Assembly (NCBI GenBank): GCA_021778635.1
Contig: JAJYCD010000007.1
Location: forward strand, 1-64,000
Reading direction: 5' to 3'
DNA length: 64,000 bases
Source: Actinomycetes bacterium
GTDB lineage: Bacteria; Actinomycetota; Actinomycetes; Actinomycetales; Cellulomonadaceae
Program-made: the position numbers and the translations under genes
The notes under the pieces: model-generated
Database searches by the model: none
Told to the model about the DNA's origin: nothing
Seen by the model: only the letters and a program-made list of their open reading frames with translations
Shown here: in pieces, positions 1 through 64,000 of the stretch
How the letters are laid out: each line of letters begins with the position of its first letter
How positions within the stretch are numbered: position 1 is the first letter of the stretch

Positions 1-1
1 G

Positions 2-166
2 GTCCCGAGCCTCGCCGTCGGCGACCGGGTGACGCACGACGCGTACGGGCTCGGCACGGTGGTCGGGGTCGAGGGCGGAGGTCCCAACGCGGTCGCGAAG
101 GTCGACTTCGGCAGCGAGGGGACCAAGCGCCTGCTGCTGCGGTACTCGCCGGTCACCAAGCTCTGA
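2..166 (+). CDS. pcrA: PcrA/UvrD1-type DNA helicase, C-terminal end (partial)
   Basis: Only the last 54 codons are present; the gene is cut by the left edge. The visible part reads as a small beta-barrel (Tudor-like) tail with the pattern GDRVTHDAYGLGTVV near the edge and a terminal strand ending RYSPVTKL. This tail ends PcrA/UvrD superfamily 1A helicases, where it contacts RNA polymerase during transcription-coupled repair. The helicase core is not visible, so the call rests on the tail alone. The sucCD operon follows on the same strand. The last six codons and the stop are the seed of a tandem repeat that continues downstream. Confidence 0.7.
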   Translation, partial: VPSLAVGDRVTHDAYGLGTVVGVEGGGPNAVAKVDFGSEGTKRLLLRYSPVTKL

Positions 167-252
167 CGGCTCGGCCGGTCACCAAGCGCTGACGGCCTGG
201 CCGGTGACCAAGCTCTGACGGCCTGGCCGGTCACCAAGCGCTGACGGCCTCG
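149..252. repeat. 26-bp tandem repeat, 4 copies, seeded on the pcrA stop codon
   Basis: Four consecutive 26-bp units start at 149, 175, 201 and 227 and differ at a few positions. Each begins CCGGTSACCAAGC and contains a TGA. The first unit is the end of the helicase gene (residues PVTKL plus stop), so the array looks like repeated duplication of the gene's 3' end into the spacer before sucC. It has no open reading frame and no obvious hairpin. Confidence 0.9.
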
Positions 253-344
253 CCGGTCCGGAGCAGTGCAGCACCGGCGCGTGACGTCGGCTCGCCCCCA
301 ACCGCCCTGCGTCGCGCGGGACCGCATGTGGCCGAGCCGACATG

Positions 345-381
345 TCTTGATGTGAAGATACTTGCGTCGCGCGGTTACGAT
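345..381 (+). promoter_or_regulatory. sucC promoter with imperfect palindrome (candidate operator)
   Basis: Positions 345-358 read TCTTGATGTGAAGA, one mismatch from the perfect inverted repeat TCTTGA-TG-TCAAGA. A -10-like TACGAT lies at 376-381, which places the palindrome over the -35 region. A closely related sequence lies at 12137-12150 at the icd promoter, another TCA-cycle gene. The regulator is not known from this window. Confidence 0.5.
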
Positions 382-439
382 CGGTCGGGGCGCTGCGGTC
401 ACCGAGGTCGCACGCGGGTCGACGGAAGGACCAAGCCAG

Positions 440-1630
440 GTGGACCTGTTCGAGTACCAGGCACGTGACATCTTCGAGAAGCACGGCGTACCCGTGCTCG
501 GCGGCGTGGTCGCCACGACACCCGAGCAGGCCCGCGCCGGTGCGGAGCACCTGCTCGGCGGCAAGCCCGGTGTGGTCGTCGTCAAGGCGCAGGTCAAGAC
601 GGGCGGACGCGGCAAGGCGGGCGGTGTCAAGCTCGCGAGGTCGGCCGACGAGGCCGCCGAGAAGGCCGCCGAGATCCTCGGCATGGACATCAAGGGCCAC
701 ACGGTCCACCGCGTGATGGTCGCCGCGGGCGCCCGGATCGCCGAGGAGTACTACTTCTCGGTGCTGCTCGACCGCGCCGAGCGGCGTTACCTCGCGATGG
801 CCTCGGTCGAGGGAGGCATGGAGATCGAGCAGCTCGCCGTCGAGCGCCCCGAGGCCCTCGCGCGCGTCGCCGTGGACCCGCTCGTCGGGATCGACGCCGC
901 CAAGGCTGCGGAGATCGCCGCGACGGCCGGCTTCGACGCCGAGGTCGCCCCGCTCGTCGCCGAGGTGTTCCAGAAGCTCTGGACCGTCTACCAGGCCGAG
1001 GATGCCACGCTCGTCGAGGTGAACCCGCTGGTGCGCACCGAGGACGGCGCGATCGTCGCGCTCGACGGCAAGGTCACCCTCGACGAGAACGCGGGCTTCC
1101 GGCATGCCGATCACGCTGAGCTCGAGGACGTCGCCGCGGCCGACCCGCTCGAGGCCCGGGCCAAGGAGAAGGGCCTCAACTACGTCAAGCTCGACGGCGA
1201 GGTCGGCATCATCGGCAACGGTGCCGGCCTCGTGATGAGCACCCTCGACGTGGTCGCCTACGCCGGTGAGTCGCACGACGGGGTCAAGCCCGCGAACTTC
1301 CTGGACATCGGTGGCGGCGCCTCGGCCGAGGTGATGGCGAACGGCCTCGACATCATCCTCTCGGACCCGCAGGTCAAGGCGGTGTTCGTCAACGTCTTCG
1401 GCGGGATCACCGCCTGTGACGCGGTCGCCAACGGGATCGTCGCGGCCCTCGAGATCCTCGGTGAGCACGCCACCAAGCCGCTCGTCGTGCGACTCGACGG
1501 CAACAACGTCGCGGAGGGCCGCGCGATCCTTTCGGCGGCCGCGCACCCGCTCGTAACCCTCGCCGACACCATGGACGGCGGCGCCGACGCGGCCGCCGCC
1601 CTCGCCGCCGCCCGCCGCGACGCCGCCTGA
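440..1630 (+). CDS. sucC: Succinyl-CoA synthetase (ADP-forming) subunit beta
   Basis: Beta subunit of the TCA-cycle enzyme that converts succinyl-CoA to succinate with substrate-level phosphorylation; it works as a complex with SucD. The 396-residue product starts [16 protein letters not shown], the typical family start. An ATP-grasp domain fills the N-terminal half, with the glycine-rich GGRGKAGG segment near residues 50-60. The C-terminal ligase/CoA domain carries FLDIGGGAS and [13 protein letters not shown] at 440 is chosen over an upstream TTG at 362 because GGAAGGA lies 9 nt before it and the extra N-terminus would not match the family. sucD follows after 32 bp, so they form an operon. 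Length is normal. Confidence 0.95.
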
Positions 1631-1662
1631 GACCGCTGACGCAGAGACGAGAGAACTGACAG

Positions 1663-2550
1663 ATGGCAATCTTCCTGACTGAGTCCTCCAAGGTCATCGT
1701 CCAGGGCATGACCGGCTCCGAGGGGCAGAAGCACACGGCACGGATGCTCGCCTCGGGCACGACGGTCGTCGGCGGCGTCAACCCGCGCAAGGCCGGCACG
1801 TCGGTCGACTTCACGGTCGGCGACGGCACCGTCGCGGTCCCCGTGTTCGGCACGGTGGCCGACGCGGTCGCCGCGACCGGTGCGGACGTCTCGGTGATCT
1901 TCGTGCCGCCGGCCCACACCAAGGCTGCCGTGATCGAGGCGGCGGACGCCGGTGTGCCACTCGTGGTCATCATCACCGAGGGCATCCCGGTGGCCGACAC
2001 GGCGGAGTTCTTCGCCTACGCCCAGGCCAAGGGCGTGCGGCTGATCGGCCCGAACTGCCCGGGCCTGATCAGCCCCGGAAAGTCCAACGTCGGGATCATC
2101 CCCGCGGACATCACCGGCCCCGGCCCGATCGGTCTCGTGTCGAAGTCCGGCACGCTGACCTACCAGATGATGTTCGAGCTCCGTGACATCGGGTTCTCGA
2201 CCGCGATCGGGATCGGCGGCGACCCGATCATCGGGACCACGCACATCGACGCCCTCGCCGCGTTCGAGGCCGACCCGGAGACGGTCGCGATCGTGATGAT
2301 CGGCGAGATCGGCGGCGACGCCGAGGAGCGCGCGGCAGCGTTCATCGCCGAGCACGTCACCAAGCCGGTCGTCGGGTACGTGGCGGGCTTCACCGCGCCG
2401 GAGGGCAAGACCATGGGCCACGCCGGGGCCATCGTCTCGGGCTCGTCCGGCACCGCGCAGGCGAAGAAGGAGGCCCTCGAGGCTGCCGGGGTGCGCGTGG
2501 GCAAGACGCCGAGCGAGACCGCCGAGCTCATGCGAGCCCTGCTCGCCTGA
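1663..2550 (+). CDS. sucD: Succinyl-CoA synthetase subunit alpha
   Basis: Alpha subunit, 295 residues, carrying the CoA-binding Rossmann domain and the histidine that is phosphorylated during catalysis. The start [21 protein letters not shown] is followed by [16 protein letters not shown]. The catalytic histidine is in GHAGAIVSG near residue 250, followed by the usual tail [18 protein letters not shown] purine-rich GAGAGAA stretch precedes the ATG. It is the second gene of the sucCD operon, and a strong terminator hairpin follows 75 bp downstream. Confidence 0.96.
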
Positions 2551-2624
2551 GCGGTCCAGCCGAGGACCCTGCCTGCGAGACCCCGCCCGGACCTCTCGCG
2601 GCGTGGGGCTGACGGAGCGGACGA

Positions 2625-2660
2625 GAAGGGGGCGACACGCGATGGCGTGTCGCCCCCTTC
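2625..2660. terminator. Hairpin terminator after sucD
   Basis: A perfect 16-bp stem, GAAGGGGGCGACACGC, pairs with its complement at 2645-2660 across a GATG loop. There is no clear T-tract, as is common in high-GC actinobacteria. It ends the sucCD operon before the DUF6350 gene. Confidence 0.85.
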
Positions 2661-2696
2661 GCCGCGTCCGGAGGCCGCCCGGGTGACCATGGAGGT

Positions 2697-4145
2697 GTGA
2701 AGCCCTTCCCCTCGATGCCTCGACTGCCGACCCGCCGTCCGGCCCGCGTCGCCGCGACCTCGGGACCGTCCGGGGGCACGGCGCGGTCCGGAGGCACGGC
2801 GCGGCGGTCGTGGAGCCGGCGCTCGGAGACCTCCGGGCCGATCGGAGCGCTGGGCGCACGCGTCCAGGACGGCTGGGGGTCGGTGCGCGACTCGTGGGGC
2901 ACCCGCTGGACGGGCAGCGCGATCGACGGAGCCCCCCGGTGGGCCGCGGGCGTGATCGCCGGGATCCAGGCGGCGCTGCTCTCGTTGCTCGTGGTCGTGG
3001 CACCGGTTCTCGCGACGTACGTCGCGACCTCGGCCGACCCGACCAACGCCGACGTCGGCTGGCAGCGCTCGGTCGCGCTCGCGTCGTCGTTCTGGCTCCT
3101 CGCGCACGGTGTGCCCCTCGTGACCTCCGGCGCGACGGTCACCCTGGTCCCGCTCGGGTTGTCCGCGCTGGCGGTGTTCTCCTGCTACGCCTCGGCGCGT
3201 CGCTCCGGGCGGGCGACCCGGTCCGGGTTCCTGGGGGCGGTCGGCGCCTACGCCGCCTTCGCCGTCGTCGTGGCGGTGGTCGTGGACCGCACCGCGCAGG
3301 GGATCGTGCTGGCGCTCCTGGGCGCGGTCGTGGTCGGCGCGGTCGGCCTCGGCGCGGGGCTGCTGGCGCGGCCGGGCGCGCCGTCCCTCCGTGAGATCAC
3401 CCGTGCCGGCTGGGAGCGCGTCCCCGCGCCGGCGCGCATCGGAGCCGCGGGGGGACTGCTCTCGCTGGCGCTGCTCGTGCTGCTCTCGAGCCTCCTCGTC
3501 GTCGCGTGGGTGCTGGGGGGTCGGGCCACGATCTCGGACATCCTCGCCGGTCTCGGCCTCGACCCGGTCGGGGGGGTCGTGCTCGGTCTCGCCGAGGTCA
3601 CGCTGGCGCCGAACCTCGTCGTCTGGGGCCTCTCCTGGCTGACCGGACCCGGGTTCGCCGTCGGTACCGGATCGGTGTTCTCACCGGCTCACGTCGTGGC
3701 CGGGCCGTTGCCCGCGCTCCCGTTGCTCGGCGCGCTCCCGCAGCCGGACAGCGCCGGGGGCCTGCTGCGCTGGACGCCGGTGGTACTCGTGCTGGTCGGG
3801 GCGGTGGGCGCGCTGTGGACCGTGCGACGACGCGAGGCCGGGCCATGGTGGCACGCCCCCGCGACGGCGGCCGTGCTCGCCGGGACCGCAGGGGTGGGCG
3901 TGGCCGGTCTCGTCGTGCTCGCCGGGGGCGCGGCCGGGCCGGGGCGCATGCTCGACGTCGGCGCGCAGGCCTGGGTCGTCGGGCCGATGGCCACCGGGGA
4001 GCTGCTGCTCGGCGCCCTGCTCGTCATGCTCCCCGCCGACGGCCCGCTCCGCGGCGAGGTGTCCCGAGTGCTCCGGCGCGTGGTCCGCTCAGCTCAGGGC
4101 TTGGCCCCCGAGAGACGGGTGCGCAGGGAGTCGATCGACGACTGA
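2697..4145 (+). CDS. DUF6350 family multi-pass membrane protein
   Basis: A 482-residue protein with a basic, Gly/Arg-rich cytoplasmic N-terminus of about 75 residues, then eight to ten hydrophobic segments rich in Leu, Val, Ala and Gly, and a short charged tail. The position between sucCD and purN and the architecture match DUF6350, an actinobacterial integral membrane family of unknown function sometimes labelled PerM-like. GTG at 2697 has GGAGG only 1 nt upstream, so the true start may be a little further in, for example ATG 2715. Its 3' end overlaps the convergent membrane gene by 52 bp. Confidence 0.7.
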   Translation: MKPFPSMPRLPTRRPARVAATSGPSGGTARSGGTARRSWSRRSETSGPIGALGARVQDGWGSVRDSWGTRWTGSAIDGAPRWAAGVIAGIQAALLSLLVVVAPVLATYVATSADPTNADVGWQRSVALASSFWLLAHGVPLVTSGATVTLVPLGLSALAVFSCYASARRSGRATRSGFLGAVGAYAAFAVVVAVVVDRTAQGIVLALLGAVVVGAVGLGAGLLARPGAPSLREITRAGWERVPAPARIGAAGGLLSLALLVLLSSLLVVAWVLGGRATISDILAGLGLDPVGGVVLGLAEVTLAPNLVVWGLSWLTGPGFAVGTGSVFSPAHVVAGPLPALPLLGALPQPDSAGGLLRWTPVVLVLVGAVGALWTVRRREAGPWWHAPATAAVLAGTAGVGVAGLVVLAGGAAGPGRMLDVGAQAWVVGPMATGELLLGALLVMLPADGPLRGEVSRVLRRVVRSAQGLAPERRVRRESIDD

Positions 4146-4621
4146 TAGGCGCTCTCGCACTGGTCCTGGGACGAGATCGTGAGCGCATCCCGCAGGCACG
4201 TCTGCCGCTCCATCTGGATCGGCCAGAGCGCGACCATCCCGGCCGTCCCGACGGTCAGCAACGAGGACGCGGCGATCCCCATCACGAGCATCGGGACGAG
4301 CGCGCCGCGCACCCCGGCCGTCCACGCCGAGCGCAGGCCGCGGACACCCTCGACGAGCGCCGCGACCGCGAAGACGAGCGCAGCCGCCTGCCAGGGCAGC
4401 GGGAGGACGCTCACCAGCAGCGTCGCGAGCATCAGGACCCCGAAGTGCATCACGTGGCGACTCGTACGTCGCAACGCCTCCGGGTCGGGCGGTCGCTGCT
4501 CGCTCCGCGCCGGCCGTGGGGAGGGAGGCAGCGGCGGACGTCCGGCCGGTCGTGGCACCGGCGGACGCGGCGTGGGGTCGGGTCGCCCGTCGCCGGACGG
4601 TGGCGCGTACGGGTTGCTCAC
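4094..4621 (-). CDS. Small proline-rich integral membrane protein, unknown function
   Basis: 175 residues from a GTG start (4619-4621) with GGAAGGA upstream on the minus strand. The first 55 residues are Pro/Arg-rich and disordered, beginning MSNPYAPPSGDGRPDP. Three hydrophobic segments follow (about residues 58-78, 80-95 and 105-132), then a soluble tail with two cysteines spaced about 15 residues apart (TCLRD and QCESAYQ). I recognise no family. It is convergent with the DUF6350 gene and shares 52 bp with it. Confidence 0.6.
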   Translation of the reverse strand: MSNPYAPPSGDGRPDPTPRPPVPRPAGRPPLPPSPRPARSEQRPPDPEALRRTSRHVMHFGVLMLATLLVSVLPLPWQAAALVFAVAALVEGVRGLRSAWTAGVRGALVPMLVMGIAASSLLTVGTAGMVALWPIQMERQTCLRDALTISSQDQCESAYQSSIDSLRTRLSGAKP

Positions 4622-4758
4622 CGCGTCCTTCCCTGTCTGTGGCTGCTCGGCCGGTGTCAGCCGGTCCCGGCCGGCTCCGGTTCTCGAGTGAGGACCGTCA
4701 CCGCAGCGCCGTGACGTTCCGACGAACCATTGTCGCGCACCCGGCTAGAGTCCCTGAC

Positions 4759-5469
4759 GTGAGTCCAGCCGACGCGTCCTCCCGAGCCTCCGGCCACGCG
4801 GCCGGTCGCCCGGGACCGCGCCCGGCCGTCCGCACGCCGTCGGGTGAGCCGGTGGCCACGACGTCGGCCCGGCGCGTCGTCGTCCTGGTGTCCGGCACGG
4901 GCACCAACCTCGCTGCGCTGCTGGCCGCGCACGACGACCCCGCCTACGGCGCGCGCGTCGTCGGGGTGGTCGCCGACAAGGCAGGCATCGGAGGACTCGC
5001 CGTCGCCCGGGACGCGGGTGTCGCGACCGTCGTCGTCGCCCCCGGGGACTTCCCCGACCGGTCGAGCTGGGACACCGCCCTCGCCGAGGCGATCGCCGTG
5101 TTCCGACCCGACCTCGTGGTCAGCGCCGGGTTCATGCGGATCCTCGGCGCGGCGGTGCTGGACCGGTTCCCGGCCCGGATCCTCAACACGCACCCGGCTC
5201 TGCTCCCCGCCTTCCCCGGAGCGCACGGCGTGCGTGACGCGCTGGCGTACGGCGTCCGAGTCACCGGGTGCACGCTCCACGTGATCGACGCCGGGACGGA
5301 CACCGGGCCGATCGTCGCGCAGAGCGTCGTCGACGTCGAGCCGGCGGACGACGAGTCGTCGCTGCACGCGCGCATCAAGGTCGCCGAACGGCGGATGCTC
5401 GTCGACTGGGTCGGCAGGATCGCGCGCGAGGGCATGGTGGTCGACGGGCGCACGGTGCGGGTCGGCTGA
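4759..5469 (+). CDS. purN: Phosphoribosylglycinamide formyltransferase 1
   Basis: Transfers the formyl group from 10-formyl-tetrahydrofolate to GAR in purine synthesis. The core begins RRVVVLVSGTGTNLAALLAA. Catalytic residues are seen in NTHPALLPAFPGAHG (Asn and His) and in DAGTDTGPIVAQ (Asp). Two starts are possible. GTG 4759 (236 residues) lies 7 nt after a -10-like TAGAGT (4746-4751), fitting a leaderless mRNA. GTG 4852 (205 residues) matches the usual family length but lacks a ribosome site. I prefer 4759; the extra 31 residues look disordered. purH follows about 1.5 kb downstream, separated by a minus-strand gene. Confidence 0.93.
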   Translation: MSPADASSRASGHAAGRPGPRPAVRTPSGEPVATTSARRVVVLVSGTGTNLAALLAAHDDPAYGARVVGVVADKAGIGGLAVARDAGVATVVVAPGDFPDRSSWDTALAEAIAVFRPDLVVSAGFMRILGAAVLDRFPARILNTHPALLPAFPGAHGVRDALAYGVRVTGCTLHVIDAGTDTGPIVAQSVVDVEPADDESSLHARIKVAERRMLVDWVGRIAREGMVVDGRTVRVG

Positions 5470-5477
5470 GCCCGGCA

Positions 5478-5498
5478 CCCCCGCAGGGACCGCGGGGC
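5478..5498. terminator. Weak hairpin between convergent purN and the AGE gene
   Basis: A 6-bp GC stem, CCCCGC (5479-5484) with GCGGGG (5492-5497), lies in the 39-bp gap between purN and the minus-strand sugar isomerase gene. It could serve both directions but is short and has no T-tract. Confidence 0.35.
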
Positions 5499-5508
5499 GA
5501 CCGTCCCG

Positions 5509-6732
5509 TCAGACGGCCCCGGCGCGCTGGGACAGCGCCAGCCCCGGCGCGAGCGGCGAGCGCGGCACCAGCGTCGACTGGTACGCGTGGTAGAGGTCCG
5601 CCTTGCCGGGCCACACCGTCGCCGTCGGACGGTTCTCGGCGTCGAGCTCGTGGTGCCAGGACCCGCGGTCGTGGTCGATCACGTACGTCGCGACGTAGTC
5701 CCACCACCGCTGGTAGTCGGCGTCGTAGGCCAGGTCTCCGGTGGCGAGGTAGAGCGCCGCCGCGGCGCCGATCGCCTCGGCGGGGACCCAGTGCAGTCGG
5801 GTCCGGACGACGGGGGTCCCGGACCAGTCGGTCGTGTAGACGAACCCCGGAGCGCCGTCCACCGCCCACCCGTCCTCGACGGCACGGCGGTACAGCTGGC
5901 GTGCGGCCTCCACCATCCAGCCCGGCGCGGCGTCGCCCAACGCCGCGTGCAGGTGCAGGGTCAGTCGGGCCCACTCGAGACCGTGACCGATCGTCGCGCC
6001 GTACGGCTTGAACTGGTCGTCGGGGCGGTCGGCGTTGTGCTCGAGCAGCGGGCGCCACGCCGAGTCGAAGTGCTCGGGGATCCGCCAGCCGTTCCCGCGA
6101 GCCCAGCCGTCCACGACGCGCGTCACGATCCGCAGCGCGCGTGCCTGCCAGGCCGGGTCTCCCGTCGCGTCCGCGGCCGCGAGCATCGCCTCGACCGAGT
6201 GCATGTTCGCGTTGACCCCGCGGTACTCGTCGAGCACGGTCCACGCGCGGTCCCAGCCGTCGCGAGCCATCCCGTCGGCCTCGTCCCAGAAGCGGTCGAG
6301 GTACACCGCGAGGGCCTCGTCCAGCAGCGCACGTGCGCCGGGGAGCCCTGCGACGCTGCCGGTCGATGCCGCGAGGATCACGAACGCGTGCGCGTAGGCC
6401 GACTTCGCGCCGTCGACCTCGCGGTCGGGACCGACGGAGGCGAACCAGCCGCGGTGCTCGTCGTCGTGCAGCGGCCCGGTCAGGCCGGCGAGCGCGCGGG
6501 CCGCGAGGTCGGCCGCTCCCGGGGTGCCGCGGAGGTGGGCGAGGGCGTAGACGTGCGCCATCCGGGCGGAGATCCAGGTGAGGACGGGCCGCGTCGGGTC
6601 GGGTGCGCCGTCGTCGTCGAGCCAGTGCGCGCCTCCGTCGGGTGCCGGGAAGCGGCGCCCGAAGCCCAGCAGCCGCTGCGACTCGACCTCGAGCCAGGCG
6701 TGGTGGCTGGGCTGGTCGATCCATGCCGTCAT
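5509..6732 (-). CDS. AGE/YihS-family sugar isomerase or epimerase
   Basis: A 407-residue member of the N-acylglucosamine 2-epimerase superfamily, an (alpha/alpha)6 barrel that interconverts aldoses and ketoses or epimerises at C2. Conserved histidines are visible in [19 protein letters not shown] and SWHHELD, the three catalytic/binding positions of the YihS/mannose isomerase branch. The substrate (mannose, sulfoquinovose or a cellooligosaccharide) cannot be read from sequence. ATG at 6732 has GAGGAA upstream. It sits backwards between purN and purH, facing away from the purH riboswitch, and shows no metabolic link to them. Confidence 0.82.
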
Positions 6733-6871
6733 GGCGATTCCTCGGAGCTCGTCGATGTGCCTGTGGTGAGGGTGGGGCGCCGGTGCCGCTCCGCGTCGGG
6801 CACGACCTCGGCCGGGGACGATCGTCGCACGGAGACGACGCCGGCGGGTGCCCGACGCCCGGTCGTCCGGC

Positions 6872-6877
6872 TAAACT
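6872..6877 (+). promoter_or_regulatory. -10 box of the purH transcript
   Basis: TAAACT lies just ahead of the ZTP aptamer, which would put transcription initiation at about 6884, the first aptamer base. No good -35 is visible. Confidence 0.55.
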
Positions 6878-6883
6878 GCCGAT

Positions 6884-6966
6884 GGCCGTGACTGGCGTAC
6901 CTGAGGTGGACCGAACCACCGGGGAGCGGCCGGAAGTACCTGCCGGTGCACCGTTCGCCTGGGTGC
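6884..6966 (+). promoter_or_regulatory. ZTP (pfl motif) riboswitch upstream of purH
   Basis: The conserved pfl blocks appear in order: CGTGACTGGCG (6887-6897), then GAGGTGG...CCACCGGGGAGCG (about 6903-6928), and CGCCTGGG near 6956-6963, which forms the pseudoknot partner of the early GGCG. ZTP riboswitches sense the purine/folate alarmone ZTP and activate purH, glyA and folate genes. Downstream, CGGGTC (6968-6973) can pair with GACCCG (6998-7003), directly abutting the purH ribosome site at 7003-7008, so translational control is plausible. Confidence 0.9.
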
Positions 6967-7016
6967 TCGGGTCCATGACGTCTCACGAGACCGCAACGAC
7001 CCGGGAGGTCACCCGC

Positions 7017-8648
7017 ATGTCCCACGAACTGTCCCCGCTCAGCCCCGTCGCCGACCCGAACGCCCCCGAGACGCGCCGCCCGCTGCGCCGGGCGCTGATC
7101 AGCGTCTACGACAAGACGGGTCTCGCGTCGCTCGCCTCGGCACTGCACCAGGCCGGCGTCGAGCTGGTCTCGACGGGCTCGACGGCCGCGACGATCGCAG
7201 CCGCCGGCATCCCGGTGACCCGCGTCGAGGAGCTGACGGGTTTCCCCGAGTGCCTCGACGGCAGGGTCAAGACGCTGCACCCTCGCGTGCACGCCGGGAT
7301 CCTCGCCGACACCCGCCGACCCGAGCACCTCGCCCAGCTCGCCGAGCTCGACATCGCGCCGTTCGACCTCGTCGTCGTGAACCTGTACCCGTTCTCCGCC
7401 ACGGTGGCCTCCGGCGCAGGACCCGACGAGTGCGTCGAGCTGATCGACATCGGTGGGCCGTCGATGGTGCGGGCCGCCGCGAAGAACCACCCGAGCGTCG
7501 CGGTGGTCGTCGACCCCGCCCGCTACGGCGAGGTCGCCGCGGTGGCGGTCGAGGGCTTCACCCTCGCCGAGCGTCGTCGGCTCGCCGCCGACGCGTTCGC
7601 GCACACCGCCGCGTACGACGTCGCCGTCGCCTCCTGGTTCGCCTCGGGGTACGCGGCGGACGACGTCGCGGTCGAGTCGGGATTCCCGGCGGTCGTCGGC
7701 GCGACCTGGGCGCGGAGCACGGTGCTGCGCTACGGCGAGAACCCGCACCAGGGCGCCGCGCTGTACCTCGGGGCCGAGGGCCGCGCCGGGGAGGGCCTCG
7801 CCGGCGCGACCCAGCTGCACGGCAAGGCGATGAGCTACAACAACTACGTCGACGCCGACGCCGCGTGGCGTGCCGCGCACGACCACACCGGGCCGACCGT
7901 CGCCGTCATCAAGCACGCGAACCCGTGCGGGATCGCGGTCGGCACCGACATCGCGGACGCCCACGCCAAGGCGCACGCGTGCGACCCGGTCTCGGCCTAC
8001 GGCGGGGTCATCGCGACGAACGGCACCGTGACGCTGGCCGCGGCCGAGCAGATCGCGCCCATCTTCACCGAGGTCGTCCTCGCACCCGCCTTCGAGCCAG
8101 CGGCGCTCGAGCTGCTCGCCACGAAGAAGAACATCCGTCTGCTGACGGTCGCCGGCGTGCCCAGCTCGGCGCCGGTCGAGGTCAGGAACATCTCGGGCGG
8201 CCTGCTCATGCAGCAGGCGGACCGGGTCGACGCCGTCTCCGAGACCGGCGGCGACGACCCGTCGCGGTGGACCCTCGCCGCGGGCGCCCCCGCGGACGAG
8301 GCGACCCTCGCGGACCTCGCGTTCGCGTGGCGCGCGGTGCGGGCGGTGAAGTCCAACGCGATCCTGCTCGCGTCGGGCGGCGCCTCCGTCGGGGTCGGCA
8401 TGGGGCAGGTCAACCGCGTCGACTCGTGCCGGCTCGCGGTGCAGCGTGCCGGCGACCGGGTCGTCGGCTCGGTGGCGGCGTCGGACGCGTTCTTCCCGTT
8501 CGCGGACGGACTCCAGGTGCTCATCGATGCGGGGGTCCGTGCCGTCGTGCAGCCCGGCGGGTCGATCCGGGACGCCGAGGCGATCGCCGCGGCGCAGGCC
8601 GCAGGCGTGACGATGTACCTCACCGGGACGCGCCACTTCGCGCACTGA
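7017..8648 (+). CDS. purH: Bifunctional AICAR formyltransferase / IMP cyclohydrolase
   Basis: Catalyses the last two steps of IMP synthesis using 10-formyl-THF. It is a 543-residue protein. The N-terminal MGS-like IMP cyclohydrolase domain (about 20-150) has [17 protein letters not shown] and [15 protein letters not shown]. The AICAR transformylase domain has [27 protein letters not shown] and [11 protein letters not shown], ending [15 protein letters not shown] 7017 is chosen because GGGAGG lies 8 nt before it; an in-frame ATG at 6975 falls in the riboswitch expression region. Expression is expected to rise with ZTP. Confidence 0.97.
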
Positions 8649-8723
8649 CGCCCGCGGGCGGGCAGCACGCGCCGTCGGTCACCCGTCCTGGCTGCGGAGC
8701 TCGCCGCCGTCGGTCCGGTTCCG

Positions 8724-10196
8724 TCACCTCGGCGGGGTCGGGCCGACGACGGCGGACGGCAGCGGGACTCCGGGGTCGCACGCGCGGACGAGGTCGAGCA
8801 GTGGTGGCCGGTTCGCGGAGAGCATCCGGCGCGACGGTCCGACGTCCCGTGGACGGTCCACCGTGAGGACCGCGACGAGCTCACGGCCATCCGGCTCGCC
8901 GCCCAGCTCGCCGGCGTGCCGGCCGCCGTGCTCGCCGACCTGCTCGCCGACCTGCGCGCCGACCTGCTCGCCGGCCCGCTCGCCGGAACCGGTGGACGGC
9001 CGCAGCCAGAGGGTCGTCCAACCCGCCGGGCTGCCGGGTGTCCCGCGGTGGACGACCTCGGCACCCGGTTCCGGGACCCCGGTCAGGGTGAGGTGGTGCC
9101 CGAGCTGCTCGGAGAAGACGTACGGCGCGGACTCGGCCGGTGCGGGTCGACCGGTGATCGCGCACGCGATCGCCTCCGGATGCAGGAGTGCGCCCGTCCA
9201 GTGCGACCCGGCGACCACGCCGAACCGGTCCGTGCGGCGGTCGGCGCAGTCACCCACCGCCCACACCCGGGAGGACGCCCGTTCCGTGAGCGCCGGGCCG
9301 CCGCCGACACGGGCGGTGTCGAGGAGCCCGGAAGGTCCGACCGGGACGGCGCCGCGCGAGGTGAGCGGCAGGACCTCGCGCAGCCAGTCGGTCGCGGGGG
9401 CCGCGCCGACCGCGGCGAGGACGACGTCCGCGAGGACGCGCCGCCCGTCGACGAGCGTCACCCCGTCCCGGTCGACGGCAGCCACCGAGCGACCGGTCAG
9501 GAGCTCGACCCCGGCGTCGGCGTACCACGGCGCGGTCGACGCACCGACGTGCGCACCGAGCTGGGCGCTGAGCGGCGCCGGTGCGGCCTCCACGACGGTG
9601 ACACCGGTCCCCGCGGCGGCGACCACGCCCGCGATCTCGGCGCCGATCCACCCCGCGCCGACCACGACGAGTCGCCGAGCCGTGGTGAGTCGCTCGCGGA
9701 GGACGGCGGCGTCGCTCGCGCTGTGCAGCACGAGCGCGCCCGACCACCCGGACGGCCGCACCGGGCGGGAGCCGCAGGCGAGTACGACGGCGTCCGCGCT
9801 GATGGTGCTGTCGGCGCCGGTGTCCGTGATGGCGCCGCTCGTGCCCGGGGCGCCGGAGGTCTCCACGACGACGCCGCCGTCGTGCACCTGGAGGCGGACC
9901 GCGCGATCCGCGAGACGGACGTCGTCCGCCAGGACGGTGACGTCGACGCCGAGCTCCGCGGAGAGCCACACCGGGTCGGTGCGCGTGAGCAGCTCCTTGG
10001 ACAGTGGCGGACGGTCGTACGGCAGCGTTCCCTCGGCCCCGAGGAGGGTGATCCGACCGTCGTAGCCGTGGGTCCGGAGCGCCGCGACCGTCTGCGTCCC
10101 GGCCAGGCCCGCGCCGACCACCACGATCGATCGCGGCCGCTGCTGCGCACCGTTCGTCGCGGGCCCGTGCGCCGCAGGGACCACCGTGTTGCTCAT
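8724..10196 (-). CDS. FAD-dependent NAD(P)H oxidoreductase, ferredoxin-reductase type
   Basis: A 490-residue class I flavoprotein of the rhodocoxin/putidaredoxin-reductase family, which passes electrons from NAD(P)H to a ferredoxin or mycoredoxin-like partner. The FAD Rossmann motif is VVVGAGLAGTQT (about residue 25), the NAD motif is VVVGAGWIGAEIAG, and the second FAD motif is VWAVGDCAD. LPYDRPPLSKELL is also typical. The C-terminal domain carries an unusual Gly/Glu/Gln repeat insertion. No ferredoxin or P450 gene is adjacent, so the partner is unknown. ATG 10196 lies 6 nt after a minus-strand TACCGT (-10), suggesting a leaderless mRNA. Confidence 0.85.
   Translation of the reverse strand: MSNTVVPAAHGPATNGAQQRPRSIVVVGAGLAGTQTVAALRTHGYDGRITLLGAEGTLPYDRPPLSKELLTRTDPVWLSAELGVDVTVLADDVRLADRAVRLQVHDGGVVVETSGAPGTSGAITDTGADSTISADAVVLACGSRPVRPSGWSGALVLHSASDAAVLRERLTTARRLVVVGAGWIGAEIAGVVAAAGTGVTVVEAAPAPLSAQLGAHVGASTAPWYADAGVELLTGRSVAAVDRDGVTLVDGRRVLADVVLAAVGAAPATDWLREVLPLTSRGAVPVGPSGLLDTARVGGGPALTERASSRVWAVGDCADRRTDRFGVVAGSHWTGALLHPEAIACAITGRPAPAESAPYVFSEQLGHHLTLTGVPEPGAEVVHRGTPGSPAGWTTLWLRPSTGSGERAGEQVGAQVGEQVGEHGGRHAGELGGEPDGRELVAVLTVDRPRDVGPSRRMLSANRPPLLDLVRACDPGVPLPSAVVGPTPPR
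8904..8988. repeat. 12-bp repeats inside the flavoprotein gene
   Basis: Imperfect 12-bp units close to GCTCGCCGACCT recur about six times. They encode a run of four-residue units of the type GEQV/GAQV/GEHG in the C-terminal domain of the reductase, a segment normal family members lack. The frame is kept. Confidence 0.75.
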
Positions 10197-10234
10197 CCGG
10201 CCACGGTAGTGTGCGCCGCGGAGAGGCGTGATCG

Positions 10235-10873
10235 ATGACTGACGAACCCGAGCAGGAGGCGTCCGACGCGGTGGAACCGCTCGCGCCCGATGCCGCGCCG
10301 ACCGGTCGGCACGCGGCGTCGTCGAGCCCCGCGCCCGGCGATCGGTCGGCCGCCGGCCCGACCTCTCCGGACGTGGAACCGCGCGTCGACGACCCGTCGA
10401 GCGACGGTGCGGGGGCCGGCGACCACGACGCCGACGGTGCCGGGGCCGGCGACCACGAGGCCGACGGTGCCGGTGCCGGTGCCGGTGCCGACGACCACGA
10501 CGTCGACGCTGCCGCGCCCGGCGACCGCCCGGAGGTCGTGATCGGACCGGGGCTGCTCGACGACGTCCCGCCCGAGCTGCTGGAGGATCCGCGCGGCATC
10601 GCCCGGGCGTCGTTGATCGCCGGACGCAACGCCTCGCTGTGGTGGGTCTGCGCCGGCGTGGCGGTCGTCGTGCTGCTCGCGGTCTTCGTCTCCGCCTGGG
10701 CGGGAGCCACGTCGATGGCGCTGCTTCTCGCGGTCGGGGCGATCGTGCGGGTCGTGGTCCCGTCCCCGGGGCCGGTGGCGCTCACCGTGAGGTCACGGAC
10801 GGTGGACGTGACCGTGCTCCTGCTGCTCGCCGTGGGCGTCGGCGTCCTGGCGCAGCTCATCCCGGAGGGATGA
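10235..10873 (+). CDS. DUF3017 family membrane protein
   Basis: A 212-residue protein. The first ~100 residues are acidic, Asp/Gly/Ala-rich and disordered, with near-exact copies of DGAGAGDHDA. The C-terminal ~85 residues hold three hydrophobic helices (about 130-150, 155-172 and 190-210), the size and layout of DUF3017. That family is often encoded beside folD and mdh in actinobacteria, and both occur in this window though not adjacent. Function is unknown. ATG 10235 has GGAGAGG 8 nt upstream. It is divergent from the flavoprotein gene across 38 bp. Confidence 0.7.
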   Translation: MTDEPEQEASDAVEPLAPDAAPTGRHAASSSPAPGDRSAAGPTSPDVEPRVDDPSSDGAGAGDHDADGAGAGDHEADGAGAGAGADDHDVDAAAPGDRPEVVIGPGLLDDVPPELLEDPRGIARASLIAGRNASLWWVCAGVAVVVLLAVFVSAWAGATSMALLLAVGAIVRVVVPSPGPVALTVRSRTVDVTVLLLLAVGVGVLAQLIPEG

Positions 10874-10949
10874 AGCCGGACGTCGCCCGTGGTGGCCAGC
10901 GGTGCCGCCCTCGGACCGTGCACCGCGGTCGGACCGGCTGCTCACGCGT

Positions 10950-10985
10950 GCGGCCCGCCACCCCGACGACGGGCTGGCGGGCCGC
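10950..10985. terminator. Bidirectional hairpin between DUF3017 and aquaporin genes
   Basis: An 11-bp stem, GCGGCCCGCCA (10950-10960) with its complement (10975-10985), encloses a loop that can itself pair CCC with GGG. It lies between two convergent genes and could serve both. Confidence 0.7.
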
Positions 10986-11010
10986 AGGCGCGCGTGGCAG
11001 GCGGACGGGC

Positions 11011-11985
11011 TCAGCGCCGCGTGCCGACCACGACGTCGAGCTCCTCGACGTCGTCCTCAGGGTCGTACTCGTCGAGCTCAGCCGCGCTTCCGGCGAACAC
11101 CCGGTAGAGCAGGGCGGCGACTGCCGCACCGATGAGGGGGGCGATCCAGAAGAGCCAGAGCTGGCCGAGTGCCGCGGAACCCGAGAACAGTGCGACGCCG
11201 GTCGCCCGAGCGGGGTTGAGCGCGCCGTTCGTGATGGGGAGGCTGATGAGGATCAGGATCCCGAACGTCAAGCCCACCGCGACCGGTGCCACCGTGCGCT
11301 CGGCGCGTCGCCGCGTGGCGCCGAGGTACACGGCCACGAGCACGGCGGCGAGCACGGTCTCGATCAGCAGGGCGGACATCAGCCCGAAGGTGACCTTCCC
11401 CTGGGAGAGCGTGTGCAGGGGTGAGTGCACGTCGTACCCGTTGGCCGCTCCGCCGAAGAAGACCTGCCGCGAGCTGGCTGCCCCGGATGCGACGAGCGAG
11501 GGGAGCGCGCTCGGGATCGTCACGAGGATCACCGCGGCGGCGGCGACGGCGCCCACGATCTGGGCGAGCCAGTACGGGAGGACGTCGGCCCACCGGAGGC
11601 GCCCGGCGATCGCCGAGCCGAGCGTGATGGCCGGGTTGAAGTGGCCCCCCGAGACGTGCCCGAACGCGAGCATCGCGCCGAGGACGGCGATGCCGGAACC
11701 GAGGGCGATGCCGAGGTCCGCGGCCGTGGTGAGGATCGTGTAGACGGCGATGCCGACGCTCGCGAGGACCAGGACGAACGTGCCGAGCGCCTCGGCGCCG
11801 GCCCGCGCGGCCAGCGACGGGCCGCTCACCTCGTCGTCCAGGTCGTACTCGAGGTCCGCGTCAGCGTCCTCGGGCAGTTCGGCGAGCTCGTAGGGAAGAG
11901 CATCGGAAGAGACCTCCGGAGTCGCGGTCACCTCGACGAGCTCGGCGTCGTCCGCAGGGAGGTTCTCGGGGTGGTCGTTGGCCAT
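11011..11985 (-). CDS. Aquaporin / MIP-family channel
   Basis: Water or small-solute channel of the inner membrane. 324 residues: an acidic N-terminal extension of about 60 residues, then six membrane helices with the two pore-lining NPA motifs, HFNPAITLG and ALNPARATG. The second is followed by Arg, as in both water and glycerol channels. AqpZ proteins are about 230 residues, so both tails are extra; the C-terminal tail is also acidic. ATG 11985 is preferred over ATG 11991 because AGG then sits 6 nt upstream. It is divergent from icd. Substrate choice cannot be fixed. Confidence 0.88.
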   Translation of the reverse strand: MANDHPENLPADDAELVEVTATPEVSSDALPYELAELPEDADADLEYDLDDEVSGPSLAARAGAEALGTFVLVLASVGIAVYTILTTAADLGIALGSGIAVLGAMLAFGHVSGGHFNPAITLGSAIAGRLRWADVLPYWLAQIVGAVAAAAVILVTIPSALPSLVASGAASSRQVFFGGAANGYDVHSPLHTLSQGKVTFGLMSALLIETVLAAVLVAVYLGATRRRAERTVAPVAVGLTFGILILISLPITNGALNPARATGVALFSGSAALGQLWLFWIAPLIGAAVAALLYRVFAGSAAELDEYDPEDDVEELDVVVGTRR

Positions 11986-11995
11986 GATCATCCTG

Positions 11996-12007
11996 TCGTT
12001 GCAACGA
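11996..12007. promoter_or_regulatory. Perfect 12-nt palindrome upstream of the aquaporin gene
   Basis: TCGTTGCAACGA is a perfect palindrome located 10 bp upstream of the aquaporin start. It could be a protein binding site but no regulator is suggested by the neighbourhood. Confidence 0.3.
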
Positions 12008-12136
12008 TGTCGGGCGCCCGTCCGGGCCCCCGGCGCATGGTGTCAGCGTCGCCTGTGCGCCCGCTGGGCGACACCAGCATGTCAGCACTCGTGACGGAGT
12101 CACAGCCGGGTCGTGGTGGGCCCCAGCACCGAGATC

Positions 12137-12155
12137 TCTTGATGTCGAGTAATCT
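12137..12155 (+). promoter_or_regulatory. icd promoter with palindrome-like element shared with sucC
   Basis: Positions 12137-12150 read TCTTGATGTCGAGT, two mismatches from TCTTGA-TG-TCAAGA. The last base also starts a -10-like TAATCT (12150-12155). The sucC promoter has the same element at 345-358. In both cases the element overlaps the promoter, as expected for a repressor. Confidence 0.5.
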
Positions 12156-12190
12156 GGCGGGGCACCCACACGCGCACAGGAAGGTCTCCC

Positions 12191-13408
12191 ATGGCCAAGA
12201 TCAAGGTGGACGGGCCCGTCGTCGAGATGGACGGCGACGAGATGACGAGGATCATCTGGCAGTTCATCAAGGACCGCCTGATCCACCCGTACCTCGACGT
12301 CGACCTCCGGTACTACGACCTGTCGATCGAGAACCGGGACGCCACGGACGACCAGGTGACCGTCGACGCGGCCAACGCGATCAAGGAGCACCACGTCGGC
12401 GTGAAGTGCGCGACGATCACGCCCGACGAGGCGCGGGTGCAGGAGTTCGGCCTGAAGAAGATGTGGGTCTCGCCGAACGGCACGATCCGCAACATCCTCG
12501 GCGGTGTCGTCTTCCGCGAGCCGATCATCATCTCCAACATCCCGCGGCTCGTCCCGGGCTGGACCAAGCCGATCGTGATCGGCCGCCACGCGCACGGCGA
12601 CCAGTACAAGGCGACGAACTTCAAGGTCCCCGGTGCGGGCCAGCTCACGATCACCTTCACGCCCGAGGACGGCTCCGAGCCGATCCAGCACGTGGTCGCG
12701 AACTACGGCGCCGACGGCGGCGTCGCGATGGGCATGTACAACTTCAACAAGTCGATCGAGGACTTCGCGCACGCGTCGTTCGCCTACGGACTGCAGCGCG
12801 GCTACCCGGTGTACCTCTCGACCAAGAACACGATCCTCAAGGCGTACGACGGCGCGTTCAAGGACATCTTCCAGGAGGTGTTCGAGGCCCACTACGCCGC
12901 CGACTACGCCGCGCGCGGGCTGACCTACGAGCACCGGCTGATCGACGACATGGTCGCCTCGGCCATGAAGTGGGAGGGCGGCTACGTCTGGGCCTGCAAG
13001 AACTACGACGGCGACGTGCAGTCGGACACGGTGGCCCAGGGGTTCGGCTCGCTCGGGCTGATGACCTCGATCCTCATGACCCCGGACGGCCAGACCGTCG
13101 AGGCCGAGGCCGCGCACGGCACGGTCACCCGGCACTACCGCCAGCACCAGGCCGGCAAGCCGACCTCGACGAACCCGATCGCGTCGATCTTCGCGTGGAC
13201 CGGCGGCCTCAAGCACCGGGGGAAGCTCGACTCCACGCCGGAGGTCACCGCGTTCGCGCAGACCCTCGAGGACGTCGTCATCACGAGCGTCGAGGGTGGG
13301 GCGATGACCAAGGACCTGGCCCTGCTCGTCGGGCCCGACCAGGCGTGGCAGACGACGGAGGAGTTCCTCGCGACGCTCGACGAAAACCTCGCGGCACGCC
13401 TGCGCTGA
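12191..13408 (+). CDS. icd: NADP-dependent isocitrate dehydrogenase
   Basis: Oxidative decarboxylation of isocitrate to 2-oxoglutarate in the TCA cycle. The 405-residue protein belongs to the homodimeric type resembling eukaryotic enzymes: [20 protein letters not shown] at the start, [10 protein letters not shown], then [18 protein letters not shown] and the cofactor/metal segment [17 protein letters not shown]. It is not the monomeric ~740-residue form found in some actinobacteria. AGGAAGG lies 6-7 nt before the ATG. mdh follows 135 bp downstream on the same strand. Confidence 0.96.
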
Positions 13409-14542
<1,134 letters not shown>

Positions 14543-14567
14543 CCCACGACGCGCACGACGACACGTC

Positions 14568-14601
14568 GCAGGGCCCGGAGGTCGGTTCCTCCGGGCCCTG
14601 C
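14568..14601. terminator. Hairpin terminator after mdh
   Basis: A perfect 14-bp stem, GCAGGGCCCGGAGG, pairs with its complement across a TCGGTT loop. It follows the mdh stop by 26 bp and lacks a T-tract. Confidence 0.85.
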
Positions 14602-14623
14602 GTCATGCTCGTCCCCGACCGTG

Positions 14624-14743
14624 CACGACGACCGGCACGACGACCGGCACGACGACCGGCATGACGACCGGCATGACGACCGGCACGACGACCGGCACGA
14701 CGACCGGCATGACGACCGGCACGACGACCGGCACGACGACCAG
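14624..14743. repeat. 12-bp tandem repeat, 10 copies, upstream of the DUF167 gene
   Basis: Ten head-to-tail units of CAYGACGACCGG run without interruption from 14624. Three units carry T in place of C at the third base, and the last ends CAG. The array lies between the mdh terminator and the next gene, and its last unit runs directly into that gene's AGGAGG ribosome site, so it would form part of the 5' leader. The unit is a multiple of three but no gene uses it in frame. Confidence 0.95.
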
Positions 14744-14754
14744 GAGGTGCGGCG

Positions 14755-15063
14755 GTGAGCGCGGAGGAGTGGGCGCGGGTCCCGATCCGGGTGAAGCCGG
14801 GTGCGTCGCGGTCGCGGGTCGGCGGCACGCACGGCGACCGGCTCGTGGTGGCGGTGTCGGCGCGGGCCGTGGACGGCAAGGCGACCGAGGCCGCGCTCGC
14901 GGCGGTGGCGGACGCGTTCGGTGCGCGACGGCGCGACGTCCGGCTGGCGTCCGGCGTCACGAGCCGGGACAAGGTCGTCGAGATCGCCTGCGCGGACGAG
15001 GCCCGCCGCCGGGAGGTCGCACAGGAGCTGGCCCGACTCCTGGCCCCCGCTGCGGAGCGCTGA
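14755..15063 (+). CDS. DUF167 (YggU) family protein
   Basis: A 102-residue single-domain protein. The family signature is seen in RVKPGASRSRVGG, DRLVVAVSARAVDGKATEAAL and RDKVVEIACADE. The biochemical role of DUF167 is not established. GTG 14755 is chosen because AGGAGG lies 7 nt upstream; this ribosome site abuts the 12-bp repeat array. It is followed after about 100 bp by the ROK regulator with its own promoter. Confidence 0.85.
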   Translation: MSAEEWARVPIRVKPGASRSRVGGTHGDRLVVAVSARAVDGKATEAALAAVADAFGARRRDVRLASGVTSRDKVVEIACADEARRREVAQELARLLAPAAER

Positions 15064-15133
15064 GCGCCGGATGCGCCGGTCCCGGGCGCTGGTCGGGCTC
15101 GGCAGCGTCCGGCCGAGGTGACGACGGAGAACC

Positions 15134-15163
15134 TTGGAGGTCGTGCGGCGTGACCTCTACAAT
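15134..15163 (+). promoter_or_regulatory. Promoter of the ROK regulator gene (leaderless)
   Basis: TTGGAG (15134-15139) and TACAAT (15158-15163) are spaced 18 bp, close to the housekeeping sigma consensus. The GTG start lies 6 nt after the -10, so the mRNA should begin at or next to the start codon. This is the best promoter match in the window. Confidence 0.75.
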
Positions 15164-15169
15164 CCCCCC

Positions 15170-16360
15170 GTGAGCGTCGGCCGGGTGACCCCCGGGTCCC
15201 AGACTTCGCTGCGAGAGGCCAACAGGGCGCGGATCGTGAGCGCGGTCACGCAGCGCGGGTCGCTGACCCAGGTGGAGCTCGCCGGCGTCACCGGACTGTC
15301 CCCGGCCACGGTGTCCAACATCGTCAAGGAGCTCTCGTCCGCGGGGCTCCTGCACACCTCGCCCACGTCGCGCAGCGGTCGGCGGGCCCAAGAGGTGACG
15401 CTGGCCCGCAAGCTCGGGCTCGTGGCGGGGGCGAGCTTCGGGGTGCGGAACCTCCGGCTCCAGGTCGTGGACGTCGCGCACCAGCTCATCGCCGAGCGTC
15501 GCCTGCCGCTCGCACCGGACCACCGGGCGGACAGCGGCCTCGACCGCGTCGCCCTGCTCGTCACCGAGCTCATCGAGTCGGTCGGCTCGTCCCTCGACGA
15601 GCTCCTCGCCGTCGGGATCGGCGTCGCGGCCCCGGTCGATGCCCGATCCGGACGCATCCCGGCGCTGGGGATCCTCCGCGGCTGGGACGGGGTGGACGTC
15701 GCCGGGAGCCTGGGTACCCGGCTCGGTGTGCCGGTCCTGGTGGACAACAGCGGCAACCTCAGCGCGCTCGCGGAGCTGCGCTACGGGGCGATCCAGGGGT
15801 ACCAGACCGCGGCGTACATCCACCTGTCGCACGGGGTCGGCGCGGGTCTCGTCCTGGGCGGATCGGTGTTCCACGGCGCGTTCGGCACCGCCGGCGAGCT
15901 CGGTCACACGATCGTCGACGACTCCGGCCCGCTGTGCCGGTGCGGGAACCGTGGCTGTCTCGAGTCGTTCGTCGGCGCCGCGGCACTGGTCGGCCAGCTC
16001 CAGGCGAGCCACGGGCACCTCACGCTCGGGGACGTCATCGTGGATGCGACGAACGGCGACGTCGAGTGCATCCGGGTGATCCAGGAGGCGGGTCGACGCG
16101 TCGGTGTCGCGGCGACGAACCTCTGCCACCTGCTCAACCCCGAGGTGGTGGTGGTCGGTGGTGAGCTCGCGGCGGCGGGCAACCTCGTGCTCGACCCGTT
16201 GCGCGAGGTCTTGGGCCGTAGCGTGATCCCGAACAGCGACCAGCTGATACCGGTGCTGCCTGCGGCGCTCGGTCAGGACGTCGAGGTGCGCGGCGCGGTC
16301 GCGCTCGCGCTCGACTCCGTCAAGATCGACACGATGTCGCTGGCGGTGCTCCATGGTTAG
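15170..16360 (+). CDS. ROK-family transcriptional regulator
   Basis: A 396-residue sugar-responsive regulator of the NagC/XylR type. An N-terminal winged helix-turn-helix (about 10-70) contains TQVELAGVTGLSPATVSNIVKEL. The C-terminal ROK/hexokinase-like domain has GIGVAAPVD, the sugar-binding GTAGELGHTIVDD and the zinc motif CRCGNRGCLES. The GTG at 15170 follows a strong promoter by 6 nt; upstream codons in frame are inside the promoter. A sugar ABC ATPase gene follows 231 bp downstream, suggesting control of sugar uptake. The inducer is unknown; xylose-type regulators are the nearest style. Confidence 0.9.
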   Translation: MSVGRVTPGSQTSLREANRARIVSAVTQRGSLTQVELAGVTGLSPATVSNIVKELSSAGLLHTSPTSRSGRRAQEVTLARKLGLVAGASFGVRNLRLQVVDVAHQLIAERRLPLAPDHRADSGLDRVALLVTELIESVGSSLDELLAVGIGVAAPVDARSGRIPALGILRGWDGVDVAGSLGTRLGVPVLVDNSGNLSALAELRYGAIQGYQTAAYIHLSHGVGAGLVLGGSVFHGAFGTAGELGHTIVDDSGPLCRCGNRGCLESFVGAAALVGQLQASHGHLTLGDVIVDATNGDVECIRVIQEAGRRVGVAATNLCHLLNPEVVVVGGELAAAGNLVLDPLREVLGRSVIPNSDQLIPVLPAALGQDVEVRGAVALALDSVKIDTMSLAVLHG

Positions 16361-16591
16361 CCCGATCGGCACGTCCGCGGCCGCGGTCGGACCGCCCGCG
16401 CACCCGTCCGCGGTGCGACGGCCCGGAGAAGCAGTTCTCGCGTGGCTGATGACACAGGCGCCACCCAGCGTGAAGAGTGTCGTGTGGGGGCGCGCGGGCG
16501 CGGACGGTTCGACCCGATGCTTCTTCCCTGGGCGGTCCTACGTGGCGGTCTGCAAGGACGCGGACCTGCTGCAGAACACGAGGAGGACGTC

Positions 16592-17443
16592 ATGACCTGG
16601 ACCCATGCCGAGGTGGACGGTCGTGCCGCAGCACCGGCACCGGCACCCGCGCCGGTCGGCTCGGCCGTGCCACGCGTCCCGTTGCTCTCGCTCCGCGGGA
16701 TCCACAAGCGGTTCGGCGCGGTGCAGGCCCTCGTGGACGTCGATCTCGACGTGCACAGTCGCGAGGTCGTCGCGGTGGTCGGCGACAACGGTGCCGGCAA
16801 GAGCACCCTCGTCGACGTGATGGCCGGAGTGATCCAGCCCGACGAGGGCGAGATCCGCATCGACGGTCGGCAGGCGGTGCTCGGCACCCCGGCGGCGGCC
16901 CGGAACCTCGGGATCGCCACCGTGTTCCAGGAGCTCGCGCTGTGCGAGAACCTCGACGTCGTCGCGAACCTGTTCCTCGGTCATGAGATCAACCGCTACG
17001 GCATCTTCGACGACGTCGAGATGGAGCAGCGCGCGTGGGAGCTCATGCGGCAGCTCTCGGTGCGGGTCCCCGCGACCCGCGTCCCGGTCGCGCAGCTCTC
17101 GGGCGGTCAGCGTCAGACGGTCGCGATCGCGCGTGCCCTCCTCGGGGATCCCCGCGTCGTCGTGCTCGACGAGCCGACCGCGGCGCTCGGCGTGGCGCAG
17201 GTCGCCGAGGTCCTCAACCTGGTCGAGAGCCTGCGGGAGCGTGGCCACGGCGTCGTGTTCATCAGTCACAACATGGCCGACGTGCAAGCGGTCGCGGACC
17301 GGATCGTGGTGCTGCGGCTCGGCCGCAACAACGGCAGCTTCCACTCGGAGGAGGCGAGCTACGAGTCGATCATCGCGGCCGTCACGGGAGCGACCGACGA
17401 CGCGGTCGCGCGTCGGCCGCGATCGGTCCCTCGGCCGCGTTGA
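16592..17443 (+). CDS. Sugar ABC transporter ATP-binding protein (CUT2/XylG-like, single domain)
   Basis: A 283-residue ATPase energising sugar import. Walker A is GDNGAGKST, the signature is LSGGQRQTVAIARAL, Walker B is VVVLDEPTAALG, and the switch histidine is in VFISHNMADVQ. The FGAVQAL start and overall style match CUT2 importers (ribose, xylose), but it has one nucleotide-binding domain instead of two. The first ~30 residues contain an Ala-Pro run. ATG 16592 has AGGAGGA 5 nt upstream. No permease or binding-protein gene is next to it, so it is an orphan and must pair with parts encoded elsewhere. Confidence 0.88.
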   Translation: MTWTHAEVDGRAAAPAPAPAPVGSAVPRVPLLSLRGIHKRFGAVQALVDVDLDVHSREVVAVVGDNGAGKSTLVDVMAGVIQPDEGEIRIDGRQAVLGTPAAARNLGIATVFQELALCENLDVVANLFLGHEINRYGIFDDVEMEQRAWELMRQLSVRVPATRVPVAQLSGGQRQTVAIARALLGDPRVVVLDEPTAALGVAQVAEVLNLVESLRERGHGVVFISHNMADVQAVADRIVVLRLGRNNGSFHSEEASYESIIAAVTGATDDAVARRPRSVPRPR

Positions 17444-17482
17444 CCACCGGCTGACCACCGGCTGACCACCGGTTGACCACCG
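17440..17482. repeat. 11-bp tandem repeat beginning at the ABC ATPase stop codon
   Basis: Four units of YTGACCACCGG follow one another (17440, 17451, 17462 and 17473, the last one diverging). The first TGA is the stop codon of the ATPase gene, so each later unit repeats a stop. The third unit also provides the left arm of a hairpin shared with purU. Confidence 0.9.
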
Positions 17483-17512
17483 CCCGGTCCCGGCCGATCA
17501 CCGGTTGGTCAG
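17462..17512. terminator. Bidirectional hairpin between the ABC ATPase gene and purU
   Basis: CTGACCACCGGT (17462-17473) pairs with ACCGGTTGGTCAG (17500-17512) as a 12-bp stem with one bulged T. The two genes converge here. The hairpin includes the purU stop codon. Confidence 0.55.
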
Positions 17513-18459
17513 CGGAAGACGATGGTGCGGTGCCCGTCGAGCAGCACGCGGTGCTCCGCGTGCCAGCGCACCGCACGGGCAAGGGTCCGACGCTCGACGT
17601 CCTGACCGAGGGCGACCAGGTCCTCGATGCTCCGGGTGTGATCGACCCGCTCGACGTCCTGCTCGATGATCGGGCCCTCGTCGAGGTCCCCGGTCACGTA
17701 GTGCGCGGTCGCCCCGATCAGCTTGACGCCGCGGTCGTGGGCCTGGGCGTAGGGTCGCGCCCCCTTGAACGAGGGCAGGAACGAGTGGTGGATGTTGATC
17801 GCTCGCCCGGCGAGCTCGCGGCACAGCTCGGGGGACAGGATCTGCATGTACCGCGCGAGGACCACGAGCTCGACGTCCAGCTCGCGCACGAGGTCGAGGA
17901 GGCGGGCCTCCGCGTCGGCCTTGGTCGCCGCGGTGACCGGGACGTGGTGGAACGCGATCCCGTAGAACTGGGCGAGGTCCTGCAGCACCGTGTGGTTCGA
18001 CACGACGGCGACGATGTCGATCGGGAGGTTCTCGGACCGCTGCCGGAACGCGAGGTCGTTGAGGCAGTGCGCCGCGGTGGACCCGAGCACGAGGGTCCGG
18101 ACCGGTCGGCCGGCGACGTCGAGACCCCACGTCATCCCGAACGTGGTCGCCAGGTCCCCGAGCGCCGCCTCGAGCGTCGCGCGCGACGCGGCCGCGGTCA
18201 CCTGGACGCGCATGAAGAACAGTCCGGTCAGGGCGTCGCCGAACTGCTGGGACTCGGTGATGTTGCCGCCGTTGTCGGCCAGCAGCCCGGCGACGGCGTG
18301 CACGATCCCGGGCCGGTCCGGGCACGAGAGCGTCAGCACCCAGTGCGTGCCGGCGGCGTCCTGGACATCGGTCGGGTCGGTTCGGCGTGGGACCTCGGAG
18401 GCGGGGGGCACGAGTGCTGAGGGTAGTCCTGCGTGGCGACCCGCGCCGGGCATGGTCAC
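17509..18459 (-). CDS. purU: Formyltetrahydrofolate deformylase
   Basis: Hydrolyses 10-formyl-THF to formate and THF, balancing the one-carbon pool. 316 residues: an N-terminal ACT domain (about 35-115, LTLSCPDRPGIVHAVAGLLA) that senses small ligands, then the formyltransferase-like hydrolase domain with NIHHSFLPSFKGARPY and LIGATAHYVTGDLDEGPI (catalytic Asn, His, Asp). GTG 18459 is chosen because GAGGAG lies 7 nt before it; the nearby ATG 18453 would be too far. It is convergent with the ABC gene and divergent from the GNAT gene. glyA and folD are close by. Confidence 0.94.
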   Translation of the reverse strand: MTMPGAGRHAGLPSALVPPASEVPRRTDPTDVQDAAGTHWVLTLSCPDRPGIVHAVAGLLADNGGNITESQQFGDALTGLFFMRVQVTAAASRATLEAALGDLATTFGMTWGLDVAGRPVRTLVLGSTAAHCLNDLAFRQRSENLPIDIVAVVSNHTVLQDLAQFYGIAFHHVPVTAATKADAEARLLDLVRELDVELVVLARYMQILSPELCRELAGRAINIHHSFLPSFKGARPYAQAHDRGVKLIGATAHYVTGDLDEGPIIEQDVERVDHTRSIEDLVALGQDVERRTLARAVRWHAEHRVLLDGHRTIVFR

Positions 18460-18498
18460 GTGCGTGCTCCTCGTGCGCACCTCTGAGACGATGGCCGC

Positions 18499-18981
18499 AT
18501 GAGTACGCCCGAGGTGAGGATCGACGTCGTCGGCCGCGACGACGCCGGAGAGCTGCTGACGCTGCGACGGGCGGCGTTCGTGAGCGAGGCGCAGCTGTAC
18601 GACGACCCGCACATCCCGCCGCTCACGCAGACCCTCGACGAGCTCGTCGACGACCTCGCCGACGAGCACGTGATCACGCTGGGTGCGTGGATCGGTCATC
18701 GGCTCGTCGGGTCGATCCGCGTGCTGCTCGAGGGCAAGAAGGCCACCCTGGGACGGCTGGCAGTCGCGCCGGACCTGCAGGGCATGGGCATCGGCACCGA
18801 GCTGCTCCTCGCGGTCGTGCCGCACCTGGCCGAGGGCATCGAGGAGGTCTGGGTCTTCACCGGGCGGGACTCGGTGCAGAACCTCGCGCTGTACGCCAAG
18901 CACGGCTACGAGCACGAGTACGACCAGACGGCCGGCGACCTGACGTACGCCTACCTGCGCAAGATCCTCGGCGACGCCTGA
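18499..18981 (+). CDS. GNAT-family N-acetyltransferase
   Basis: A 160-residue acetyl-CoA-dependent acyltransferase of unknown substrate. The acetyl-CoA loop is visible as RLAVAPDLQGMGIGTELL (about 91-108), followed by the typical NLALYAKHGYEHEY near the C-terminus. No Shine-Dalgarno is obvious before ATG 18499. It is divergent from purU across 39 bp and sits directly before the glyA riboswitch. Confidence 0.85.
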   Translation: MSTPEVRIDVVGRDDAGELLTLRRAAFVSEAQLYDDPHIPPLTQTLDELVDDLADEHVITLGAWIGHRLVGSIRVLLEGKKATLGRLAVAPDLQGMGIGTELLLAVVPHLAEGIEEVWVFTGRDSVQNLALYAKHGYEHEYDQTAGDLTYAYLRKILGDA

Positions 18982-18989
18982 GCGCTTGG

Positions 18990-18995
18990 TAGGCT
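18990..18995 (+). promoter_or_regulatory. -10 box of the glyA transcript
   Basis: TAGGCT lies 7 bp before the start of the ZTP aptamer, in the same position as the TAAACT ahead of the purH aptamer. It overlaps no gene; the GNAT stop is 9 bp upstream. Confidence 0.5.
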
Positions 18996-19001
18996 GTCGG
19001 C

Positions 19002-19078
19002 GTCGCGACTGGCGAACGGGTGGGTCACCACCGGGGAGCGACGAGCAGCAGCCGACGACGGGTCGTACGCCTGGGCCC
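19002..19078 (+). promoter_or_regulatory. ZTP (pfl motif) riboswitch upstream of glyA
   Basis: The blocks GTCGCGACTGGCGA (19002-19015), GGGTGG...CCACCGGGGAGCG (about 19018-19040) and CGCCTGGGCC (19069-19078) match the pfl consensus and resemble the purH copy. A hairpin overlaps and follows the aptamer (outer arms 19078-19083 and 19106-19111, inner stem GCACC/GGTGC) and is the likely expression platform. ZTP accumulates when 10-formyl-THF is short, and GlyA supplies one-carbon units, so induction makes sense. Confidence 0.9.
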
Positions 19079-19179
19079 CGGGTCACCGCACCTCGTGGTG
19101 CGCGAACCCGGTCACCCGCCGGGTCGCCCGCCAGTCCACCGTGGACGTCAACCGACCACCGCTGTCTGCAAGGAGAACC

Positions 19180-20460
19180 ATGAGCTCCGACCCCACCCCG
19201 ATCCTCGACCAGACCCTCGCCGAGCTCGACCCCGAGATCCAGGCGGTCCTCGACGGCGAGCTGCTGCGTCAGCAGAGCACCCTCGAGATGATCGCGAGCG
19301 AGAACTTCGTGCCGCGTGCCGTCCTGCAGGCGCAGGGCTCGGTGCTGACCAACAAGTACGCCGAGGGGTATCCCGGCAAGCGCTACTACGGCGGTTGCGA
19401 GCAGGTCGACATCGCCGAGAACCTCGCGATCAGCCGTGCGAAGTCCCTCTTCGGTGCCGAGCACGCGAACGTCCAGCCGCACTCGGGTGCGACCGCCAAC
19501 GCGGCCGTCCTGCACGCGCTCATCAACGCGGGCGACAAGATCCTCGGCCTCGAGCTCGCGCACGGCGGCCACCTGACCCACGGCATGAAGATCAACTTCT
19601 CCGGGAAGCTCTACGAGGTCGCCGCGTACGGCGTCGACCCGGACACCTTCCTGGTGGACATGGACAAGGTCCGCGAGAAGGCGCTCGAGCAGCGTCCCGA
19701 CGTGATCATCGGCGGCTGGTCCGCCTACAGCCGTCACCTGGACTTCGCGGCGTTCCGCTCGATCGCCGACGAGGTCGGCGCGAAGCTGTGGGTGGACATG
19801 GCGCACTTCGCGGGCCTCGTGGCCGCGGGCCTGCACCCGAGCCCCGTCCCGCACGCCGACGTGGTGTCCTCGACCGTCCACAAGACGATCGGCGGCCCGC
19901 GGTCGGGCTTCATCCTCTCGCGCGAGGAGCACGCCAAGAAGATCGACTCGGCGGTGTTCCCGGGGCAGCAGGGTGGCCCGCTCATGCACGTGATCGCCGC
20001 CAAGGCCGTGTCCTTCAAGGTCGCCGCGACGCAGGAGTTCCGTGAGCGTCAGCAGCGCACGATCGACGGCGCGCGCCTGATCGCCGAGCGGCTGAGCGCC
20101 CCGGACGTCACCGGTGCCGGCGTGTCCGTGCTGACCGGTGGCACCGACGTGCACCTCGTGCTCGTCGACCTCCGGAAGAGCGACCTCGACGGTCAGCAGG
20201 CCGAGGACCTCCTGCACTCCGTCGGGATCACGGTGAACCGCAACGCGGTGCCGTTCGACCCGCGCCCGCCGCGCGTCACGTCCGGTCTGCGGATCGGCAC
20301 CCCGGCGCTCGCGACGCGCGGGTTCGGCGACGCGGAGTTCACCGAGGTCGCGGACGTCATCGCCACGGCGCTCAAGGGCGGCGCCGACGTCGACGCACTC
20401 CGTGTGCGGGTGGCGAAGCTCGCCGCGGACTTCCCGCTCTACGCCGGGCTGCAGCAATGA
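19180..20460 (+). CDS. glyA: Serine hydroxymethyltransferase
   Basis: PLP enzyme that converts serine and THF to glycine and 5,10-methylene-THF, the main entry of one-carbon units. 426 residues. [19 protein letters not shown] and [15 protein letters not shown] are near the N-terminus. [11 protein letters not shown] and [13 protein letters not shown] follow, with the PLP lysine in [21 protein letters not shown] lies just before ATG 19180. Its stop overlaps the folD start (ATGA), so the two are translationally coupled and both lie under the ZTP riboswitch. Confidence 0.97.
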
Positions 20461-21332
20461 CGGCTCGGGTGCTCGACGGGACGGCGACCGCCGCCGCGAT
20501 CAAGGCCGAGCTCGCCGTGCGGGTCGCGGCGCTGGCCGCTCGCGGCGTCGTGCCGGGACTCGGGACGATCCTCGTCGGCGACGACCCCGGGAGCCGCGCG
20601 TACGTCGCGGGCAAGCACCGGGACTGCGCCGAGGTCGGCATCGCCTCGATCCGCGTCGACCTGCCGGCCGACGCGAGCCAGGCGGACGTCGAGGCCGCCG
20701 TGGAGCAGCTCAACGCGGACCCGGCGTGCACGGGGTACATCGTGCAGCTGCCGCTCCCGAACGGGATCGACACCCAGCGCGTCCTCGAGCTGATCGACCC
20801 GGCGAAGGACGCCGACGGCCTGCACCCGACCAACCTCGGGCGGCTCGTGCTCCGCGTGAACGGCCCGATCGACTCGCCGCTCCCGTGCACCCCGCGCGGG
20901 ATCATCGAGCTGCTGACGCGGCACGGTGTGGCGCTCGCCGGTGCGGACGTCCTGGTGATCGGGCGCGGCACCACCGTCGGACGGTCGATCGGTCTGCTGC
21001 TGACGCGTCGCGAGCACAACGCGACGGTGACGCTCACGCACACCGGCACGACCGACCTCGCCGAGCATGCGCGCTACGCCGACATCATCGTCGCGGCGGC
21101 GGGCGTCCCGGGGATCGTCACGGCGGACCTGGTCAAGCCGGGTGCCGTCGTGCTCGACGTCGGTGTCACACGCGTCGTCGACCCGGTGACCGGCACGACC
21201 CGGCTCGCGGGCGACGTCGATCCCGGCGTCGCCGAGGTCGCCGGCTGGTTGTCCCCGAACCCCGGTGGGGTCGGGCCGATGACCCGGGCGATGCTGCTCG
21301 CCAACGTCGTGGAGGCGGCCGAGCGGGTCTGA
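20457..21332 (+). CDS. folD: Bifunctional methylene-THF dehydrogenase / methenyl-THF cyclohydrolase
   Basis: Converts 5,10-methylene-THF to 10-formyl-THF with NADP, supplying PurN and PurH. 291 residues. The catalytic region is [17 protein letters not shown] (the active-site Tyr and Lys are in YVAGKH), with [12 protein letters not shown] and the NADP-binding [16 protein letters not shown]. The C-terminal [17 protein letters not shown] is the family signature. It overlaps glyA by 4 nt. A strong hairpin follows, so glyA-folD is the whole operon. Confidence 0.96.
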
Positions 21333-21360
21333 ACCTCGAGGCACACCCCGCGCACGTCCC

Positions 21361-21396
21361 GACGCCCGCGCCCCGTTCCACCGGGGCGCGGGCGTC
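21361..21396. terminator. Hairpin terminator after folD
   Basis: A perfect 14-bp stem, GACGCCCGCGCCCC, pairs with its complement across an 8-nt loop, 28 bp after the folD stop. Confidence 0.85.
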
Positions 21397-21607
21397 GTCG
21401 TGCCCGGGCGTTCCTGCCTGACGGGCATCGGCGGGGTCGGTGATCGTGCCCGCGGCGGCGACGCCCGACCCGTGTCGGGCGTCCTGGCGGAGCAACAGGA
21501 CATTCATGGGGCAGACATGGTCAGTTCACAGTTTCAGCGCGCGCTTCTGCCCCCTCCCCGGTAGACCTGGCGTGTCGGTCTCGACACCCCTCCGGAGGAG
21601 AACCCTC

Positions 21608-24600
21608 ATGTCACACGTACCCGAACCGGGCGTGCGGCGCAGGCCCGGGCAGATCGCCTCGGCTGTGCTCGCCACCCTCGCCATGGTCGTCGTCGGTCTC
21701 GCACCCGCGCACGGCGCGGTCTCGACCTCGGCTCCCGTCATCATCAACGAGGTCTACGGGGGTGGCGGCAACACCGGCGCGCCACTGACCCACGACTTCG
21801 TCGAGCTCTACAACCCGGGCGCCGCACCGGTGGACCTCGCCGGGTGGTCCGTCCAGTACGCCTCGTCCGCCGGCACGACCTGGAGCGGTGTCATCCCGCT
21901 GACCGGGTCGATCGCCGCAGGGGCCACGTACCTGGTGCAGGGCGCTTCGCAGCTCGGTTCCGGCACGGTCTCGAACCTGCCGCTCGCCGATGCGAGCGGC
22001 ACCGTCAACTTCTCGGCGACGAACGGCAACGTGGCCCTCGTCTCCGCTGCGAGCGCCCTGACGTGCGTGACGTCGGCGTGCGCGACCGACCCGGCCGTCG
22101 TCGACCTCGTGGGCTACGGCACCGGCCAGGCGTTCGCCGGGACGGCCGCCGCCGCGGCACCGAGCAACACGACCTCCGTCAACCGCACCGGAGGCGTGAA
22201 CACCGCGGACAACGCCGCGGACTTCACGGTCGCCGCGCCGACGCCGACGGCCTCCGGCACCACGCCGCCTCCGCCGCCGGCGGGGACGCTGACGATCGCG
22301 GAGGTGCAGGGCACCGGTGCGAGCAGCCCGTACGTCGGCCAGCAGGTCACCACGACGGGCGTCGTCACCGCGGCCTACCCGACGGGGGGCTTCTCCGGGT
22401 TCGTGATCCAGACGCCCGGGACGGGCGGTCCGACGAACCCGGCGACGCGCACCGCGTCGGACGCGATCTTCGTGTACCAGCAGTCCGGGACGCTCCCGAC
22501 GATCGGCCAGCACCTCACCGTGACCGGTTCCGTCTCCGAGTACAACGGGCTCACCGAGCTCACGATCGCCAGTGCCGCGGGCTACGCGCTCGACGTCGAC
22601 CCGGCCGCACCGGTCACCGCCTCCGTCACGACGTGGCCCACGACGGCCGACGAGCGCGAGCGCCTCGAGTCCATGCTCGTCGCACCGGCAGGTGACTTCA
22701 CGGTCACCAACACCTACTCGACCAACCAGTACGGCGAGGTCGGGCTGGCCGCCGGCACCACCCCGTTGCGGCAGCCCACGGACGTCGCCCTGCCGGGCTC
22801 GGCCGAGGCCGCCGCCGTCGTGGCGGACGACGCCGCCCGAGGTGTCGTGCTGGACGACGGCGCGAGCACCAACTTCCTGTCCGCGGCGAACTCCGGCCTC
22901 ACGCCGCCGTACGTCTCGCTGACGAACCCCGTCCGGGTCGGCGCCGACGTCACCTTCACGACGCCGCTGATCGTCGACTACCGCAACAGCACCTGGAAGC
23001 TGAACCCGACCTCCCAGGTCACCGCCGCCACCCCGCTCGCGGAGCGGACGCAGTTCAGCGACACGCGCACCGCGGCACCGGACGCCACGGCTCTCGGCTC
23101 CGGAGCGCTGCGGGTCGCCTCGTTCAACGTGCTCAACTACTTCACGACGCTCGGGGCCGACGTCGCCGGCTGCACGTCGTACAACGACCGTGCCGGCAAC
23201 CCGATCACGGTCAACAGCTGCCCGGGCAACGGCCCGCGTGGAGCCTGGGACGCCGCGAACCTCACGCGTCAGCAGGACAAGATCGTCGCGGCGATCAACG
23301 CGCTCGACGCGGACGTCGTCGGGCTCATGGAGATCGAGAACTCCGTGGTCCTCGGCGACACCCCCGACACCGCCGTCAGCACCCTGGTCGACGCGCTCAA
23401 CGCCGCCGACCCGAGCGCGCACTGGGCGTACGTGCCGTCGTCCACCGAGCTCCCCGCCCCGTCCGAGATGGACGTCATCTCGAATGCGCTCATCTACCGG
23501 ACCGGCGCGGTCAGCCCGCTGGGTGCCTCGCACGCCCTGGGGACGCTGAGCGGGACCGGTCAGGCGTTCGACAACGCACGTGAGCCCATCGGCCAGGCGT
23601 TCACGCCGGTCGCCGGCGGCGCACCGTTCTTCGTCGCGGTGAACCACTTCAAGTCGAAGGGCTCCGCGGGGCCGCTGCCGGGCGACGCCGACTCCGGTGA
23701 CGGTCAGGGCGCGTCGAACGCGTCGCGGGTCGCCGAGGCCACCGCACTGAAGGACTGGATCCCGACCGTCCTCGCGACCTACACGACCACACCGGTCGAG
23801 GCCGTCGCCCTGGTCGGCGACTTCAACTCCTACACCCAGGAGGACCCGCTGCAGGTGCTCTACGCGGCCGGGTACACCGACGTCAGCACGAGCTTCGCGA
23901 CGGGCAAGACGTCGTACAGCTACGGCGGCCTCTCCGGCTCCCTCGACCACGTCCTCGTGAACGACGCGCTCCTCGCGCGGGCGACCGGGGCGGACATCTG
24001 GGGGATCAACGCCGAGGAGTCGATCGCCCTCGAGTACAGCCGCTACAACTACCACGGCAGCCTGTTCTACTCGGCTGACCCGTACCGGTCCTCCGACCAC
24101 GACCCGGTGCTTGTCGGCTTCAGCGCGACCGCCCCCGCCTCGACGACGGACCTCACGTTCCTCGACATCAACGACTTCCACGGTCGGATCGACGGCAACA
24201 CCGTCGCGTTCGCCGGGACGATCGAGCAGCAGCGCGCCGCCAAGGGGGAGGGCAACACCGTGCTGCTCTCGGCGGGCGACAACATCGGGGCGTCGCTGTT
24301 CGCGTCCTCGATCGCCCAGGACCAGCCGACGATCGACGTGCTGAACGCCCTGGACCTGAAGGCCTCGGCGGTCGGCAACCACGAGCTCGACCAGGGCTTC
24401 GCGGACCTCACGGACCGGGTCGTCGCGGGTGGCACCAACGCCCGGTGGGACTACCTCGGGGCGAACGTGTACCTCAAGGGCACCCAGACACCCGCCCTGC
24501 CCGAGTACGCGATCCTCGACGTCGCAGGCAAGAAGGTCGGCGTCATCGGGGCCATCACGCAGGAGACGCCGTCACTGGTCAGCCCGGCGGGGATCGCGAC

Positions 24601-26362
24601 TCTCGACTTCGGCGACCCGGTCGCCGCGGTCAACCGGGTCGCGGCCCAGCTGAGCGACGGGGACCCGTCGAACGGTGAGGCCGACGTGCTCGTCGCCGAG
24701 TACCACGAAGGCGCCGGCGCCGGCCTGGCCGAGGGCGCGACCCTCGAGCAGGAGGTCGCCGCGGGTGGGGCGTTCGCCGAGATCGTGAACCAGACCGCTG
24801 CGTCGGTCGACGCGATCTTCACCGGGCACACCCACAAGCTGTACGCGTGGGACGCGCCGGTGCCGGGTGAGCCCGGGACGACGCGGCCGATCGTGCAGAC
24901 CGGCTCCTACGGGGCGTACGTCGGCGAGGTCACCCTGACGGTCGACAACGCGACGGACGCCGTCACGGCGTACACCGCGACCAACGTGCCGCGGACGACG
25001 ACGCCGGCGGCCGACCTGGTCGCGACGTACCCGCGGGTCGCTGCGGTCAAGCAGGTCGTCGACGCCGCTCTGGCGAACGCGAAGACCCAGGGCGACGTCG
25101 TGATCGGCTCGCTCACGGCGGACATCACGACCGCCTACATCGGCACCGTGCGGGACGACCGGGCGTCCGAGTCGACCCTGGGCAACCTGGTGGCCGACGC
25201 GCTGCGCGACTCGCTCGCGAGCGCCGACCGCGGTGGTGCGCAGATCGGGGTCGTGAACCCCGGCGGGCTCCGCTCCGACCTGTTCGCGAAGCAGTCGTCC
25301 TACAGCCCGCCCGGGCCTGCCGCCGACGGCGAGATCACGTACGCGCAGGCCAACGCGGTGCTGCCGTTCGTGAACAACCTCTGGACGGTGTCCATGACGG
25401 GGGCCCAGGTCCGCACGATGCTCGAGCAGCAGTGGCAGACCAACCCCGACGGCACGGTGCCGTCACGGCCGTACCTGCAGCTCGGGCTCTCCGACAACGT
25501 CTTGTACACGTACGACGCGACGTTGCCGGCCGGCAGCCGGATCACCTCCGTCTCGGTGGACGGCGTGCCGCTCGACCCGACGGCGTCGTACCGGGTGGGG
25601 ACGTTCTCGTTCCTCGCCACGGGCGGCGACAACTTCCGCGTCTTCACCGAGGCGACGGACGTGCGCGACTCCGGCCTGATCGACCGGGACGCGTGGATCG
25701 CCTACCTGTCCGCGAACCGTCCGGTCAGCCCGGACTTCGCGCGGCATGCCGTGGCGGCGTCGGGCCTACCCGGCACCGTGACGCAGGGCGACGCGGTGAG
25801 CTTCGGGGTCTCGAAGCTCGACCTCACGTCGCTCGGCAGCCCGGCGAACACGAGCCTGCGGGCGACGTGGGAGGGCAGCTCCGCCGCGGCGGTGGACGTG
25901 CCGGTGACCGCCGGTGCGGCGCAGGTCGGCGTCACGGTCCCGACCGACATGGTCGGTGCGGCGACGCTGGTCCTGGTGGCGACCCCGTCGGGCACGACGG
26001 TTCGTGTCCCGGTGACGGTCGAGGCCGCCCGGATCGCGACCACGACGCGCGCGACCCTGGTGCCGCGCACGACGTTCGCGGGGATGCCGTCGGTCGTCCT
26101 GGTGCAGGTCTCCGCGCACCACGCGCGGCCGACCGGCCAGGTGCAGATCAGCGTCGACGGCACCGTCGTGGCGACCCGGACGCTCCGCTGGGGCGCCACC
26201 GGGGTCCTGCTGCCGAGTGATCTCGCAGTGGGGACGCACATGGTCACGGTCGAGTACCTCGGCGACGCGACGTTCGCGCCGTCCTCGGACTCGGAGAGCC
26301 TGACCGTCAAGGCGTGGCCTCGCCACGGGCACGGCGGCTGGTGGTCGATCTGGCCCTGGTGA
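21608..26362 (+). CDS. Secreted multidomain endonuclease / 5'-nucleotidase
   Basis: A 1584-residue exported protein. A signal peptide (about 1-37, hydrophobic core ASAVLATLAMVVVGLAPAHG) precedes a lamin-tail domain (about 38-190, INEVYGGGGN...DFVELYN). An OB-like NucH region (225-400) and an endonuclease/exonuclease/phosphatase domain (about 500-830, VASFNVLNYF, GLMEIEN, GDFNSY, SDHDPV) follow. Then come a calcineurin-like metallophosphatase (FLDINDFHGRI, AGDNIGASLF, GNHELDQG, FTGHTHKLY) with its 5'-nucleotidase C domain (NPGGLRSD), and C-terminal Ig-like modules. It should degrade extracellular DNA and dephosphorylate the nucleotides. There is no LPXTG anchor; the protein ends GHGGWWSIWPW. 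GGAGGAG lies 7 nt before ATG 21608. Confidence 0.88.
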   Translation: MSHVPEPGVRRRPGQIASAVLATLAMVVVGLAPAHGAVSTSAPVIINEVYGGGGNTGAPLTHDFVELYNPGAAPVDLAGWSVQYASSAGTTWSGVIPLTGSIAAGATYLVQGASQLGSGTVSNLPLADASGTVNFSATNGNVALVSAASALTCVTSACATDPAVVDLVGYGTGQAFAGTAAAAAPSNTTSVNRTGGVNTADNAADFTVAAPTPTASGTTPPPPPAGTLTIAEVQGTGASSPYVGQQVTTTGVVTAAYPTGGFSGFVIQTPGTGGPTNPATRTASDAIFVYQQSGTLPTIGQHLTVTGSVSEYNGLTELTIASAAGYALDVDPAAPVTASVTTWPTTADERERLESMLVAPAGDFTVTNTYSTNQYGEVGLAAGTTPLRQPTDVALPGSAEAAAVVADDAARGVVLDDGASTNFLSAANSGLTPPYVSLTNPVRVGADVTFTTPLIVDYRNSTWKLNPTSQVTAATPLAERTQFSDTRTAAPDATALGSGALRVASFNVLNYFTTLGADVAGCTSYNDRAGNPITVNSCPGNGPRGAWDAANLTRQQDKIVAAINALDADVVGLMEIENSVVLGDTPDTAVSTLVDALNAADPSAHWAYVPSSTELPAPSEMDVISNALIYRTGAVSPLGASHALGTLSGTGQAFDNAREPIGQAFTPVAGGAPFFVAVNHFKSKGSAGPLPGDADSGDGQGASNASRVAEATALKDWIPTVLATYTTTPVEAVALVGDFNSYTQEDPLQVLYAAGYTDVSTSFATGKTSYSYGGLSGSLDHVLVNDALLARATGADIWGINAEESIALEYSRYNYHGSLFYSADPYRSSDHDPVLVGFSATAPASTTDLTFLDINDFHGRIDGNTVAFAGTIEQQRAAKGEGNTVLLSAGDNIGASLFASSIAQDQPTIDVLNALDLKASAVGNHELDQGFADLTDRVVAGGTNARWDYLGANVYLKGTQTPALPEYAILDVAGKKVGVIGAITQETPSLVSPAGIATLDFGDPVAAVNRVAAQLSDGDPSNGEADVLVAEYHEGAGAGLAEGATLEQEVAAGGAFAEIVNQTAASVDAIFTGHTHKLYAWDAPVPGEPGTTRPIVQTGSYGAYVGEVTLTVDNATDAVTAYTATNVPRTTTPAADLVATYPRVAAVKQVVDAALANAKTQGDVVIGSLTADITTAYIGTVRDDRASESTLGNLVADALRDSLASADRGGAQIGVVNPGGLRSDLFAKQSSYSPPGPAADGEITYAQANAVLPFVNNLWTVSMTGAQVRTMLEQQWQTNPDGTVPSRPYLQLGLSDNVLYTYDATLPAGSRITSVSVDGVPLDPTASYRVGTFSFLATGGDNFRVFTEATDVRDSGLIDRDAWIAYLSANRPVSPDFARHAVAASGLPGTVTQGDAVSFGVSKLDLTSLGSPANTSLRATWEGSSAAAVDVPVTAGAAQVGVTVPTDMVGAATLVLVATPSGTTVRVPVTVEAARIATTTRATLVPRTTFAGMPSVVLVQVSAHHARPTGQVQISVDGTVVATRTLRWGATGVLLPSDLAVGTHMVTVEYLGDATFAPSSDSESLTVKAWPRHGHGGWWSIWPW

Positions 26363-26380
26363 TCGGCAGGTGACGGGTCG

Positions 26381-26417
26381 GTCGGCCGGGTGCCGGTGAG
26401 AGGGGCACCCGGCCGAC
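26381..26417. terminator. Hairpin terminator after the secreted nuclease gene
   Basis: A 14-bp perfect stem, GTCGGCCGGGTGCC with its complement at 26404-26417, extends by two more pairs outward. It lies 18 bp after the stop codon. Confidence 0.85.
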
Positions 26418-26502
26418 CGGTGCCGTGGGCCGGTCAGGCACGGACGACGGCGGTGGCGATCGCCACAAGAGGAGCGTGGGTGGCATGGGGTTGGATGGGC
26501 CC

Positions 26503-27315
26503 ATGCTGACGATCGCCACCGCCAACGTGAACGGGATCAGGGCCGCGTACAAGAGGGGCATGGGCGCCTGGGTCGAGTCCCGCAGGCCCGATGTCCTGCT
26601 GCTCCAGGAGGTCCGGGCTCCGGACGAGATGGTCGGTGACTTCCTGCCGCCCGGCGAGTGGGACCTCGCGCACGAGGCCTGCGAGATCAAGGGCCGGGCG
26701 GGCGTTGCGATCGCGTCGAGGCTGCCGATGTCGGCGATCCGCATCGGCCTGGCGACCGGCGTCCCGGTGGACACGGGCCGGTGGGTCGAGGCCGATCTCG
26801 AGCTCCCCGCGGTGGACGGCGGTGCGCCGCGCACGCTGACGGTCGTGTCCGCGTACATCCACTCGGGCCAGGCCGGCACACCGAAGATGGACGAGAAGTA
26901 CGCGTTCCTCGACCGCGTGACGGCGCGGCTCGGTGAGCTCGCGGAGGCCGGCGGCCTGACCGTCGTGGCCGGTGACCTCAACATCGCGCACCGGAACGTG
27001 GACATCAAGAACTGGAAGGGCAACCTGAAGTCTGCCGGGTTCCTGCCGGAGGAGCGTGCCTACCTCGACCGCTGGTTCGACGACCTCGGCTGGACCGACC
27101 TCGGCCGGCGCCTCGGCGGCGACGGGCCCGGTCCGTACACCTGGTGGTCGTGGCGCGGCCAGGCCTTCGACAACGACGCCGGGTGGCGGATCGACTACCA
27201 GCTCACGACCCCCGACCTCGCCGACGCGGCGGTGTCGATCGAGGTCGACCGCGCCGCGGCGTGGGACGAGCGGTGGAGCGACCACGCACCGCTCGTCGCG
27301 ACCTACGACCTCTGA
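26503..27315 (+). CDS. xthA: Exodeoxyribonuclease III / AP endonuclease
   Basis: Base-excision-repair nuclease of the EEP fold, 270 residues from ATG 26503 (MLTIATANVNGIRAA). Active-site residues are present: Asn in ANVNG, Glu in LLLQEVR, Asp/Asn in GDLNIAHRNVDI and His in RWSDHAPLVA. ATG 26485 is an alternative with GGAG 10 nt upstream, adding six residues (MGLDGP). The canonical family start argues for 26503. It is convergent with galK. Confidence 0.92.
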   Translation: MLTIATANVNGIRAAYKRGMGAWVESRRPDVLLLQEVRAPDEMVGDFLPPGEWDLAHEACEIKGRAGVAIASRLPMSAIRIGLATGVPVDTGRWVEADLELPAVDGGAPRTLTVVSAYIHSGQAGTPKMDEKYAFLDRVTARLGELAEAGGLTVVAGDLNIAHRNVDIKNWKGNLKSAGFLPEERAYLDRWFDDLGWTDLGRRLGGDGPGPYTWWSWRGQAFDNDAGWRIDYQLTTPDLADAAVSIEVDRAAAWDERWSDHAPLVATYDL

Positions 27316-27376
27316 GCCCCCGGCGGCGACCTCGCACCAGGTGCGGGCGCACGGCCCGGCTCCGGGGCTGGCCTGC

Positions 27377-27429
27377 ACGCGGTCCGACGCCCGGTCGGCG
27401 GCGGTCGCCGCCGGGTCGTCGGACCGCGT
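27377..27429. terminator. Bidirectional hairpin between xthA and galK
   Basis: A perfect 13-bp outer stem, ACGCGGTCCGACG (27377-27389) with its complement (27417-27429), continues inward with CCCGG/CCGGG around one bulged base. It lies in the 128-bp gap between the two convergent genes. Confidence 0.8.
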
Positions 27430-27443
27430 CCGGTGCGATCCGG

Positions 27444-28682
27444 TCAGTCGGTGTCGCGGTCCGCGGGCGCGGACGCGTCCGCCACGAGGAACACCGGCGC
27501 CGTGAAGCCGGCCTCGCCGAACGCGTCGGCGATCTCCGTGGCGATCCGGTCGACGCTGCCGGCCTCGACCAGCGCGATGGCCGACCCGCCGAAGCCGCCG
27601 CCGGTCATCCGGGCACCCAGGGCGCCGCTCGAGCGTGCGACTGTGACGGCAAGATCCAGCTCGGCGCAGCTCACCTCGTAGTCGTCCCGGAGCGAGACGT
27701 GCGAGGCGTCCATGAGTGGGCCGACCTCCGCGACCCGCCCGTCGTCGAGCAGCGCGACGAACTGCTCGACCCGGGCGATCTCGGTGACGACGTGGCGAAC
27801 GCGCTTGACGGTGGTCTGCGCCTCGCCGTCACCGGGCTCGGACAGCACGGCGAGGGCCGCCTCGAGCTCCGCTCCGGCGCCGATCTCGCGGAGCGTCGCA
27901 CGGCCGAGCCGCGCCGCCGCGGCCTCGCACGTCGCGCGCCGGTTCGCGTACTGGCCGTCGGCGAGCTGGTGCTCGGCGCGGGTGTCGATCACGAGGAGCG
28001 CGAGACCGTGGGCCGAGAGGTCGAACGGCACGTGCCGGACCGTGCCGTCGCGCGTGTCGAGGAGCAGGGCGTGACCGGGCTGGGCCCGGAGCGACGACGA
28101 CTGGTCCATGCCGCCCGTGGGCGCCCCGGCGATCTCGTTCTCCGCGCGCACGCACGCGGCCGCCAGCACCGCTCGGCCGGCGTCGGATCCGCCGAGACCC
28201 AGGTCGCACACGTCGTTCAGTGCGACCGCGACCGCGGACTCCAACGCGGCCGACGACGAAAGCCCGGCGCCGTACGGCACGCACGACGTGACCGCCGCGT
28301 CGAACCCGGCGATCCGGACCCCGGGCGCCAGGTCCGACGACGCGTTCAGGGCCCAGGCGACCCCGGCCGCGTAGGCCGCCCACCCGAGGTCGGCGCCCGG
28401 GTGCACCTGGTCGGCCGTTCCGGTCCACATCGCGTGCTCGCGCTCGGAGACGAGCCGCAGGACGTCGTCGTCGCGACGCCGCAGCGCGACGTAGGTGCGG
28501 TGCGGCAGGTCGATCGGCAGGCACAGCCCGCCGTTGTAGTCGGTGTGCTCACCGATGAGGTTCACGCGACCCGGAGCCGACCACACGCCGTCGGGCTCGG
28601 CGCCGAACCGGGACCGGAACAGCTCGGCGGCGGTGCGCGCACCCGCGGAGCGGTCCCACGCGGTGAGCCACTCGCCGGTCAT
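27444..28682 (-). CDS. galK: Galactokinase
   Basis: Phosphorylates galactose to galactose-1-phosphate, the first Leloir step. A 412-residue GHMP kinase. The galactose-binding signature GRVNLIGEHTDYNGG is near residue 40, the ATP loop is PYGAGLSSSAALE, and the C-terminal motif is ARMTGGGFGGSAIAL. Its ATG overlaps the galT stop by 4 nt, and it is the last gene of deoR-galT-galK. A galE gene is not in this window. Length is typical. Confidence 0.95.
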   Translation of the reverse strand: MTGEWLTAWDRSAGARTAAELFRSRFGAEPDGVWSAPGRVNLIGEHTDYNGGLCLPIDLPHRTYVALRRRDDDVLRLVSEREHAMWTGTADQVHPGADLGWAAYAAGVAWALNASSDLAPGVRIAGFDAAVTSCVPYGAGLSSSAALESAVAVALNDVCDLGLGGSDAGRAVLAAACVRAENEIAGAPTGGMDQSSSLRAQPGHALLLDTRDGTVRHVPFDLSAHGLALLVIDTRAEHQLADGQYANRRATCEAAAARLGRATLREIGAGAELEAALAVLSEPGDGEAQTTVKRVRHVVTEIARVEQFVALLDDGRVAEVGPLMDASHVSLRDDYEVSCAELDLAVTVARSSGALGARMTGGGFGGSAIALVEAGSVDRIATEIADAFGEAGFTAPVFLVADASAPADRDTD

Positions 28683-29872
28683 CGGGCCAGCTCCTGCAGT
28701 CGTGCGGCGATCCGCTCGGGGGTTGTGTCACTGATCCAGGCGCCCATCGCCGACTCCGATCCTGCGAGGTACTTGAGCTTGCCGGGGGCGCGCAGCACCG
28801 AGAAGAGCTGCAGGTGCAGACGCAGGTCGTCGCGTCCCTCGCGAACGGGAGCCTGGTGCCACGCGGCGATGTACGGGAGGGGCACCGGGGCGCCGTCGGG
28901 GTCGACGAAGAACCGGTCGAGTCGCTGCAGCAGCGTCAGGTACGTGGTCGCGAGGTCGGCCCGCTCGTCGTCGGTCAGGGCGGGGAGGTCCGGGACGTCG
29001 CGACGCGGCGCCAGGTGCACCTCGACGGGCCACCGAGCCGCTGCGGGCACGTATGCGACCCAGTGCGTGGACTCCAGGACGATCCGTACCCCGGCCCGCA
29101 GCTCGGCGTCGAGGACGTCCCGCAGCAGGTTGCGTCCGGTGCGCTCGCGGTGGGCGCGGGCCTGGCGCAGCATCGTGGCCGTGCGCGGGGTCAGGTAGGG
29201 GTAGGCGTAGATCTGTCCGTGCGGGTGGTGCAGGGTGACGCCGATCTCCTTGCCGCGGTTCTCGAAGCAGAACACCTGCTCGACGCCGTCGAGGGCGCCC
29301 AGCGTGGTGGTGCGGTCGGCCCACGCCTCGATCACGGTGCGCATCCGGCCCGGCGTCACGGAGGCCAGGCTCGCCGTCGAGTCGCTCGAGAAGCAGATGA
29401 CCTCGCAGCGCCCGACGGCCGGCCGCACCGGGTAGAGCTCCTCGCCGTTCAGCGCGCTGACCTCGTCGGCCACGCCCGGCACGGTCATGAGCGAGGGGAA
29501 TCGGTTCTCGAACACGACGACGTCGTAGTCCTCGGCGGGGATCTCGCCGTCGGAGTAGGCGGCGCCGGGCTTCGCCGGCGCGAGCGGGTTCGCGTCGGCG
29601 GGCGGCAGGAACGTGCGGTTCATCCGGTGCGCGGCCATCGGTACCCACTCGCCGGTGAGGACGTCGTAGCGCATCTCGGGTCCACGGATGGGCCTGCTGA
29701 CGCCGTCCGCATCGACGACCGGCGCGAACCGGTCGGGCAGCGGCCGCGGGTCGTCGAGCCGCCGGGTCGCCGCCCCGGACACGTACGGCTCGGTGTCGTC
29801 GAAGTACAGGAGCTCGCGCCCGTCGGCCAGGGTGGTCGACGTGCGGCGAACCCGCGGGACTGAGCTGGTCAC
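28679..29872 (-). CDS. galT: Galactose-1-phosphate uridylyltransferase
   Basis: Exchanges UMP between UDP-glucose and galactose-1-phosphate. 397 residues. The active-site motif HPHGQIYAYPYL holds the histidine that forms the uridylyl intermediate. Other family segments are VFENRFPSLM and EVHLAPRRDVPDLPAL, with HLQLFSVLRAPGKLKYLAGSE near the end. GTG 29872 has GAAGGAG 7 nt upstream and overlaps the deoR stop (GTGA). A longer open frame to 30808 exists but runs antisense through deoR and is not coding. Confidence 0.95.
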   Translation of the reverse strand: MTSSVPRVRRTSTTLADGRELLYFDDTEPYVSGAATRRLDDPRPLPDRFAPVVDADGVSRPIRGPEMRYDVLTGEWVPMAAHRMNRTFLPPADANPLAPAKPGAAYSDGEIPAEDYDVVVFENRFPSLMTVPGVADEVSALNGEELYPVRPAVGRCEVICFSSDSTASLASVTPGRMRTVIEAWADRTTTLGALDGVEQVFCFENRGKEIGVTLHHPHGQIYAYPYLTPRTATMLRQARAHRERTGRNLLRDVLDAELRAGVRIVLESTHWVAYVPAAARWPVEVHLAPRRDVPDLPALTDDERADLATTYLTLLQRLDRFFVDPDGAPVPLPYIAAWHQAPVREGRDDLRLHLQLFSVLRAPGKLKYLAGSESAMGAWISDTTPERIAARLQELAR

Positions 29873-30669
29873 GATGCTGCTCCTTCGGGGTGGGCGAGGA
29901 CGAGGCGGCCGACGTCGCCGCGCAGGACGCTGCGGGCGTCCTCGGGCAGCGCGTCGTCGGTGACGAGGACGTCGACGGCGTCGAGCGGCGCGATCCGGCT
30001 GAGGCCGACGACGCCCCACTTGCCGTGGTCCGCGAGGACCACGACCTCCGCAGCGCTCGCGATGAGCGCCCGGTCGGTCTCCGACTCGAGGAGGTTCGGT
30101 GTCGTCAGCCCGGAGGCGTCGAGACCGTGGACGCCGAGGAACAGGCGGTCGACACGCAACGAGCCGAGGGCCGCGACCGCGAGCGGCCCGACCAACGCGT
30201 CGGAGGGCGTGCGGGTCCCGCCGGTCAGCACCACGTCGAGTCCCGCGCCCGGCGCCCGGTGCAGGGTCTCCGCGACGGGCAGGGAGTTCGTCACGACGGT
30301 GAGCGGGCGGAGCGCCGAGGTCTCGGCGATCAGCGCGGCGAGCAGGTGGGTGGTCGTTCCCGCGGAGAGGGCGATCGCCTCGTGCGGCTCGACGAGCGCG
30401 AGCGCGGACCGTGCGATCGCCCTCTTCTCCCGGGCTGCCCACGCGCGCTTGGCCTCGAACCCGGGCTCGTCGCTCGCCCGCGCGTTCTCGTTGGGGCTCA
30501 CGGCGCCGCCGTGCACGCGTCGCAGCAGCCCGGCCTGGGCCAGCTCGCCGATGTCGCGGCGGACCGTCATGTCCGAGACCCCGAAGCGCTCGACGAGGTC
30601 CGCGACCCGGACCGCGCCACGGGCACGCACCATCGCGACGATCTGGTCCTGGCGTTGCCCGGCGAGCAT
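29869..30669 (-). CDS. DeoR-family transcriptional regulator of the gal operon
   Basis: A 266-residue regulator with an N-terminal DeoR helix-turn-helix (about 1-57: RVADLVERFGVSDMTVRRDIGEL...LRRVHGGAV) and a C-terminal sugar-phosphate-sensing domain with SAGTTTHLLA and VLADHGKWG. Being first in the operon with galT and galK, it probably represses it and responds to a galactose-pathway intermediate; this is inferred from context. ATG 30669 lies 6 nt after a -10-like CATACT, giving a leaderless mRNA, which excludes the ATG at 30687. An AT-rich stretch covers the promoter. Confidence 0.9.
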   Translation of the reverse strand: MLAGQRQDQIVAMVRARGAVRVADLVERFGVSDMTVRRDIGELAQAGLLRRVHGGAVSPNENARASDEPGFEAKRAWAAREKRAIARSALALVEPHEAIALSAGTTTHLLAALIAETSALRPLTVVTNSLPVAETLHRAPGAGLDVVLTGGTRTPSDALVGPLAVAALGSLRVDRLFLGVHGLDASGLTTPNLLESETDRALIASAAEVVVLADHGKWGVVGLSRIAPLDAVDVLVTDDALPEDARSVLRGDVGRLVLAHPEGAAS

Positions 30670-30706
30670 GCAAACAGTATGGCCCATAAATCAACAAATT
30701 CGCACA
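30670..30706 (-). promoter_or_regulatory. AT-rich promoter/operator of deoR-galTK
   Basis: Read on the minus strand this holds CATACT (-10) 6 nt before the deoR start, and upstream of it an AT-rich run containing AATTTGTTGATTTATG, exceptional in this GC-rich DNA. DeoR regulators often bind AT-rich sites over their own promoter, so autoregulation is likely. Confidence 0.5.
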
Positions 30707-30823
30707 TGGTGTGGGGCGGAGCCGGCCGCGCGGCCGCCGGTCGTCGGCCGTCGTCTCCCGTCGCGTCCATCCCCACGCCGCACGGTCACGATCCTGGCGG
30801 GCGCCCATCCACTGGGCGCGACC

Positions 30824-30851
30824 TTGCGTCGACGCATCCGTGACCTACTCT
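30824..30851 (+). promoter_or_regulatory. ppc promoter (leaderless)
   Basis: TTGCGT (30824-30829) and TACTCT (30846-30851) are spaced 16 bp. The GTG start of ppc lies 7 nt after the -10, so the mRNA is expected to be leaderless. Confidence 0.65.
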
Positions 30852-30858
30852 TCGACCT

Positions 30859-33534
30859 GTGGCAGCCGACATCTCTCCCCAGGACGTCCGCCGAGGTCTT
30901 GCGCGCCACGAGGTCCCGGACCCGTTGCGCAACGACGTCCGGCTGCTCGGTGGTCTGCTCGGGACCGTGCTCCGTGAGGCCGGCGGCGACGACCTCCTCG
31001 CCGACGTCGAGCGCCTGCGCGAGCTGACCATCCGGGCGCACGACGAGTCCGGCACCGAGGCGCTCGAGCAGGCCGAGGACCTCGTCGAGAGCTTCTCCGA
31101 GCACCGGGCCGAGCAGGTCGCCCGGGCGTTCACCTGCTACTTCCACCTCGCGAACCTCGCGGAGGAGTACCACCGCATCCGGATGCTGCGCGAGCGCGAG
31201 TCCGCGATCGCGCCGCACGAGCTCGCCCCCGACGACTCGCTGCCGTCGGCCGTCGCGGAGCTCGCCAAGGAGATCGGTCACGAGGCCGCCCTCGAGCGGC
31301 TGCAGAACCTCGAGTTCCGTCCGGTCGTCACCGCCCACCCGACCGAGGCCAGGCGTCGCTCGGTGGCCAACTCCATCCGGCGGATCTCCGACCTCGTCGC
31401 CGAGCGTGACGGCATGACGGGCGGCGGCATCACGCTCGCCGAGAACGAGCGCCGGCTGCTCGCGGAGATCGACGTGCTGTGGCGCACGTCGCCGCTGCGC
31501 GCGTCGAAGCCGACGGTGCTGGACGAGATCCACAGCGTGATGGCGGTGTTCGACTCGACCTTCTTCGACGTCTTCCCGTCGGTGTACCGACGCCTCGACG
31601 ACTGGCTGCAGGGCGACGCCGCCGGGGCGAAGCAGCCGATCGTCCGGCCGTTCGTCCGCCTGGGCTCGTGGATCGGCGGCGACCGCGACGGGAACCCGAA
31701 CGTGACCTCGGACGTCACCCGGGCCGCCGCGGTCATCGCCTCCGAGCACGTGCTCACCGCGCTCGAGGCCGCCGCGCGCCGCACCGCGCACGTGCTCACG
31801 CTCGACGGCGTCGGCACCCCGCCGTCGTCGGAGCTGCTCGCCCTCTGGCAGCGTCAGCGTGAGCTGTCCGAGATCGTCACCGCCCGCGCGACCGAGGGTG
31901 CGCCGGGACAGCCGCACCGCCGGGCGCTGATCGTGATCGCCGAGCGGATCTCGGCGACCCGGCTCCGGGACGCCGACCTGGCGTACGCCGGAGCCGACCA
32001 GCTCGAGGCCGATCTCGCGGTCGTGCAGCGTTCGCTCCTCGACGCCGGCGCCGCCCGCGCCGCCTTCGGTGACCTGCAGCGCCTGATCTGGCAGGTGCAG
32101 ACCTTCGGGTTCCACCTCGCCGAGCTCGAGGTCCGTCAGCACTCCCAGGTGCACGAGGCCGCGCTCGCGGACATCGCCGAGCACGGCATCGACGGCCCGC
32201 TCCAGGAGCGGACCCAGGAGGTCCTCGACACGTTCCGCGCCATCAGCGCCGTGCAACGCCGGCACGGGATCGAGGCCGCGCGTCGCTACATCATCTCCTT
32301 CACGCAGCGGCCCGAGCACCTCGCCGCCGTCTACGAGCTCGCGGCGCTGGTGTTCCCGGACCCGTCCCAGGCACCCGTCATCGACGCGGTTCCCCTGTTC
32401 GAGACCTTCGCCGATCTCCAGGCGAGCGTCGACATCCTCGACGCGATGCTCGAGCTGCCGGTCGTGCAGCAGCGGCTCGCCGTCAACGGCCGGCGCGTCG
32501 AGGTCATGCTCGGGTACTCGGACTCCTCCAAGGACGTCGGCCCGGTGTCCGCGACCCTCGCGCTCGACGTCGCGCAGAGCAGGATCGCCGACTGGGCGCA
32601 CCGCAACCACATCACGTTGACGCTGTTCCACGGCCGCGGGGGCGCGCTCGGCCGGGGGGGCGGCCCCGCGAACCGGGCCCTGCTCGCGCAGCCGCCCGGG
32701 TCGGTCGACGGCCGGTTCAAGCTCACCGAGCAGGGTGAGGTCATCTTCGCGCGGTACGGCGACCCGGTGATCGCGTCACGCCATATCGAGCAGGTGGCTG
32801 CCGCCACCCTGCTGGCCGGGGCGCCGTCGGTCGAGGCTCGTAACGCCGCCGCGACCGCGCGGTTCGCTCCGCTCGCGGAGATCCTCGACCGGACGTCCCG
32901 CGAGCGCTTCTACTCACTGGTGCGGACCGACGGCTTCCCGCAGTGGTTCGCCGAGGTCACCCCGCTCGAGGAGATCGGCCTGCTCCCGCTCGGCTCGCGC
33001 CCGGCGCGGCGGGGGCTGTCCGTCGAGTCCCTCGACGACCTTCGGGCGATCCCCTGGGTGTTCTCCTGGTCGCAGGCGCGGACCAACCTCGCGGGCTGGT
33101 TCGGACTGGGCACCGCTCTCGACGCCGTCGGTGACCTGGCCGAGCTGCGGGCCGCCTATGCCGGCTGGCCGCTGTTCACGACGGTGATCGACAACGTCGA
33201 GATGTCCCTCGCGAAGACCGACCGGCGCATCGCGAGCCGTTACCTGGCCCTCGGCGAGCGCCAGGACCTCGCGGACCTCGTGCTCGAGGAGATGGCACTG
33301 ACCCGACGGTGGGTACTGGCGATCACCGGCAGCGACGAGGTGCTCTCGCGGCGCCGGGTGCTCGGCCGGGCCGTCCAGCTACGCAGCCCGTACGTCGATG
33401 CGCTGTCCCTCCTCCAGCTCCGCGCCCTCAAGCGGCTACGGTCGGGCGTCGAGCCGGACCAGGTCGAGGGCCTGCGGCAGCTCCTGCTGCTCAGCGTCAA
33501 CGGCGTGGCGGCGGGCCTGCAGAACACCGGCTGA
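30859..33534 (+). CDS. ppc: Phosphoenolpyruvate carboxylase
   Basis: Anaplerotic enzyme making oxaloacetate from PEP and bicarbonate. 891 residues. The catalytic histidine is in PVVTAHPTEARRRS. Further conserved blocks are GSWIGGDRDGNPNVT, LEVRQHSQVHEAA, VMLGYSDSSKDVGP, the loop LFHGRGGALGRGGGP, and AIPWVFSWSQARTNLAGWFGLG. The protein ends QNTG, the usual PEPC C-terminus. Leaderless GTG start after a good promoter. Divergent from deoR-galTK. With icd, sucCD and mdh it completes a set of central carbon genes in this window. Confidence 0.96.
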   Translation: MAADISPQDVRRGLARHEVPDPLRNDVRLLGGLLGTVLREAGGDDLLADVERLRELTIRAHDESGTEALEQAEDLVESFSEHRAEQVARAFTCYFHLANLAEEYHRIRMLRERESAIAPHELAPDDSLPSAVAELAKEIGHEAALERLQNLEFRPVVTAHPTEARRRSVANSIRRISDLVAERDGMTGGGITLAENERRLLAEIDVLWRTSPLRASKPTVLDEIHSVMAVFDSTFFDVFPSVYRRLDDWLQGDAAGAKQPIVRPFVRLGSWIGGDRDGNPNVTSDVTRAAAVIASEHVLTALEAAARRTAHVLTLDGVGTPPSSELLALWQRQRELSEIVTARATEGAPGQPHRRALIVIAERISATRLRDADLAYAGADQLEADLAVVQRSLLDAGAARAAFGDLQRLIWQVQTFGFHLAELEVRQHSQVHEAALADIAEHGIDGPLQERTQEVLDTFRAISAVQRRHGIEAARRYIISFTQRPEHLAAVYELAALVFPDPSQAPVIDAVPLFETFADLQASVDILDAMLELPVVQQRLAVNGRRVEVMLGYSDSSKDVGPVSATLALDVAQSRIADWAHRNHITLTLFHGRGGALGRGGGPANRALLAQPPGSVDGRFKLTEQGEVIFARYGDPVIASRHIEQVAAATLLAGAPSVEARNAAATARFAPLAEILDRTSRERFYSLVRTDGFPQWFAEVTPLEEIGLLPLGSRPARRGLSVESLDDLRAIPWVFSWSQARTNLAGWFGLGTALDAVGDLAELRAAYAGWPLFTTVIDNVEMSLAKTDRRIASRYLALGERQDLADLVLEEMALTRRWVLAITGSDEVLSRRRVLGRAVQLRSPYVDALSLLQLRALKRLRSGVEPDQVEGLRQLLLLSVNGVAAGLQNTG

Positions 33535-33541
33535 TCAGCCG

Positions 33542-33847
33542 ATGCCGTCGTTCCGGGTCACGATGGGCGTCGGTGCGCTCGTCCCGGGCGTGGCGCCGCA
33601 GGACGTGCTGCCCGAGGCTGCGCGTGCCGCGCGTGAGGTCGCGACGGTCGAGGCCTTCGACGTCGGCATCGTGCACGGTGAGGCGCGGGTCACGGTGCGC
33701 TTCACCGCGGCCGACGACTCCGAGGCGCTCGGCGTCGGTGCGCGCGTGCACGCAGCGGTCGCCCGGCTGGCCGACGTGCGAGCGCCGCAGGTCACGCGGC
33801 GCTGGGGTGCCCGGTGGGAGCCGGTGATCAGGGGGCGGTCGGGGTGA
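33542..33847 (+). CDS. Small conserved-looking protein after ppc, unknown function
   Basis: 101 residues, starting MPSFRVTMGVGALVPGV 8 bp after the ppc stop, so probably co-transcribed. Codon third positions are strongly G/C, as in neighbouring genes, which supports real coding. It has an alternating hydrophobic pattern that could form a small alpha/beta fold, with no membrane segment or cysteines. I recognise no family. Its end overlaps the convergent mrp gene by 20 bp. Confidence 0.6.
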   Translation: MPSFRVTMGVGALVPGVAPQDVLPEAARAAREVATVEAFDVGIVHGEARVTVRFTAADDSEALGVGARVHAAVARLADVRAPQVTRRWGARWEPVIRGRSG

Positions 33848-34976
33848 GCCCGAGCGGGCGACCCGCCAGCCCCCGTGAACGCGTCGCGAGGGCCCGCGCG
33901 ACCCCACGCAGCGCGACGGCCGCAGGCGAGTCGGGGGAGGTCAGCACGACGGGGACGCCGTCGTCGCCCGCCTCGCGCAGCCGCAGGTCGAGAGGGATCT
34001 GACCGAGCAGCGGGACCGACGCACCCGTGAGGCTCGCGAGGTTCTCCGCGACCCGGGCGCCGCCGCCTGTGCCGAACACCTCGAGCCGCGTGCCGTCGGG
34101 CTGCTCGAGCCAGGACATGTTCTCCACGACGCCGACGATGCTCTGCCTGGTCTGGGTCGCGATCGAGCCGGCGCGCTCGGCGACCTCCGCCGCGGCGATC
34201 TGCGGCGTGGTCACCACGACGAGCTCCGAGCTGGGCAGGAGCTGGGCGACCGAGATCGCGATGTCACCGGTGCCGGGCGGCAGGTCGAGCAGCAGGACGT
34301 CGAGGTCGCCCCAGAACACGTCGGCAAGGAACTGCTGGAGCGCTCGGTGCAGCATCGGGCCGCGCCACACGACGGGTTGACCGGCCGCGACGAACATGCC
34401 GATCGAGATGACCTTGACGTCGTGCGCGACGGGCGGGAGCAGCATGTCGTCGACCCGCGTCGGCGGCTGGCTCACCCCGAGCATGCGGGGGATCGAGAAC
34501 CCGTAGATGTCCGCGTCGACCACACCGACCCGCAGACCGTCCGCCGCCATGGCGACCGCGAGGTTCGCGGTGACCGACGACTTGCCGACCCCGCCCTTGC
34601 CCGAGGCGATCGCGTAGACCCGGGTGAGGGATCCGGGCTTCGCGAACGGGATCTCCGGCTCGGCGGCCCCGCCACGCAGGTTCGACCGGAGCTCGGCGCG
34701 CTGCTCCGCGGTCATCACGCCCATGTCCACCCGGACCGAGGCGACACCCTCGACCGACATGCCGGCCGTGCGGATGTCCTTCGTCAGGGTGTCCTTGAGC
34801 GGGCACCCGGCGACCGTGAGGTCGACGCCGACGGTCACGACGGCACCGGCCGGCCCGTCCTGCACGGAGACCGAGCGCAGCATCCCGAGCTCGGTGATCG
34901 GGCGCCGGATCTCCGGGTCGATCACGGTGGCCATGGCGGCCCGGACGGCGTCTTCGAGCGGGGAGATCTCCGGCAT
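33828..34976 (-). CDS. mrp: Mrp/ApbC-type Fe-S cluster carrier P-loop ATPase
   Basis: Assembles and transfers Fe-S clusters. 382 residues: an N-terminal MIP18/DUF59-like domain (VIDPEIRRPITELGML) and a deviant Walker ATPase domain with ASGKGGVGKSSVTANLA and LLLDLPPGTGD. The CxxC cluster motif of E. coli ApbC is absent; the equivalent place reads ENMSWLEQPDG. ATG 34976 is chosen because TACGAT (minus strand, 34984-34989) is a -10 box 7 nt upstream; this box overlaps the ATG at 34985, ruling that one out. Confidence 0.88.
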   Translation of the reverse strand: MPEISPLEDAVRAAMATVIDPEIRRPITELGMLRSVSVQDGPAGAVVTVGVDLTVAGCPLKDTLTKDIRTAGMSVEGVASVRVDMGVMTAEQRAELRSNLRGGAAEPEIPFAKPGSLTRVYAIASGKGGVGKSSVTANLAVAMAADGLRVGVVDADIYGFSIPRMLGVSQPPTRVDDMLLPPVAHDVKVISIGMFVAAGQPVVWRGPMLHRALQQFLADVFWGDLDVLLLDLPPGTGDIAISVAQLLPSSELVVVTTPQIAAAEVAERAGSIATQTRQSIVGVVENMSWLEQPDGTRLEVFGTGGGARVAENLASLTGASVPLLGQIPLDLRLREAGDDGVPVVLTSPDSPAAVALRGVARALATRSRGLAGRPLGLTPTAP

Positions 34977-35013
34977 GGGGTCCATCGTAGGTCCCTCGGC
35001 CGACCCCGTTCGC

Positions 35014-35529
35014 TCAGCGCGGAGCGCGGTCCGGCTGCGACCCGCCGCCCTCGTCCTTCTCCGCCAGGATGTCCTCCAGCAGCCCGCGCAGCTCCGAGCG
35101 CAGGAAGTCGCGGGTGGCGACCTCGCCGAGGGCGATCCGCAGGGCGGCGATCTCTCGCGCGACGTACTCGGTGTCGGCCAGGTTCCGCTCGGAGCTCAAC
35201 CGGTCCTGCTCCGCGGCGACGCGGTCACGGTCGGTCTGCCGGCTCTGCGCGAGCAGGATCAACGGAGCGGAGTACGAGGCCTGCAGCGACAGGATGAGCG
35301 TGAGCAGCGTGAACCCGAACGCGCGCGAGTCGAACCGCAGGTCGACGGGTCCGTACGAGTTCCACGAGAGCCACGCGGCACAGAACGCGGTCATGTAGAC
35401 GAGGAACCGTGGCGTCCCCATGAAACGCGCGATGCCCTCGGCGACCTTGCCGAACGCGTCCTGGTCGACGCGGGCCCGGGGGACCAGCGAGCGACGGTTC
35501 TCCTTGGGTGTGTCGAGACGATCAGCCAC
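35014..35529 (-). CDS. DUF1003 family membrane protein
   Basis: A 171-residue inner-membrane protein with a charged N-terminus, two hydrophobic helices (about 43-62 and 70-92) and a charged, coiled-coil-like C-terminus. The signature SLQASYSAPLILLAQSRQ is characteristic of DUF1003, whose function is unknown. GTG start at 35529. The first 8 nt overlap the end of the MgtE-like gene upstream, so they form an operon. Confidence 0.85.
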   Translation of the reverse strand: MADRLDTPKENRRSLVPRARVDQDAFGKVAEGIARFMGTPRFLVYMTAFCAAWLSWNSYGPVDLRFDSRAFGFTLLTLILSLQASYSAPLILLAQSRQTDRDRVAAEQDRLSSERNLADTEYVAREIAALRIALGEVATRDFLRSELRGLLEDILAEKDEGGGSQPDRAPR

Positions 35530-36838
35530 GGCCGCTCACCCCCCGTCCGTGCGGCATCACGACGGGGCCGCCGGAACGGGCGTCGTCGGACGGTCCGCCC
35601 TCGCGCCAGTCCTCGGGCAGCAGGTGGTCGAGGACGTCGTCGACGCTCACGACGCCGAGCAGCCGCTTCTCGGCGTCGAGCACGGGAAGGGCGAGAAGGT
35701 TGTACGTCGCGAGGAGTCGGGTGACCTTGAGCAGGGGGTCGTGCGGGGCGACGGACTCGATGTCGGAGTCCACGATCGAGCCGATCGACTCGTGCGGCGC
35801 CTCGCGGAGCATGCGTTGGAGATGGACGACGCCGAGGAACCGCCCCGTCGGGGTCTCGAGCGGCGGACGCACGACGAACACCATCGACGCGAGCGCAGGC
35901 GTGAGGTCCTGGCGGCGGACATGGGCCAGGGCCGCCGCGATCGGCGTCTCGGGACCGAGCACGACCGGGTCGGTCGTCATCAGACCACCGGCGGTGCGGT
36001 CCTCGTAGGCGAGCAGGCGCCTGACGTCGCGAGCCTCCTCGGGCTCCATCAGACCGAGGAGCTCGGCCGCCTCGTCCTGGGGCAGGTCGCCGAGGAGGTC
36101 GGCGGCGTCGTCGGGCTGCATCGCCTCGAGCACGTCGGCCGCGCGGTCGCGGTCGAGGCCGGACAGGATCGCGACCTGGTCGTCCTCGGGCAGCTCCTCG
36201 AGCACGTCGGCAAGACGCTCGTTGTCGAGCGCGGTCGCCACCTCGAGCTGGCGGGTCGCGCCGAGGTCGTGCAGCACGTCGGCCAGGTCGGCCGGCTTGA
36301 GGTCCTCGTAGGCGGCGAGAAGGAGCGCCGCGCCCTGGCCCTCGTGCCCGCTGCTCAGGCTCGTGACCTCGTCCCAGCTGATGACGAGGGTCTCGCCGCG
36401 CCGCCGCAGGAGGCCACCCTTGCCCGCCGGAAGGTGTCGGCGGACGAACAGCTGGGTGAGGAGCCAGTCGCCGGATCGTTGCTGCTCGATGGCGAGGTCC
36501 TCGATGGAGGCGCTGCCCGAGCCGTCGGTGAACTCGACGGTACGGTCGAGCAGCTCGCCGACGGCGAGCGTCTCCGCGAGACGTTGTTCGAACCGTCGCA
36601 TGTTCACGAGTCCCGTGGAGATCACCTGCCCGACGTCGATGCTGGTCACGCGCGTGAGCGGCAGGAAGACGCGGCGACGCCCGGGCACCTCGACGACCAG
36701 CCCGACCGCGCGCGGAGCCCCGCTCGCCCGGAGCAGCACGACGACGTCGCGCACCCGCCCGACCAGGTCGCCGACGGGGTCGAAGACGGAGGTACCGGCG
36801 AGGCGTGCGACGAAGACCCGGCTTCCCGTGCTGCTCAC
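35522..36838 (-). CDS. MgtE N-terminal / CBS-domain protein without membrane part
   Basis: A 438-residue soluble protein. Residues ~5-75 look like a PRC-barrel; residues ~190-290 are the MgtE-N helical repeat (PDDAADLLGDLPQDEAAELLGLM), and residues ~295-415 are two CBS domains ending VVSVDDVLDHLLPEDW. In MgtE these domains sense Mg and gate the channel, but the transmembrane part is absent, so this is a regulator or sensor instead of a transporter. GTG 36838 lies 7 nt after a minus-strand TAGGCT -10 box (36846-36851), indicating a leaderless mRNA. The downstream DUF1003 gene overlaps it. Confidence 0.85.
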   Translation of the reverse strand: MSSTGSRVFVARLAGTSVFDPVGDLVGRVRDVVVLLRASGAPRAVGLVVEVPGRRRVFLPLTRVTSIDVGQVISTGLVNMRRFEQRLAETLAVGELLDRTVEFTDGSGSASIEDLAIEQQRSGDWLLTQLFVRRHLPAGKGGLLRRRGETLVISWDEVTSLSSGHEGQGAALLLAAYEDLKPADLADVLHDLGATRQLEVATALDNERLADVLEELPEDDQVAILSGLDRDRAADVLEAMQPDDAADLLGDLPQDEAAELLGLMEPEEARDVRRLLAYEDRTAGGLMTTDPVVLGPETPIAAALAHVRRQDLTPALASMVFVVRPPLETPTGRFLGVVHLQRMLREAPHESIGSIVDSDIESVAPHDPLLKVTRLLATYNLLALPVLDAEKRLLGVVSVDDVLDHLLPEDWREGGPSDDARSGGPVVMPHGRGVSGRG

Positions 36839-36941
36839 GGCCGTCAGCCTAGTGTCGGAGGGTGCCGGGCGCCGGGAGCCGCGGCGACCGGGATCCGGGC
36901 AGGGCGTGGCGGGTGTCGGCGGCCTGCGGGATGATGGCGGC

Positions 36942-37628
36942 ATGTCCTTCACCCGCCCGGTGCGAGTCCCGTCCACCCCCACCCTGCCGCAGGGTGAGCT
37001 CGTGGCGTCCTACGGCACCTACCTCGAGGCGCAGCGCGCCGTCGACCTCCTCTCCGACAAGCAGTTCCCGGTGCAGCTCGTCACCATCGTGGGGACCGAC
37101 CTGAGGATGGTCGAGCGGGTGACCGGACGACTCTCGTACCCGCGGGTCGCGCTCGCTGGTGCCGCGTCGGGTGCGTGGTTCGGCACGTTCGTCGGCCTCA
37201 TCCTGCTGTGGTTCTCGTCGTCCTCCGGCGGCACGAACCTGACCCTGATGGCGGCGATCTTCATCGGCGCGGCGTTCGGGATGCTGTTCTCGGTGATCAG
37301 CTTCTCGTTCACCGGCGGCAAGCGGGACTTCACGTCGGCCAGCCAGATCGTCGCGAGCAGCTACGCGGTCCTGTGCGCGACGACCGAGGCGAACAAGGCG
37401 CGCAACCTGCTCCAGGAGATCGGTGGGGTACGCAGCGGCTGGATGGCGCAGGCGCAGGCCCAGGCACCCCTCGCGCAGCCGGTGGCACAGTCCCCGGTGG
37501 CACAGTCCCCGGTCGCACAGCCTCCCGTGGCACAGCCTCCGGTGGCACAGCCCCCGGTGACACAGCCCCCGGCCACTCAGCCGCCGTCGGACACGTCGCG
37601 TCCGAGTGACGGAGCGCCCCGCGGCTGA
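36942..37628 (+). CDS. General stress protein 17M-like membrane protein with repeat tail
   Basis: A 228-residue protein. The N-terminal GSP17M/YflT-like domain (about 20-70, VASYGTYLEAQRAVDLL) is followed by two membrane helices (about 75-98 and 104-128) and a cytoplasmic domain. The last ~60 residues are low complexity: AQAQAQAP, then seven five-residue units of the type VAQPP. Families of this kind are linked to general stress in firmicutes; the role here is not known. ATG 36942 lies 6 nt after GATGAT. It is divergent from the MgtE-like gene. Confidence 0.75.
   Translation: MSFTRPVRVPSTPTLPQGELVASYGTYLEAQRAVDLLSDKQFPVQLVTIVGTDLRMVERVTGRLSYPRVALAGAASGAWFGTFVGLILLWFSSSSGGTNLTLMAAIFIGAAFGMLFSVISFSFTGGKRDFTSASQIVASSYAVLCATTEANKARNLLQEIGGVRSGWMAQAQAQAPLAQPVAQSPVAQSPVAQPPVAQPPVAQPPVTQPPATQPPSDTSRPSDGAPRG
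37482..37586. repeat. 15-bp tandem repeat, 7 copies, coding a VAQPP tail
   Basis: Seven in-frame 15-bp units near GTGGCACAGCCCCCG. The first two are identical and the last has drifted most, so the array grew by slippage while keeping the frame. Encoded units are VAQSP, VAQSP, VAQPP, VAQPP, VAQPP, VTQPP and ATQPP. Confidence 0.95.
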
Positions 37629-37629
37629 G

Positions 37630-37645
37630 CCGCACGCTCGTGCGG
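37630..37645. terminator. Short hairpin after the stress-protein gene
   Basis: CCGCACG and CGTGCGG form a 7-bp inverted repeat with a 2-nt centre, just after the stop codon. The loop is too small as drawn, so a shorter stem would form; termination is possible but unproven. Confidence 0.35.
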
Positions 37646-37680
37646 TACGGGCCGCGCGGAGTCGGCGCCGTCGTGCCTCG

Positions 37681-37726
37681 TCGCGTTCGGGTCGAGCGTC
37701 AGCTCGCGTTCGGGTCGAGCGTCAGC
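37681..37726. repeat. Exact 23-bp tandem duplication downstream of pepP
   Basis: The 23-bp sequence starting TCGCGTTCGGGTCGAGC occurs twice with no mismatch (37681-37703 and 37704-37726), between the stress-protein and pepP 3' ends. Exact identity suggests a recent event. Confidence 0.95.
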
Positions 37727-37742
37727 GTGGCCGGGACACCGA

Positions 37743-39272
37743 TCACGACCCCGACGGGCCGGCGAGGCGTGCCATCCATGCCTCGACGTCCTCGGGACGG
37801 CGTGGCAGCGCGGCCGAGAGGTTCTCGTTCCCGTCGGCGGTGACCAGCACGTCGTCCTCGATGCGCACCCCGATCCCGCGGTACTCCGGCGGCACCCGGA
37901 GGTCGTCGGACTTGAAGTAGAGCCCCGGTTCGATCGTGAACACCATGCCGGGCTCGATCGTCGCGTCGAGGTACATCTCGCGGCGGGCCTGTGCGCAGTC
38001 GTGCACGTCCAGCCCGAGGTGGTGGCTCGTACCGTGCACCATCCAGCGGCGGTGCTGCTGCCCTTCGGGGGCGAGCGACTCCTCGGCGGTCACCGGGAGC
38101 AGGCCCCACTCGTCGAGACGCGCTGCGATGACCTCCATCGCCGCCGCGTGCACGTCGCGGAACCTGGCACCCGGCACCGCGACCGCGAAGGCGGCGTCGG
38201 CGGCGTCGAGCACGGCCTGGTAGATACGGCGCTGGACCTCGGTGAAGGTCCCGTCGACCGGGATCGTGCGGGTGACGTCCGCGGTGTACAGCGAGTCGAC
38301 CTCGACACCCGCGTCGATCAGGACGAGCTCGCCGGGTCGCACGACGCCGTCGTTGTCGGTCCAGTGCAGCGTGGTGGCGTGCTCGCCGGCCGCCGCGATC
38401 GTGTCGTACCCGACCGCATTGCCCTCCTCGCGGGCGTGGGCGTCGAACGTGCCCTCGATCACGCGCTCGCCACGGCGGTGCGCCACGGCGCGCGGAAGGT
38501 CCCGGAGCACCTTCTCGAAGCCCTCGGCGGTCGCGGCCACGGCCGCACGCATCTGCTCGACCTCGTAGGCGTCCTTCAGCAGCCGCAGCTCGGAGAGCGC
38601 CTCGGCGAGCCGTTCGTCGTGCTCGCCGGTCTGATGACCCGCGCGGATCTCCTCGACGAGCGCCTCGACCGCGTCGTCGGCCCCCGGGACCACGAGCACC
38701 TGGACACCGTCCGGACCGGCGTCCTTCGAGAGCGCGTCGCGCAGGTCGTCGAGGTGCGCCGTCGCGATCCCGGTCTCGACGCTGACGTCCTCGAGCGTCG
38801 GGCGGGCCCCGACCCAGAACTCGCCGTAACGCGAGTCGGCGAAGAACTCCTCGGTGTCGCGCCCTGCGAGCGGTCGCAGGTACAGGACGGCCTCGTGCCC
38901 CCCGTCGCTCTCCGGCCGCGGGTGCAGGACGAGCACCGCGTCGGGCTCGTGCTCGGCGCCGAGCCCGGTCAGGTGGGCGAACGCCGAGTGCGGGCGGAAC
39001 CGGTAGTCGGTGTCGTTGGACCTCACCCGGAAGGTGCCTGCCGGGATCACGAGCCGGTCGCCCGGGAACGTCGCCGAGAGTCGCTCGCGGCGGGCGGCGG
39101 TGAAGTCGACGGCCGGACCGGGCTGGGCTGCCGACACCGGCCGGTCCGCCCACCCGGAGGTCACGAACTCGAGGAAGGCCGCGGACGTCGGTCGCTGGGA
39201 CCGGTTGCTGCCGCGGTTCTCGAGGGGCTGGCGGGTTCCGTCGGGCTGCTGGGAGGTCTGGTCCGCGCTCAT
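37743..39272 (-). CDS. pepP: Xaa-Pro aminopeptidase (M24B)
   Basis: Removes N-terminal residues before proline. 509 residues: an N-terminal AMP_N domain, then the pita-bread metallopeptidase domain with two-metal ligands in LIDAGVEVDSLYTADVTRT (two Asp), HGTSHHLGLDVHD (His), FTIEPGLYF (Glu) and IGVRIEDDVLVT (Glu). The first ~35 residues look disordered. ATG 39272 lies 6 nt after a GACGAT -10-like box on the minus strand, so an upstream in-frame start at 39311 is less likely. Divergent from the PHP gene. Confidence 0.92.
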   Translation of the reverse strand: MSADQTSQQPDGTRQPLENRGSNRSQRPTSAAFLEFVTSGWADRPVSAAQPGPAVDFTAARRERLSATFPGDRLVIPAGTFRVRSNDTDYRFRPHSAFAHLTGLGAEHEPDAVLVLHPRPESDGGHEAVLYLRPLAGRDTEEFFADSRYGEFWVGARPTLEDVSVETGIATAHLDDLRDALSKDAGPDGVQVLVVPGADDAVEALVEEIRAGHQTGEHDERLAEALSELRLLKDAYEVEQMRAAVAATAEGFEKVLRDLPRAVAHRRGERVIEGTFDAHAREEGNAVGYDTIAAAGEHATTLHWTDNDGVVRPGELVLIDAGVEVDSLYTADVTRTIPVDGTFTEVQRRIYQAVLDAADAAFAVAVPGARFRDVHAAAMEVIAARLDEWGLLPVTAEESLAPEGQQHRRWMVHGTSHHLGLDVHDCAQARREMYLDATIEPGMVFTIEPGLYFKSDDLRVPPEYRGIGVRIEDDVLVTADGNENLSAALPRRPEDVEAWMARLAGPSGS

Positions 39273-39331
39273 GGCTCCATCGTCCCACCCGCGCGACTCA
39301 CGACCTGACACCGGGCCCCTAGGCTGACAGG

Positions 39332-40174
39332 GTGCGCATCGACCTGCATACCCACTCCACCGCCTCCGACGGGACCGACACCCCGACGCGCGTGGTCGAG
39401 CAGGCGGTCGCCGCAGGCCTCGACGTCGTCGCGCTGACGGACCACGACACCACGGACGGCTGGGACGAGGCCGCCGAGGCCGCGCTCGTCCACGGCATCG
39501 GACTCGTGCGGGGGAGCGAGGTGACCGCGTCCGCGGCGGGCATCAGCGTGCATCTGCTCAGCTACCTGCAGGACCCGACCTCCGCACCGCTCGCCGACGC
39601 CATGCGCGCGACCAGGACCTCACGCGTCACCCGGGCCCGCACGATGGTCGACCTGCTCGCCGAGGACTACGACCTGACCTGGGAGGACGTGGTCGCGCAG
39701 ACGGCCGTCGGCGCGACGGTGGGGCGGCCGCACATCGCGGACGCGCTGGTGGCCAAGGGAATCGTCCGCGACCGGAGCGCCGCGTTCACCGCGATGCTGC
39801 TCCCGAGCTCGCGCTACTACGTGCGTCATCGCGCGCCCACGGCGCTCGAGGTGATCGACCTGGTGCTGGCCGCCGGTGGTGTGCCGGTGCTCGCCCACCC
39901 CGGTGCCGAGCAGCGCGGCCGCGTGCTCGGCGACGCCGCGATCGAGGAGCTGGCGGACGCCGGGCTGGTCGGTCTCGAGGTGCACCACCGGGACAACCCG
40001 CCGGACCAGGTCGAGCGGTTGGTCGGCCTCGCCGCCCGGCTCGGGCTGCTCGTCACGGGCTCCAGCGACTTCCACGGCGCAGGCAAGCCGAACGCGCTGG
40101 CGGAGAACCTCACCGACCCGGGGGTGCTCGCTCGGGTCGAGGAACGCGGCGCCGTCGCGGTGGTGCGCGGATGA
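39332..40174 (+). CDS. PHP-domain phosphoesterase (RNase AM / TrpH-like)
   Basis: A 280-residue polymerase-and-histidinol-phosphatase domain enzyme. All metal-binding blocks are present: DLHTHSTASDG, ALTDHDTTDG, RGSEVTA, RPHIADAL, LAHPGAE, EVHHRDNP and GSSDFHGAGKPN. TrpH-type relatives hydrolyse 3',5'-nucleotide bisphosphates and short 5'-phosphorylated RNA ends. GTG start with a TAGGCT -10 box 6 nt upstream (39320-39325), leaderless. It overlaps marC by 4 nt. Confidence 0.9.
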   Translation: MRIDLHTHSTASDGTDTPTRVVEQAVAAGLDVVALTDHDTTDGWDEAAEAALVHGIGLVRGSEVTASAAGISVHLLSYLQDPTSAPLADAMRATRTSRVTRARTMVDLLAEDYDLTWEDVVAQTAVGATVGRPHIADALVAKGIVRDRSAAFTAMLLPSSRYYVRHRAPTALEVIDLVLAAGGVPVLAHPGAEQRGRVLGDAAIEELADAGLVGLEVHHRDNPPDQVERLVGLAARLGLLVTGSSDFHGAGKPNALAENLTDPGVLARVEERGAVAVVRG

Positions 40175-40794
40175 GCGCGATCATCGACCTACGTCTGTTC
40201 ACCGAGGTCTTCATCACGTTGTTCGTGATCATGGACCCGCCGGGGACGGTGCCGATCTTCCTCAGCCTGACGAGCGCCATGACGGGGCGGCAGCGACGGC
40301 ACGCCGCCCGCCAGGCGATCGTCGTCGCGTTCGGCGTGATCGTCTCGTTCGCGGTGTTCGGCCAGCAGCTGCTGGCCTACATGCACATCTCACTGCCGGC
40401 GCTCCAGGCGTCGGGCGGGCTGCTGCTCCTGTTCGTCGCGATGGAGCTCCTCACCGGGAAGATGGAGGAGCCCACACCGTCCGGGAACGCCGGCGTGAAC
40501 GTCGCGATGGTGCCGCTCGGCACGCCACTGCTGGCCGGACCGGGTGCGATCGTCGCGACGATGGTGTTCGTGCAACGAAGCACGGGGTCGGTGCAGGACG
40601 TCACGGCTATCGCCCTCGGCGTCGTCGCGGTGCACATCTGCCTCTACCTCGCGATGCGGTTCGCGACCGTCGTGCACCGCATCCTCAAGGACAGCGGGAC
40701 GACGCTCGTCAGCCGGATCGCGGGTCTGCTGCTCGCAGCGATCGCGGTCCAGCTCGTCGCCGACGCGGTCAAGGCGTTCATCGCCGCCGGGTAG
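40171..40794 (+). CDS. MarC-family integral membrane protein
   Basis: A 207-residue protein with six hydrophobic segments and the family start FITLFVIMDPPGTVPIFL, a later LLAGPGAI and a C-terminal SRIAGLLLAAIAVQLVADA. MarC proteins are widespread; a link to multiple antibiotic resistance in E. coli was not upheld, and the transported species is unknown. Its start overlaps the PHP gene (ATGA), so they form an operon. Confidence 0.9.
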   Translation: MSAIIDLRLFTEVFITLFVIMDPPGTVPIFLSLTSAMTGRQRRHAARQAIVVAFGVIVSFAVFGQQLLAYMHISLPALQASGGLLLLFVAMELLTGKMEEPTPSGNAGVNVAMVPLGTPLLAGPGAIVATMVFVQRSTGSVQDVTAIALGVVAVHICLYLAMRFATVVHRILKDSGTTLVSRIAGLLLAAIAVQLVADAVKAFIAAG

Positions 40795-40894
40795 CGATCC
40801 GTGGCGTGACGGCGCGACGCCCGCCGCGGGCGACCGCGACGAGCGGCCCGCTGAACGGTCCGGCCGCGACGGCCGACGCACCGTCCCGATCGGG

Positions 40895-42574
40895 TCAGGC
40901 CTGTGCGTCGCCGCCGGGCTGCTCGGACGGGCGTCCACCGCGTGTCCGGCGGCGGTTGCGGTTGCGCTTCGGGCGCCCGGTGGCCTCGTCGCCCGTGCGC
41001 GCGCCGGGCTGCTCGGTCGCGGCGGCGGCAGGCCCCGGCGCGACGTCGTGGTGACCGTGCCCGGTCTCGCGGTTCTCGCGCGGAGCGGATCCCCGACCAG
41101 CGCGCGAGCCCGAGTCGCGACCTCCGCGCGAGCCCGAGTCGCGACCTCCGCGCGAGCCTGCGTCACGCCCGCCGGACCGTGGTGCGGCCGACGTGTGGCG
41201 CTTGCCCGTCTCCCCGAGGTCCTCGAGCACCTCGGCACCGAGGCCGGCACGCACTTGCGCCGACTTGGGGAGCCGCCCCTTCGTGCCGGCGGGGATGTCG
41301 AGCTCGGTGTACAGGTGCGCCGAGCTGGAGTAGGTCTCCACCGGTTCCGGGATGCCGAGACCGAGCGCCTTGTCGATCAGCCCCCACCGCGGCATGTCGT
41401 CCCAGTCGACGAACGTCACCGCGGTCCCGTTCTTCCCCGCGCGGCCGGTACGCCCCGTGCGGTGCAGGTACGTCTTCTCGTCCTCGGGGCACTGGTAGTT
41501 GACGACGTGGGTGACGTCGTCGACGTCGATGCCGCGCGCCGCGACGTCCGTGGCGACGAGCACGTCGACCTTGCCGTGGCGGAACGCGCGCAACGCCTGC
41601 TCGCGCGCACCCTGGCCGAGGTCGCCGTGGATCGCACCGGCAGCGAAGCCGCGCTCGACGAGCTCCTCCGCGACCTTCGCCGCGGTGCGCTTGGTGCGCG
41701 CGAACACGATCGTCAGGCCACGGTCCTGGGACTGCAGGATCCGGGCGAGCACCTCGACCTTGTCGAGGGCGTGCGCGCGGTAGACGACCTGCTTGATGTT
41801 CTTGAGGGTGACGCCCGGGTCGTCCGGCTCGCTCGCGCGGATGTGCGTGGGCTGCGTCATGTACCGACGTGCCATCGCCACGATCGCGCCCGGCATCGTC
41901 GCGGAGAAGAGCATCGTGTGGCGCGAGGCGGGTGTCCGCGCCAACAGCTTCTCGACGTCGGGCAGGAACCCGAGGTCGAGCATCTCGTCGGCCTCGTCGA
42001 GCACGACCGTGCGCACGTGCGACAGGTCGAGGTAGCCCTGGTTCATCAGGTCGATCATGCGGCCCGGCGTGCCGACCACGACCTCGACACCGGCGGTCAG
42101 GCTCGCGACCTGCGGCTCGTAGGCGCGGCCGCCGTAGAGCTGGACGACGCGGACCGAACGGCGGGCCGACGCCGTGCTGAGGTCGCCGGCGACCTGCACC
42201 GCGAGCTCACGCGTGGGGACGACCACGAGGGCCTGCGGCTTGCCGGGCCCCGCGAGCGTCTCGTAGCCGTCCTCGCCCGGGGCCACCGCGCGGTTGAGCA
42301 GCGGGATGCCGAAGCCCAGCGTCTTGCCGGTGCCGGTCTTGGCCTGACCGATGATGTCGCCGCCGGCGAGCGCCACCGGAAGGGTCATCGCCTGGATCGC
42401 GAAGGGCGAGGTGATGCCGACGTCCGCGAGGGCGTCGACGATCTCCCGGCGGATGTCGAAGTCGGCGAACGACTTGTCCGCGACGTGGATGGTGCTGTGC
42501 GGCTGCGCGGCGGCGCCAGCGGGCGTGCTCAGGTCGCCGGGAGCGGCCGTCTCGGTCTCGGTGTCATAGGTCAT
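40895..42574 (-). CDS. DEAD-box ATP-dependent RNA helicase
   Basis: 559 residues. Helicase motifs in order: Q motif FAIQAMTLPVALAG, motif I AKTGTGKT, Ia PTRELAVQ, II VLDEADEML, III FSATMP, V VATDVAARGID, VI YLHRTGRTGRAG. The C-terminal ~130 residues are basic and disordered with three GGRDSGSR repeats and a run of Arg/Asn near the end, as in RhlE/CsdA-type helicases acting on ribosome assembly or cold-shock RNA. The ATG has a weak AGG 7 nt upstream. A possible -10 at 42818-42823 implies a leader of about 240 nt. Confidence 0.93.
   Translation of the reverse strand: MTYDTETETAAPGDLSTPAGAAAQPHSTIHVADKSFADFDIRREIVDALADVGITSPFAIQAMTLPVALAGGDIIGQAKTGTGKTLGFGIPLLNRAVAPGEDGYETLAGPGKPQALVVVPTRELAVQVAGDLSTASARRSVRVVQLYGGRAYEPQVASLTAGVEVVVGTPGRMIDLMNQGYLDLSHVRTVVLDEADEMLDLGFLPDVEKLLARTPASRHTMLFSATMPGAIVAMARRYMTQPTHIRASEPDDPGVTLKNIKQVVYRAHALDKVEVLARILQSQDRGLTIVFARTKRTAAKVAEELVERGFAAGAIHGDLGQGAREQALRAFRHGKVDVLVATDVAARGIDVDDVTHVVNYQCPEDEKTYLHRTGRTGRAGKNGTAVTFVDWDDMPRWGLIDKALGLGIPEPVETYSSSAHLYTELDIPAGTKGRLPKSAQVRAGLGAEVLEDLGETGKRHTSAAPRSGGRDAGSRGGRDSGSRGGRDSGSRAGRGSAPRENRETGHGHHDVAPGPAAAATEQPGARTGDEATGRPKRNRNRRRTRGGRPSEQPGGDAQA
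41101..41172. repeat. 24-bp repeats in the helicase C-terminal tail
   Basis: Three 24-bp units beginning CGCGCGAGCC run in frame (41101, 41125 and 41149), encoding GGRDSGSR on the minus strand. The first two are identical and the third has diverged. Confidence 0.85.
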
Positions 42575-42893
42575 GCGGATGCCTCACAGCATTCGGCTGG
42601 CGGAGCGCCGCGCGTGACGTGCTCGCGTGACTCGGCGCGCGGACCTGATGGTCCGTCGCCGCCAGAGGTTGGCCGGCAGCCGATCGTGGAAGTACGCCGC
42701 CCGCGTGACGTGCGCGCCCGGACCGACCGGCTTGCCAGGACCGGCAGGGTGGTCAACAGACGTGGACGTGACGGAGCGAGAAGGTCGAGACGACCGGGCA
42801 ACCGATGTACGACGACCATGCTATCGGATGCCGTCACGGGCGGGTCCGATGGCGCCCGCCCGCGCGTCGGACCGTGCGGGCTACGCTGCAGGG
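42575..42893. other. 319-bp intergenic region between the helicase and ferritin-like genes
   Basis: No gene is seen. It contains the divergent promoters. A plus-strand -10 TACGCT (42882-42887) lies 6 nt before the ferritin-like start. For the helicase, a minus-strand TAGCAT (42818-42823) would give a long 5' leader, as seen for cold-shock helicases elsewhere. No riboswitch class was recognised. Confidence 0.5.
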
Positions 42894-43586
42894 ATGACCG
42901 CGGCCACCCCTTCCCCCGACGTGTCCACCCCCGGGTCCACCACCGTCGGCGACGACGTCGCGGTGCTGGGCCTCGTCGCCGGACTCGAGCTCGCGACCTT
43001 CGAACGCCTCGCGGCCGACGCGGCCGAGGCTCCGACGCTGAAGGACAAGGTCCAGCTCGCGCAGGCGTCCGCCGCGGCGATCGCGCGGCTGGGGCTGCTG
43101 TTCGACCGGCTCACGGCGCTGGGCGCGGACCCGCTCGTCGCGATGGCCCCGTTCGCGCACGTCCTCGACGACTTCGATGCGCGCACCCCGCCCAGCACGT
43201 GGTGGGAGCGGCTGCTGAAGGCCGTCGTCGGCTACGGGGTCGCCGACGACTTCTGCCGCCACCTCGCCGGCGGGCTGGACGAGCAGACCAGGGCGGTCGT
43301 GCTGTCCGTGCTCGACGACGTCGCCTACGCGGACGTCGCGGCCGCCGAGCTCCTCGCGGCGGGGAGCGCCGACGACGTCCTGGCCTCGCGGCTCGCCCTG
43401 TGGGGGCGACGGCTCGTCGGCGAAGCGCTCGGGGTCGTGCAGAGGGTGCTGGCGGACCACCCCGACCTGCTCCGCCTCGCGACGGTCGATCTCGCCGATG
43501 CCGGCGGCGACCGCTCACCCAAGCTCTTCGGTCAGCTCACGGCCGAGCACACCCGCAGGATGGCGCGGCTGGGTCTGACCGCCTGA
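42894..43586 (+). CDS. Ferritin-like fold protein (MiaE-like), unknown substrate
   Basis: A 230-residue all-alpha protein. It resembles the actinobacterial 'ferritin-like fold-containing' group related to tRNA hydroxylase MiaE. Features are a first helix GLVAGLELATFERLAADAAEAP, the segment PFAHVLDDFDARTPPSTWWERLLKAVVGYGVADDF and a late helix with ALWGRRLVGEALG. Iron ligands of true MiaE are not all evident, so enzymatic activity is uncertain. ATG 42894 follows TACGCT by 6 nt (leaderless). In many actinobacteria it sits with the DEAD helicase, DUF3107 and TetR genes, as here. Confidence 0.7.
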   Translation: MTAATPSPDVSTPGSTTVGDDVAVLGLVAGLELATFERLAADAAEAPTLKDKVQLAQASAAAIARLGLLFDRLTALGADPLVAMAPFAHVLDDFDARTPPSTWWERLLKAVVGYGVADDFCRHLAGGLDEQTRAVVLSVLDDVAYADVAAAELLAAGSADDVLASRLALWGRRLVGEALGVVQRVLADHPDLLRLATVDLADAGGDRSPKLFGQLTAEHTRRMARLGLTA

Positions 43587-43592
43587 GCGGTC
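43577..43592. terminator. Hairpin with the ferritin-like stop codon in its loop
   Basis: GACCGC (43577-43582), loop CTGA holding the stop codon, and GCGGTC (43587-43592) form a 6-bp stem. It may help terminate transcription. Confidence 0.35.
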
Positions 43593-43595
43593 GGG

Positions 43596-43627
43596 TCAGA
43601 GGTCAGGCCGCTCAGAGGTCAGGCAGC
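43596..43627. repeat. 16-bp direct repeat after the ferritin-like gene
   Basis: TCAGAGGTCAGGCCGC is repeated in tandem with one mismatch, starting 10 bp after the stop codon, in the gap before the convergent DUF3107 gene. Confidence 0.85.
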
Positions 43628-43705
43628 TCCGACCGCCAGCGGGTGCGGAGGGGCCCCAGGGTGCAGACGGGCGAGCGTGCCGATGCGCCAGGCCGTGCGC
43701 ACGGC

Positions 43706-43936
43706 TCAGAGGCTGCTGAAGCCGACCTTGCGCTGGACGTCCGAGCCGATCTCCACGTAGCCGAGCACGGCGGTCGGGATGATGATCCGGCGACCGCGGA
43801 CGTCGACCAGGGTCAGAGCCGGGGCGCCGTCGAGGGCGGCGGCGACGGCGGCAGCGATCTCGTCGGGCGCCTGGTCGCTCTCCACCACGAGCTCGCGCGC
43901 CTGGTTCTGCACGCCGATCGTGATCTCCACGGCCAT
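43706..43936 (-). CDS. DUF3107 family small protein
   Basis: 76 residues starting MAVEITIGVQNQARELVVES, with an alternating strand/helix pattern and a C-terminal GYVEIGSDVQRKVGFSSL that matches DUF3107, an actinobacterial family of unknown function. ATG 43936 has GAGGGAGG upstream. It lies downstream of a TetR gene on the same strand and probably belongs to its transcript. Confidence 0.85.
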   Translation of the reverse strand: MAVEITIGVQNQARELVVESDQAPDEIAAAVAAALDGAPALTLVDVRGRRIIIPTAVLGYVEIGSDVQRKVGFSSL

Positions 43937-43995
43937 GGGTACCCTCCCTCGCATCGGTGTCCGGTCGTCCTGTCCGGGGCGACCGTCCCACCATC

Positions 43996-44712
43996 CTAGG
44001 TGGTCGGCGCCGGACCCTCGGTCGAGGGGGCGGTGGTCGGACGCAGGAGCCTCGGTGTGCCGTCGTCCGGCCTGTTGCCGCGGACGAGGACCGCGATGCC
44101 GCCCCAGGCCAGCTGCCCGACGAGGTCGGCCGCCGCCTCCAGGTCGAGCGGCTCGGTGCTCCGGAAGTGGTGCGTCGCCGCCGAGCGGGCCATCGCGGTG
44201 AGCCCCGTGACCAGGAGCTCCGTCTGGGCGGCCGGGAGGCCGGAGACGTCCTGGAGGACCCGACTGATGTGCGCCGAGCCCGAGGAGGCCGCGAGGTCGA
44301 TCTGCTCGCGGATCGCCGGATCCTTCAGGAGGTCCGACTCGAACAGCAACGACGACGCCTCCCCGGCGCCGGCGACGAAGTCGAAGTACGCGCGGACCAC
44401 CGCCTTCACCACGGCTCGCCCGGACTCCTGCTGCCCGGCGTCGCGGTCGACGGGTGCGAGCGCCGCGTCGACCGCCGTCAGGAGATCCTCCCCGCGCTGT
44501 CCGATGACGGCCATGTAGAGGTCGAGCTTGGACGGGAAGTGACGGTAGAGGACGGGCTTGGAGACCTCGGCCCGCAGCGCGATGTCGTCCATCGAGACGT
44601 GGTGGTACCCCTCGGTCGCGAACAGGTCGCGGGCGAGGGCGAGGATCTGGGTCCGGCGTTCGTCCCGGGGCATCCGTGGTCCGCGTGCGGCGTTCTCACC
44701 GAGGTCGGCCAT
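43996..44712 (-). CDS. TetR-family transcriptional regulator
   Basis: 238 residues. The N-terminal helix-turn-helix (about 15-65) reads RRTQILALARDLFATEGYHHVSM...VSKPVLYRHFPSKLDLY. The C-terminal ligand-binding domain is helical and ends in a disordered Pro/Thr tail. ATG 44712 lies 6 nt after a minus-strand TAGTCT -10 box (44719-44724), a leaderless start. It is divergent from the DUF3152 gene and upstream of DUF3107, so it may regulate both. The ligand is unknown. Confidence 0.92.
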   Translation of the reverse strand: MADLGENAARGPRMPRDERRTQILALARDLFATEGYHHVSMDDIALRAEVSKPVLYRHFPSKLDLYMAVIGQRGEDLLTAVDAALAPVDRDAGQQESGRAVVKAVVRAYFDFVAGAGEASSLLFESDLLKDPAIREQIDLAASSGSAHISRVLQDVSGLPAAQTELLVTGLTAMARSAATHHFRSTEPLDLEAAADLVGQLAWGGIAVLVRGNRPDDGTPRLLRPTTAPSTEGPAPTT

Positions 44713-44760
44713 GGGGGAAGACTATGCGCGGGCGTCTCGCGGTGGTGCGAGCATGGGGTC

Positions 44761-45639
44761 ATGGAACCGGGGCCCCGCCGACACGCGACGGGCCGCGGCC
44801 ACCGTGGGGCGCTCGCACCGGTGCTGGTCGTCCTCGTGGTTCTCGTCGGGCTGGGGACCGGGGCCGGTGGAGCCGCGCTCTGGTCGAGCGCGAACGACCG
44901 GACGCGGGCCGTCGACGTCGCGGCGACCGGCGTGAGCGACGACGCCGGCTCGGGCAACCAGTCGACGGCCGACGCCGCCGCCCGCACCGACGGTGCGGAC
45001 GGCCCGGCGGCGGCGAGCGGGGCGTCGGTGACGGCCCCGGTACCCGCTCCGACGACGGCACCGTCGACCGATCCGCGCACCACGGACGACGTCGCCGCGG
45101 GTGTCCTGTCGCTGGACGTCCCGGCGAGCGCGAGCGGGCGGCTCGTCGTCGTCCCGGGCGACGACCCTGCGCCGCGACCGGGCGCGGTGAAGACCGTGCG
45201 GGTCGAGGTCGAGGAGGGGCTCGACGTCGACGCGGCCCGGTTCGCCGCGTACGTGATGGAGACGCTCAACGACCCGCGCGGGTGGGGAGCGGGCGGCGCG
45301 TTCTCCTTCGCGCGGACGGACGACGCCGCCGACTACCGGGTGGTGCTCGCGTCGGCGAGCACCGTGGACCGGTTGTGCGCGCCGCTCCGTACCCAGGGCG
45401 AGGTCTCGTGCGCGATCGACGGCCACGCGACGATCAACTACGCGCGCTGGGTGACGGCGACGCCGGAGTTCAGCGGGATCGTCCGGACGTACCGGCAGTA
45501 CGTCGTCAACCACGAGGTCGGGCACCTGCTCGGTCACGGACACGTGACGTGCCCCGGTGCGGGGCACCTCGCGCCCGTGATGCAGCAGCAGACCTACGCA
45601 GCAGCCCCCTGCCTGCCCAACGCGTGGCCGAACCCCTGA
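44761..45639 (+). CDS. DUF3152 family membrane-anchored metalloprotease-like protein
   Basis: A 292-residue protein with an N-terminal signal anchor (about 18-42) and a disordered linker rich in Ala/Asp/Pro/Thr (45-130). The extracytoplasmic domain carries the metzincin zinc motif HEVGHLLGHGH (HExGHxxGxxH), followed by a Met-turn-like APVMQQQ. Four cysteines in this domain could form two disulfides. This matches DUF3152. Protease activity is inferred from the motif only. It lies divergent from the TetR gene, a conserved actinobacterial arrangement. Confidence 0.82.
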   Translation: MEPGPRRHATGRGHRGALAPVLVVLVVLVGLGTGAGGAALWSSANDRTRAVDVAATGVSDDAGSGNQSTADAAARTDGADGPAAASGASVTAPVPAPTTAPSTDPRTTDDVAAGVLSLDVPASASGRLVVVPGDDPAPRPGAVKTVRVEVEEGLDVDAARFAAYVMETLNDPRGWGAGGAFSFARTDDAADYRVVLASASTVDRLCAPLRTQGEVSCAIDGHATINYARWVTATPEFSGIVRTYRQYVVNHEVGHLLGHGHVTCPGAGHLAPVMQQQTYAAAPCLPNAWPNP

Positions 45640-45736
45640 CGGCGCGTGGTTCCGCGGCCGTCGTGGCGGACTCCGGTCGAGACGCTCGAGCGGCGCCGGG
45701 GCCGATGTGTCGGTGCGGTGTGGTGGGATCGGGACC

Positions 45737-48700
45737 GTGACGACCGGTGGTGCCCCTCCCCGCGCGGCGTCTCCCCGTCCTGGCGCTGCGCGCGGCCCCG
45801 CCGCCGCCCCACCCGGCCTCGGAGCGGCACATCCCCGCACGACGTCCGCGGGGCCCGACGTGAGCCTGCGGCGCCCGGCCCTCGCCGATGGCGGTCCGTC
45901 GCCCGTGCGTCTCGACGCCGGCCAGGCTGCCGTCGCGGCCTGGTGCTCGCAGGGGTGGCGCGTCGCACCGACCGGTGACGTGCGGCCGGCCGCGGGTTCG
46001 GCTCCTCGCGCCGGTGGGGCGCTCCTCGTGCTCGGTGCGCCGGGGACGGGCAAGACGACCGTGGCGGTCGAGGCCGTGCTCGCGGCCGTCGACCACGGCG
46101 TCGCGCCCGAGGACGTGCTCGTGCTCGCCGCGACGCGGCGCGGTGCCGCCGACCTGCGGGACCGGCTCTCCGCGCGGTTGCGCCGCACGACGACGAGCCC
46201 CGTCGTGCGCACCGCGGCGTCGGCGGCGTTCGCCCTGCTCCGCTCGCGCGCCGCCCTGCTGCGGGAACCACCGCCGACCCTCATCACCGGTCCGGAGCAG
46301 GACCTCGTGATCGGCGAGCTCCTGGCCGGGCACGCGGCGGGTGACGGGGTGCCGCTGGGCTGGCCGGCTTCCGTCCCCGCCGAGGTCCTCGGCCTGCGGG
46401 GTTTCCGCGACGAGCTGCGCGACCTGCTCATGCGCGCGGCCGAGCGCGGACTGCGCGACGTCGACCTCGCGCGGCTCGGGGTCGAGCACGGGCGGCCGGA
46501 GTGGGAGGCCGCCGCCGGGTTCTACCGCGAGTACCTGGCCGTCACGCGGCTGAGGCAGCAGACGCCGGACGTCGGCGAACGCTTCGACGCCGCGACCGTC
46601 GTGGACGAGGCGGCCGAGGCGCTGCAGGCCTGGCAGGACGAGGTGCCCGGGACGTCGCGACCGCACTGGCGGCTCGTGGTGGTCGACGACCATCACGAGA
46701 GCACCGCAGCGATGAGTCGCCTGCTGACGGTGCTCGCCGACGACGGCTCGCGGCTGGTGATGCTCGCGGATCCTGATGCCGCGGTGCAGACCTTCCGGGG
46801 AGCGAGCCCGCAGCGGGTCGCCGCTGCCGAGTCGAGGGGCGTCGGTGCCGGCAGGTTCGGGGCCGAGCGCATCGTGCTGTCCACGGCGTGGCGGCACGGG
46901 ACGGACCTCCGTGACACGGTCCGACGCGTGACCGAGGCGCTGCCGACCAGCGGCGTCGCCGCGCACCGCGCCGCCGGGCCGGGCCCTGCGCCGGAACCCC
47001 GACCGGTGGGCGCCGCCGTCCGGGTCGCGCTCCTCCCGAGCACGGCCCAGGAGGCGGCTCTCGTCGCGCAACATCTCCGACGCGCACACCTGCATCACGA
47101 CGCGCCGTGGGACTCGATGGCGGTGATCGCGCGCACCGGTGGTCAGGTGGCTGCGCTGCGTCGTGCTCTCGCGGCGGCGGCGGTCCCCGTCGCGGTGATC
47201 GGCAGCGATCTCGCCCTGCACCAGGAGCCGGCGGTCCGTCCGCTGCTCGTGGCGCTCGAGAGCGTGCTCGCAGACGGTCCGGTCGAGCTCGGACCCGAGG
47301 TCGCGGTCGCCCTGCTCACGTCACCCCTCGCCGGGCTCGACAGCATCGGGCTCCGACGACTCCGCCGGGCGCTGCGGGCGGAGGAGCTCTCGGGGGGCGG
47401 CGGGCGGGCGAGCGACGCGCTGCTCGTCGAGGTCCTCGCCGACCCGGCGCGCGCCGAGTCGCTCCCCGCGACCGTCCGGCGTGGTGTCGTGCGGGTGGCG
47501 CGGTCGCTCGCTGCCGGGCGCACCGAGCTCGAGCGACCCGGCTCGGACGTGCAGACCGTCCTGTGGTCGCTGTGGGCCGGCGCGGACGTGGCCGAGGGCT
47601 GGCGCCGCACCGCGCTCGGGGGCGGTGCGACCGGCGCGCGCGCCGATCGCGACCTCGACGCGGTCCTTGCCCTCTTCCGGGCCGCCGAGACCTTCGTGGA
47701 CCGGCTGCCGCAGGCGCCGCCGCGCGCGTTCCTCGAGTACCTCCGATCCCAGGACCTCCCGGCGGACACCCTCGCCGCGCGTTCGAGCAGCCGAGATGCG
47801 GTCGCCGTGCTGACGCCCGCGGGTGCCGCCGGGCGGGAGTGGGACCACGTCGTGGTCGCGGGCGTGCAGGACGGCGTGTGGCCCGACCTCCGGCTCCGCG
47901 ACTCGCTGCTCGGCGCGGGTCGGCTCGTCGAGATCTGTGACGGGCGCGACGCGGGGCCGGGCGATCCCGGCGCCGTCGCCCGTCGCGCGGTGCTGGGCGA
48001 CGAGCTCCGGGCGTTCGTCGTCGCGACGTCACGGGCCCGGACGTCGCTCCTGGTCACCGCGGTCGACGGGGAGGACCTCGTCCCGTCGTCGTTCGTCGAC
48101 CTCGTGCAGCCCGGGGAGGTCGAGGACGAGGACGGGCGGGACCCGCGGCGGACGGTCGCCGGTCGACCGCTCGACCTCGGCGGTGTCGTGGCCGGTCTGC
48201 GCGCGGACCTCGAGGGGAGCGTCGGCACCGACCCGGCGGCAGCGGAGGGCGTGCTCGACGTCGAGGCCGCGCGGCTGCTCGCGGTGCTGGCCCGCGAGGG
48301 GGTGGACGGTGCTGACCCGGGCCAGTGGTACGGACTCGCCCCGTTCTCGAGCGAGGAACCGCTGTGGGCGGAGGAGGCCGTCGTGCCGGTCTCGCCGTCG
48401 AAGGTGGAGCTCGTCCGGACGTGCGCACTGCGCTGGGCGCTCGAGAGCGCCGGAGGTGCGGCGCCCGGGGCCACCAGCCAGTCGCTCGGCACCCTCGTGC
48501 ACGCGCTCGCTCATGACCTGCCGCGCGGGACGTACGCCGAGCTCTCCGCGGAGCTCGACCGACGGTGGGGCGAGCTCGGCCTGGGAGATGGCTGGACCGC
48601 GACGGCCGAGCGTCGACGGGCCGAGAGGATGATCCGGCGCCTCGCGGACTACCTGGCGCAGGCCGGTGAGCCGGTGCTCCTCGAGGCACCGTTCCGGTTG

Positions 48701-49132
48701 GAGGTCGGCAGGGCGCTCGTGCGCGGGACGGCCGACCGCCTCGAGGACGTGGGCGACGGCGAGGTCGAGGTGGTCGACCTCAAGACCGGTCGGCGCGCTC
48801 CGAGGGCGGAGGAGAGCGAGCAGAACCCGCAGCTCGGCAGCTACCAGCTCGCGGTCGACGCGGGCGCGTTCGAGGGTCTCCCGGTGGGGACGCGCAGTGC
48901 GGGCGCCCGGCTCGTCTTCGTGGGGGACGTCAACAAGGGCTACGCGGAACGCCACCAGCAGGCGCTCGAGCCCGACGAGACGGGGGCCACCCATGCGCAT
49001 CGCGCGATCGCCGGGGCCGTCGAGGCGATGGCGGCCTCGTGCTTCACGGCGACCGTCAACGACCTGTGCCCGACGTGCCCGGTACGGCGCAGCTGCCCCG
49101 CGCAGGACGACGGCGAGCAGGTCGGCCAGTGA
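45737..49132 (+). CDS. adnA: AdnA subunit of the AdnAB helicase-nuclease
   Basis: First subunit of the actinobacterial double-strand-break resecting motor-nuclease. About 1131 residues: an N-terminal UvrD-like motor with Walker A GAPGTGKTTVAVEA, a degenerate Walker B VVVDDHHEST, and a C-terminal RecB-type nuclease with VVDLKTGRR and QLGSYQLAV. Cysteines in VRTCALRW and LCPTCPVRRSCP form the four-Cys pattern of Fe-S-stapled nucleases. The start is uncertain: GTG 45737 has TGGGAT 7 nt upstream, while GTG 45860 (1090 residues) begins closer to the conserved domain. The stop overlaps adnB by GTGA. Confidence 0.88.
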   Translation: MTTGGAPPRAASPRPGAARGPAAAPPGLGAAHPRTTSAGPDVSLRRPALADGGPSPVRLDAGQAAVAAWCSQGWRVAPTGDVRPAAGSAPRAGGALLVLGAPGTGKTTVAVEAVLAAVDHGVAPEDVLVLAATRRGAADLRDRLSARLRRTTTSPVVRTAASAAFALLRSRAALLREPPPTLITGPEQDLVIGELLAGHAAGDGVPLGWPASVPAEVLGLRGFRDELRDLLMRAAERGLRDVDLARLGVEHGRPEWEAAAGFYREYLAVTRLRQQTPDVGERFDAATVVDEAAEALQAWQDEVPGTSRPHWRLVVVDDHHESTAAMSRLLTVLADDGSRLVMLADPDAAVQTFRGASPQRVAAAESRGVGAGRFGAERIVLSTAWRHGTDLRDTVRRVTEALPTSGVAAHRAAGPGPAPEPRPVGAAVRVALLPSTAQEAALVAQHLRRAHLHHDAPWDSMAVIARTGGQVAALRRALAAAAVPVAVIGSDLALHQEPAVRPLLVALESVLADGPVELGPEVAVALLTSPLAGLDSIGLRRLRRALRAEELSGGGGRASDALLVEVLADPARAESLPATVRRGVVRVARSLAAGRTELERPGSDVQTVLWSLWAGADVAEGWRRTALGGGATGARADRDLDAVLALFRAAETFVDRLPQAPPRAFLEYLRSQDLPADTLAARSSSRDAVAVLTPAGAAGREWDHVVVAGVQDGVWPDLRLRDSLLGAGRLVEICDGRDAGPGDPGAVARRAVLGDELRAFVVATSRARTSLLVTAVDGEDLVPSSFVDLVQPGEVEDEDGRDPRRTVAGRPLDLGGVVAGLRADLEGSVGTDPAAAEGVLDVEAARLLAVLAREGVDGADPGQWYGLAPFSSEEPLWAEEAVVPVSPSKVELVRTCALRWALESAGGAAPGATSQSLGTLVHALAHDLPRGTYAELSAELDRRWGELGLGDGWTATAERRRAERMIRRLADYLAQAGEPVLLEAPFRLEVGRALVRGTADRLEDVGDGEVEVVDLKTGRRAPRAEESEQNPQLGSYQLAVDAGAFEGLPVGTRSAGARLVFVGDVNKGYAERHQQALEPDETGATHAHRAIAGAVEAMAASCFTATVNDLCPTCPVRRSCPAQDDGEQVGQ

Positions 49133-52100
49133 CCCGGTTCAGCGCCGTCGAGATCTCTCGGCTGCTGCGGCAGCCGCACCAGCCCACCGAGGAGCAGCGG
49201 GCGATCATCGAGGCCCCGCTCGAGCCGGTCCTCGTGGTCGCCGGCGCGGGTTCCGGGAAGACCGAGACCATGGCCGCGCGCGTCGTCTACCTGGTCGCCA
49301 ACGGGCTGGTCGAGCCCGACCAGGTCCTCGGCCTCACGTTCACGCGCAAGGCCGCCGGAGAGCTCCGCGAGCGGGTGACGGTGCGGCTCCGGCACCTCGA
49401 CCGCGTGCTCCCCGGCTCCGTGACGGCGCAGGGTGCGCTCGACCTGGTCCGCCCGACGATCTCGACCTACAACTCGTACGCCGCGTCCCTCGTCGGTGAC
49501 CACGTGCTCCGGATCGGGATCGAACCCGGAGCCCGGGTGCTCGGTGAGGCGGCGCAGTGGCAGCTCGCGAGCGACGTCGTCGAGCACTGGGGCGAGGACC
49601 TGGCGACGGATGCAGCCGTCTCGACGGTCGTGGCCGCGGTCCGCTCCCTCGACGGTGCGCTCAACGAGCACGTCCTGACCCCCGACGAGGCGCGGAGACG
49701 GATCCGCGACCTCATCGACACGATCACCGAGACCCCCGCGGGCGATCGCCCGCGTGCGCCGTACGCCAAGGTGATCGCTCTCGTGGATTCGCTCGAGGAG
49801 CGGCTCCGGGTCCTGGACGTCGTGGACGCCTACCGGCGCCGGAAGCGTTCGGAGGAGGCGCTCGACTTCGGGGACCAGGTCGCGCTGGCCGAGCGCCTCG
49901 CGCGCGAGGTCCCGGCGGTCCGGGACGGCGAGCGGGCGCGGTTCCGGGTGGTGCTGCTCGACGAGTACCAGGACACCTCCGTGGTGCAGGCGCGTCTTCT
50001 GCACCAGCTGTTCGGCGACGGGCACCCCGTGATGGCCGTCGGTGATCCGCAGCAGTCCATCTACGGGTGGCGTGGGGCGAGCGCCGGAGGGCTCGAGCGC
50101 TTCCGGGACGAGTTCCGGCGATCGGCCGAGAGCGGTTCGAGTGCGCGGGCGCGACGGCTCACGCTGAGCGTCTCGTGGCGCAACGACCAGGCGGTCCTCG
50201 ACGTCGCGAACGCGGTGTCCGCCGAGCTGCGCACCGCCGGGCACGCGGTGGGCGACCCGCCGCTCCGGGCGCGACCCGCAGCAGGTGCGGGGGAGGTGCG
50301 GGCCCACTACGCCGAGAACGAGGCCGCCGAGGCCGCGGCGATCGCCGAGTTCGTCGCCGCGCGTTGGCGCCCGTCGTCGCGTCGTGGAGGCCAGGTGACG
50401 TCGCCGGTCACGGCGGCGGTGCTGTGCCGCAAGCGCGCCCAGTTCTCCGCGATCCGGGAGGCGTTGCGGGCCCGGGGCATCCCGGTCGAGGTCGTCGGGC
50501 TGGGTGGGCTGCTGACGTCACCCGAGGTGACCGACCTGGTGGCGGCGTTGCAGGCCGCCCACGACCCGTCGCGGGGTGACGCCCTCATGCGACTGCTGAC
50601 GGGGCCACGGCTGCGGCTCGGCGCGGCCGACCTGCACGCTCTCGCCGACTGGTCGTCCGAGCTCGTCGGTGCGCGCAGCGGCTCGAGCGGCCTCGAGGGC
50701 GACGTGGTCGACGACCGCAGCATCGTCGACGCCCTCGAGGACCTCCCCCGGAGCGGGTGGACCAGTCGTCAGGGGCGGACCCTGAGCGCGGCCGCGCACG
50801 AGCGCCTCGCGGACCTGGCCACCGCACTGCGGCTGCTGCGCGAGCACGCCTACCTGTCACTGCCGGAGCTCGTGGCCGAGGCCGAGCGGCTCCTTCGACT
50901 CGACATCGAGGTGAGCGCCCGGCCGGGTCTCGGCGCCGGTCGCGGGCGTGCGAACCTCGACGCGTTCCGCGGGGTCGCGGCCGACTTCGCGGGCGACTCG
51001 CCGTTGCCGACCCTCGGCGCATTCCTGGCGTGGCTCGAGGCCGCCGAGCGTGAGGAGCGCGGGCTCGACCGCCCGGTTGCCGACCCGGACCCGGACGCGG
51101 TGCAGCTCATCACCGTGCACGGTGCGAAAGGGCTCGAGTGGGACGTGGTCGTGGTCGCCGGCCTGAGCGACGGGGTCTTCCCGGCGATCAGGACGCTCGG
51201 GGCGAGCGGTCCGCGCGACTCGGGATGGCTGACGGGCCTCGGCACGCTGCCCTACCCGTTGCGTGGCGACGCCGGAGACCTGCCGGTGTTCGCCTACCGG
51301 GACGCCGGCAGCCCCAAGGAGCTCGAGCTGCGGCGCGAGCAGTTCGTCGTCGACGCCGGTGCGCATCAGCTGCGCGAGGAGCGACGTCTCGCCTACGTCG
51401 CGGTGACGCGTGCGCGGCACCACCTCCTGCTGACAGGCTCGTACTGGCGGGACGCGACCACCGCGCACCCTGCCGCGCTGTTCTTGTCCGAGCTCGTCGA
51501 GGCCGGGCTCGTGGTGGCCGACGGCAACCTCGACGGGCCGACCGAGGCACGGCCCGAGCCGCCGAGCGGCGCGGACCTGCCGCGCTGGCCGCGCCCGGAT
51601 GCGCCCGGTGGGCGTCGTGATGCCCTCGAGCGCGCGGCGGATGCGGTACGCACCAGGCTCGGGACGACGACGGTGCTCGTCGGCGCCGGCGGCTCCGATG
51701 CTGCCGGCGTGGACGAGCGGACCCGCGACGTCGTCCTCCTTCTCGAGGAACGTCGCCGTCGGGCGACGCCGGATCCGGGAGTCGAGCTCCCGGCGCACCT
51801 CTCCGCCTCCGCGGTGGTCCGGCTGGCGGCCGACCCGCAGGCCTTCGCCGGCGCGCTCCGCCGTCCCGTCCCGCTCGAACCGTCACCGCAGGCGCGTCGA
51901 GGCACGCGCTTCCATGCCTGGGTCGAGTCCCACTTCGCGGCGCCCGCGCTCGTCGACCTCGAGGACCTCCCCGGGAGCGACGACGACGCGGACCTGCCGA
52001 CTGCGGACGACCGGTCGCTGCGCGAGAGCTTCCTCCGGAGCCCGTGGGCCGACCGGGTTCCGGTGGCCGTCGAGGTCGACATCGAGACGCCCGTGGCGGG

Positions 52101-52569
52101 CTACGTGCTCCGTTCCCGGATAGACGCGGTCTTCCCCGATCCGGATGCGCCGACGCTGCCGTCCGCTGCGGTGCCGTCCGCTGCGGTGCCGCCGGGTTCC
52201 GTGCCGTCCGCTGCGGTGCCGTCAGGTTCCGTGCGATCGGCTCCCGTGCCGTCCGGCACCGGGACGACGCGTCGTCCGGTCGTCGTCGTCGACTGGAAGA
52301 CGGGGCGTCCGCCCGCCGACCCGGAGGCCATGCGCGCGCGTGAGCTCCAGCTCGCCGTCTACCGACTGGCCTGGTCGCGATGGACCGGAACGCCCCTCGA
52401 GCACGTGCGGGCTGCGTTCTTCTACGTCGCCGCGGGTGAGACCGTCTACCCGCAGCGGCTGCTCGACGAGCAGGAGATCGAGGCCTTCCTGACTGCCGTC
52501 ACGGAAGCGGCGCCGGACGGTCAGAACGTGTCGCGGAAGGAGAACCTCGGGACGACGTCGCCGGCGTGA
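49129..52569 (+). CDS. adnB: AdnB subunit of the AdnAB helicase-nuclease
   Basis: Second subunit, 1146 residues, with the main motor. Walker A is AGAGSGKTETMAAR, Walker B is LLDEYQDTS, and later helicase motifs are GDPQQSIYGWRGA, LSVSWRND and TVHGAKGLEWD. The C-terminal nuclease has RSRIDAVF and VVDWKTGRPP with QLAVYRLAW. Between these two motifs lies a 35-residue Ser/Ala/Val/Pro repeat insertion. GTG 49129 overlaps the adnA stop. The last 49 bp overlap the convergent phosphotransferase gene. Confidence 0.92.
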   Translation: MTRFSAVEISRLLRQPHQPTEEQRAIIEAPLEPVLVVAGAGSGKTETMAARVVYLVANGLVEPDQVLGLTFTRKAAGELRERVTVRLRHLDRVLPGSVTAQGALDLVRPTISTYNSYAASLVGDHVLRIGIEPGARVLGEAAQWQLASDVVEHWGEDLATDAAVSTVVAAVRSLDGALNEHVLTPDEARRRIRDLIDTITETPAGDRPRAPYAKVIALVDSLEERLRVLDVVDAYRRRKRSEEALDFGDQVALAERLAREVPAVRDGERARFRVVLLDEYQDTSVVQARLLHQLFGDGHPVMAVGDPQQSIYGWRGASAGGLERFRDEFRRSAESGSSARARRLTLSVSWRNDQAVLDVANAVSAELRTAGHAVGDPPLRARPAAGAGEVRAHYAENEAAEAAAIAEFVAARWRPSSRRGGQVTSPVTAAVLCRKRAQFSAIREALRARGIPVEVVGLGGLLTSPEVTDLVAALQAAHDPSRGDALMRLLTGPRLRLGAADLHALADWSSELVGARSGSSGLEGDVVDDRSIVDALEDLPRSGWTSRQGRTLSAAAHERLADLATALRLLREHAYLSLPELVAEAERLLRLDIEVSARPGLGAGRGRANLDAFRGVAADFAGDSPLPTLGAFLAWLEAAEREERGLDRPVADPDPDAVQLITVHGAKGLEWDVVVVAGLSDGVFPAIRTLGASGPRDSGWLTGLGTLPYPLRGDAGDLPVFAYRDAGSPKELELRREQFVVDAGAHQLREERRLAYVAVTRARHHLLLTGSYWRDATTAHPAALFLSELVEAGLVVADGNLDGPTEARPEPPSGADLPRWPRPDAPGGRRDALERAADAVRTRLGTTTVLVGAGGSDAAGVDERTRDVVLLLEERRRRATPDPGVELPAHLSASAVVRLAADPQAFAGALRRPVPLEPSPQARRGTRFHAWVESHFAAPALVDLEDLPGSDDDADLPTADDRSLRESFLRSPWADRVPVAVEVDIETPVAGYVLRSRIDAVFPDPDAPTLPSAAVPSAAVPPGSVPSAAVPSGSVRSAPVPSGTGTTRRPVVVVDWKTGRPPADPEAMRARELQLAVYRLAWSRWTGTPLEHVRAAFFYVAAGETVYPQRLLDEQEIEAFLTAVTEAAPDGQNVSRKENLGTTSPA
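52158..52255. repeat. 15-bp repeats inserted in the AdnB nuclease domain
   Basis: About six imperfect in-frame 15-bp units related to GTGCCGTCCGCTGCG encode units such as VPSAA and VPSGS. They sit between the catalytic Asp of RSRIDAVF and VVDWKTG, a loop that must tolerate extension. Confidence 0.9.
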
Positions 52570-53537
52570 CGGTCGAAGGCGCTCGCAGGCACCAGGTCTG
52601 GGTCGTCGCCCTCGGCGACGTCGTCCGACGCGGACGACGCGTCGAGGTCGTCGAGCATCTGCACGGCGTCCGCGACGATCTCGTCGTCGTTCGACCGCAC
52701 GCCGTACAGGAGCCACCGCGCCAACGCGAGCTCACCCGCGAGGTAGGCGCGCTCGGTGAGGTGCGGGTCGAGCAGCTCCGTGCGCCGGAGCTGGTAGGCC
52801 TCCATGACCGACTCCGCCGCGTCGTGCGGCGCCGCGACCATGAGCCAGGCGAGGTCGTCGGCGGGGTCGGCGACCTTCGCCTCGCCCCAGCCGAGGATCG
52901 CGCTGACACCACCGTCGGCGACGAGGACGTTCTCGATCGTGAGGTCACCGTGGACGACGGTCGGCCGGAAGCGCCAGACGGCGACGTTCTCCAGCGCAGC
53001 CTCCCAGCGACGCAGGAGGCGGACCGGTACGTGTCCGGTCCGCGCCGCCTCGTCGACCTCGGCCATCCGTCGCTGCCGGTAGGCCTCGGCGTCGTAGGCG
53101 GGGAGGCCGGCGTTCTCGACGACCGAGGTCGGGAGCTCGTGGAGCGCGGCGAGGGCCCGACCGAGCGACGCGGCGAGACCCGGACCGGGCGGAAGCGTCT
53201 CGAGCCGCAACGGCCTGCCGGGCAGCTCCGCATGGACGACGGCGCGCCCGCCCTCGGGAAGGTGCGCGAACCCGGCCACCCGTGGCACGCCGAACGGCAG
53301 CGCGCCCGCGTCGATCTGTTCGGCGAGCAGCTCGAGCAGGCCGACCTCCGCCTCGAGCGCGGCGCCCCCGGCGGGGCTGACCGGGGCACGGACGATCCAG
53401 CGGTGACGCGTCGCGTCGATCACGACGGCGGTGTCGACGTCACCCCCCGAGTCGCGCGGCCGGCGCACGTCGAACGCGTCAAGGCCCGGGATGGCGACGG
53501 TCGCGAGAGCGGCGAGGGCGAGGGGTGAGCGAGGCAC
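52521..53537 (-). CDS. Aminoglycoside/macrolide phosphotransferase-like kinase
   Basis: A 338-residue protein-kinase-fold phosphotransferase. The catalytic loop VVHGDLTIENVLV is intact. The Mg-binding Asp expected in the next motif (IDW) is Gly here: AILGWGEAKVADPADDLAWL. The protein could therefore be a family with altered metal binding or a pseudokinase. A genes-in-order match (between adnAB and nudC) is common in actinobacteria, so it is likely a housekeeping enzyme and not acquired resistance. GTG 53537 lies 7 nt after a minus-strand TACGCT -10 box (53545-53550). Confidence 0.8.
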   Translation of the reverse strand: MPRSPLALAALATVAIPGLDAFDVRRPRDSGGDVDTAVVIDATRHRWIVRAPVSPAGGAALEAEVGLLELLAEQIDAGALPFGVPRVAGFAHLPEGGRAVVHAELPGRPLRLETLPPGPGLAASLGRALAALHELPTSVVENAGLPAYDAEAYRQRRMAEVDEAARTGHVPVRLLRRWEAALENVAVWRFRPTVVHGDLTIENVLVADGGVSAILGWGEAKVADPADDLAWLMVAAPHDAAESVMEAYQLRRTELLDPHLTERAYLAGELALARWLLYGVRSNDDEIVADAVQMLDDLDASSASDDVAEGDDPDLVPASAFDRHAGDVVPRFSFRDTF

Positions 53538-53715
53538 GTCATCCAGCGTAGGTCGGGCGGCCGCGGTTGCCCGGGTACTGCCCTGGCGTGTCCGTGGGCA
53601 CCTGCCCGGCGGGACCCGCTGCCCCGGGAACGCGAAGGCACCGTGTCGGCCGCCCCGGGATCGGCCGACACGACGGGGGCGCCGGGGATCCGGCGCGGCG
53701 ACGTACCGTGGGCGG

Positions 53716-54702
53716 ATGGAGTGGTCAGATCTTCCGCTGTCCCGGGCCACGATCGACCGGGCCGCGGCGCGCCGCGGCGAACCCGGTCTCCTCGGACGGC
53801 TCGTCGACGACGCCCGGACGCGCGTCGTGCTGGTCCGACGCGGACTCGTCGCGACCGTCGGGGGCGACGGTGTGCGCCTCGGCCTGGTTCCGCCTGACGC
53901 CGTCGTCCCGGCCGTCGGTCCGACGCCGGAGTGGCTCCTGCTCGGACTCGGTGAGGACGGTGCGGCCTACCTCGGGTTGCACGTGCCGGAGGCGGAGGCG
54001 CAGGCGGACCTCGAAGGGGTCCCCGCCGAGGACCCGTTCGCCGTGATCGCGCCTGGGCTCGTGTGGTCGCCGCTCCGCGAGGTCGGGACGGACCTCTCGC
54101 CCCAGGACGTGGGGCTCGCGACCACGGCGGTCGCGCTCGCGGCCTGGCACGTGAGCCATCCGCGCTGCCCCCGGTGCGGGTCCGCGACGACGGTCGAGGA
54201 GTCGGGCTGGGTGCGCCGGTGCACCCAGGACGGCAGCCTGCACTACCCGCGCACCGATCCCGCGGTGATCATGGCGGTCACGGACGGGGAGGATCGGCTG
54301 CTGCTCGGCCATGCGGCGCCGTGGTCGCCCGGTCGGTTCTCCACGCTGGCGGGATACGTCGAACCGGGCGAGCCGCTCGAGCAGGCCGTTCGACGCGAGG
54401 TCCGCGAGGAGGTCGGGGTGCTGGTCGGTGACGTCGAGTACGTGTCGAGCCAGCCGTGGCCGTTCCCGGCCTCCCTCATGCTCGGGTTCCGCGGGCGCGC
54501 GCTCTCCACCGAGCTGGCGGTCGACGGGGTCGAGGTCACCGAGGCGCGGTGGTTCGCGCGGCACGAGCTCGCCGACGCCGTCCGGTCGGCCGAGGTGGTG
54601 CTGCCCTCACGCACCTCGATCGCGCGGGCGCTGATCGAGGACTGGTTCGGCGGTCCGCTGACCGGACCCGTCAGCGGACCGGGGTGGTCGGAGGGGCGCT
54701 GA
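53716..54702 (+). CDS. nudC: NAD+ diphosphatase / NADH pyrophosphatase
   Basis: Nudix enzyme cleaving NAD(H), and in E. coli also removing NAD caps from RNA. 328 residues: an N-terminal domain, a zinc-ribbon-like segment (CPRCGS then VRRCTQDGSLHYPR; the fourth Cys of the E. coli ribbon is absent), the Nudix box GYVEPGEPLEQAVRREVREE, and the NudC signature SQPWPFPASLM. ATG 53716 lies 6 nt after TACCGT (53704-53709), leaderless. Its place next to adnAB and uvrD2 is conserved in actinobacteria. Confidence 0.93.
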   Translation: MEWSDLPLSRATIDRAAARRGEPGLLGRLVDDARTRVVLVRRGLVATVGGDGVRLGLVPPDAVVPAVGPTPEWLLLGLGEDGAAYLGLHVPEAEAQADLEGVPAEDPFAVIAPGLVWSPLREVGTDLSPQDVGLATTAVALAAWHVSHPRCPRCGSATTVEESGWVRRCTQDGSLHYPRTDPAVIMAVTDGEDRLLLGHAAPWSPGRFSTLAGYVEPGEPLEQAVRREVREEVGVLVGDVEYVSSQPWPFPASLMLGFRGRALSTELAVDGVEVTEARWFARHELADAVRSAEVVLPSRTSIARALIEDWFGGPLTGPVSGPGWSEGR

Positions 54703-54804
54703 ACCGCGTCGGATCAGGGCTGGGAGGGCCGCGTCGGCCCCAGCTCGGAGCACTGTGGCGGGCTGGGCGCCCGGTCCCGACGGCTCGGGCAGCGCCCGGT
54801 CGGC

Positions 54805-54864
54805 CTCGATGCCCTCGCGAGAGTCTCGGTCCCCTCGGGAGAGCCTCGGTGCCCTCAGGAGAGC
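54805..54864. repeat. 20-bp tandem repeat, 3 copies, seeded on the mycoredoxin stop codon
   Basis: Three 20-bp units (54805, 54825 and 54845) share CTCGRTSCCCTCNSGAGAG. The unit at 54845-54864 contains the minus-strand stop codon and last codons of the mycoredoxin gene; the other two extend downstream of it. Confidence 0.9.
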
Positions 54865-55115
54865 CGGGCGCGCACCTCGGCGAGAGACGGGTTCGTCGCG
54901 GCGGTGCCGTCCGGGAACAGGATCGTCGGCACGGTCTGGTTGCCACCGTTGACCTTCTCGACGAACTCCGCCGCTCCCGGCACCTCCTCGATGTTGATCT
55001 CGACGTAGCCGATCCCTGCGCTGTCGAGCTGGGACTTCAGGCGCCGGCAGTAGCCGCACCATCCCGTCGTGTACATCGTGATGGTGCCGGTCTCAGGGAT
55101 CGTCTGCGTCGTCAT
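54855..55115 (-). CDS. Mycoredoxin-like glutaredoxin
   Basis: An 86-residue thioredoxin-fold oxidoreductase with active site WCGYC (Cys20 and Cys23), the cis-Pro loop NQTVPTILF and a terminal helix. Mycoredoxins reduce mycothiol mixed disulfides in actinobacteria. ATG 55115 has GAGGAA upstream on the minus strand. It is divergent from uvrD2, the arrangement seen in mycobacteria where a glutaredoxin-like gene lies beside uvrD2. Confidence 0.9.
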   Translation of the reverse strand: MTTQTIPETGTITMYTTGWCGYCRRLKSQLDSAGIGYVEINIEEVPGAAEFVEKVNGGNQTVPTILFPDGTAATNPSLAEVRARLS

Positions 55116-55220
55116 GGTTCCTCGTCGCCGGTCGGTGGTCGTGCGTTCGTCTTGAGAGGAACACCGTTCGCGTCTCGGACCTTCCCGGTCATGCCGGACT
55201 CCTGCGGACGTTCCCCGAGA

Positions 55221-55280
55221 AGCCGGACTCTGCCGGACTCCGCCGGACTCTGCCGGACTCTGCCGGACTCCTCCGGACTC
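55221..55280. repeat. 10-bp tandem repeat between mycoredoxin and uvrD2 genes
   Basis: Six consecutive 10-bp units of NNCCGGACTC (most often TGCCGGACTC) fill the divergent promoter region, with a looser copy at 55192-55201. The period is close to one helical turn, so equivalent bases face the same side of the DNA. Confidence 0.95.
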
Positions 55281-55393
55281 CTCCGGGCGCGCGGCGGTCG
55301 TGCCGCCCGGACCGCCGCCGATCCGGACGGCGACGACGTCCGGGGCGCCGTCCCCCACCGCTCGTGTCGGTCGGACCTGGGAGGATCGGGGGG

Positions 55394-57433
55394 ATGTCAA
55401 CCGACGACCTGCTCGATGCCCTCGACCCCGACCAGCGCGAGGTGGCCCGCGCCCTGACGGGCCCCGTCTGCGTGCTCGCGGGCGCGGGCACCGGGAAGAC
55501 GCGGGCGATCACCCACCGCATCGCGTACGGCGTGCGGACAGGCGTCTACCGTCCGTCGGCCGTGCTCGCGGTGACCTTCACCGCACGGGCCGCGGGTGAG
55601 ATGCGGACGCGTCTGCGTGACCTCGGGGTGGGCGGCGTGCAGGCGCGGACCTTCCACGCCGCGGCGCTGCGTCAGCTCGGGTTCTTCTGGCCGAAGGTGA
55701 TCGGCGGCGCACCGCCCCGGATCCTCGAGCACAAGGCGACCGTGATCGCGGAGGCGGCGGGTCGCCTCGGGCTGGACGTGGACCGGGTCGCCGTGCGCGA
55801 CCTCGCATCGGAGGTCGAGTGGTCGAAGGTCAGCCTGGTGACCGCGGACGACTACGTCCGGGCGACCGCGGCGATCGACCGCCCGGCACCGTCCGGCTAC
55901 GACCATCACGCGGTCGCGCGTCTGATCACGACGTACGAGGACGTCAAGACCGAGCGTGGCGTGATCGACTTCGAGGACGTCCTGCTCATGCTCGGTGACA
56001 TGCTCCACACCCGTCACGACGTGGCCGAGCAGGTCCGCACGCAGTACCGGCACTTCGTGGTGGACGAGTACCAGGACGTGTCGCCGCTCCAGCAGTTCCT
56101 GCTGGACCAGTGGCTCGGCGGCCGCCAGGAGCTGTGCGTCGTCGGGGACCCGAGCCAGACGATCTACTCCTTCACGGGCGCGACCCCCCACCACCTCCTG
56201 ACGTTCCGGTCGCAGCACCCGACCGCCCAGGTGATCCGGCTCGTCCGGGACTACCGATCGACACCGCAGGTCGTCTCGCTGGCCAACCGGCTGCTCGCCC
56301 GGCGCGACGCCCGCGGCAGGGGAACGGCTCCGCTCGAGCTCGTGGCCCAGCGGCCGGACGGTCCGCCGATCGGGTTCACGGTCTACGACGACGACGACGT
56401 CGAGGCGGCCGGCGTGGCGCAGCGGGTCGCGCGTCTCGTGGCCGCCGGCACGCGACCGAGCGAGATCGCGGTGCTGTACCGCACCAACGCGCAGTCGGAG
56501 GCCTTCGAGCAGGCCCTGGCCGCGGCCGGCATCGGCTACCTCGTCCGTGGCGGAGAGCGGTTCTTCGCGCGGCGCGAGGTCCGTGACGCGATCGTGCTCC
56601 TCCGGGGCGCCGGCCGCGCCGCCGATGCCGAGACGCCGATGGTCGAGACGGTCCGCGACGTCCTGCTCTCGGCCGGGTGGTCGCCCGAGCCGCCGGCGTC
56701 CCGCGGAGCGGTCCGTGAACGGTGGGAGTCGATGCAGGCGCTGGTCGGTCTCGCCGACGACCTCGCGACCCGGTTCCAGGCCTCCTACGCCGACTTCCTC
56801 GCCGAGCTCGACGAGCGCGCCTCGGCGCAGCACGCCCCGACGGTCGAGGGCGTGACGCTCGCGTCGTTGCACGCCGCCAAGGGGCTCGAGTGGGACGCGG
56901 TGTTCCTCGCAGGCCTGAGCGAGGGGCTGATGCCGATCTCGCTCGCCGAGACCGACGCGGCGATCGCCGAGGAGCGGCGCCTGCTGTACGTCGGTATCAC
57001 CAGAGCGCGTGAGCACCTGGAGCTCTCGTTCTCCCGGGCTCGAAACCCCGGAGGCCGCGCGACGCGTCGTCGGAGCCGATTCCTCGACGGGCTCTGGCCC
57101 GAGCACACCGCGGCGCCGGCGGGAGGCCGTGGTCGGACGCCACGCGGTGCGCACCTGACCGGGGACTTCGACGCAGGGCTCTACGACCGGCTCGCAGGCT
57201 GGCGGTCGAGCGTCGCGGTCGAGGCCGGCGTCCCGGCGTTCACCGTGCTGGTCGACCGCACCCTGGAGGCCATCGCCGAGCTCCGACCGGGCACGATGCC
57301 CGAGCTCGCGGCGATCAAGGGCATGGGACCCGCCAAGCTCTCGCACTACGGCGAGACGATCCTGGCTCTCGTGTCCACACCCGTCGGCGCGAACGACGGC
57401 TCAGGATCGGCCGCCGCAACACGGGTCAGATAA
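55394..57433 (+). CDS. uvrD2: UvrD2-type superfamily 1 DNA helicase
   Basis: 679 residues. Motif I is AGAGTGKTRAIT, motif II VVDEYQDVSPLQ, motif III GDPSQTIYSF, motif IV region VRDYRSTPQV, motif V LHAAKGLEWD, and motif VI YVGITRAREHL. The C-terminal HRDC domain (about 595-665) is present, with AIKGMGPAKLSHYGE. In mycobacterial UvrD2 a tetracysteine motif joins the helicase to HRDC; here that linker has no cysteines. ATG 55394 follows a G-run; no Shine-Dalgarno is evident. whiB7 lies downstream as in mycobacteria. Confidence 0.93.
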   Translation: MSTDDLLDALDPDQREVARALTGPVCVLAGAGTGKTRAITHRIAYGVRTGVYRPSAVLAVTFTARAAGEMRTRLRDLGVGGVQARTFHAAALRQLGFFWPKVIGGAPPRILEHKATVIAEAAGRLGLDVDRVAVRDLASEVEWSKVSLVTADDYVRATAAIDRPAPSGYDHHAVARLITTYEDVKTERGVIDFEDVLLMLGDMLHTRHDVAEQVRTQYRHFVVDEYQDVSPLQQFLLDQWLGGRQELCVVGDPSQTIYSFTGATPHHLLTFRSQHPTAQVIRLVRDYRSTPQVVSLANRLLARRDARGRGTAPLELVAQRPDGPPIGFTVYDDDDVEAAGVAQRVARLVAAGTRPSEIAVLYRTNAQSEAFEQALAAAGIGYLVRGGERFFARREVRDAIVLLRGAGRAADAETPMVETVRDVLLSAGWSPEPPASRGAVRERWESMQALVGLADDLATRFQASYADFLAELDERASAQHAPTVEGVTLASLHAAKGLEWDAVFLAGLSEGLMPISLAETDAAIAEERRLLYVGITRAREHLELSFSRARNPGGRATRRRSRFLDGLWPEHTAAPAGGRGRTPRGAHLTGDFDAGLYDRLAGWRSSVAVEAGVPAFTVLVDRTLEAIAELRPGTMPELAAIKGMGPAKLSHYGETILALVSTPVGANDGSGSAAATRVR

Positions 57434-57467
57434 TCGGTTGTGCCCGGCGGAGAGGCGAGCCTAAGGT
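57429..57467 (+). promoter_or_regulatory. whiB7 promoter with AT-rich WhiB7 target
   Basis: TTGTGC (57438-57443) and TAAGGT (57462-57467) are spaced 18 bp. The AT-rich AGATAAT (57428-57434) ends exactly 3 bp before the -35. WhiB7 with SigA is known to recognise AT-rich DNA 3 bp upstream of the -35, so this fits autoregulation. Transcription would start near 57474, giving a leader of about 420 nt. Confidence 0.7.
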
Positions 57468-57529
57468 GGTCAACGTCCTCGACCGTGCGGCGTCACGACT
57501 GATGCCCGAGACAGAAGGAGGTGGGTGCA

Positions 57530-57658
57530 TTGAAGACAACCAGGACTGCGGAGATGGACGCGGCGTACTGCGCTGCGATCGTCGTCCCGCGATCCCTCGC
57601 ACCCGCCTCGATGCGGATCCAGGGGATCGCTGCGCCCGCTGCCGGGAGCATCGGATGA
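57530..57658 (+). CDS. whiB7 upstream ORF 1 (42 codons)
   Basis: A TTG start is preceded by AGAAGGAGG, the best ribosome site in the window, at 8 nt spacing. The peptide begins LKTTRTAEMDAAYCAAIVV (initiator Met replacing Leu) and ends at TGA 57656-57658. Its stop overlaps the ATG of ORF 2 as ATGA, so ORF 2 is probably translated by coupled re-initiation. The peptide resembles no protein family I know; a leader-peptide role is inferred. Confidence 0.65.
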   Translation: MKTTRTAEMDAAYCAAIVVPRSLAPASMRIQGIAAPAAGSIG

Positions 57659-57753
57659 CGTTCACCCGCCTTCGCGATGCCGCGTTCCGCGCGGCAGTCC
57701 GCAGCGACGTCCCTTTCTCCGCGACTCCACTCCTCGGGATCATCACGGTCTGA
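57655..57753 (+). CDS. whiB7 upstream ORF 2 (32 codons)
   Basis: Starts at ATG 57655, overlapping the stop of ORF 1, and encodes MTFTRLRDAAFRAAVR and a hydrophobic end LLGIITV. The stop lies in the loop of a small hairpin (GGTCT/AGACC) 18 nt before the terminator. Codons 23-25 carry GACTCCAC (57723-57730), which can pair with part of the terminator, so movement of the ribosome here could decide transcription read-through. A longer in-frame open stretch upstream lacks a ribosome site. Confidence 0.55.
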   Translation: MTFTRLRDAAFRAAVRSDVPFSATPLLGIITV

Positions 57754-57783
57754 CCAGACCCTGATCTCGCCGGCCGTGGAGTC
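57723..57783 (+). promoter_or_regulatory. Candidate antiterminator pairing in the whiB7 leader
   Basis: GACTCCAC (57723-57730) is exactly complementary to GTGGAGTC (57776-57783), which contains most of the left arm of the terminator stem. The two structures exclude each other. Confidence 0.55.
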
Positions 57784-57813
57784 CCTCTCGGGATCCACGG
57801 CCTTCGTCTTTCC
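57772..57813 (+). terminator. Intrinsic terminator (attenuator) in the whiB7 leader
   Basis: GGCCGTGGA (57772-57780) pairs with TCCACGGCC (57794-57802), with an inner TCCC/GGGA stem, one bulged G and a TCTC loop. It is followed by TTCGTCTTTCC, the only T-rich tail seen after a hairpin in this window. It lies about 80 nt before the whiB7 start codon, so it attenuates whiB7 instead of ending uvrD2 only. Confidence 0.85.
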
Positions 57814-57894
57814 TGCTCCGTCCGTGAGCGGTGGACCGCCGACGTGGTGTCCCCACCTCACAGCAGACCTTCGCAAGGACATCAGGAGGACATC

Positions 57895-58254
57895 GTGCGG
57901 CTCACCACGCTGCTCGACACGATGAACCAAGGCGGCTCAGGACCCTGGCCCCCCGACGAGTCATCGACCATCTCCGCCGACGAGGAACGTCGGCAGTTCG
58001 ACCGTGTCATCGCGGACCTCATCCCGTGCCGAGCCGGCGACCCCGAGCTCTGGTTCGCAGAGCAGTCCGCACAGGTCGAGCGGGCCAAGGCGCTGTGCCG
58101 CCAGTGCCCGCTCATGACGGGGTGCCTCGCGGGGGCGATCGAGCGCGCCGAGCCGTGGGGCGTCTGGGGCGGCGAGGTGTTCGTGGACGGTGTCGTCGTC
58201 GCGGTCAAGCGCGGCCGCGGTCGCCCACGCAAGACGCAGTCTCCGGCGGCGTGA
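57895..58254 (+). CDS. whiB7: WhiB7 redox-responsive antibiotic-resistance regulator
   Basis: A 119-residue WhiB-family Fe-S protein that binds SigA and activates intrinsic resistance genes. Cluster cysteines are Cys45, Cys68, Cys71 and Cys77 (IPCRAGD, LCRQCPLMTGC), followed by the G[V/I]WGG turn GVWGGE at 89-94. The AT-hook RGRGRPRK at 106-113 is the hallmark that separates WhiB7 from other WhiB proteins. GTG 57895 has AGGAGG 5 nt upstream. The 3' end overlaps the convergent ThiF-like gene by 50 bp, across the AT-hook codons. Confidence 0.95.
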   Translation: MRLTTLLDTMNQGGSGPWPPDESSTISADEERRQFDRVIADLIPCRAGDPELWFAEQSAQVERAKALCRQCPLMTGCLAGAIERAEPWGVWGGEVFVDGVVVAVKRGRGRPRKTQSPAA

Positions 58255-59383
58255 ACTCGAACGGGGTCATCTCGGACTGCGTGATCTCAGCCGGCGCGAT
58301 CTCAGCCGGCGCGATCTCAGCCGGCGTGATCTCGGAGGGCGCGTCGTCGCGGCGCGGGAGAGGGATCGCCCCGCACCCGCAGTCCGGGTGCACCGACCAC
58401 GACCGGACGCGCGGGACGGCCTCGGGGAGAGACACCTCGAGGCCGGCCCCGCGGACGGTCGGGACGCGGCCGTCCAGGTGTGCCAGGGCCTGAGCTGCGG
58501 CGAGGGACCCGGCCACCGCGGCGAGCGAGCTCTCCTCCGGACCGTGCGGGCGCGTTCTCGCGGCAAGCTGCGCGACGACGACGCCCCAGCGCTCGTCGAC
58601 GTCGGCGCGCCACAGGTCCACGCAGCGCAGGCACGGAGTCGCTCCCGGCACGACCAACGGCCCGACCAGGACGCCCGCCTCCTGGACGACGACGGACAGG
58701 TGGGGGATCCCGATCGCCATCGACAGGCGCGACCGCGCCGGGTCGGCTGCCCCGTGCTCGACGAGGACGAGAAGATCGGGTTCGCTGCGAGCAGGAGCGC
58801 GGGTGCGGACCGTGGCATTCGCGTCGTGCACGATCCGATGGGCTGCCTCGGCACGGGACGAGCCGACGTCGCGCGGGAGATAGCCCCCCACCCCGAGGTC
58901 GGCGCTCGTGACGAGGTCGTCGTCCTGGAGGAGGACCGTGCCGACGCCCGCGGCAGCGAGCACGACGGCGATCTGGAGCCCGAGCCGCCCGAGACCGGCG
59001 ACGCCCACGCTACGGGCGGAGCGTGCGCGCACGTGCGCGCCGCCGTCGCCGTCCTCGAGCACGGCGGACCACGCGCGAGCGTCACCGACCGCGCCGGAGA
59101 GCAGGGTCGCGGAGCCGGCCGAGGACGGACGGGGCGGGATCGGGCACACCACGCGCGCCTCGTCCAGGGTGCGAAGGAGAACCTCGACCCGCTCCGGCGC
59201 GAGGCCGTGGCGCGCGGCGGACGCCCGGAGCGACTCGAGCGTCGCGCCCGGCTCGGCCGCGGTCAGCACGTCGACCTCGACGTCGCTCAGGCCGGAGAGC
59301 CGTACGGCCCATCGCGGGTCGGTCCCGATCTGCACCTCACCGGGTGCGCGCCAGAGGAGATCGAGCCCGGGCCTCAGTCGCAT
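58205..59383 (-). CDS. ThiF/E1-like adenylyltransferase-family protein
   Basis: A 392-residue protein of the E1-like superfamily, whose members adenylate C-termini of ubiquitin-like or ribosomal peptides; TOMM cyclodehydratase partner proteins are relatives. The N-terminal ~90 residues resemble a peptide-recognition region. The Rossmann motif is GVAGLGRLGLQIAVVLA, then LLQDDDLV, and cysteine pairs CLRC and CGC could bind zinc. No substrate peptide, YcaO or sulfur-carrier gene is adjacent, so the substrate is unknown. The tail carries EIAPA repeats. ATG 59383 has AAGGAGG upstream. Confidence 0.75.
   Translation of the reverse strand: MRLRPGLDLLWRAPGEVQIGTDPRWAVRLSGLSDVEVDVLTAAEPGATLESLRASAARHGLAPERVEVLLRTLDEARVVCPIPPRPSSAGSATLLSGAVGDARAWSAVLEDGDGGAHVRARSARSVGVAGLGRLGLQIAVVLAAAGVGTVLLQDDDLVTSADLGVGGYLPRDVGSSRAEAAHRIVHDANATVRTRAPARSEPDLLVLVEHGAADPARSRLSMAIGIPHLSVVVQEAGVLVGPLVVPGATPCLRCVDLWRADVDERWGVVVAQLAARTRPHGPEESSLAAVAGSLAAAQALAHLDGRVPTVRGAGLEVSLPEAVPRVRSWSVHPDCGCGAIPLPRRDDAPSEITPAEIAPAEIAPAEITQSEMTPFEFTPPETASCVGDRGRA
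58281..58336. repeat. 15-bp repeats in the C-terminal tail of the ThiF-like gene
   Basis: Three to four 15-bp units related to GATCTCAGCCGGCGC encode EITPA/EIAPA units on the minus strand. They lengthen the tail that overlaps whiB7. Confidence 0.85.
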
Positions 59384-59742
59384 CGTCGTCCTCCTTGCCC
59401 GCGCCGGGTCGTCCGTGCGGGCTCGTCCGCACCGGGTCGTCCGCGCCGACGTCCCGTTCCGGCCCCGTGGTGGTTCGTGCGTGCCGGGCGACCCGTGCGG
59501 GTCGCCGCAGACCGGGGCCGATCGACCGTCCAGATCAATGCGGCCCGGCGCGCTCACTGTGGCACGGGCAGGGCGAGCCCGACCGGTTGTCCACAGGCCG
59601 CGGTGCGCGGGAGCGTCCGCGGCGGGGGGCGTCGTCCACGGAGTGTGGACCGAGGTGTGGACAAGTCCGGCAATCCTGGGGAAAAGATGACGGGAAGGTG
59701 AACAACGGGTCATCGGACGGTATGACCGGCTACGGTGCTGGC
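59384..59742. other. 359-bp divergent intergenic region
   Basis: No gene is seen. It holds loose GC-rich repeats of the type GGGTCGTCCG near 59400-59450, a DnaA-box cluster at 59587-59664, and the start-proximal -10 box of the metallopeptidase gene. Confidence 0.6.
59587..59664. promoter_or_regulatory. DnaA-box cluster
   Basis: TTGTCCACA (59587-59595) and its exact inverse TGTGGACAA (59656-59664) are perfect DnaA boxes in the actinobacterial form. Between them lie two 7-of-9 matches, TCGTCCACG (59632-59640) and TGTGGACCG (59644-59652, inverse). A less GC-rich stretch with GGGGAAAAGATGA follows at 59678. It could titrate DnaA or regulate the flanking genes; no dnaA, dnaN or gyr genes are near, so it is not the main origin. 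Confidence 0.6.
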
Positions 59743-60504
59743 GTGCACGCGAACAGCGAGCACGGTCCCGTCGAGGTGCGTCGCAGCCGGCGCCGACTGC
59801 GGACCGTGACGGCCTACCGCGAGGGCGACCGGACGGTGGTCGCTATCCCCGCGCGATTCACGCGCGCCCAGGAGCGCGAGTGGGTGCAGCGCATGCTGCG
59901 CCGGCTCGGCGACCAGGAGCGCCGACGGCGCCCGTCCGACGAGCAGCTCGCGACGCGGGCCACCGAGCTGTCGGCGCGCTACCTCGGCGGTCGTGCCGTA
60001 CCGGCGAGCGTGGCGTGGTCCGGGAACCAGGGACGACGCTGGGGCTCGTGCACGCCGTCGGACGGGAGCATCCGGATCTCCGACCGGGTCCAGGGGATGC
60101 CCCGCTGGGTGCTCGACTACGTGCTGCTGCACGAGCTCACCCATCTGGTGCACGCGGGTCATGGGCCCGACTTCTGGGCGCTGGTACGGGCCTATCCGCG
60201 GACCGAGCGCGCCCGTGGGTTCCTGGACGGCGTGACCTTTGCCCAGGAGGCCCTGAACCACGCGGCCGAGGAGAGCGGCGAGACTCACGACGAGGACGCC
60301 GACGTGATCGAGGAGGAGGTCGACGAGGACGCCGACCTCGACCCGGAGCCTGGCGCGGGCGCGGTCATCGACCTCGACACCGCAGCAGACGCCGACCGCG
60401 GCGCGGCAGCAGACCCCGGCACCGGCACCGCAGCAGACCCCGGTACCGGCGCCGCAGCAGACGCCGACAGCGGCGCGGCAGCAGACCCCGACGGGCGCGG
60501 CTAG
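59743..60504 (+). CDS. YgjP/M48-like metallopeptidase with acidic repeat tail
   Basis: A 253-residue protein. The core (about 10-165) matches the YgjP-type metal-dependent hydrolase family: GRRWGSCTPSDGSIRIS, then the zinc motif LLHELTHLVHAGHGPDFW (HExxH plus a third His). The last ~70 residues are acidic, with copies of AADPGTG. GTG 59743 lies 6 nt after TACGGT (59731-59736), so it is leaderless; the in-frame ATG 59722 would lie upstream of the start of transcription. The substrate is unknown. Confidence 0.85.
   Translation: MHANSEHGPVEVRRSRRRLRTVTAYREGDRTVVAIPARFTRAQEREWVQRMLRRLGDQERRRRPSDEQLATRATELSARYLGGRAVPASVAWSGNQGRRWGSCTPSDGSIRISDRVQGMPRWVLDYVLLHELTHLVHAGHGPDFWALVRAYPRTERARGFLDGVTFAQEALNHAAEESGETHDEDADVIEEEVDEDADLDPEPGAGAVIDLDTAADADRGAAADPGTGTAADPGTGAAADADSGAAADPDGRG
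60382..60495. repeat. Coding repeats in the metallopeptidase tail
   Basis: Imperfect in-frame units of about 24-27 bp around GCAGCAGACCCCGG encode AAADPGTG-like segments at the C-terminus. Confidence 0.8.
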
Positions 60505-60548
60505 GGCGCGCGGCGACCGCGCCCGACGTACGCCGCCTGCGCGCGCCC

Positions 60549-60620
60549 CGCGCTGCCCGACGCGTGCCTCGCCCGCGCTGCCCCCCCGCGTGCCTCGCCC
60601 GCGCTGCCCGACGCGCGCGG
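60549..60620. repeat. 25-26-bp tandem repeat, 3 copies, between convergent genes
   Basis: Units starting at 60549, 60574 and 60600 share CGCGCTGCCC and GTGCCTCGCC; the third is truncated. The array fills the gap between the stops of the metallopeptidase and DUF2342 genes. Confidence 0.85.
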
Positions 60621-60627
60621 TCGCGCC

Positions 60628-62031
60628 CTATGCGCTGGGCTCGGTGGGCTCCGGTGGTTCGTCGCCGAAGATCTCGGCGAGCGCGCGGTCGAGGTCGGCG
60701 TGCTCCTCCGCCGTCTCGTCGCGCCGCCGCTGGTACCCGGCCGGGTCGTCGAGGTCCTCGGCCGTCGGCAGCAGGTCCGGGTGGTCCCAGACGGCATCCC
60801 GTGCCGAGGGGCCGCCGGTGGCGGTGATGTGCCCCCACAGCGTCGCGGCGTCGCGCGACCGGCGCGGTCGGAGCTCGAGCCCGACGAGCGTGGCGAAGGT
60901 CTCCTCGGCCGGTCCGCCGGCCGCGCGGCGACGGCGCAGCATCTCGCGCAGCGCCACGGCGTGCGGCAGGTGCGGGAGGGCGGCCGCGGCGCTGACCTCG
61001 TCGACCCAGCCCTCGACGAGCGCGAGGGCGGTCTCGAGGCGGGCGAGGGCGGCATCCTGCTCGGCGGTGGTGCTCGGGGCGAAGATCCCGCGCGACAGGG
61101 CCTGCTGCAGGGCCTCGGGGTTCGTCGGGTCGATCTCCGCGACGGCCTCCTCGAGCGTGGACGCATCGATGGTGATTCCGCGCGCATAGGCGGCCACGAT
61201 CCCGAGCAGGTGCGCCCGCAACCAGGTGACGTGCGTGAACAGGCGCGCGTGCGCGGCCTCGCGCAGAGCGAGGAACAGCGTGACCTCGTCGGTGGGTGCA
61301 TCGAGCCCGTCGGCGAACGCCGCGATGTTCGACGGCACCAGCACCGTGGACGGCTCGCGCACCAGGGGAAGCCCGATGTCCGTCGCGCCGAACACCTCTC
61401 GCGAGAGGGTCCCGGCGGCCTGTCCCACCTGCATCCCGAACACGACCGAGCCGAGCTGACGCATGAGGTGGTTCGGGTCGTTCGAGGTGCCGGGGATGAC
61501 CGGGCTCGCGGAGAGCTCGGTCGGGAGGTGCTCGGCGAGCACGGACGCGAGCGCGACCGACAGCGACGACGCGACCGGCTCGGTCAGCGTGCGCCAGCTC
61601 GGGAGCGTCTGCTCGACCCACTCGGAGCGGCTCCACACCCGGACCGGACCGCCCGCAGGCGGTAGGTCGGTCACCGCGTCCAGCCACAGCTCGGCCACGG
61701 ACATCGCCTCGGTGGCGGCACGGACCTGTGACGTCGTGAGGGACGGGTCGCCCTCGGCGGACGCGACCTGCCGCGCGACGTCGTGCGCGACGTCCCAGTT
61801 CACCGGACCCTCGCCGGTCGCGGCGAGCAGGCGCCGCACCTGGGCGAGGACCTGTCCCAGCAGGGCGGGGTCGTTGGGGAGCCCGGAGGCCGCCGCCATC
61901 GCCGCCGGGTCCATCCCGCGCGCGCGCAGCTCGCGCAGCGCCTCCTCGGTGTCGGCTCCGAACATCGCACGGAGCATCTGCTCCCACTCCTGCGGGACCT
62001 CGGCATCGCCGTTCGGGCCGGGTGTGCTCAT
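60628..62031 (-). CDS. DUF2342 zinc-dependent metalloprotease-like protein
   Basis: A 467-residue, mostly helical protein. Matching family blocks are NLMRQLGSVVFG-like text (NHLMRQLGSVVFGMQVG), VLVPSNIAAFADGL and the candidate zinc segment ALREAAHARLF followed by THVTWLRAHLLG. The family is annotated as zinc-dependent metalloprotease or, misleadingly, as F420-associated; its function is unproven. ATG 62031 has GGAGG 12 nt upstream. It is divergent from the SDR gene and, with the PDZ protease, forms a common actinobacterial neighbourhood. Confidence 0.82.
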   Translation of the reverse strand: MSTPGPNGDAEVPQEWEQMLRAMFGADTEEALRELRARGMDPAAMAAASGLPNDPALLGQVLAQVRRLLAATGEGPVNWDVAHDVARQVASAEGDPSLTTSQVRAATEAMSVAELWLDAVTDLPPAGGPVRVWSRSEWVEQTLPSWRTLTEPVASSLSVALASVLAEHLPTELSASPVIPGTSNDPNHLMRQLGSVVFGMQVGQAAGTLSREVFGATDIGLPLVREPSTVLVPSNIAAFADGLDAPTDEVTLFLALREAAHARLFTHVTWLRAHLLGIVAAYARGITIDASTLEEAVAEIDPTNPEALQQALSRGIFAPSTTAEQDAALARLETALALVEGWVDEVSAAAALPHLPHAVALREMLRRRRAAGGPAEETFATLVGLELRPRRSRDAATLWGHITATGGPSARDAVWDHPDLLPTAEDLDDPAGYQRRRDETAEEHADLDRALAEIFGDEPPEPTEPSA

Positions 62032-62175
62032 CGTGGCTCGCCTCCTGGGACGATAGGACTGCAACCACCAGGTGGTGGGGGTCGACACTGCGTCGTCGTG
62101 CGTGGACGCGATGCCGAGGTGTGCGGGTGGGGGTACCGCGCACGTGACAGGCAACCACGGTAACGAGGATCGGAC

Positions 62176-63309
62176 GTGAGAGAAGGCATCGGACGCATGG
62201 TGGGAGGTGTCTTTCGCTCTGGGCGCAGTGCGTCGGAGCGTGGCGGGTCGCCTCCCCGTGCGGTGACCGGGAGGACGTCCGTCGCCGTCGCCGTCGTCGG
62301 TGCCGGACCGCTCGCGGGCGGCATCGCGACCTGGATCTCCCGGCACGGTCTCGGTCCGGGGATGCAGGTCGAGGTGCAGACGCTCGAGCAGGTGCCGCCG
62401 CAGGACCCGCACGAGGCACTGGCCGGCGTGGGCGTGGTGGTGCTCGTCGCCGATGCCGCGGACCTCGCGATCTCGTGGTCGGAGGACCCGGAGCACCGGC
62501 GGGCCGAGGCCGTCGCGCGCACCCAGCGATGCCTGTCGGCGAGTGCGGCGGCAGGAGTGCGGCACGTCGTCGTCGTGACCTCCGCGATGGTGCACGGTGC
62601 GGGCCAGGATCGCGCCCCGATCGCGGACGACGACGACCTCGCACCGGGTGGCCAGGCCGACACGGACGGGATCGTCGGCGACCTGCTCGCGGTGGAGTCC
62701 GTCGTCGCGCGCGCGGCAGGCCGTCGGCGGCCGTCGATCACGGTGCTGCGCCCGGCCGCGGTCGTGGGTCCGCGGATCGACACGATGATCACCCGGCACT
62801 TCGAGGCGCCGCGACTGCTGACGGTGCGGGGGAGTGCGCGGGAGTGGCAGTTCGTGCACGTCGACGACGTCGGCTCCGCGGTGGCGGCGTGCGTCGTGCA
62901 CGCTCTGACCGGGCCTGTGACGGTCGGCGCGCCGGCCGCGCTGACATCGGCGCAGGTCGCGCTCGCGGCCGGGATGGAGCGCATCGAGCTGCCGCCGGTG
63001 ACCGCCTTCGGAACGGCCGAGAGGCTGCACCGGGTCGGCGTGCTCCCGGCGCCCGCGTCGGAGCTCGCCTACGCGGTGTACTCGTGGACGGTCGCCTCGA
63101 CGCGCCTCTCGGCAGTCGGCTGGCGGGCGGAGCGGTCGAACGAGGAGTGCCTGCAGGTGCTGCTCGAGACGGTGCGCGGTCGTCACGCGCTCGCCGGTCG
63201 CCGCGTCGGTGCGCGGGACGCGACGGCTCTGGGGGCGGCCGGCGCGGCGGTGGCCCTGATCGGGACGGCGGCGGTCTGGCGACAGGCGCGCAGCAGGCGG
63301 CGCCGCTGA
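62176..63309 (+). CDS. NAD(P)-binding SDR/epimerase-type protein
   Basis: 377 residues. The Rossmann start VAVVGAGPLAGGIATWI deviates from the typical SDR GxxGxxG. VVVTSAMVHGAG and LRPAAVVGPRID match extended SDRs, but the YxxxK catalytic pair is not evident, so it may bind the cofactor without classic catalysis. The C-terminal ~30 residues contain a hydrophobic helix followed by RRRR, which could be a membrane anchor. GTG start at 62176. Partner and substrate are unknown. Confidence 0.7.
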   Translation: MREGIGRMVGGVFRSGRSASERGGSPPRAVTGRTSVAVAVVGAGPLAGGIATWISRHGLGPGMQVEVQTLEQVPPQDPHEALAGVGVVVLVADAADLAISWSEDPEHRRAEAVARTQRCLSASAAAGVRHVVVVTSAMVHGAGQDRAPIADDDDLAPGGQADTDGIVGDLLAVESVVARAAGRRRPSITVLRPAAVVGPRIDTMITRHFEAPRLLTVRGSAREWQFVHVDDVGSAVAACVVHALTGPVTVGAPAALTSAQVALAAGMERIELPPVTAFGTAERLHRVGVLPAPASELAYAVYSWTVASTRLSAVGWRAERSNEECLQVLLETVRGRHALAGRRVGARDATALGAAGAAVALIGTAAVWRQARSRRRR

Positions 63310-63378
63310 GCCGCGGCCGGTCGGCGCGGCCGACCAGGCGTGTCGGGACCAGTCAGCGGCGTGAGGGATGATCGACCG

Positions 63379-64000
63379 GTGACTCAGCCCACCGAGCCCC
63401 GCCGACCGGATCCGTCCGAGCCCGAGCGGACGGCCGAGGACGCGCAGCGTGACACCGTCCCGGACACGGCGGCCGTCGCGCCGGACGTCTCGGACGGCTC
63501 GCACCCGGTCGACCCGGAGCCCCCGTCCCCGAGGTCGATGACGCTGAGCCTCGGGATGCTCGCGACGGCCGTGCTGGTCGCTGTGCTGGCGTTCCTGCCG
63601 GTGCCGTACGTCGTCAACTCGCCCGGTCCCACGCGCAACACCCTGGGCGAGATGGACGGCTCGCCGCTCATCTCGGTCGCCGGCGCCACGACGTATCCGA
63701 CGACCGGCGAGCTGCTGCTCACGACCGCGTCGGTGCAGGGCGGCCCGGGGTACCCGGTCGACGTGGTCCACGTGCTCGCCGGGTGGCTGTCGAGCGGCAG
63801 CACGGTGCAGCCGGCCGAGACGGTGTTCCCGACGGGCGCCACCTCGGCGGAGGTCGCGAAGGCGGGCGAGCAGCAGATGGCGTCGTCCCAGGAGGACGCC
63901 ACGGTCGCCGCGCTCACGCAGCTCGGCTACACGGTCCCGGCGACCCTGACGATCGCGGGGGACGTGCCGGGGACCGGTGCGAGTGGCGTGGTCGACAAGG
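63379..64000 (+). CDS. PDZ-domain Lon-like (YlbL-type) membrane protease, 5' part
   Basis: The first 207 codons are visible; the gene runs off the right edge. A disordered acidic N-terminus (about 1-52) is followed by one membrane helix (about 55-78, LGMLATAVLVAVLAFLPVP) and the family segment PYVVNSPGPTRNTLG. The extracytoplasmic part LLLTTASVQGGPGYPVD leads into the PDZ region. YlbL proteins combine PDZ and a Lon-like protease domain; the latter lies outside the window. GTG 63379 is 6 nt after GATGAT, a likely leaderless start. Confidence 0.82.
   Translation, partial: MTQPTEPRRPDPSEPERTAEDAQRDTVPDTAAVAPDVSDGSHPVDPEPPSPRSMTLSLGMLATAVLVAVLAFLPVPYVVNSPGPTRNTLGEMDGSPLISVAGATTYPTTGELLLTTASVQGGPGYPVDVVHVLAGWLSSGSTVQPAETVFPTGATSAEVAKAGEQQMASSQEDATVAALTQLGYTVPATLTIAGDVPGTGASGVVDK

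Follow-up and report, generated by a model that had tools for sequence, protein, structure and literature searches.

A probable transcription attenuator of whiB7 with a split upstream open reading frame in a member of the Cellulomonadaceae

The window, i.e. the whole stretch of 64,000 nt that was analyzed, contains a gene which is whiB7, as identified by its Pfam domain PF02467, the AT-hook RGRGRPRK and its orthologs. Two further genomes of the genus, G001 and G002, were available besides that of the window (G000) and encode WhiB7 orthologs of 97% and 90% identity; G002 is the closest congener by WhiB7. With a cut-off of E ≤ 1e-40, an ortholog was present in 195 of the 222 genomes examined in the family. 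Directly upstream lies the gene of a UvrD-like helicase with an HRDC domain (55364-57433), whose stop codon is located about 5 nt before the -35 box of whiB7. A gene for a ThiF-domain protein (PF00899; 58205-59713, minus strand) is convergent with whiB7 and overlaps its 3' end. This protein has a weak match to TIGR03882 (TOMM leader-binding) below the cut-off, and its C-terminus bears short repeats (AEIAPAEIAPAEI...). The region between the helicase gene and whiB7 forms the leader (Table 1). A search of Rfam 15 gave no covariance-model match for the leader at E up to 5; the only hit was on the other strand (58213-58265) and under its gathering score.

Table 1. Features of the whiB7 leader in the window. 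L086 and L085 are the leaders of the congeners G001 and G002, respectively.
Feature	Position	Strand	Remarks
Promoter (putative)	57430-57467	+	AT-rich flank ATAAT 57430-57434; -35 TTGTGC 57438-57443; 18-nt spacer; -10 TAAGGT 57462-57467
Shine-Dalgarno sequence of ORF1, AGAAGGAGGTG	57513-57523	+	AAGGAGGTG unique in the window; intact in L085 and L086
ORF1 (5' part of uORF)	57530-57658	+	TTG start 57530; TGA 57656-57658; 42 codons; 6 nt after AGAAGGAGGTG
Weak SD-like GGGAG for ORF2	57644-57648	+	6 nt before the ORF2 ATG; same in L086
ORF2 (3' part of uORF)	57655-57753	+	ATG 57655, overlapping ORF1 as ATGA; TGA 57751-57753; 32 codons
Antiterminator segment P, GACTCCAC	57723-57730	+	core GACTCC pairs with terminator arm, family-wide
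Hairpin H2	57735-57769	+	ORF2 stop codon at tip, between P and P'; predicted by folding
P', GTGGAGTC	57776-57783	+	common to antiterminator and terminator left arm
Intrinsic terminator	57772-57813	+	stem 57772-57802; tail TTCGTCTTTCC
Shine-Dalgarno sequence of whiB7, AGGAGG	57884-57889	+	from sequence; conserved
whiB7	57895-58254	+	GTG start; 119 aa; CxxC motif, GVWGG, AT-hook RGRGRPRK; Pfam PF02467, E 1.6e-15

The original prediction for this region, made without any relatives at hand, had described a Shine-Dalgarno (SD) sequence, a TTG-initiated ORF1, an ATGA-coupled ORF2 and a terminator following the second stop codon, and all of these are found where they had been placed. It had also named the SD of ORF1 the strongest ribosome site of the window, which agrees with the single occurrence of AAGGAGGTG in 64 kb, both strands counted, 6 nt before the TTG. 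The terminator stem, beginning 18 nt after the stop codon of ORF2, has a calculated folding energy of -25.9 kcal/mol (z = -5.5); the terminator itself is thus confirmed, but its tail, previously taken for a real T-rich one, is only moderately T-rich, the U-tract being broken by C and G. Judging from the promoter motif, transcription should start at about 57474, i.e. upstream of 57813 and not downstream of it, where a start would contradict attenuation. Simple promoter and terminator scans of the region gave no match, probably due to the bulged stem and the non-consensus promoter.

For comparison, 182 leaders (119 of the family and 63 class-wide) were used. They come from 80 named loci, additional genomes within the family and members of about 30 other families in the same class. 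The promoter motif TTG-N-TANNNT is kept in 99 of the 119 family leaders, typically as TAATTCGGTTGT...CTAGGGT. A terminator of the GGCCGCGGAGTCC...GGAYCCGCGGCC type was present in 119 of 124 distinct family leaders, its hairpin being of the GGCCGCGG/CCGCGGCC type. Outside the family, most leaders of the approximately 30 further families have the same hairpin, usually as AGGCCGCGGAACCC...GGGATCCGCGGCCT. The terminator motif GGCC[GA][CT]GG[AT] is missing at the expected place in five family-level leaders (L056, L060, L071, L072 and L074); three of these are from Georgenia and have a visible GGACCGCG...CGCGGTCC hairpin in its stead.

The window's leader carries the marks of a whiB7/wblC attenuation leader: the downstream gene is a whiB7 ortholog, an own promoter with an AT-rich -35 flank is recognizable by its sequence motif 5' of the leader, a uORF with an SD (ORF1 with AAGGAGGTG) precedes the terminator, an intrinsic terminator stands before whiB7, and uORF sequence can pair with a terminator arm to give an antiterminator. 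A uORF ending close to the terminator is provided by ORF2 only (stop at -18), the stop of ORF1 being at -113. The one departure is that two ORFs replace the single uORF, which is usual in such leaders without defining them.

The segment GACTCCAC within ORF2 is exactly complementary to GTGGAGTC of the terminator's left arm, as had been predicted. In the window sequence alone, this pairing is weak evidence and not significant, since an 8-nt match to the left arm arises in 7.5% of dinucleotide shuffles; the comparison with the relatives makes it secure. In most leaders, GACTCC(G/A)C is found about 30-55 nt upstream of the terminator stem, whose left arm it complements. This segment, P, was identified from its sequence profile alone, independently of the arm. 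Across the 119 family leaders, the six positions of the P core are paired in 92-100% per position, and the whole P 9-mer is paired in 85%, compared to 32-44% when slid by 1-3 bases. In the genus of the window, the usual GACTCCGC/GCGGAGTC is changed to GACTCCAC/GTGGAGTC, with A-T on both sides instead of the G-C pair, and the matched change extends to the right arm of the terminator (CCACGGCC in place of CCGCGGCC). Further compensated versions of P/P' are GATTC/GAATC (L104), GGTTCC/GGAACC (L054) and GACTCCGT/ACGGAGTC (L146) as well as another matched change in L023; class-wide, GGGGTCC/GGACCCC and GGGTGCC/GGCACCC were found. When arms were permuted between loci class-wide, the mean run of pairing with P was 5.52 (sd 0.10; maximum 5.76 in 200 permutations), compared to 6.13 for the own arm. 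The pairing rule is not absolute, since the consensus arm is a better fit than the own arm in 7 of 17 leaders with variant arms. The attenuation reading of the original prediction and the role assigned there to GACTCCAC are supported by this conservation and covariation. Its view that the pairing is new does not hold: P:P' pairing is general across the family and beyond, and an antiterminator of this kind, using overlapping uORF and terminator sequences, is already published (PMC10727445).

A strongly conserved block, CTGGAGTCCACCGGTCTAG, was observed outside the family 20-60 nt before the terminator (L171, L188, L196 and other class-wide leaders). It encodes the uORF end ...W-S-P-P-V-stop, followed by GACCGG. 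For GGAGTCC, the first half of the block, no pairing partner is evident in the terminator of those class-wide leaders that carry it.

Between P and P', a hairpin not noticed in the original prediction (H2) harbors the uORF stop codon and makes up the antiterminator together with the P:P' pairing. The uORF stop is located within a hairpin in 104 of the 119 family leaders, and the P-P' spacers of the family fold better than shuffled versions (mean z = -2.46). For the window, the fold of P, H2 and P' was calculated at -30.9 kcal/mol (z = -3.7). Folding of the nascent RNA, computed for free RNA beginning near the ORF1 start or in the middle of ORF2, gives the antiterminator a probability of 0.9-1.0 in the window until the right arm of the terminator emerges. 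With a ribosome of assumed footprint size on the stop codon of ORF2, the antiterminator cannot form in this calculation. Equilibrium folding is uninformative on switching, as the terminator always prevails if the complete RNA is free; the switching must hence be kinetic, as in other attenuators.

A leader alignment across the Cellulomonadaceae, proposed earlier to look for covariation and for codon-level conservation, yielded the former for the pairing and did not yield the latter for the ORFs. Between the window and L086, 11 codons of ORF1 differ, 9 by nonsynonymous and 2 by synonymous changes, and the three codon positions are hit 3, 5 and 4 times. Both the even distribution and the 9 of 11 nonsynonymous changes rule out peptide-level conservation of ORF1. 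Likewise, each of the three reading frames is used for P in some of the family leaders (71/36/12), which rules out a codon-level role for P. Taken together, conservation applies to the RNA segments and to the sites of ribosome start and stop, but not to the peptide. Such a pattern would fit a general translation sensor rather than a peptide-specific arrest. In addition, a block CTCGCGCCCACC...TTCCAGGGG...GCTGTG within the uORF (57593-57632) is kept at the nucleotide level in the relatives, with strong conservation of third codon positions as well. It may be a further RNA element, conceivably a pause hairpin.

In 117 of the 119 family leaders, a single uORF begins close to the promoter-proximal SD and ends at a stop codon 8-26 nt before the terminator stem. 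Class-wide, one long uORF ending 13-28 nt before the terminator is present almost without exception. Only the window and L086 are split. ORF1 aligns with the N-terminal part of the relatives' single uORF, and ORF2 stops at the same place as that uORF (-18 from the terminator; family median -17). The tandem ORFs, for which novelty had been claimed, are thus a true peculiarity, one that consists in the split of a single ancestral uORF in 2 of 119 family leaders. L086 has ORF1, TGA and ATGA as in the window; a one-base deletion shifts the frame of the ORF2 end, and the stop comes 8 nt earlier. Since G001 is an independent assembly of two contigs with the same TGA/ATGA, a sequencing or assembly error was ruled out as the source of the split. 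A wider set of split uORFs was also considered, because 20 further family leaders initially had no detected uORF. All of them proved to have a single open frame that contains an in-frame start codon, with a less strong SD, and are therefore not split. L085 has a deletion of 119 nt, through which the beginning of ORF1 is fused to the end of ORF2; the result is one uORF of 34 codons with the same stop. This uORF is among the shortest of the family. By parsimony, the uORF would have been split once in the ancestor of the genus and re-fused later in G002. The split might stem from an indel of one base ahead of an ATGACG that was in frame, as it is in L100, but the poor alignment of the region speaks against relying on this origin.

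We consider it very probable that the leader is a ribosome-controlled transcription attenuator of whiB7, in which ORF1 and ORF2 represent a split ancestral uORF acting as one. The sequence and its comparison provide the promoter motif, the strong start site of the uORF, P, H2 with its stop codon and the terminator, in which P' is able to pair with P instead; the switching steps are deduced from these elements and from published work on whiB7/wblC. Ribosomes having finished ORF1 would restart at ORF2 and reach the stop codon beside the terminator, so that the pair behaves as one uORF. In doing so, they would open H2 and bar P from closing onto P', whereupon the terminator would form and transcription would end before whiB7. 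A stall or failed initiation in ORF1, or a stall in ORF2 before approximately codon 19, would leave P free. P, H2 and P' would then fold first as a long antiterminator and RNA polymerase would read into whiB7. The weakest step of this account is the translation of ORF2 by coupling, which is nevertheless likely. It is based on the position of ORF2, the ATGA overlap and the weak SD, with one congener in support. The openness of ORF2 by itself is weak evidence and not significant, a 31-codon open frame being expected there in 95% of shuffles of the window sequence. Most likely, the two coupled ORFs jointly take over the function of the single uORF of the ancestor. Several observations speak against the attenuator as proposed, namely the predominance of the terminator at equilibrium, the broken U-tract, the chance-level openness of ORF2, the different reading frame of the ORF2 3' end in L086 and the lack of peptide-level constraint on ORF1.

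If ORF2 were not translated, P would stay uncovered, the attenuator would be partly broken with raised basal whiB7, and the deletion in G002 would be a repair which rejoins the frames. This is unlikely, even if L085 has lost exactly the frame-separating stretch and returned to one uORF that uses the old stop, and an open frame such as ORF2 is expected by chance. Both G000 and G001, with WhiB7 proteins of about 90% identity, have retained ATGA and GGGAG; P, P' and the terminator are identical in both, where a useless switch should decay, and P and P' have changed in a matched manner in the genus. Less probable still is one uORF read across the junction, either by a -1 frameshift at the overlap or from the ATG at 57502, the start of an 83-codon ORF that shares frame and stop codon with ORF2. 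The junction contains no slippery heptamer, the ATG is not preceded by an SD-like sequence and its frame is altered in L085 by a two-base insertion, whereas ORF1 has the best SD of the window and aligns with the uORFs of the relatives.

That the hairpin only terminates the upstream helicase gene and that the ORFs are due to chance is highly improbable. Open frames come easily in GC-rich DNA, but the promoter motif kept in 99 of 119 leaders comes after the helicase stop codon, and the terminator, P and the uORF stop are conserved class-wide ahead of whiB7. The preferred reading, an attenuator whose uORF is split, can be extended: the step at which ribosomes terminate on ORF1 and reinitiate on ORF2 could itself be a sensor, giving a two-input attenuator in this lineage; this is unlikely. 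In that case, hindered ribosome release or reinitiation, and not only elongation stalls, would uncover P and switch whiB7 on.

A uORF-dependent attenuator of whiB7/wblC is known in Mycobacterium and Streptomyces (Dinan 2014, PMC4128351; Lee 2022, via PMC10727445, PMC11550727, PMC13236596). In the published mechanism, translation of the uORF leads to the terminator and whiB7 is off; stalled or absent translation leads to the antiterminator and whiB7 is on (PMC4128351, PMC11550727, PMC9618640, PMC10727445, PMC13393426). Hence neither the mechanism nor this kind of pairing is new, and the split uORF is the one real peculiarity, new as far as the literature examined shows. The comparative evidence for a covarying antiterminator with a stop-codon hairpin is new within the same limits and may already be described. 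It provides a clean comparative definition of the whiB7 antiterminator, with a pairing that encloses the uORF-stop hairpin in many actinobacterial families and that no Rfam model matched. The genus also offers a natural experiment, with the uORF split in two species and re-fused in a third, on whether the switch needs one unbroken uORF or just the arrival of a ribosome at the right place.

Leaders with two ORFs are known (ermB, are5sc), and none was found in the literature examined as a coupled replacement of the whiB7 uORF. The ermB leader with ermBL and ermBL2 (PMC8274638) likewise has two leader ORFs in different frames with shared sequence before an antibiotic-resistance gene, but it works by translation attenuation without a terminator switch, and ermBL2 overlaps the end of ermBL without restart at the stop. 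The are5sc leader of Streptomyces coelicolor with L1 and L2 (PMC12421871) also belongs to an actinobacterial antibiotic-response gene and combines a predicted terminator/antiterminator with overlapping uORFs. These are tiny, having 3 codons, only L1 was seen translated, and gene and RNA are different. In amino-acid attenuators of the ilvB type (PMC13236596), the ribosome position also chooses between terminator and antiterminator; they contain regulatory codons for the sensed amino acid, whereas none are conserved in the whiB7 leader described here. Closest is the whiB7/wblC attenuator itself, which shares the gene, the promoter placement, the strong-SD uORF, the intrinsic terminator, an antiterminator from uORF and terminator and, as predicted here, the response to ribosome stalling. 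The window's leader differs from it in the exact arm sequence, by matched changes, and in having two ATGA-coupled ORFs in place of the one uORF of the known leaders.

Follow-up and report, generated by a model that had tools for sequence, protein, structure and literature searches.

Four putative DnaA boxes stand within 78 bp (59587-59664) of the window, by which we mean the whole 64,000-nucleotide stretch of actinobacterial DNA analysed here, in the intergenic region between a ThiF-like gene on the minus strand (thiF below) and a YgjP-like gene on the plus strand (ygjP). Compared across related genomes they look like real DnaA binding sites, and we consider it very probable that they form a control region bound by DnaA, with divergent promoters on either side. 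An earlier note on this DNA had proposed a DnaA-regulated promoter, a datA-like titration locus or an ectopic initiation site. The first of these is supported by a fixed geometry between box and -10 hexamer, by an architecture shared with dnaA promoters and by conservation that follows thiF.

The locus and its boxes

The two perfect boxes in inverted order flank two 7/9 matches just as the earlier note had described, and the purine-rich stretch that it had placed just downstream is present as well (Table 1). Boxes 2 to 4 keep an exact 12-bp period (starts at 59632, 59644 and 59656) with 3-bp gaps, and the 64-kb window holds no perfect copy of TTGTCCACA besides boxes 1 and 4. This 9-mer is a high-affinity box listed for S. 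coelicolor and M. tuberculosis (Table 1 of PMC4285127, in excerpt).

Table 1. Features of the locus, with positions in the window
Feature	Position	Strand	Description
Box 1	59587-59595	+	TTGTCCACA, perfect; 9/9 columns invariant; minus strand reads TGTGGACAA; 34 bp before the predicted thiF -10 hexamer
Box 2	59632-59640	+	TCGTCCACG, 7/9; 9/9 columns invariant in three congeners
Box 3	59644-59652	-	CGGTCCACA, 7/9; 8/9 columns invariant; first half of double box
Box 4	59656-59664	-	TTGTCCACA, perfect; 9/9 columns invariant; second half of double box, separated from box 3 by 3 bp
Double-box pattern match	59644-59661		boxes 3 and 4
Purine-rich stretch	about 59678-59690		GGGGAAAAGATGA, after the boxes
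Predicted extended -10 of thiF promoter	59556-59564	-	TGCCACAGT; pattern match 59555-59596, minus strand
ThiF/E1-like gene	58205-59383	-	PF00899, E 7e-14; start codon tentative
Predicted -10 of ygjP	59731-59736	+	TACGGT, 6 bp before GTG at 59743
YgjP-like metallopeptidase-domain gene	59743-60504	+	PF01863, E 2e-20
Acidic C-terminal tail of YgjP-like protein	60380-60500	+	imperfect repeats (AADPGTGTAADPGTGAAADADSGAAADPDG)
WhiB-family gene	57844-58254	+	downstream of UvrD-like/HRDC helicase; RGRGRPRK tail

Leftward, beyond thiF, the genes encode a WhiB factor and a UvrD-like helicase carrying an HRDC domain; rightward, beyond ygjP, comes a zincin-like protein. We take the tail of the WhiB-family protein to be AT-hook-like and reminiscent of WhiB7. 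The nearest profile to the ThiF-like protein among solved structures is MccB, with E1 enzymes also near. Its PADLOC matches, to E1-E2 models, were weak and partial, and we did not take them as a sign of defence.

Clustered boxes beside a purine-rich stretch of lower GC content (a minimum of 0.55 in 40-bp windows across 59560-59779, compared with 0.73 for the whole window) are what one might expect of an ectopic initiation site. We find this idea barely credible, as the same 40-bp windows contain no strongly AT-rich unwinding element and the locus has no dnaA or dnaN gene context, its neighbours being thiF and ygjP. The cluster is indeed far from dnaA-dnaN, as the earlier note had it: dnaA, with flanking boxes of its own, is on another contig (C59) in the draft genome of the window (G000; 3.56 Mb, 160 contigs), and about 0.77 Mb away on a 4.40-Mb contig in the congener G001. 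Moreover, box 1 is explained by promoter geometry (see below).

Chance and conservation of the boxes

Perfect 9-mers of this kind had been expected to be rare by chance. Rare they are, with 11 in G000, but they are not clearly enriched genome-wide, since the reversed control pattern gave 8; single boxes in this genome are, therefore, near background. Boxes with at most one mismatch (180 versus 205 for the control) and the pattern TYRTCCACAGS (17 versus 17) pointed the same way, and genome-wide enrichment of single boxes, perfect or with one mismatch, was dropped as proof. As to clustering, which the earlier note had suggested checking, 11 sites placed at random would include a pair within 69 bp with odds of 0.002. 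Elsewhere in G000, a stretch of about 160 bp on contig C42 (1865-2025) holds four DnaA boxes with one mismatch each.

The four boxes hold their position and spacing across three congeneric genomes (G000, G001 and G002), where 35 of 36 box columns are invariant, compared with 18 of 36 in the linker between boxes 1 and 2 and 28 of 100 in the 100 bp upstream of box 1. Boxes and spacing have thus been kept while the linkers diverged, which looks like selection on the boxes. Judged from these alignments, conservation is stronger evidence for the boxes than the chance odds.

Box 1 and the thiF promoter

The earlier note had tied conservation of the cluster to the YgjP-like gene. We gathered the regions upstream of ygjP homologues (n = 111, almost entirely from the family) and scored a divergent thiF as close when it lay within 380 bp of ygjP. 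A DnaA-type box occurred in 49 of the 50 intergenic regions with a close divergent thiF (in 48 of them TGTGGA read towards thiF) as opposed to 8 of the 61 other ygjP upstream regions, some of which may hold a thiF missed by the short tblastn. Conservation with ygjP was, therefore, ruled out; the box tracks thiF instead.

The same held more widely. Of 97 thiF upstream regions from across the order and class, 75 had a box and 88 the TCCACA core within 150 bp, compared with a mean of 1.3 (largest 8) for the box and 5.8 for the core in 200 dinucleotide shuffles, and with 34 and 53, respectively, in 728 control windows from the same loci. The core was missing within 150 bp in 9 of the 97 regions, G000 being counted among these because of the greater distance between its box and the start codon. 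When named genomes were scanned with a ThiF alignment, 80 loci came up, of which 71 were kept after 9 with late-starting protein matches were dropped; this set partly overlaps the earlier one (some Cellulomonas, Luteimicrobium). Here a box lay within 200 bp in 59 of 71 and the core in 69 of 71. The site is thus conserved with thiF in the family, in the order and class, and in the named genomes. The closest named record, JAKBFW010000004.1, has a thiF locus 80% identical to this actinobacterial one and is titled 'Proteobacteria bacterium'; it is probably a mislabelled metagenome bin.

Distance to the promoter is equally constrained. When the thiF promoters were pooled with the family set (n = 155), TGTGGA read towards thiF in 129, and in these 129 the offset from the box to the hexamer of an extended -10 (TGnnAnnnT) fell at 33, 34, 35, 36 and 37 with 9, 24, 4, 54 and 5 counts (96 altogether), as opposed to 11 counts for all remaining offsets across 9-74. 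The offset in this window is 34. In the named genomes the peak was again at 33-37, with 41 loci at 33-38. Relative to the predicted thiF start the box would lie at about -48 to -38 (box 1 of the window at about -46 to -38), a usual place for an activator touching sigma. Relatives' thiF promoters mostly hold just the counterpart of box 1, and in some lineages the box is in the opposite orientation, as TTATCCACAG(G). By this predicted geometry, box 1 belongs to the thiF promoter.

At 17 of the named-genome loci the thiF promoter carries at least three boxes in the same orientation, with spacings of 21/22 + 32, 22 + 31 or 11 + 32 bp. These spacings are close to whole helical turns, so that the predicted boxes are helically phased. 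The records are named Micromonospora, Catellatospora, Longispora, Allorhizocola and Rhizocola, with one 'Micromonosporaceae bacterium'; we take the five named genera to be kin by their family placing. In Micromonospora thiF upstream regions (L423, L429, L430, L450 and others) the three are full 9-mers, TTGTCCACA or TTATCCACA, spaced 21 + 32 bp.

Box 1 also bears on whether the cluster is a datA-like locus that soaks up or resets DnaA, with the neighbouring genes incidental. Four boxes in 78 bp, including a double box, would suit such a role, and in S. coelicolor and B. subtilis initiation is known to be restrained by clusters of DnaA boxes; like these and E. coli datA, the present locus is an intergenic group of DnaA boxes outside oriC (PMC4585315, in excerpt). 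However, the same excerpt places those of S. coelicolor and B. subtilis close to oriC, and this locus is far from dnaA in the congener and on a contig other than that of dnaA in the draft genome. In addition, most relatives have box 1 as their single box, and there its distance to the thiF -10 is fixed. Titration is, therefore, unlikely as the main role, although it is possible for boxes 2 to 4.

Likeness to the dnaA promoter

The remaining boxes find their closest parallel at dnaA. The arrangement TGTGGA-N6-TGTGGA precedes dnaA in all 21 family and order genomes analysed; in 14 of these promoters an extended -10 follows the first box at 33-34 bp (the motif was not found at 33-34 in the other 7), and 8 of the 21 have a third, opposed box 12 bp upstream. 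Boxes 2 to 4 repeat this arrangement (> 12 < 12 <), except that box 2 ends in G, not A. A search for the double-box pattern in 39 genomes gave 157 matches, and its reversed control 43. G000 and G001 have exactly two matches each, the dnaA promoter and this locus, and G002 has these and one more site. As the reversed control in G000 also gave 2, it is the places of the matches, and not their number, that carry the argument.

Among known systems the locus comes close to autoregulated actinobacterial dnaA promoters, its box arrangement, its tandem double box with a 3-bp gap and its offset from box to -10 being those seen in relatives' dnaA promoters. It differs in that the genes controlled would be thiF and perhaps ygjP, and in its layout, with a solitary box 1 at the thiF promoter and the double box on the ygjP side. 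There is also a parallel in E. coli, where ChIP-seq showed that DnaA prefers box pairs 2-3 bp apart, a range that includes the gap seen here, and where double boxes 3 bp apart lie upstream of regulon genes (nrdA, polA, purH) and DnaA is used transcriptionally away from oriC; the target genes are different, and binding was measured there whereas the sites here are predicted (PMC11317965, in excerpt).

This likeness bears on a further alternative, namely that TGTGGA serves some other DNA-binding protein or is part of a promoter element recognised by a sigma factor, and that the resemblance to DnaA boxes is incidental. In its favor, TGTGGA is the most constant part of the site and keeps a fixed spacing to the -10, mostly in one orientation. 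We nevertheless judge it very unlikely for the following reasons: (i) the same module is found in dnaA promoters, and DnaA autoregulation is established in S. lividans and in mycobacteria, the latter reported for slow-growing species (PMC8203912, in excerpt); (ii) a sigma element would not allow the opposite-orientation box carried by some lineages; and (iii) full 9-mers occur in threes in Micromonospora. A different regulator, while possible, would have to explain the likeness to the dnaA promoter.

Other candidate sites emerged from these searches. Used as a probe for a wider regulon, the box/-10 promoter pattern gave 33 matches in 29 genomes compared with 8 for the control; judged by position and ORF, 10 of the 33 were at thiF, one at dnaA (G012) and one in the dnaA-dnaN region (G042), and the remaining matches in these 29 genomes did not resolve a conserved wider DnaA regulon. 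A double box is also conserved a few kb from dnaA (L354, about 1501-1518; G022:C4:399180-399197), reading TGTGGACAACTCTGTGGA, which, or close variants of which, occurs in G004, G006, G009, G011, G013 and G024 as well. In G022 it adjoins an ORF resembling DciA/DUF721 and presumably, by gene order, precedes gyrB; it is another candidate DnaA-controlled promoter.

The ygjP side

Hexamers TACGGT or TACCGT lie close before the ygjP start in many relatives, and the predicted ygjP transcript is probably leaderless. We also looked for a ygjP promoter with the dnaA geometry; there is no good -10 at 34 bp from the double box on the ygjP side, and direct control of ygjP is, for this reason, not claimed.

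A working model

We favor a scenario in which DnaA would bind box 1 and the double box. On box 1 it would most likely contact RNA polymerase, because this box is promoter-locked and is followed by an extended -10 but no clear -35; the ThiF-like gene would be switched by DnaA availability and its expression would follow free DnaA through the replication cycle. The predicted sign of control at box 1 leans, if only slightly, to activation, turning to repression once DnaA-ATP occupies every box. For E. coli nrdAB, activation by DnaA-ADP or by low DnaA-ATP is reported (PMC8203912, in excerpt). Boxes 2 to 4, as a cooperative array with 3-bp gaps and the same module as relatives' dnaA promoters, should raise occupancy. 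They could increase the DnaA present locally or, when DnaA-ATP is high, contribute repression, and an effect on ygjP is possible too.

Given that a DnaA-type site stands at its start in most of the related bacteria examined, the ThiF-like gene probably has a link to the cycle of replication. Tentatively, and with rather more doubt than confidence, we suggest that DnaA may directly control this ThiF/E1-like enzyme across Actinomycetes, where it would belong, like dnaA itself, to the core of the DnaA regulon; that the enzyme may link replication initiation to a step of adenylation or modification, possibly with feedback on replication or repair (its neighbours are the UvrD-like helicase, the WhiB factor and the YgjP/SprT-like protease); and that the dnaA-promoter module may have been added to the same intergenic region in this genus. 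In the literature searched, most subscription journals being outside its coverage, we found no title linking DnaA to this ThiF-like gene; the terms 'DnaA box' and 'ThiF' co-occur in one paper, on a Cupriavidus genome.

On its predicted sites the locus joins a known kind, the DnaA-controlled promoters, and what is unusual is its uncharacterised target and the depth of its conservation. That a DnaA-box promoter has been kept over the ThiF-like gene in most members of the bacterial class examined suggests a need for this gene that is timed with the initiation of replication. With one box, one -10 and one gene, it would offer a specific and cheap test of the transcriptional action of DnaA in actinobacteria, and it makes the ThiF-like gene a candidate new player in replication control.
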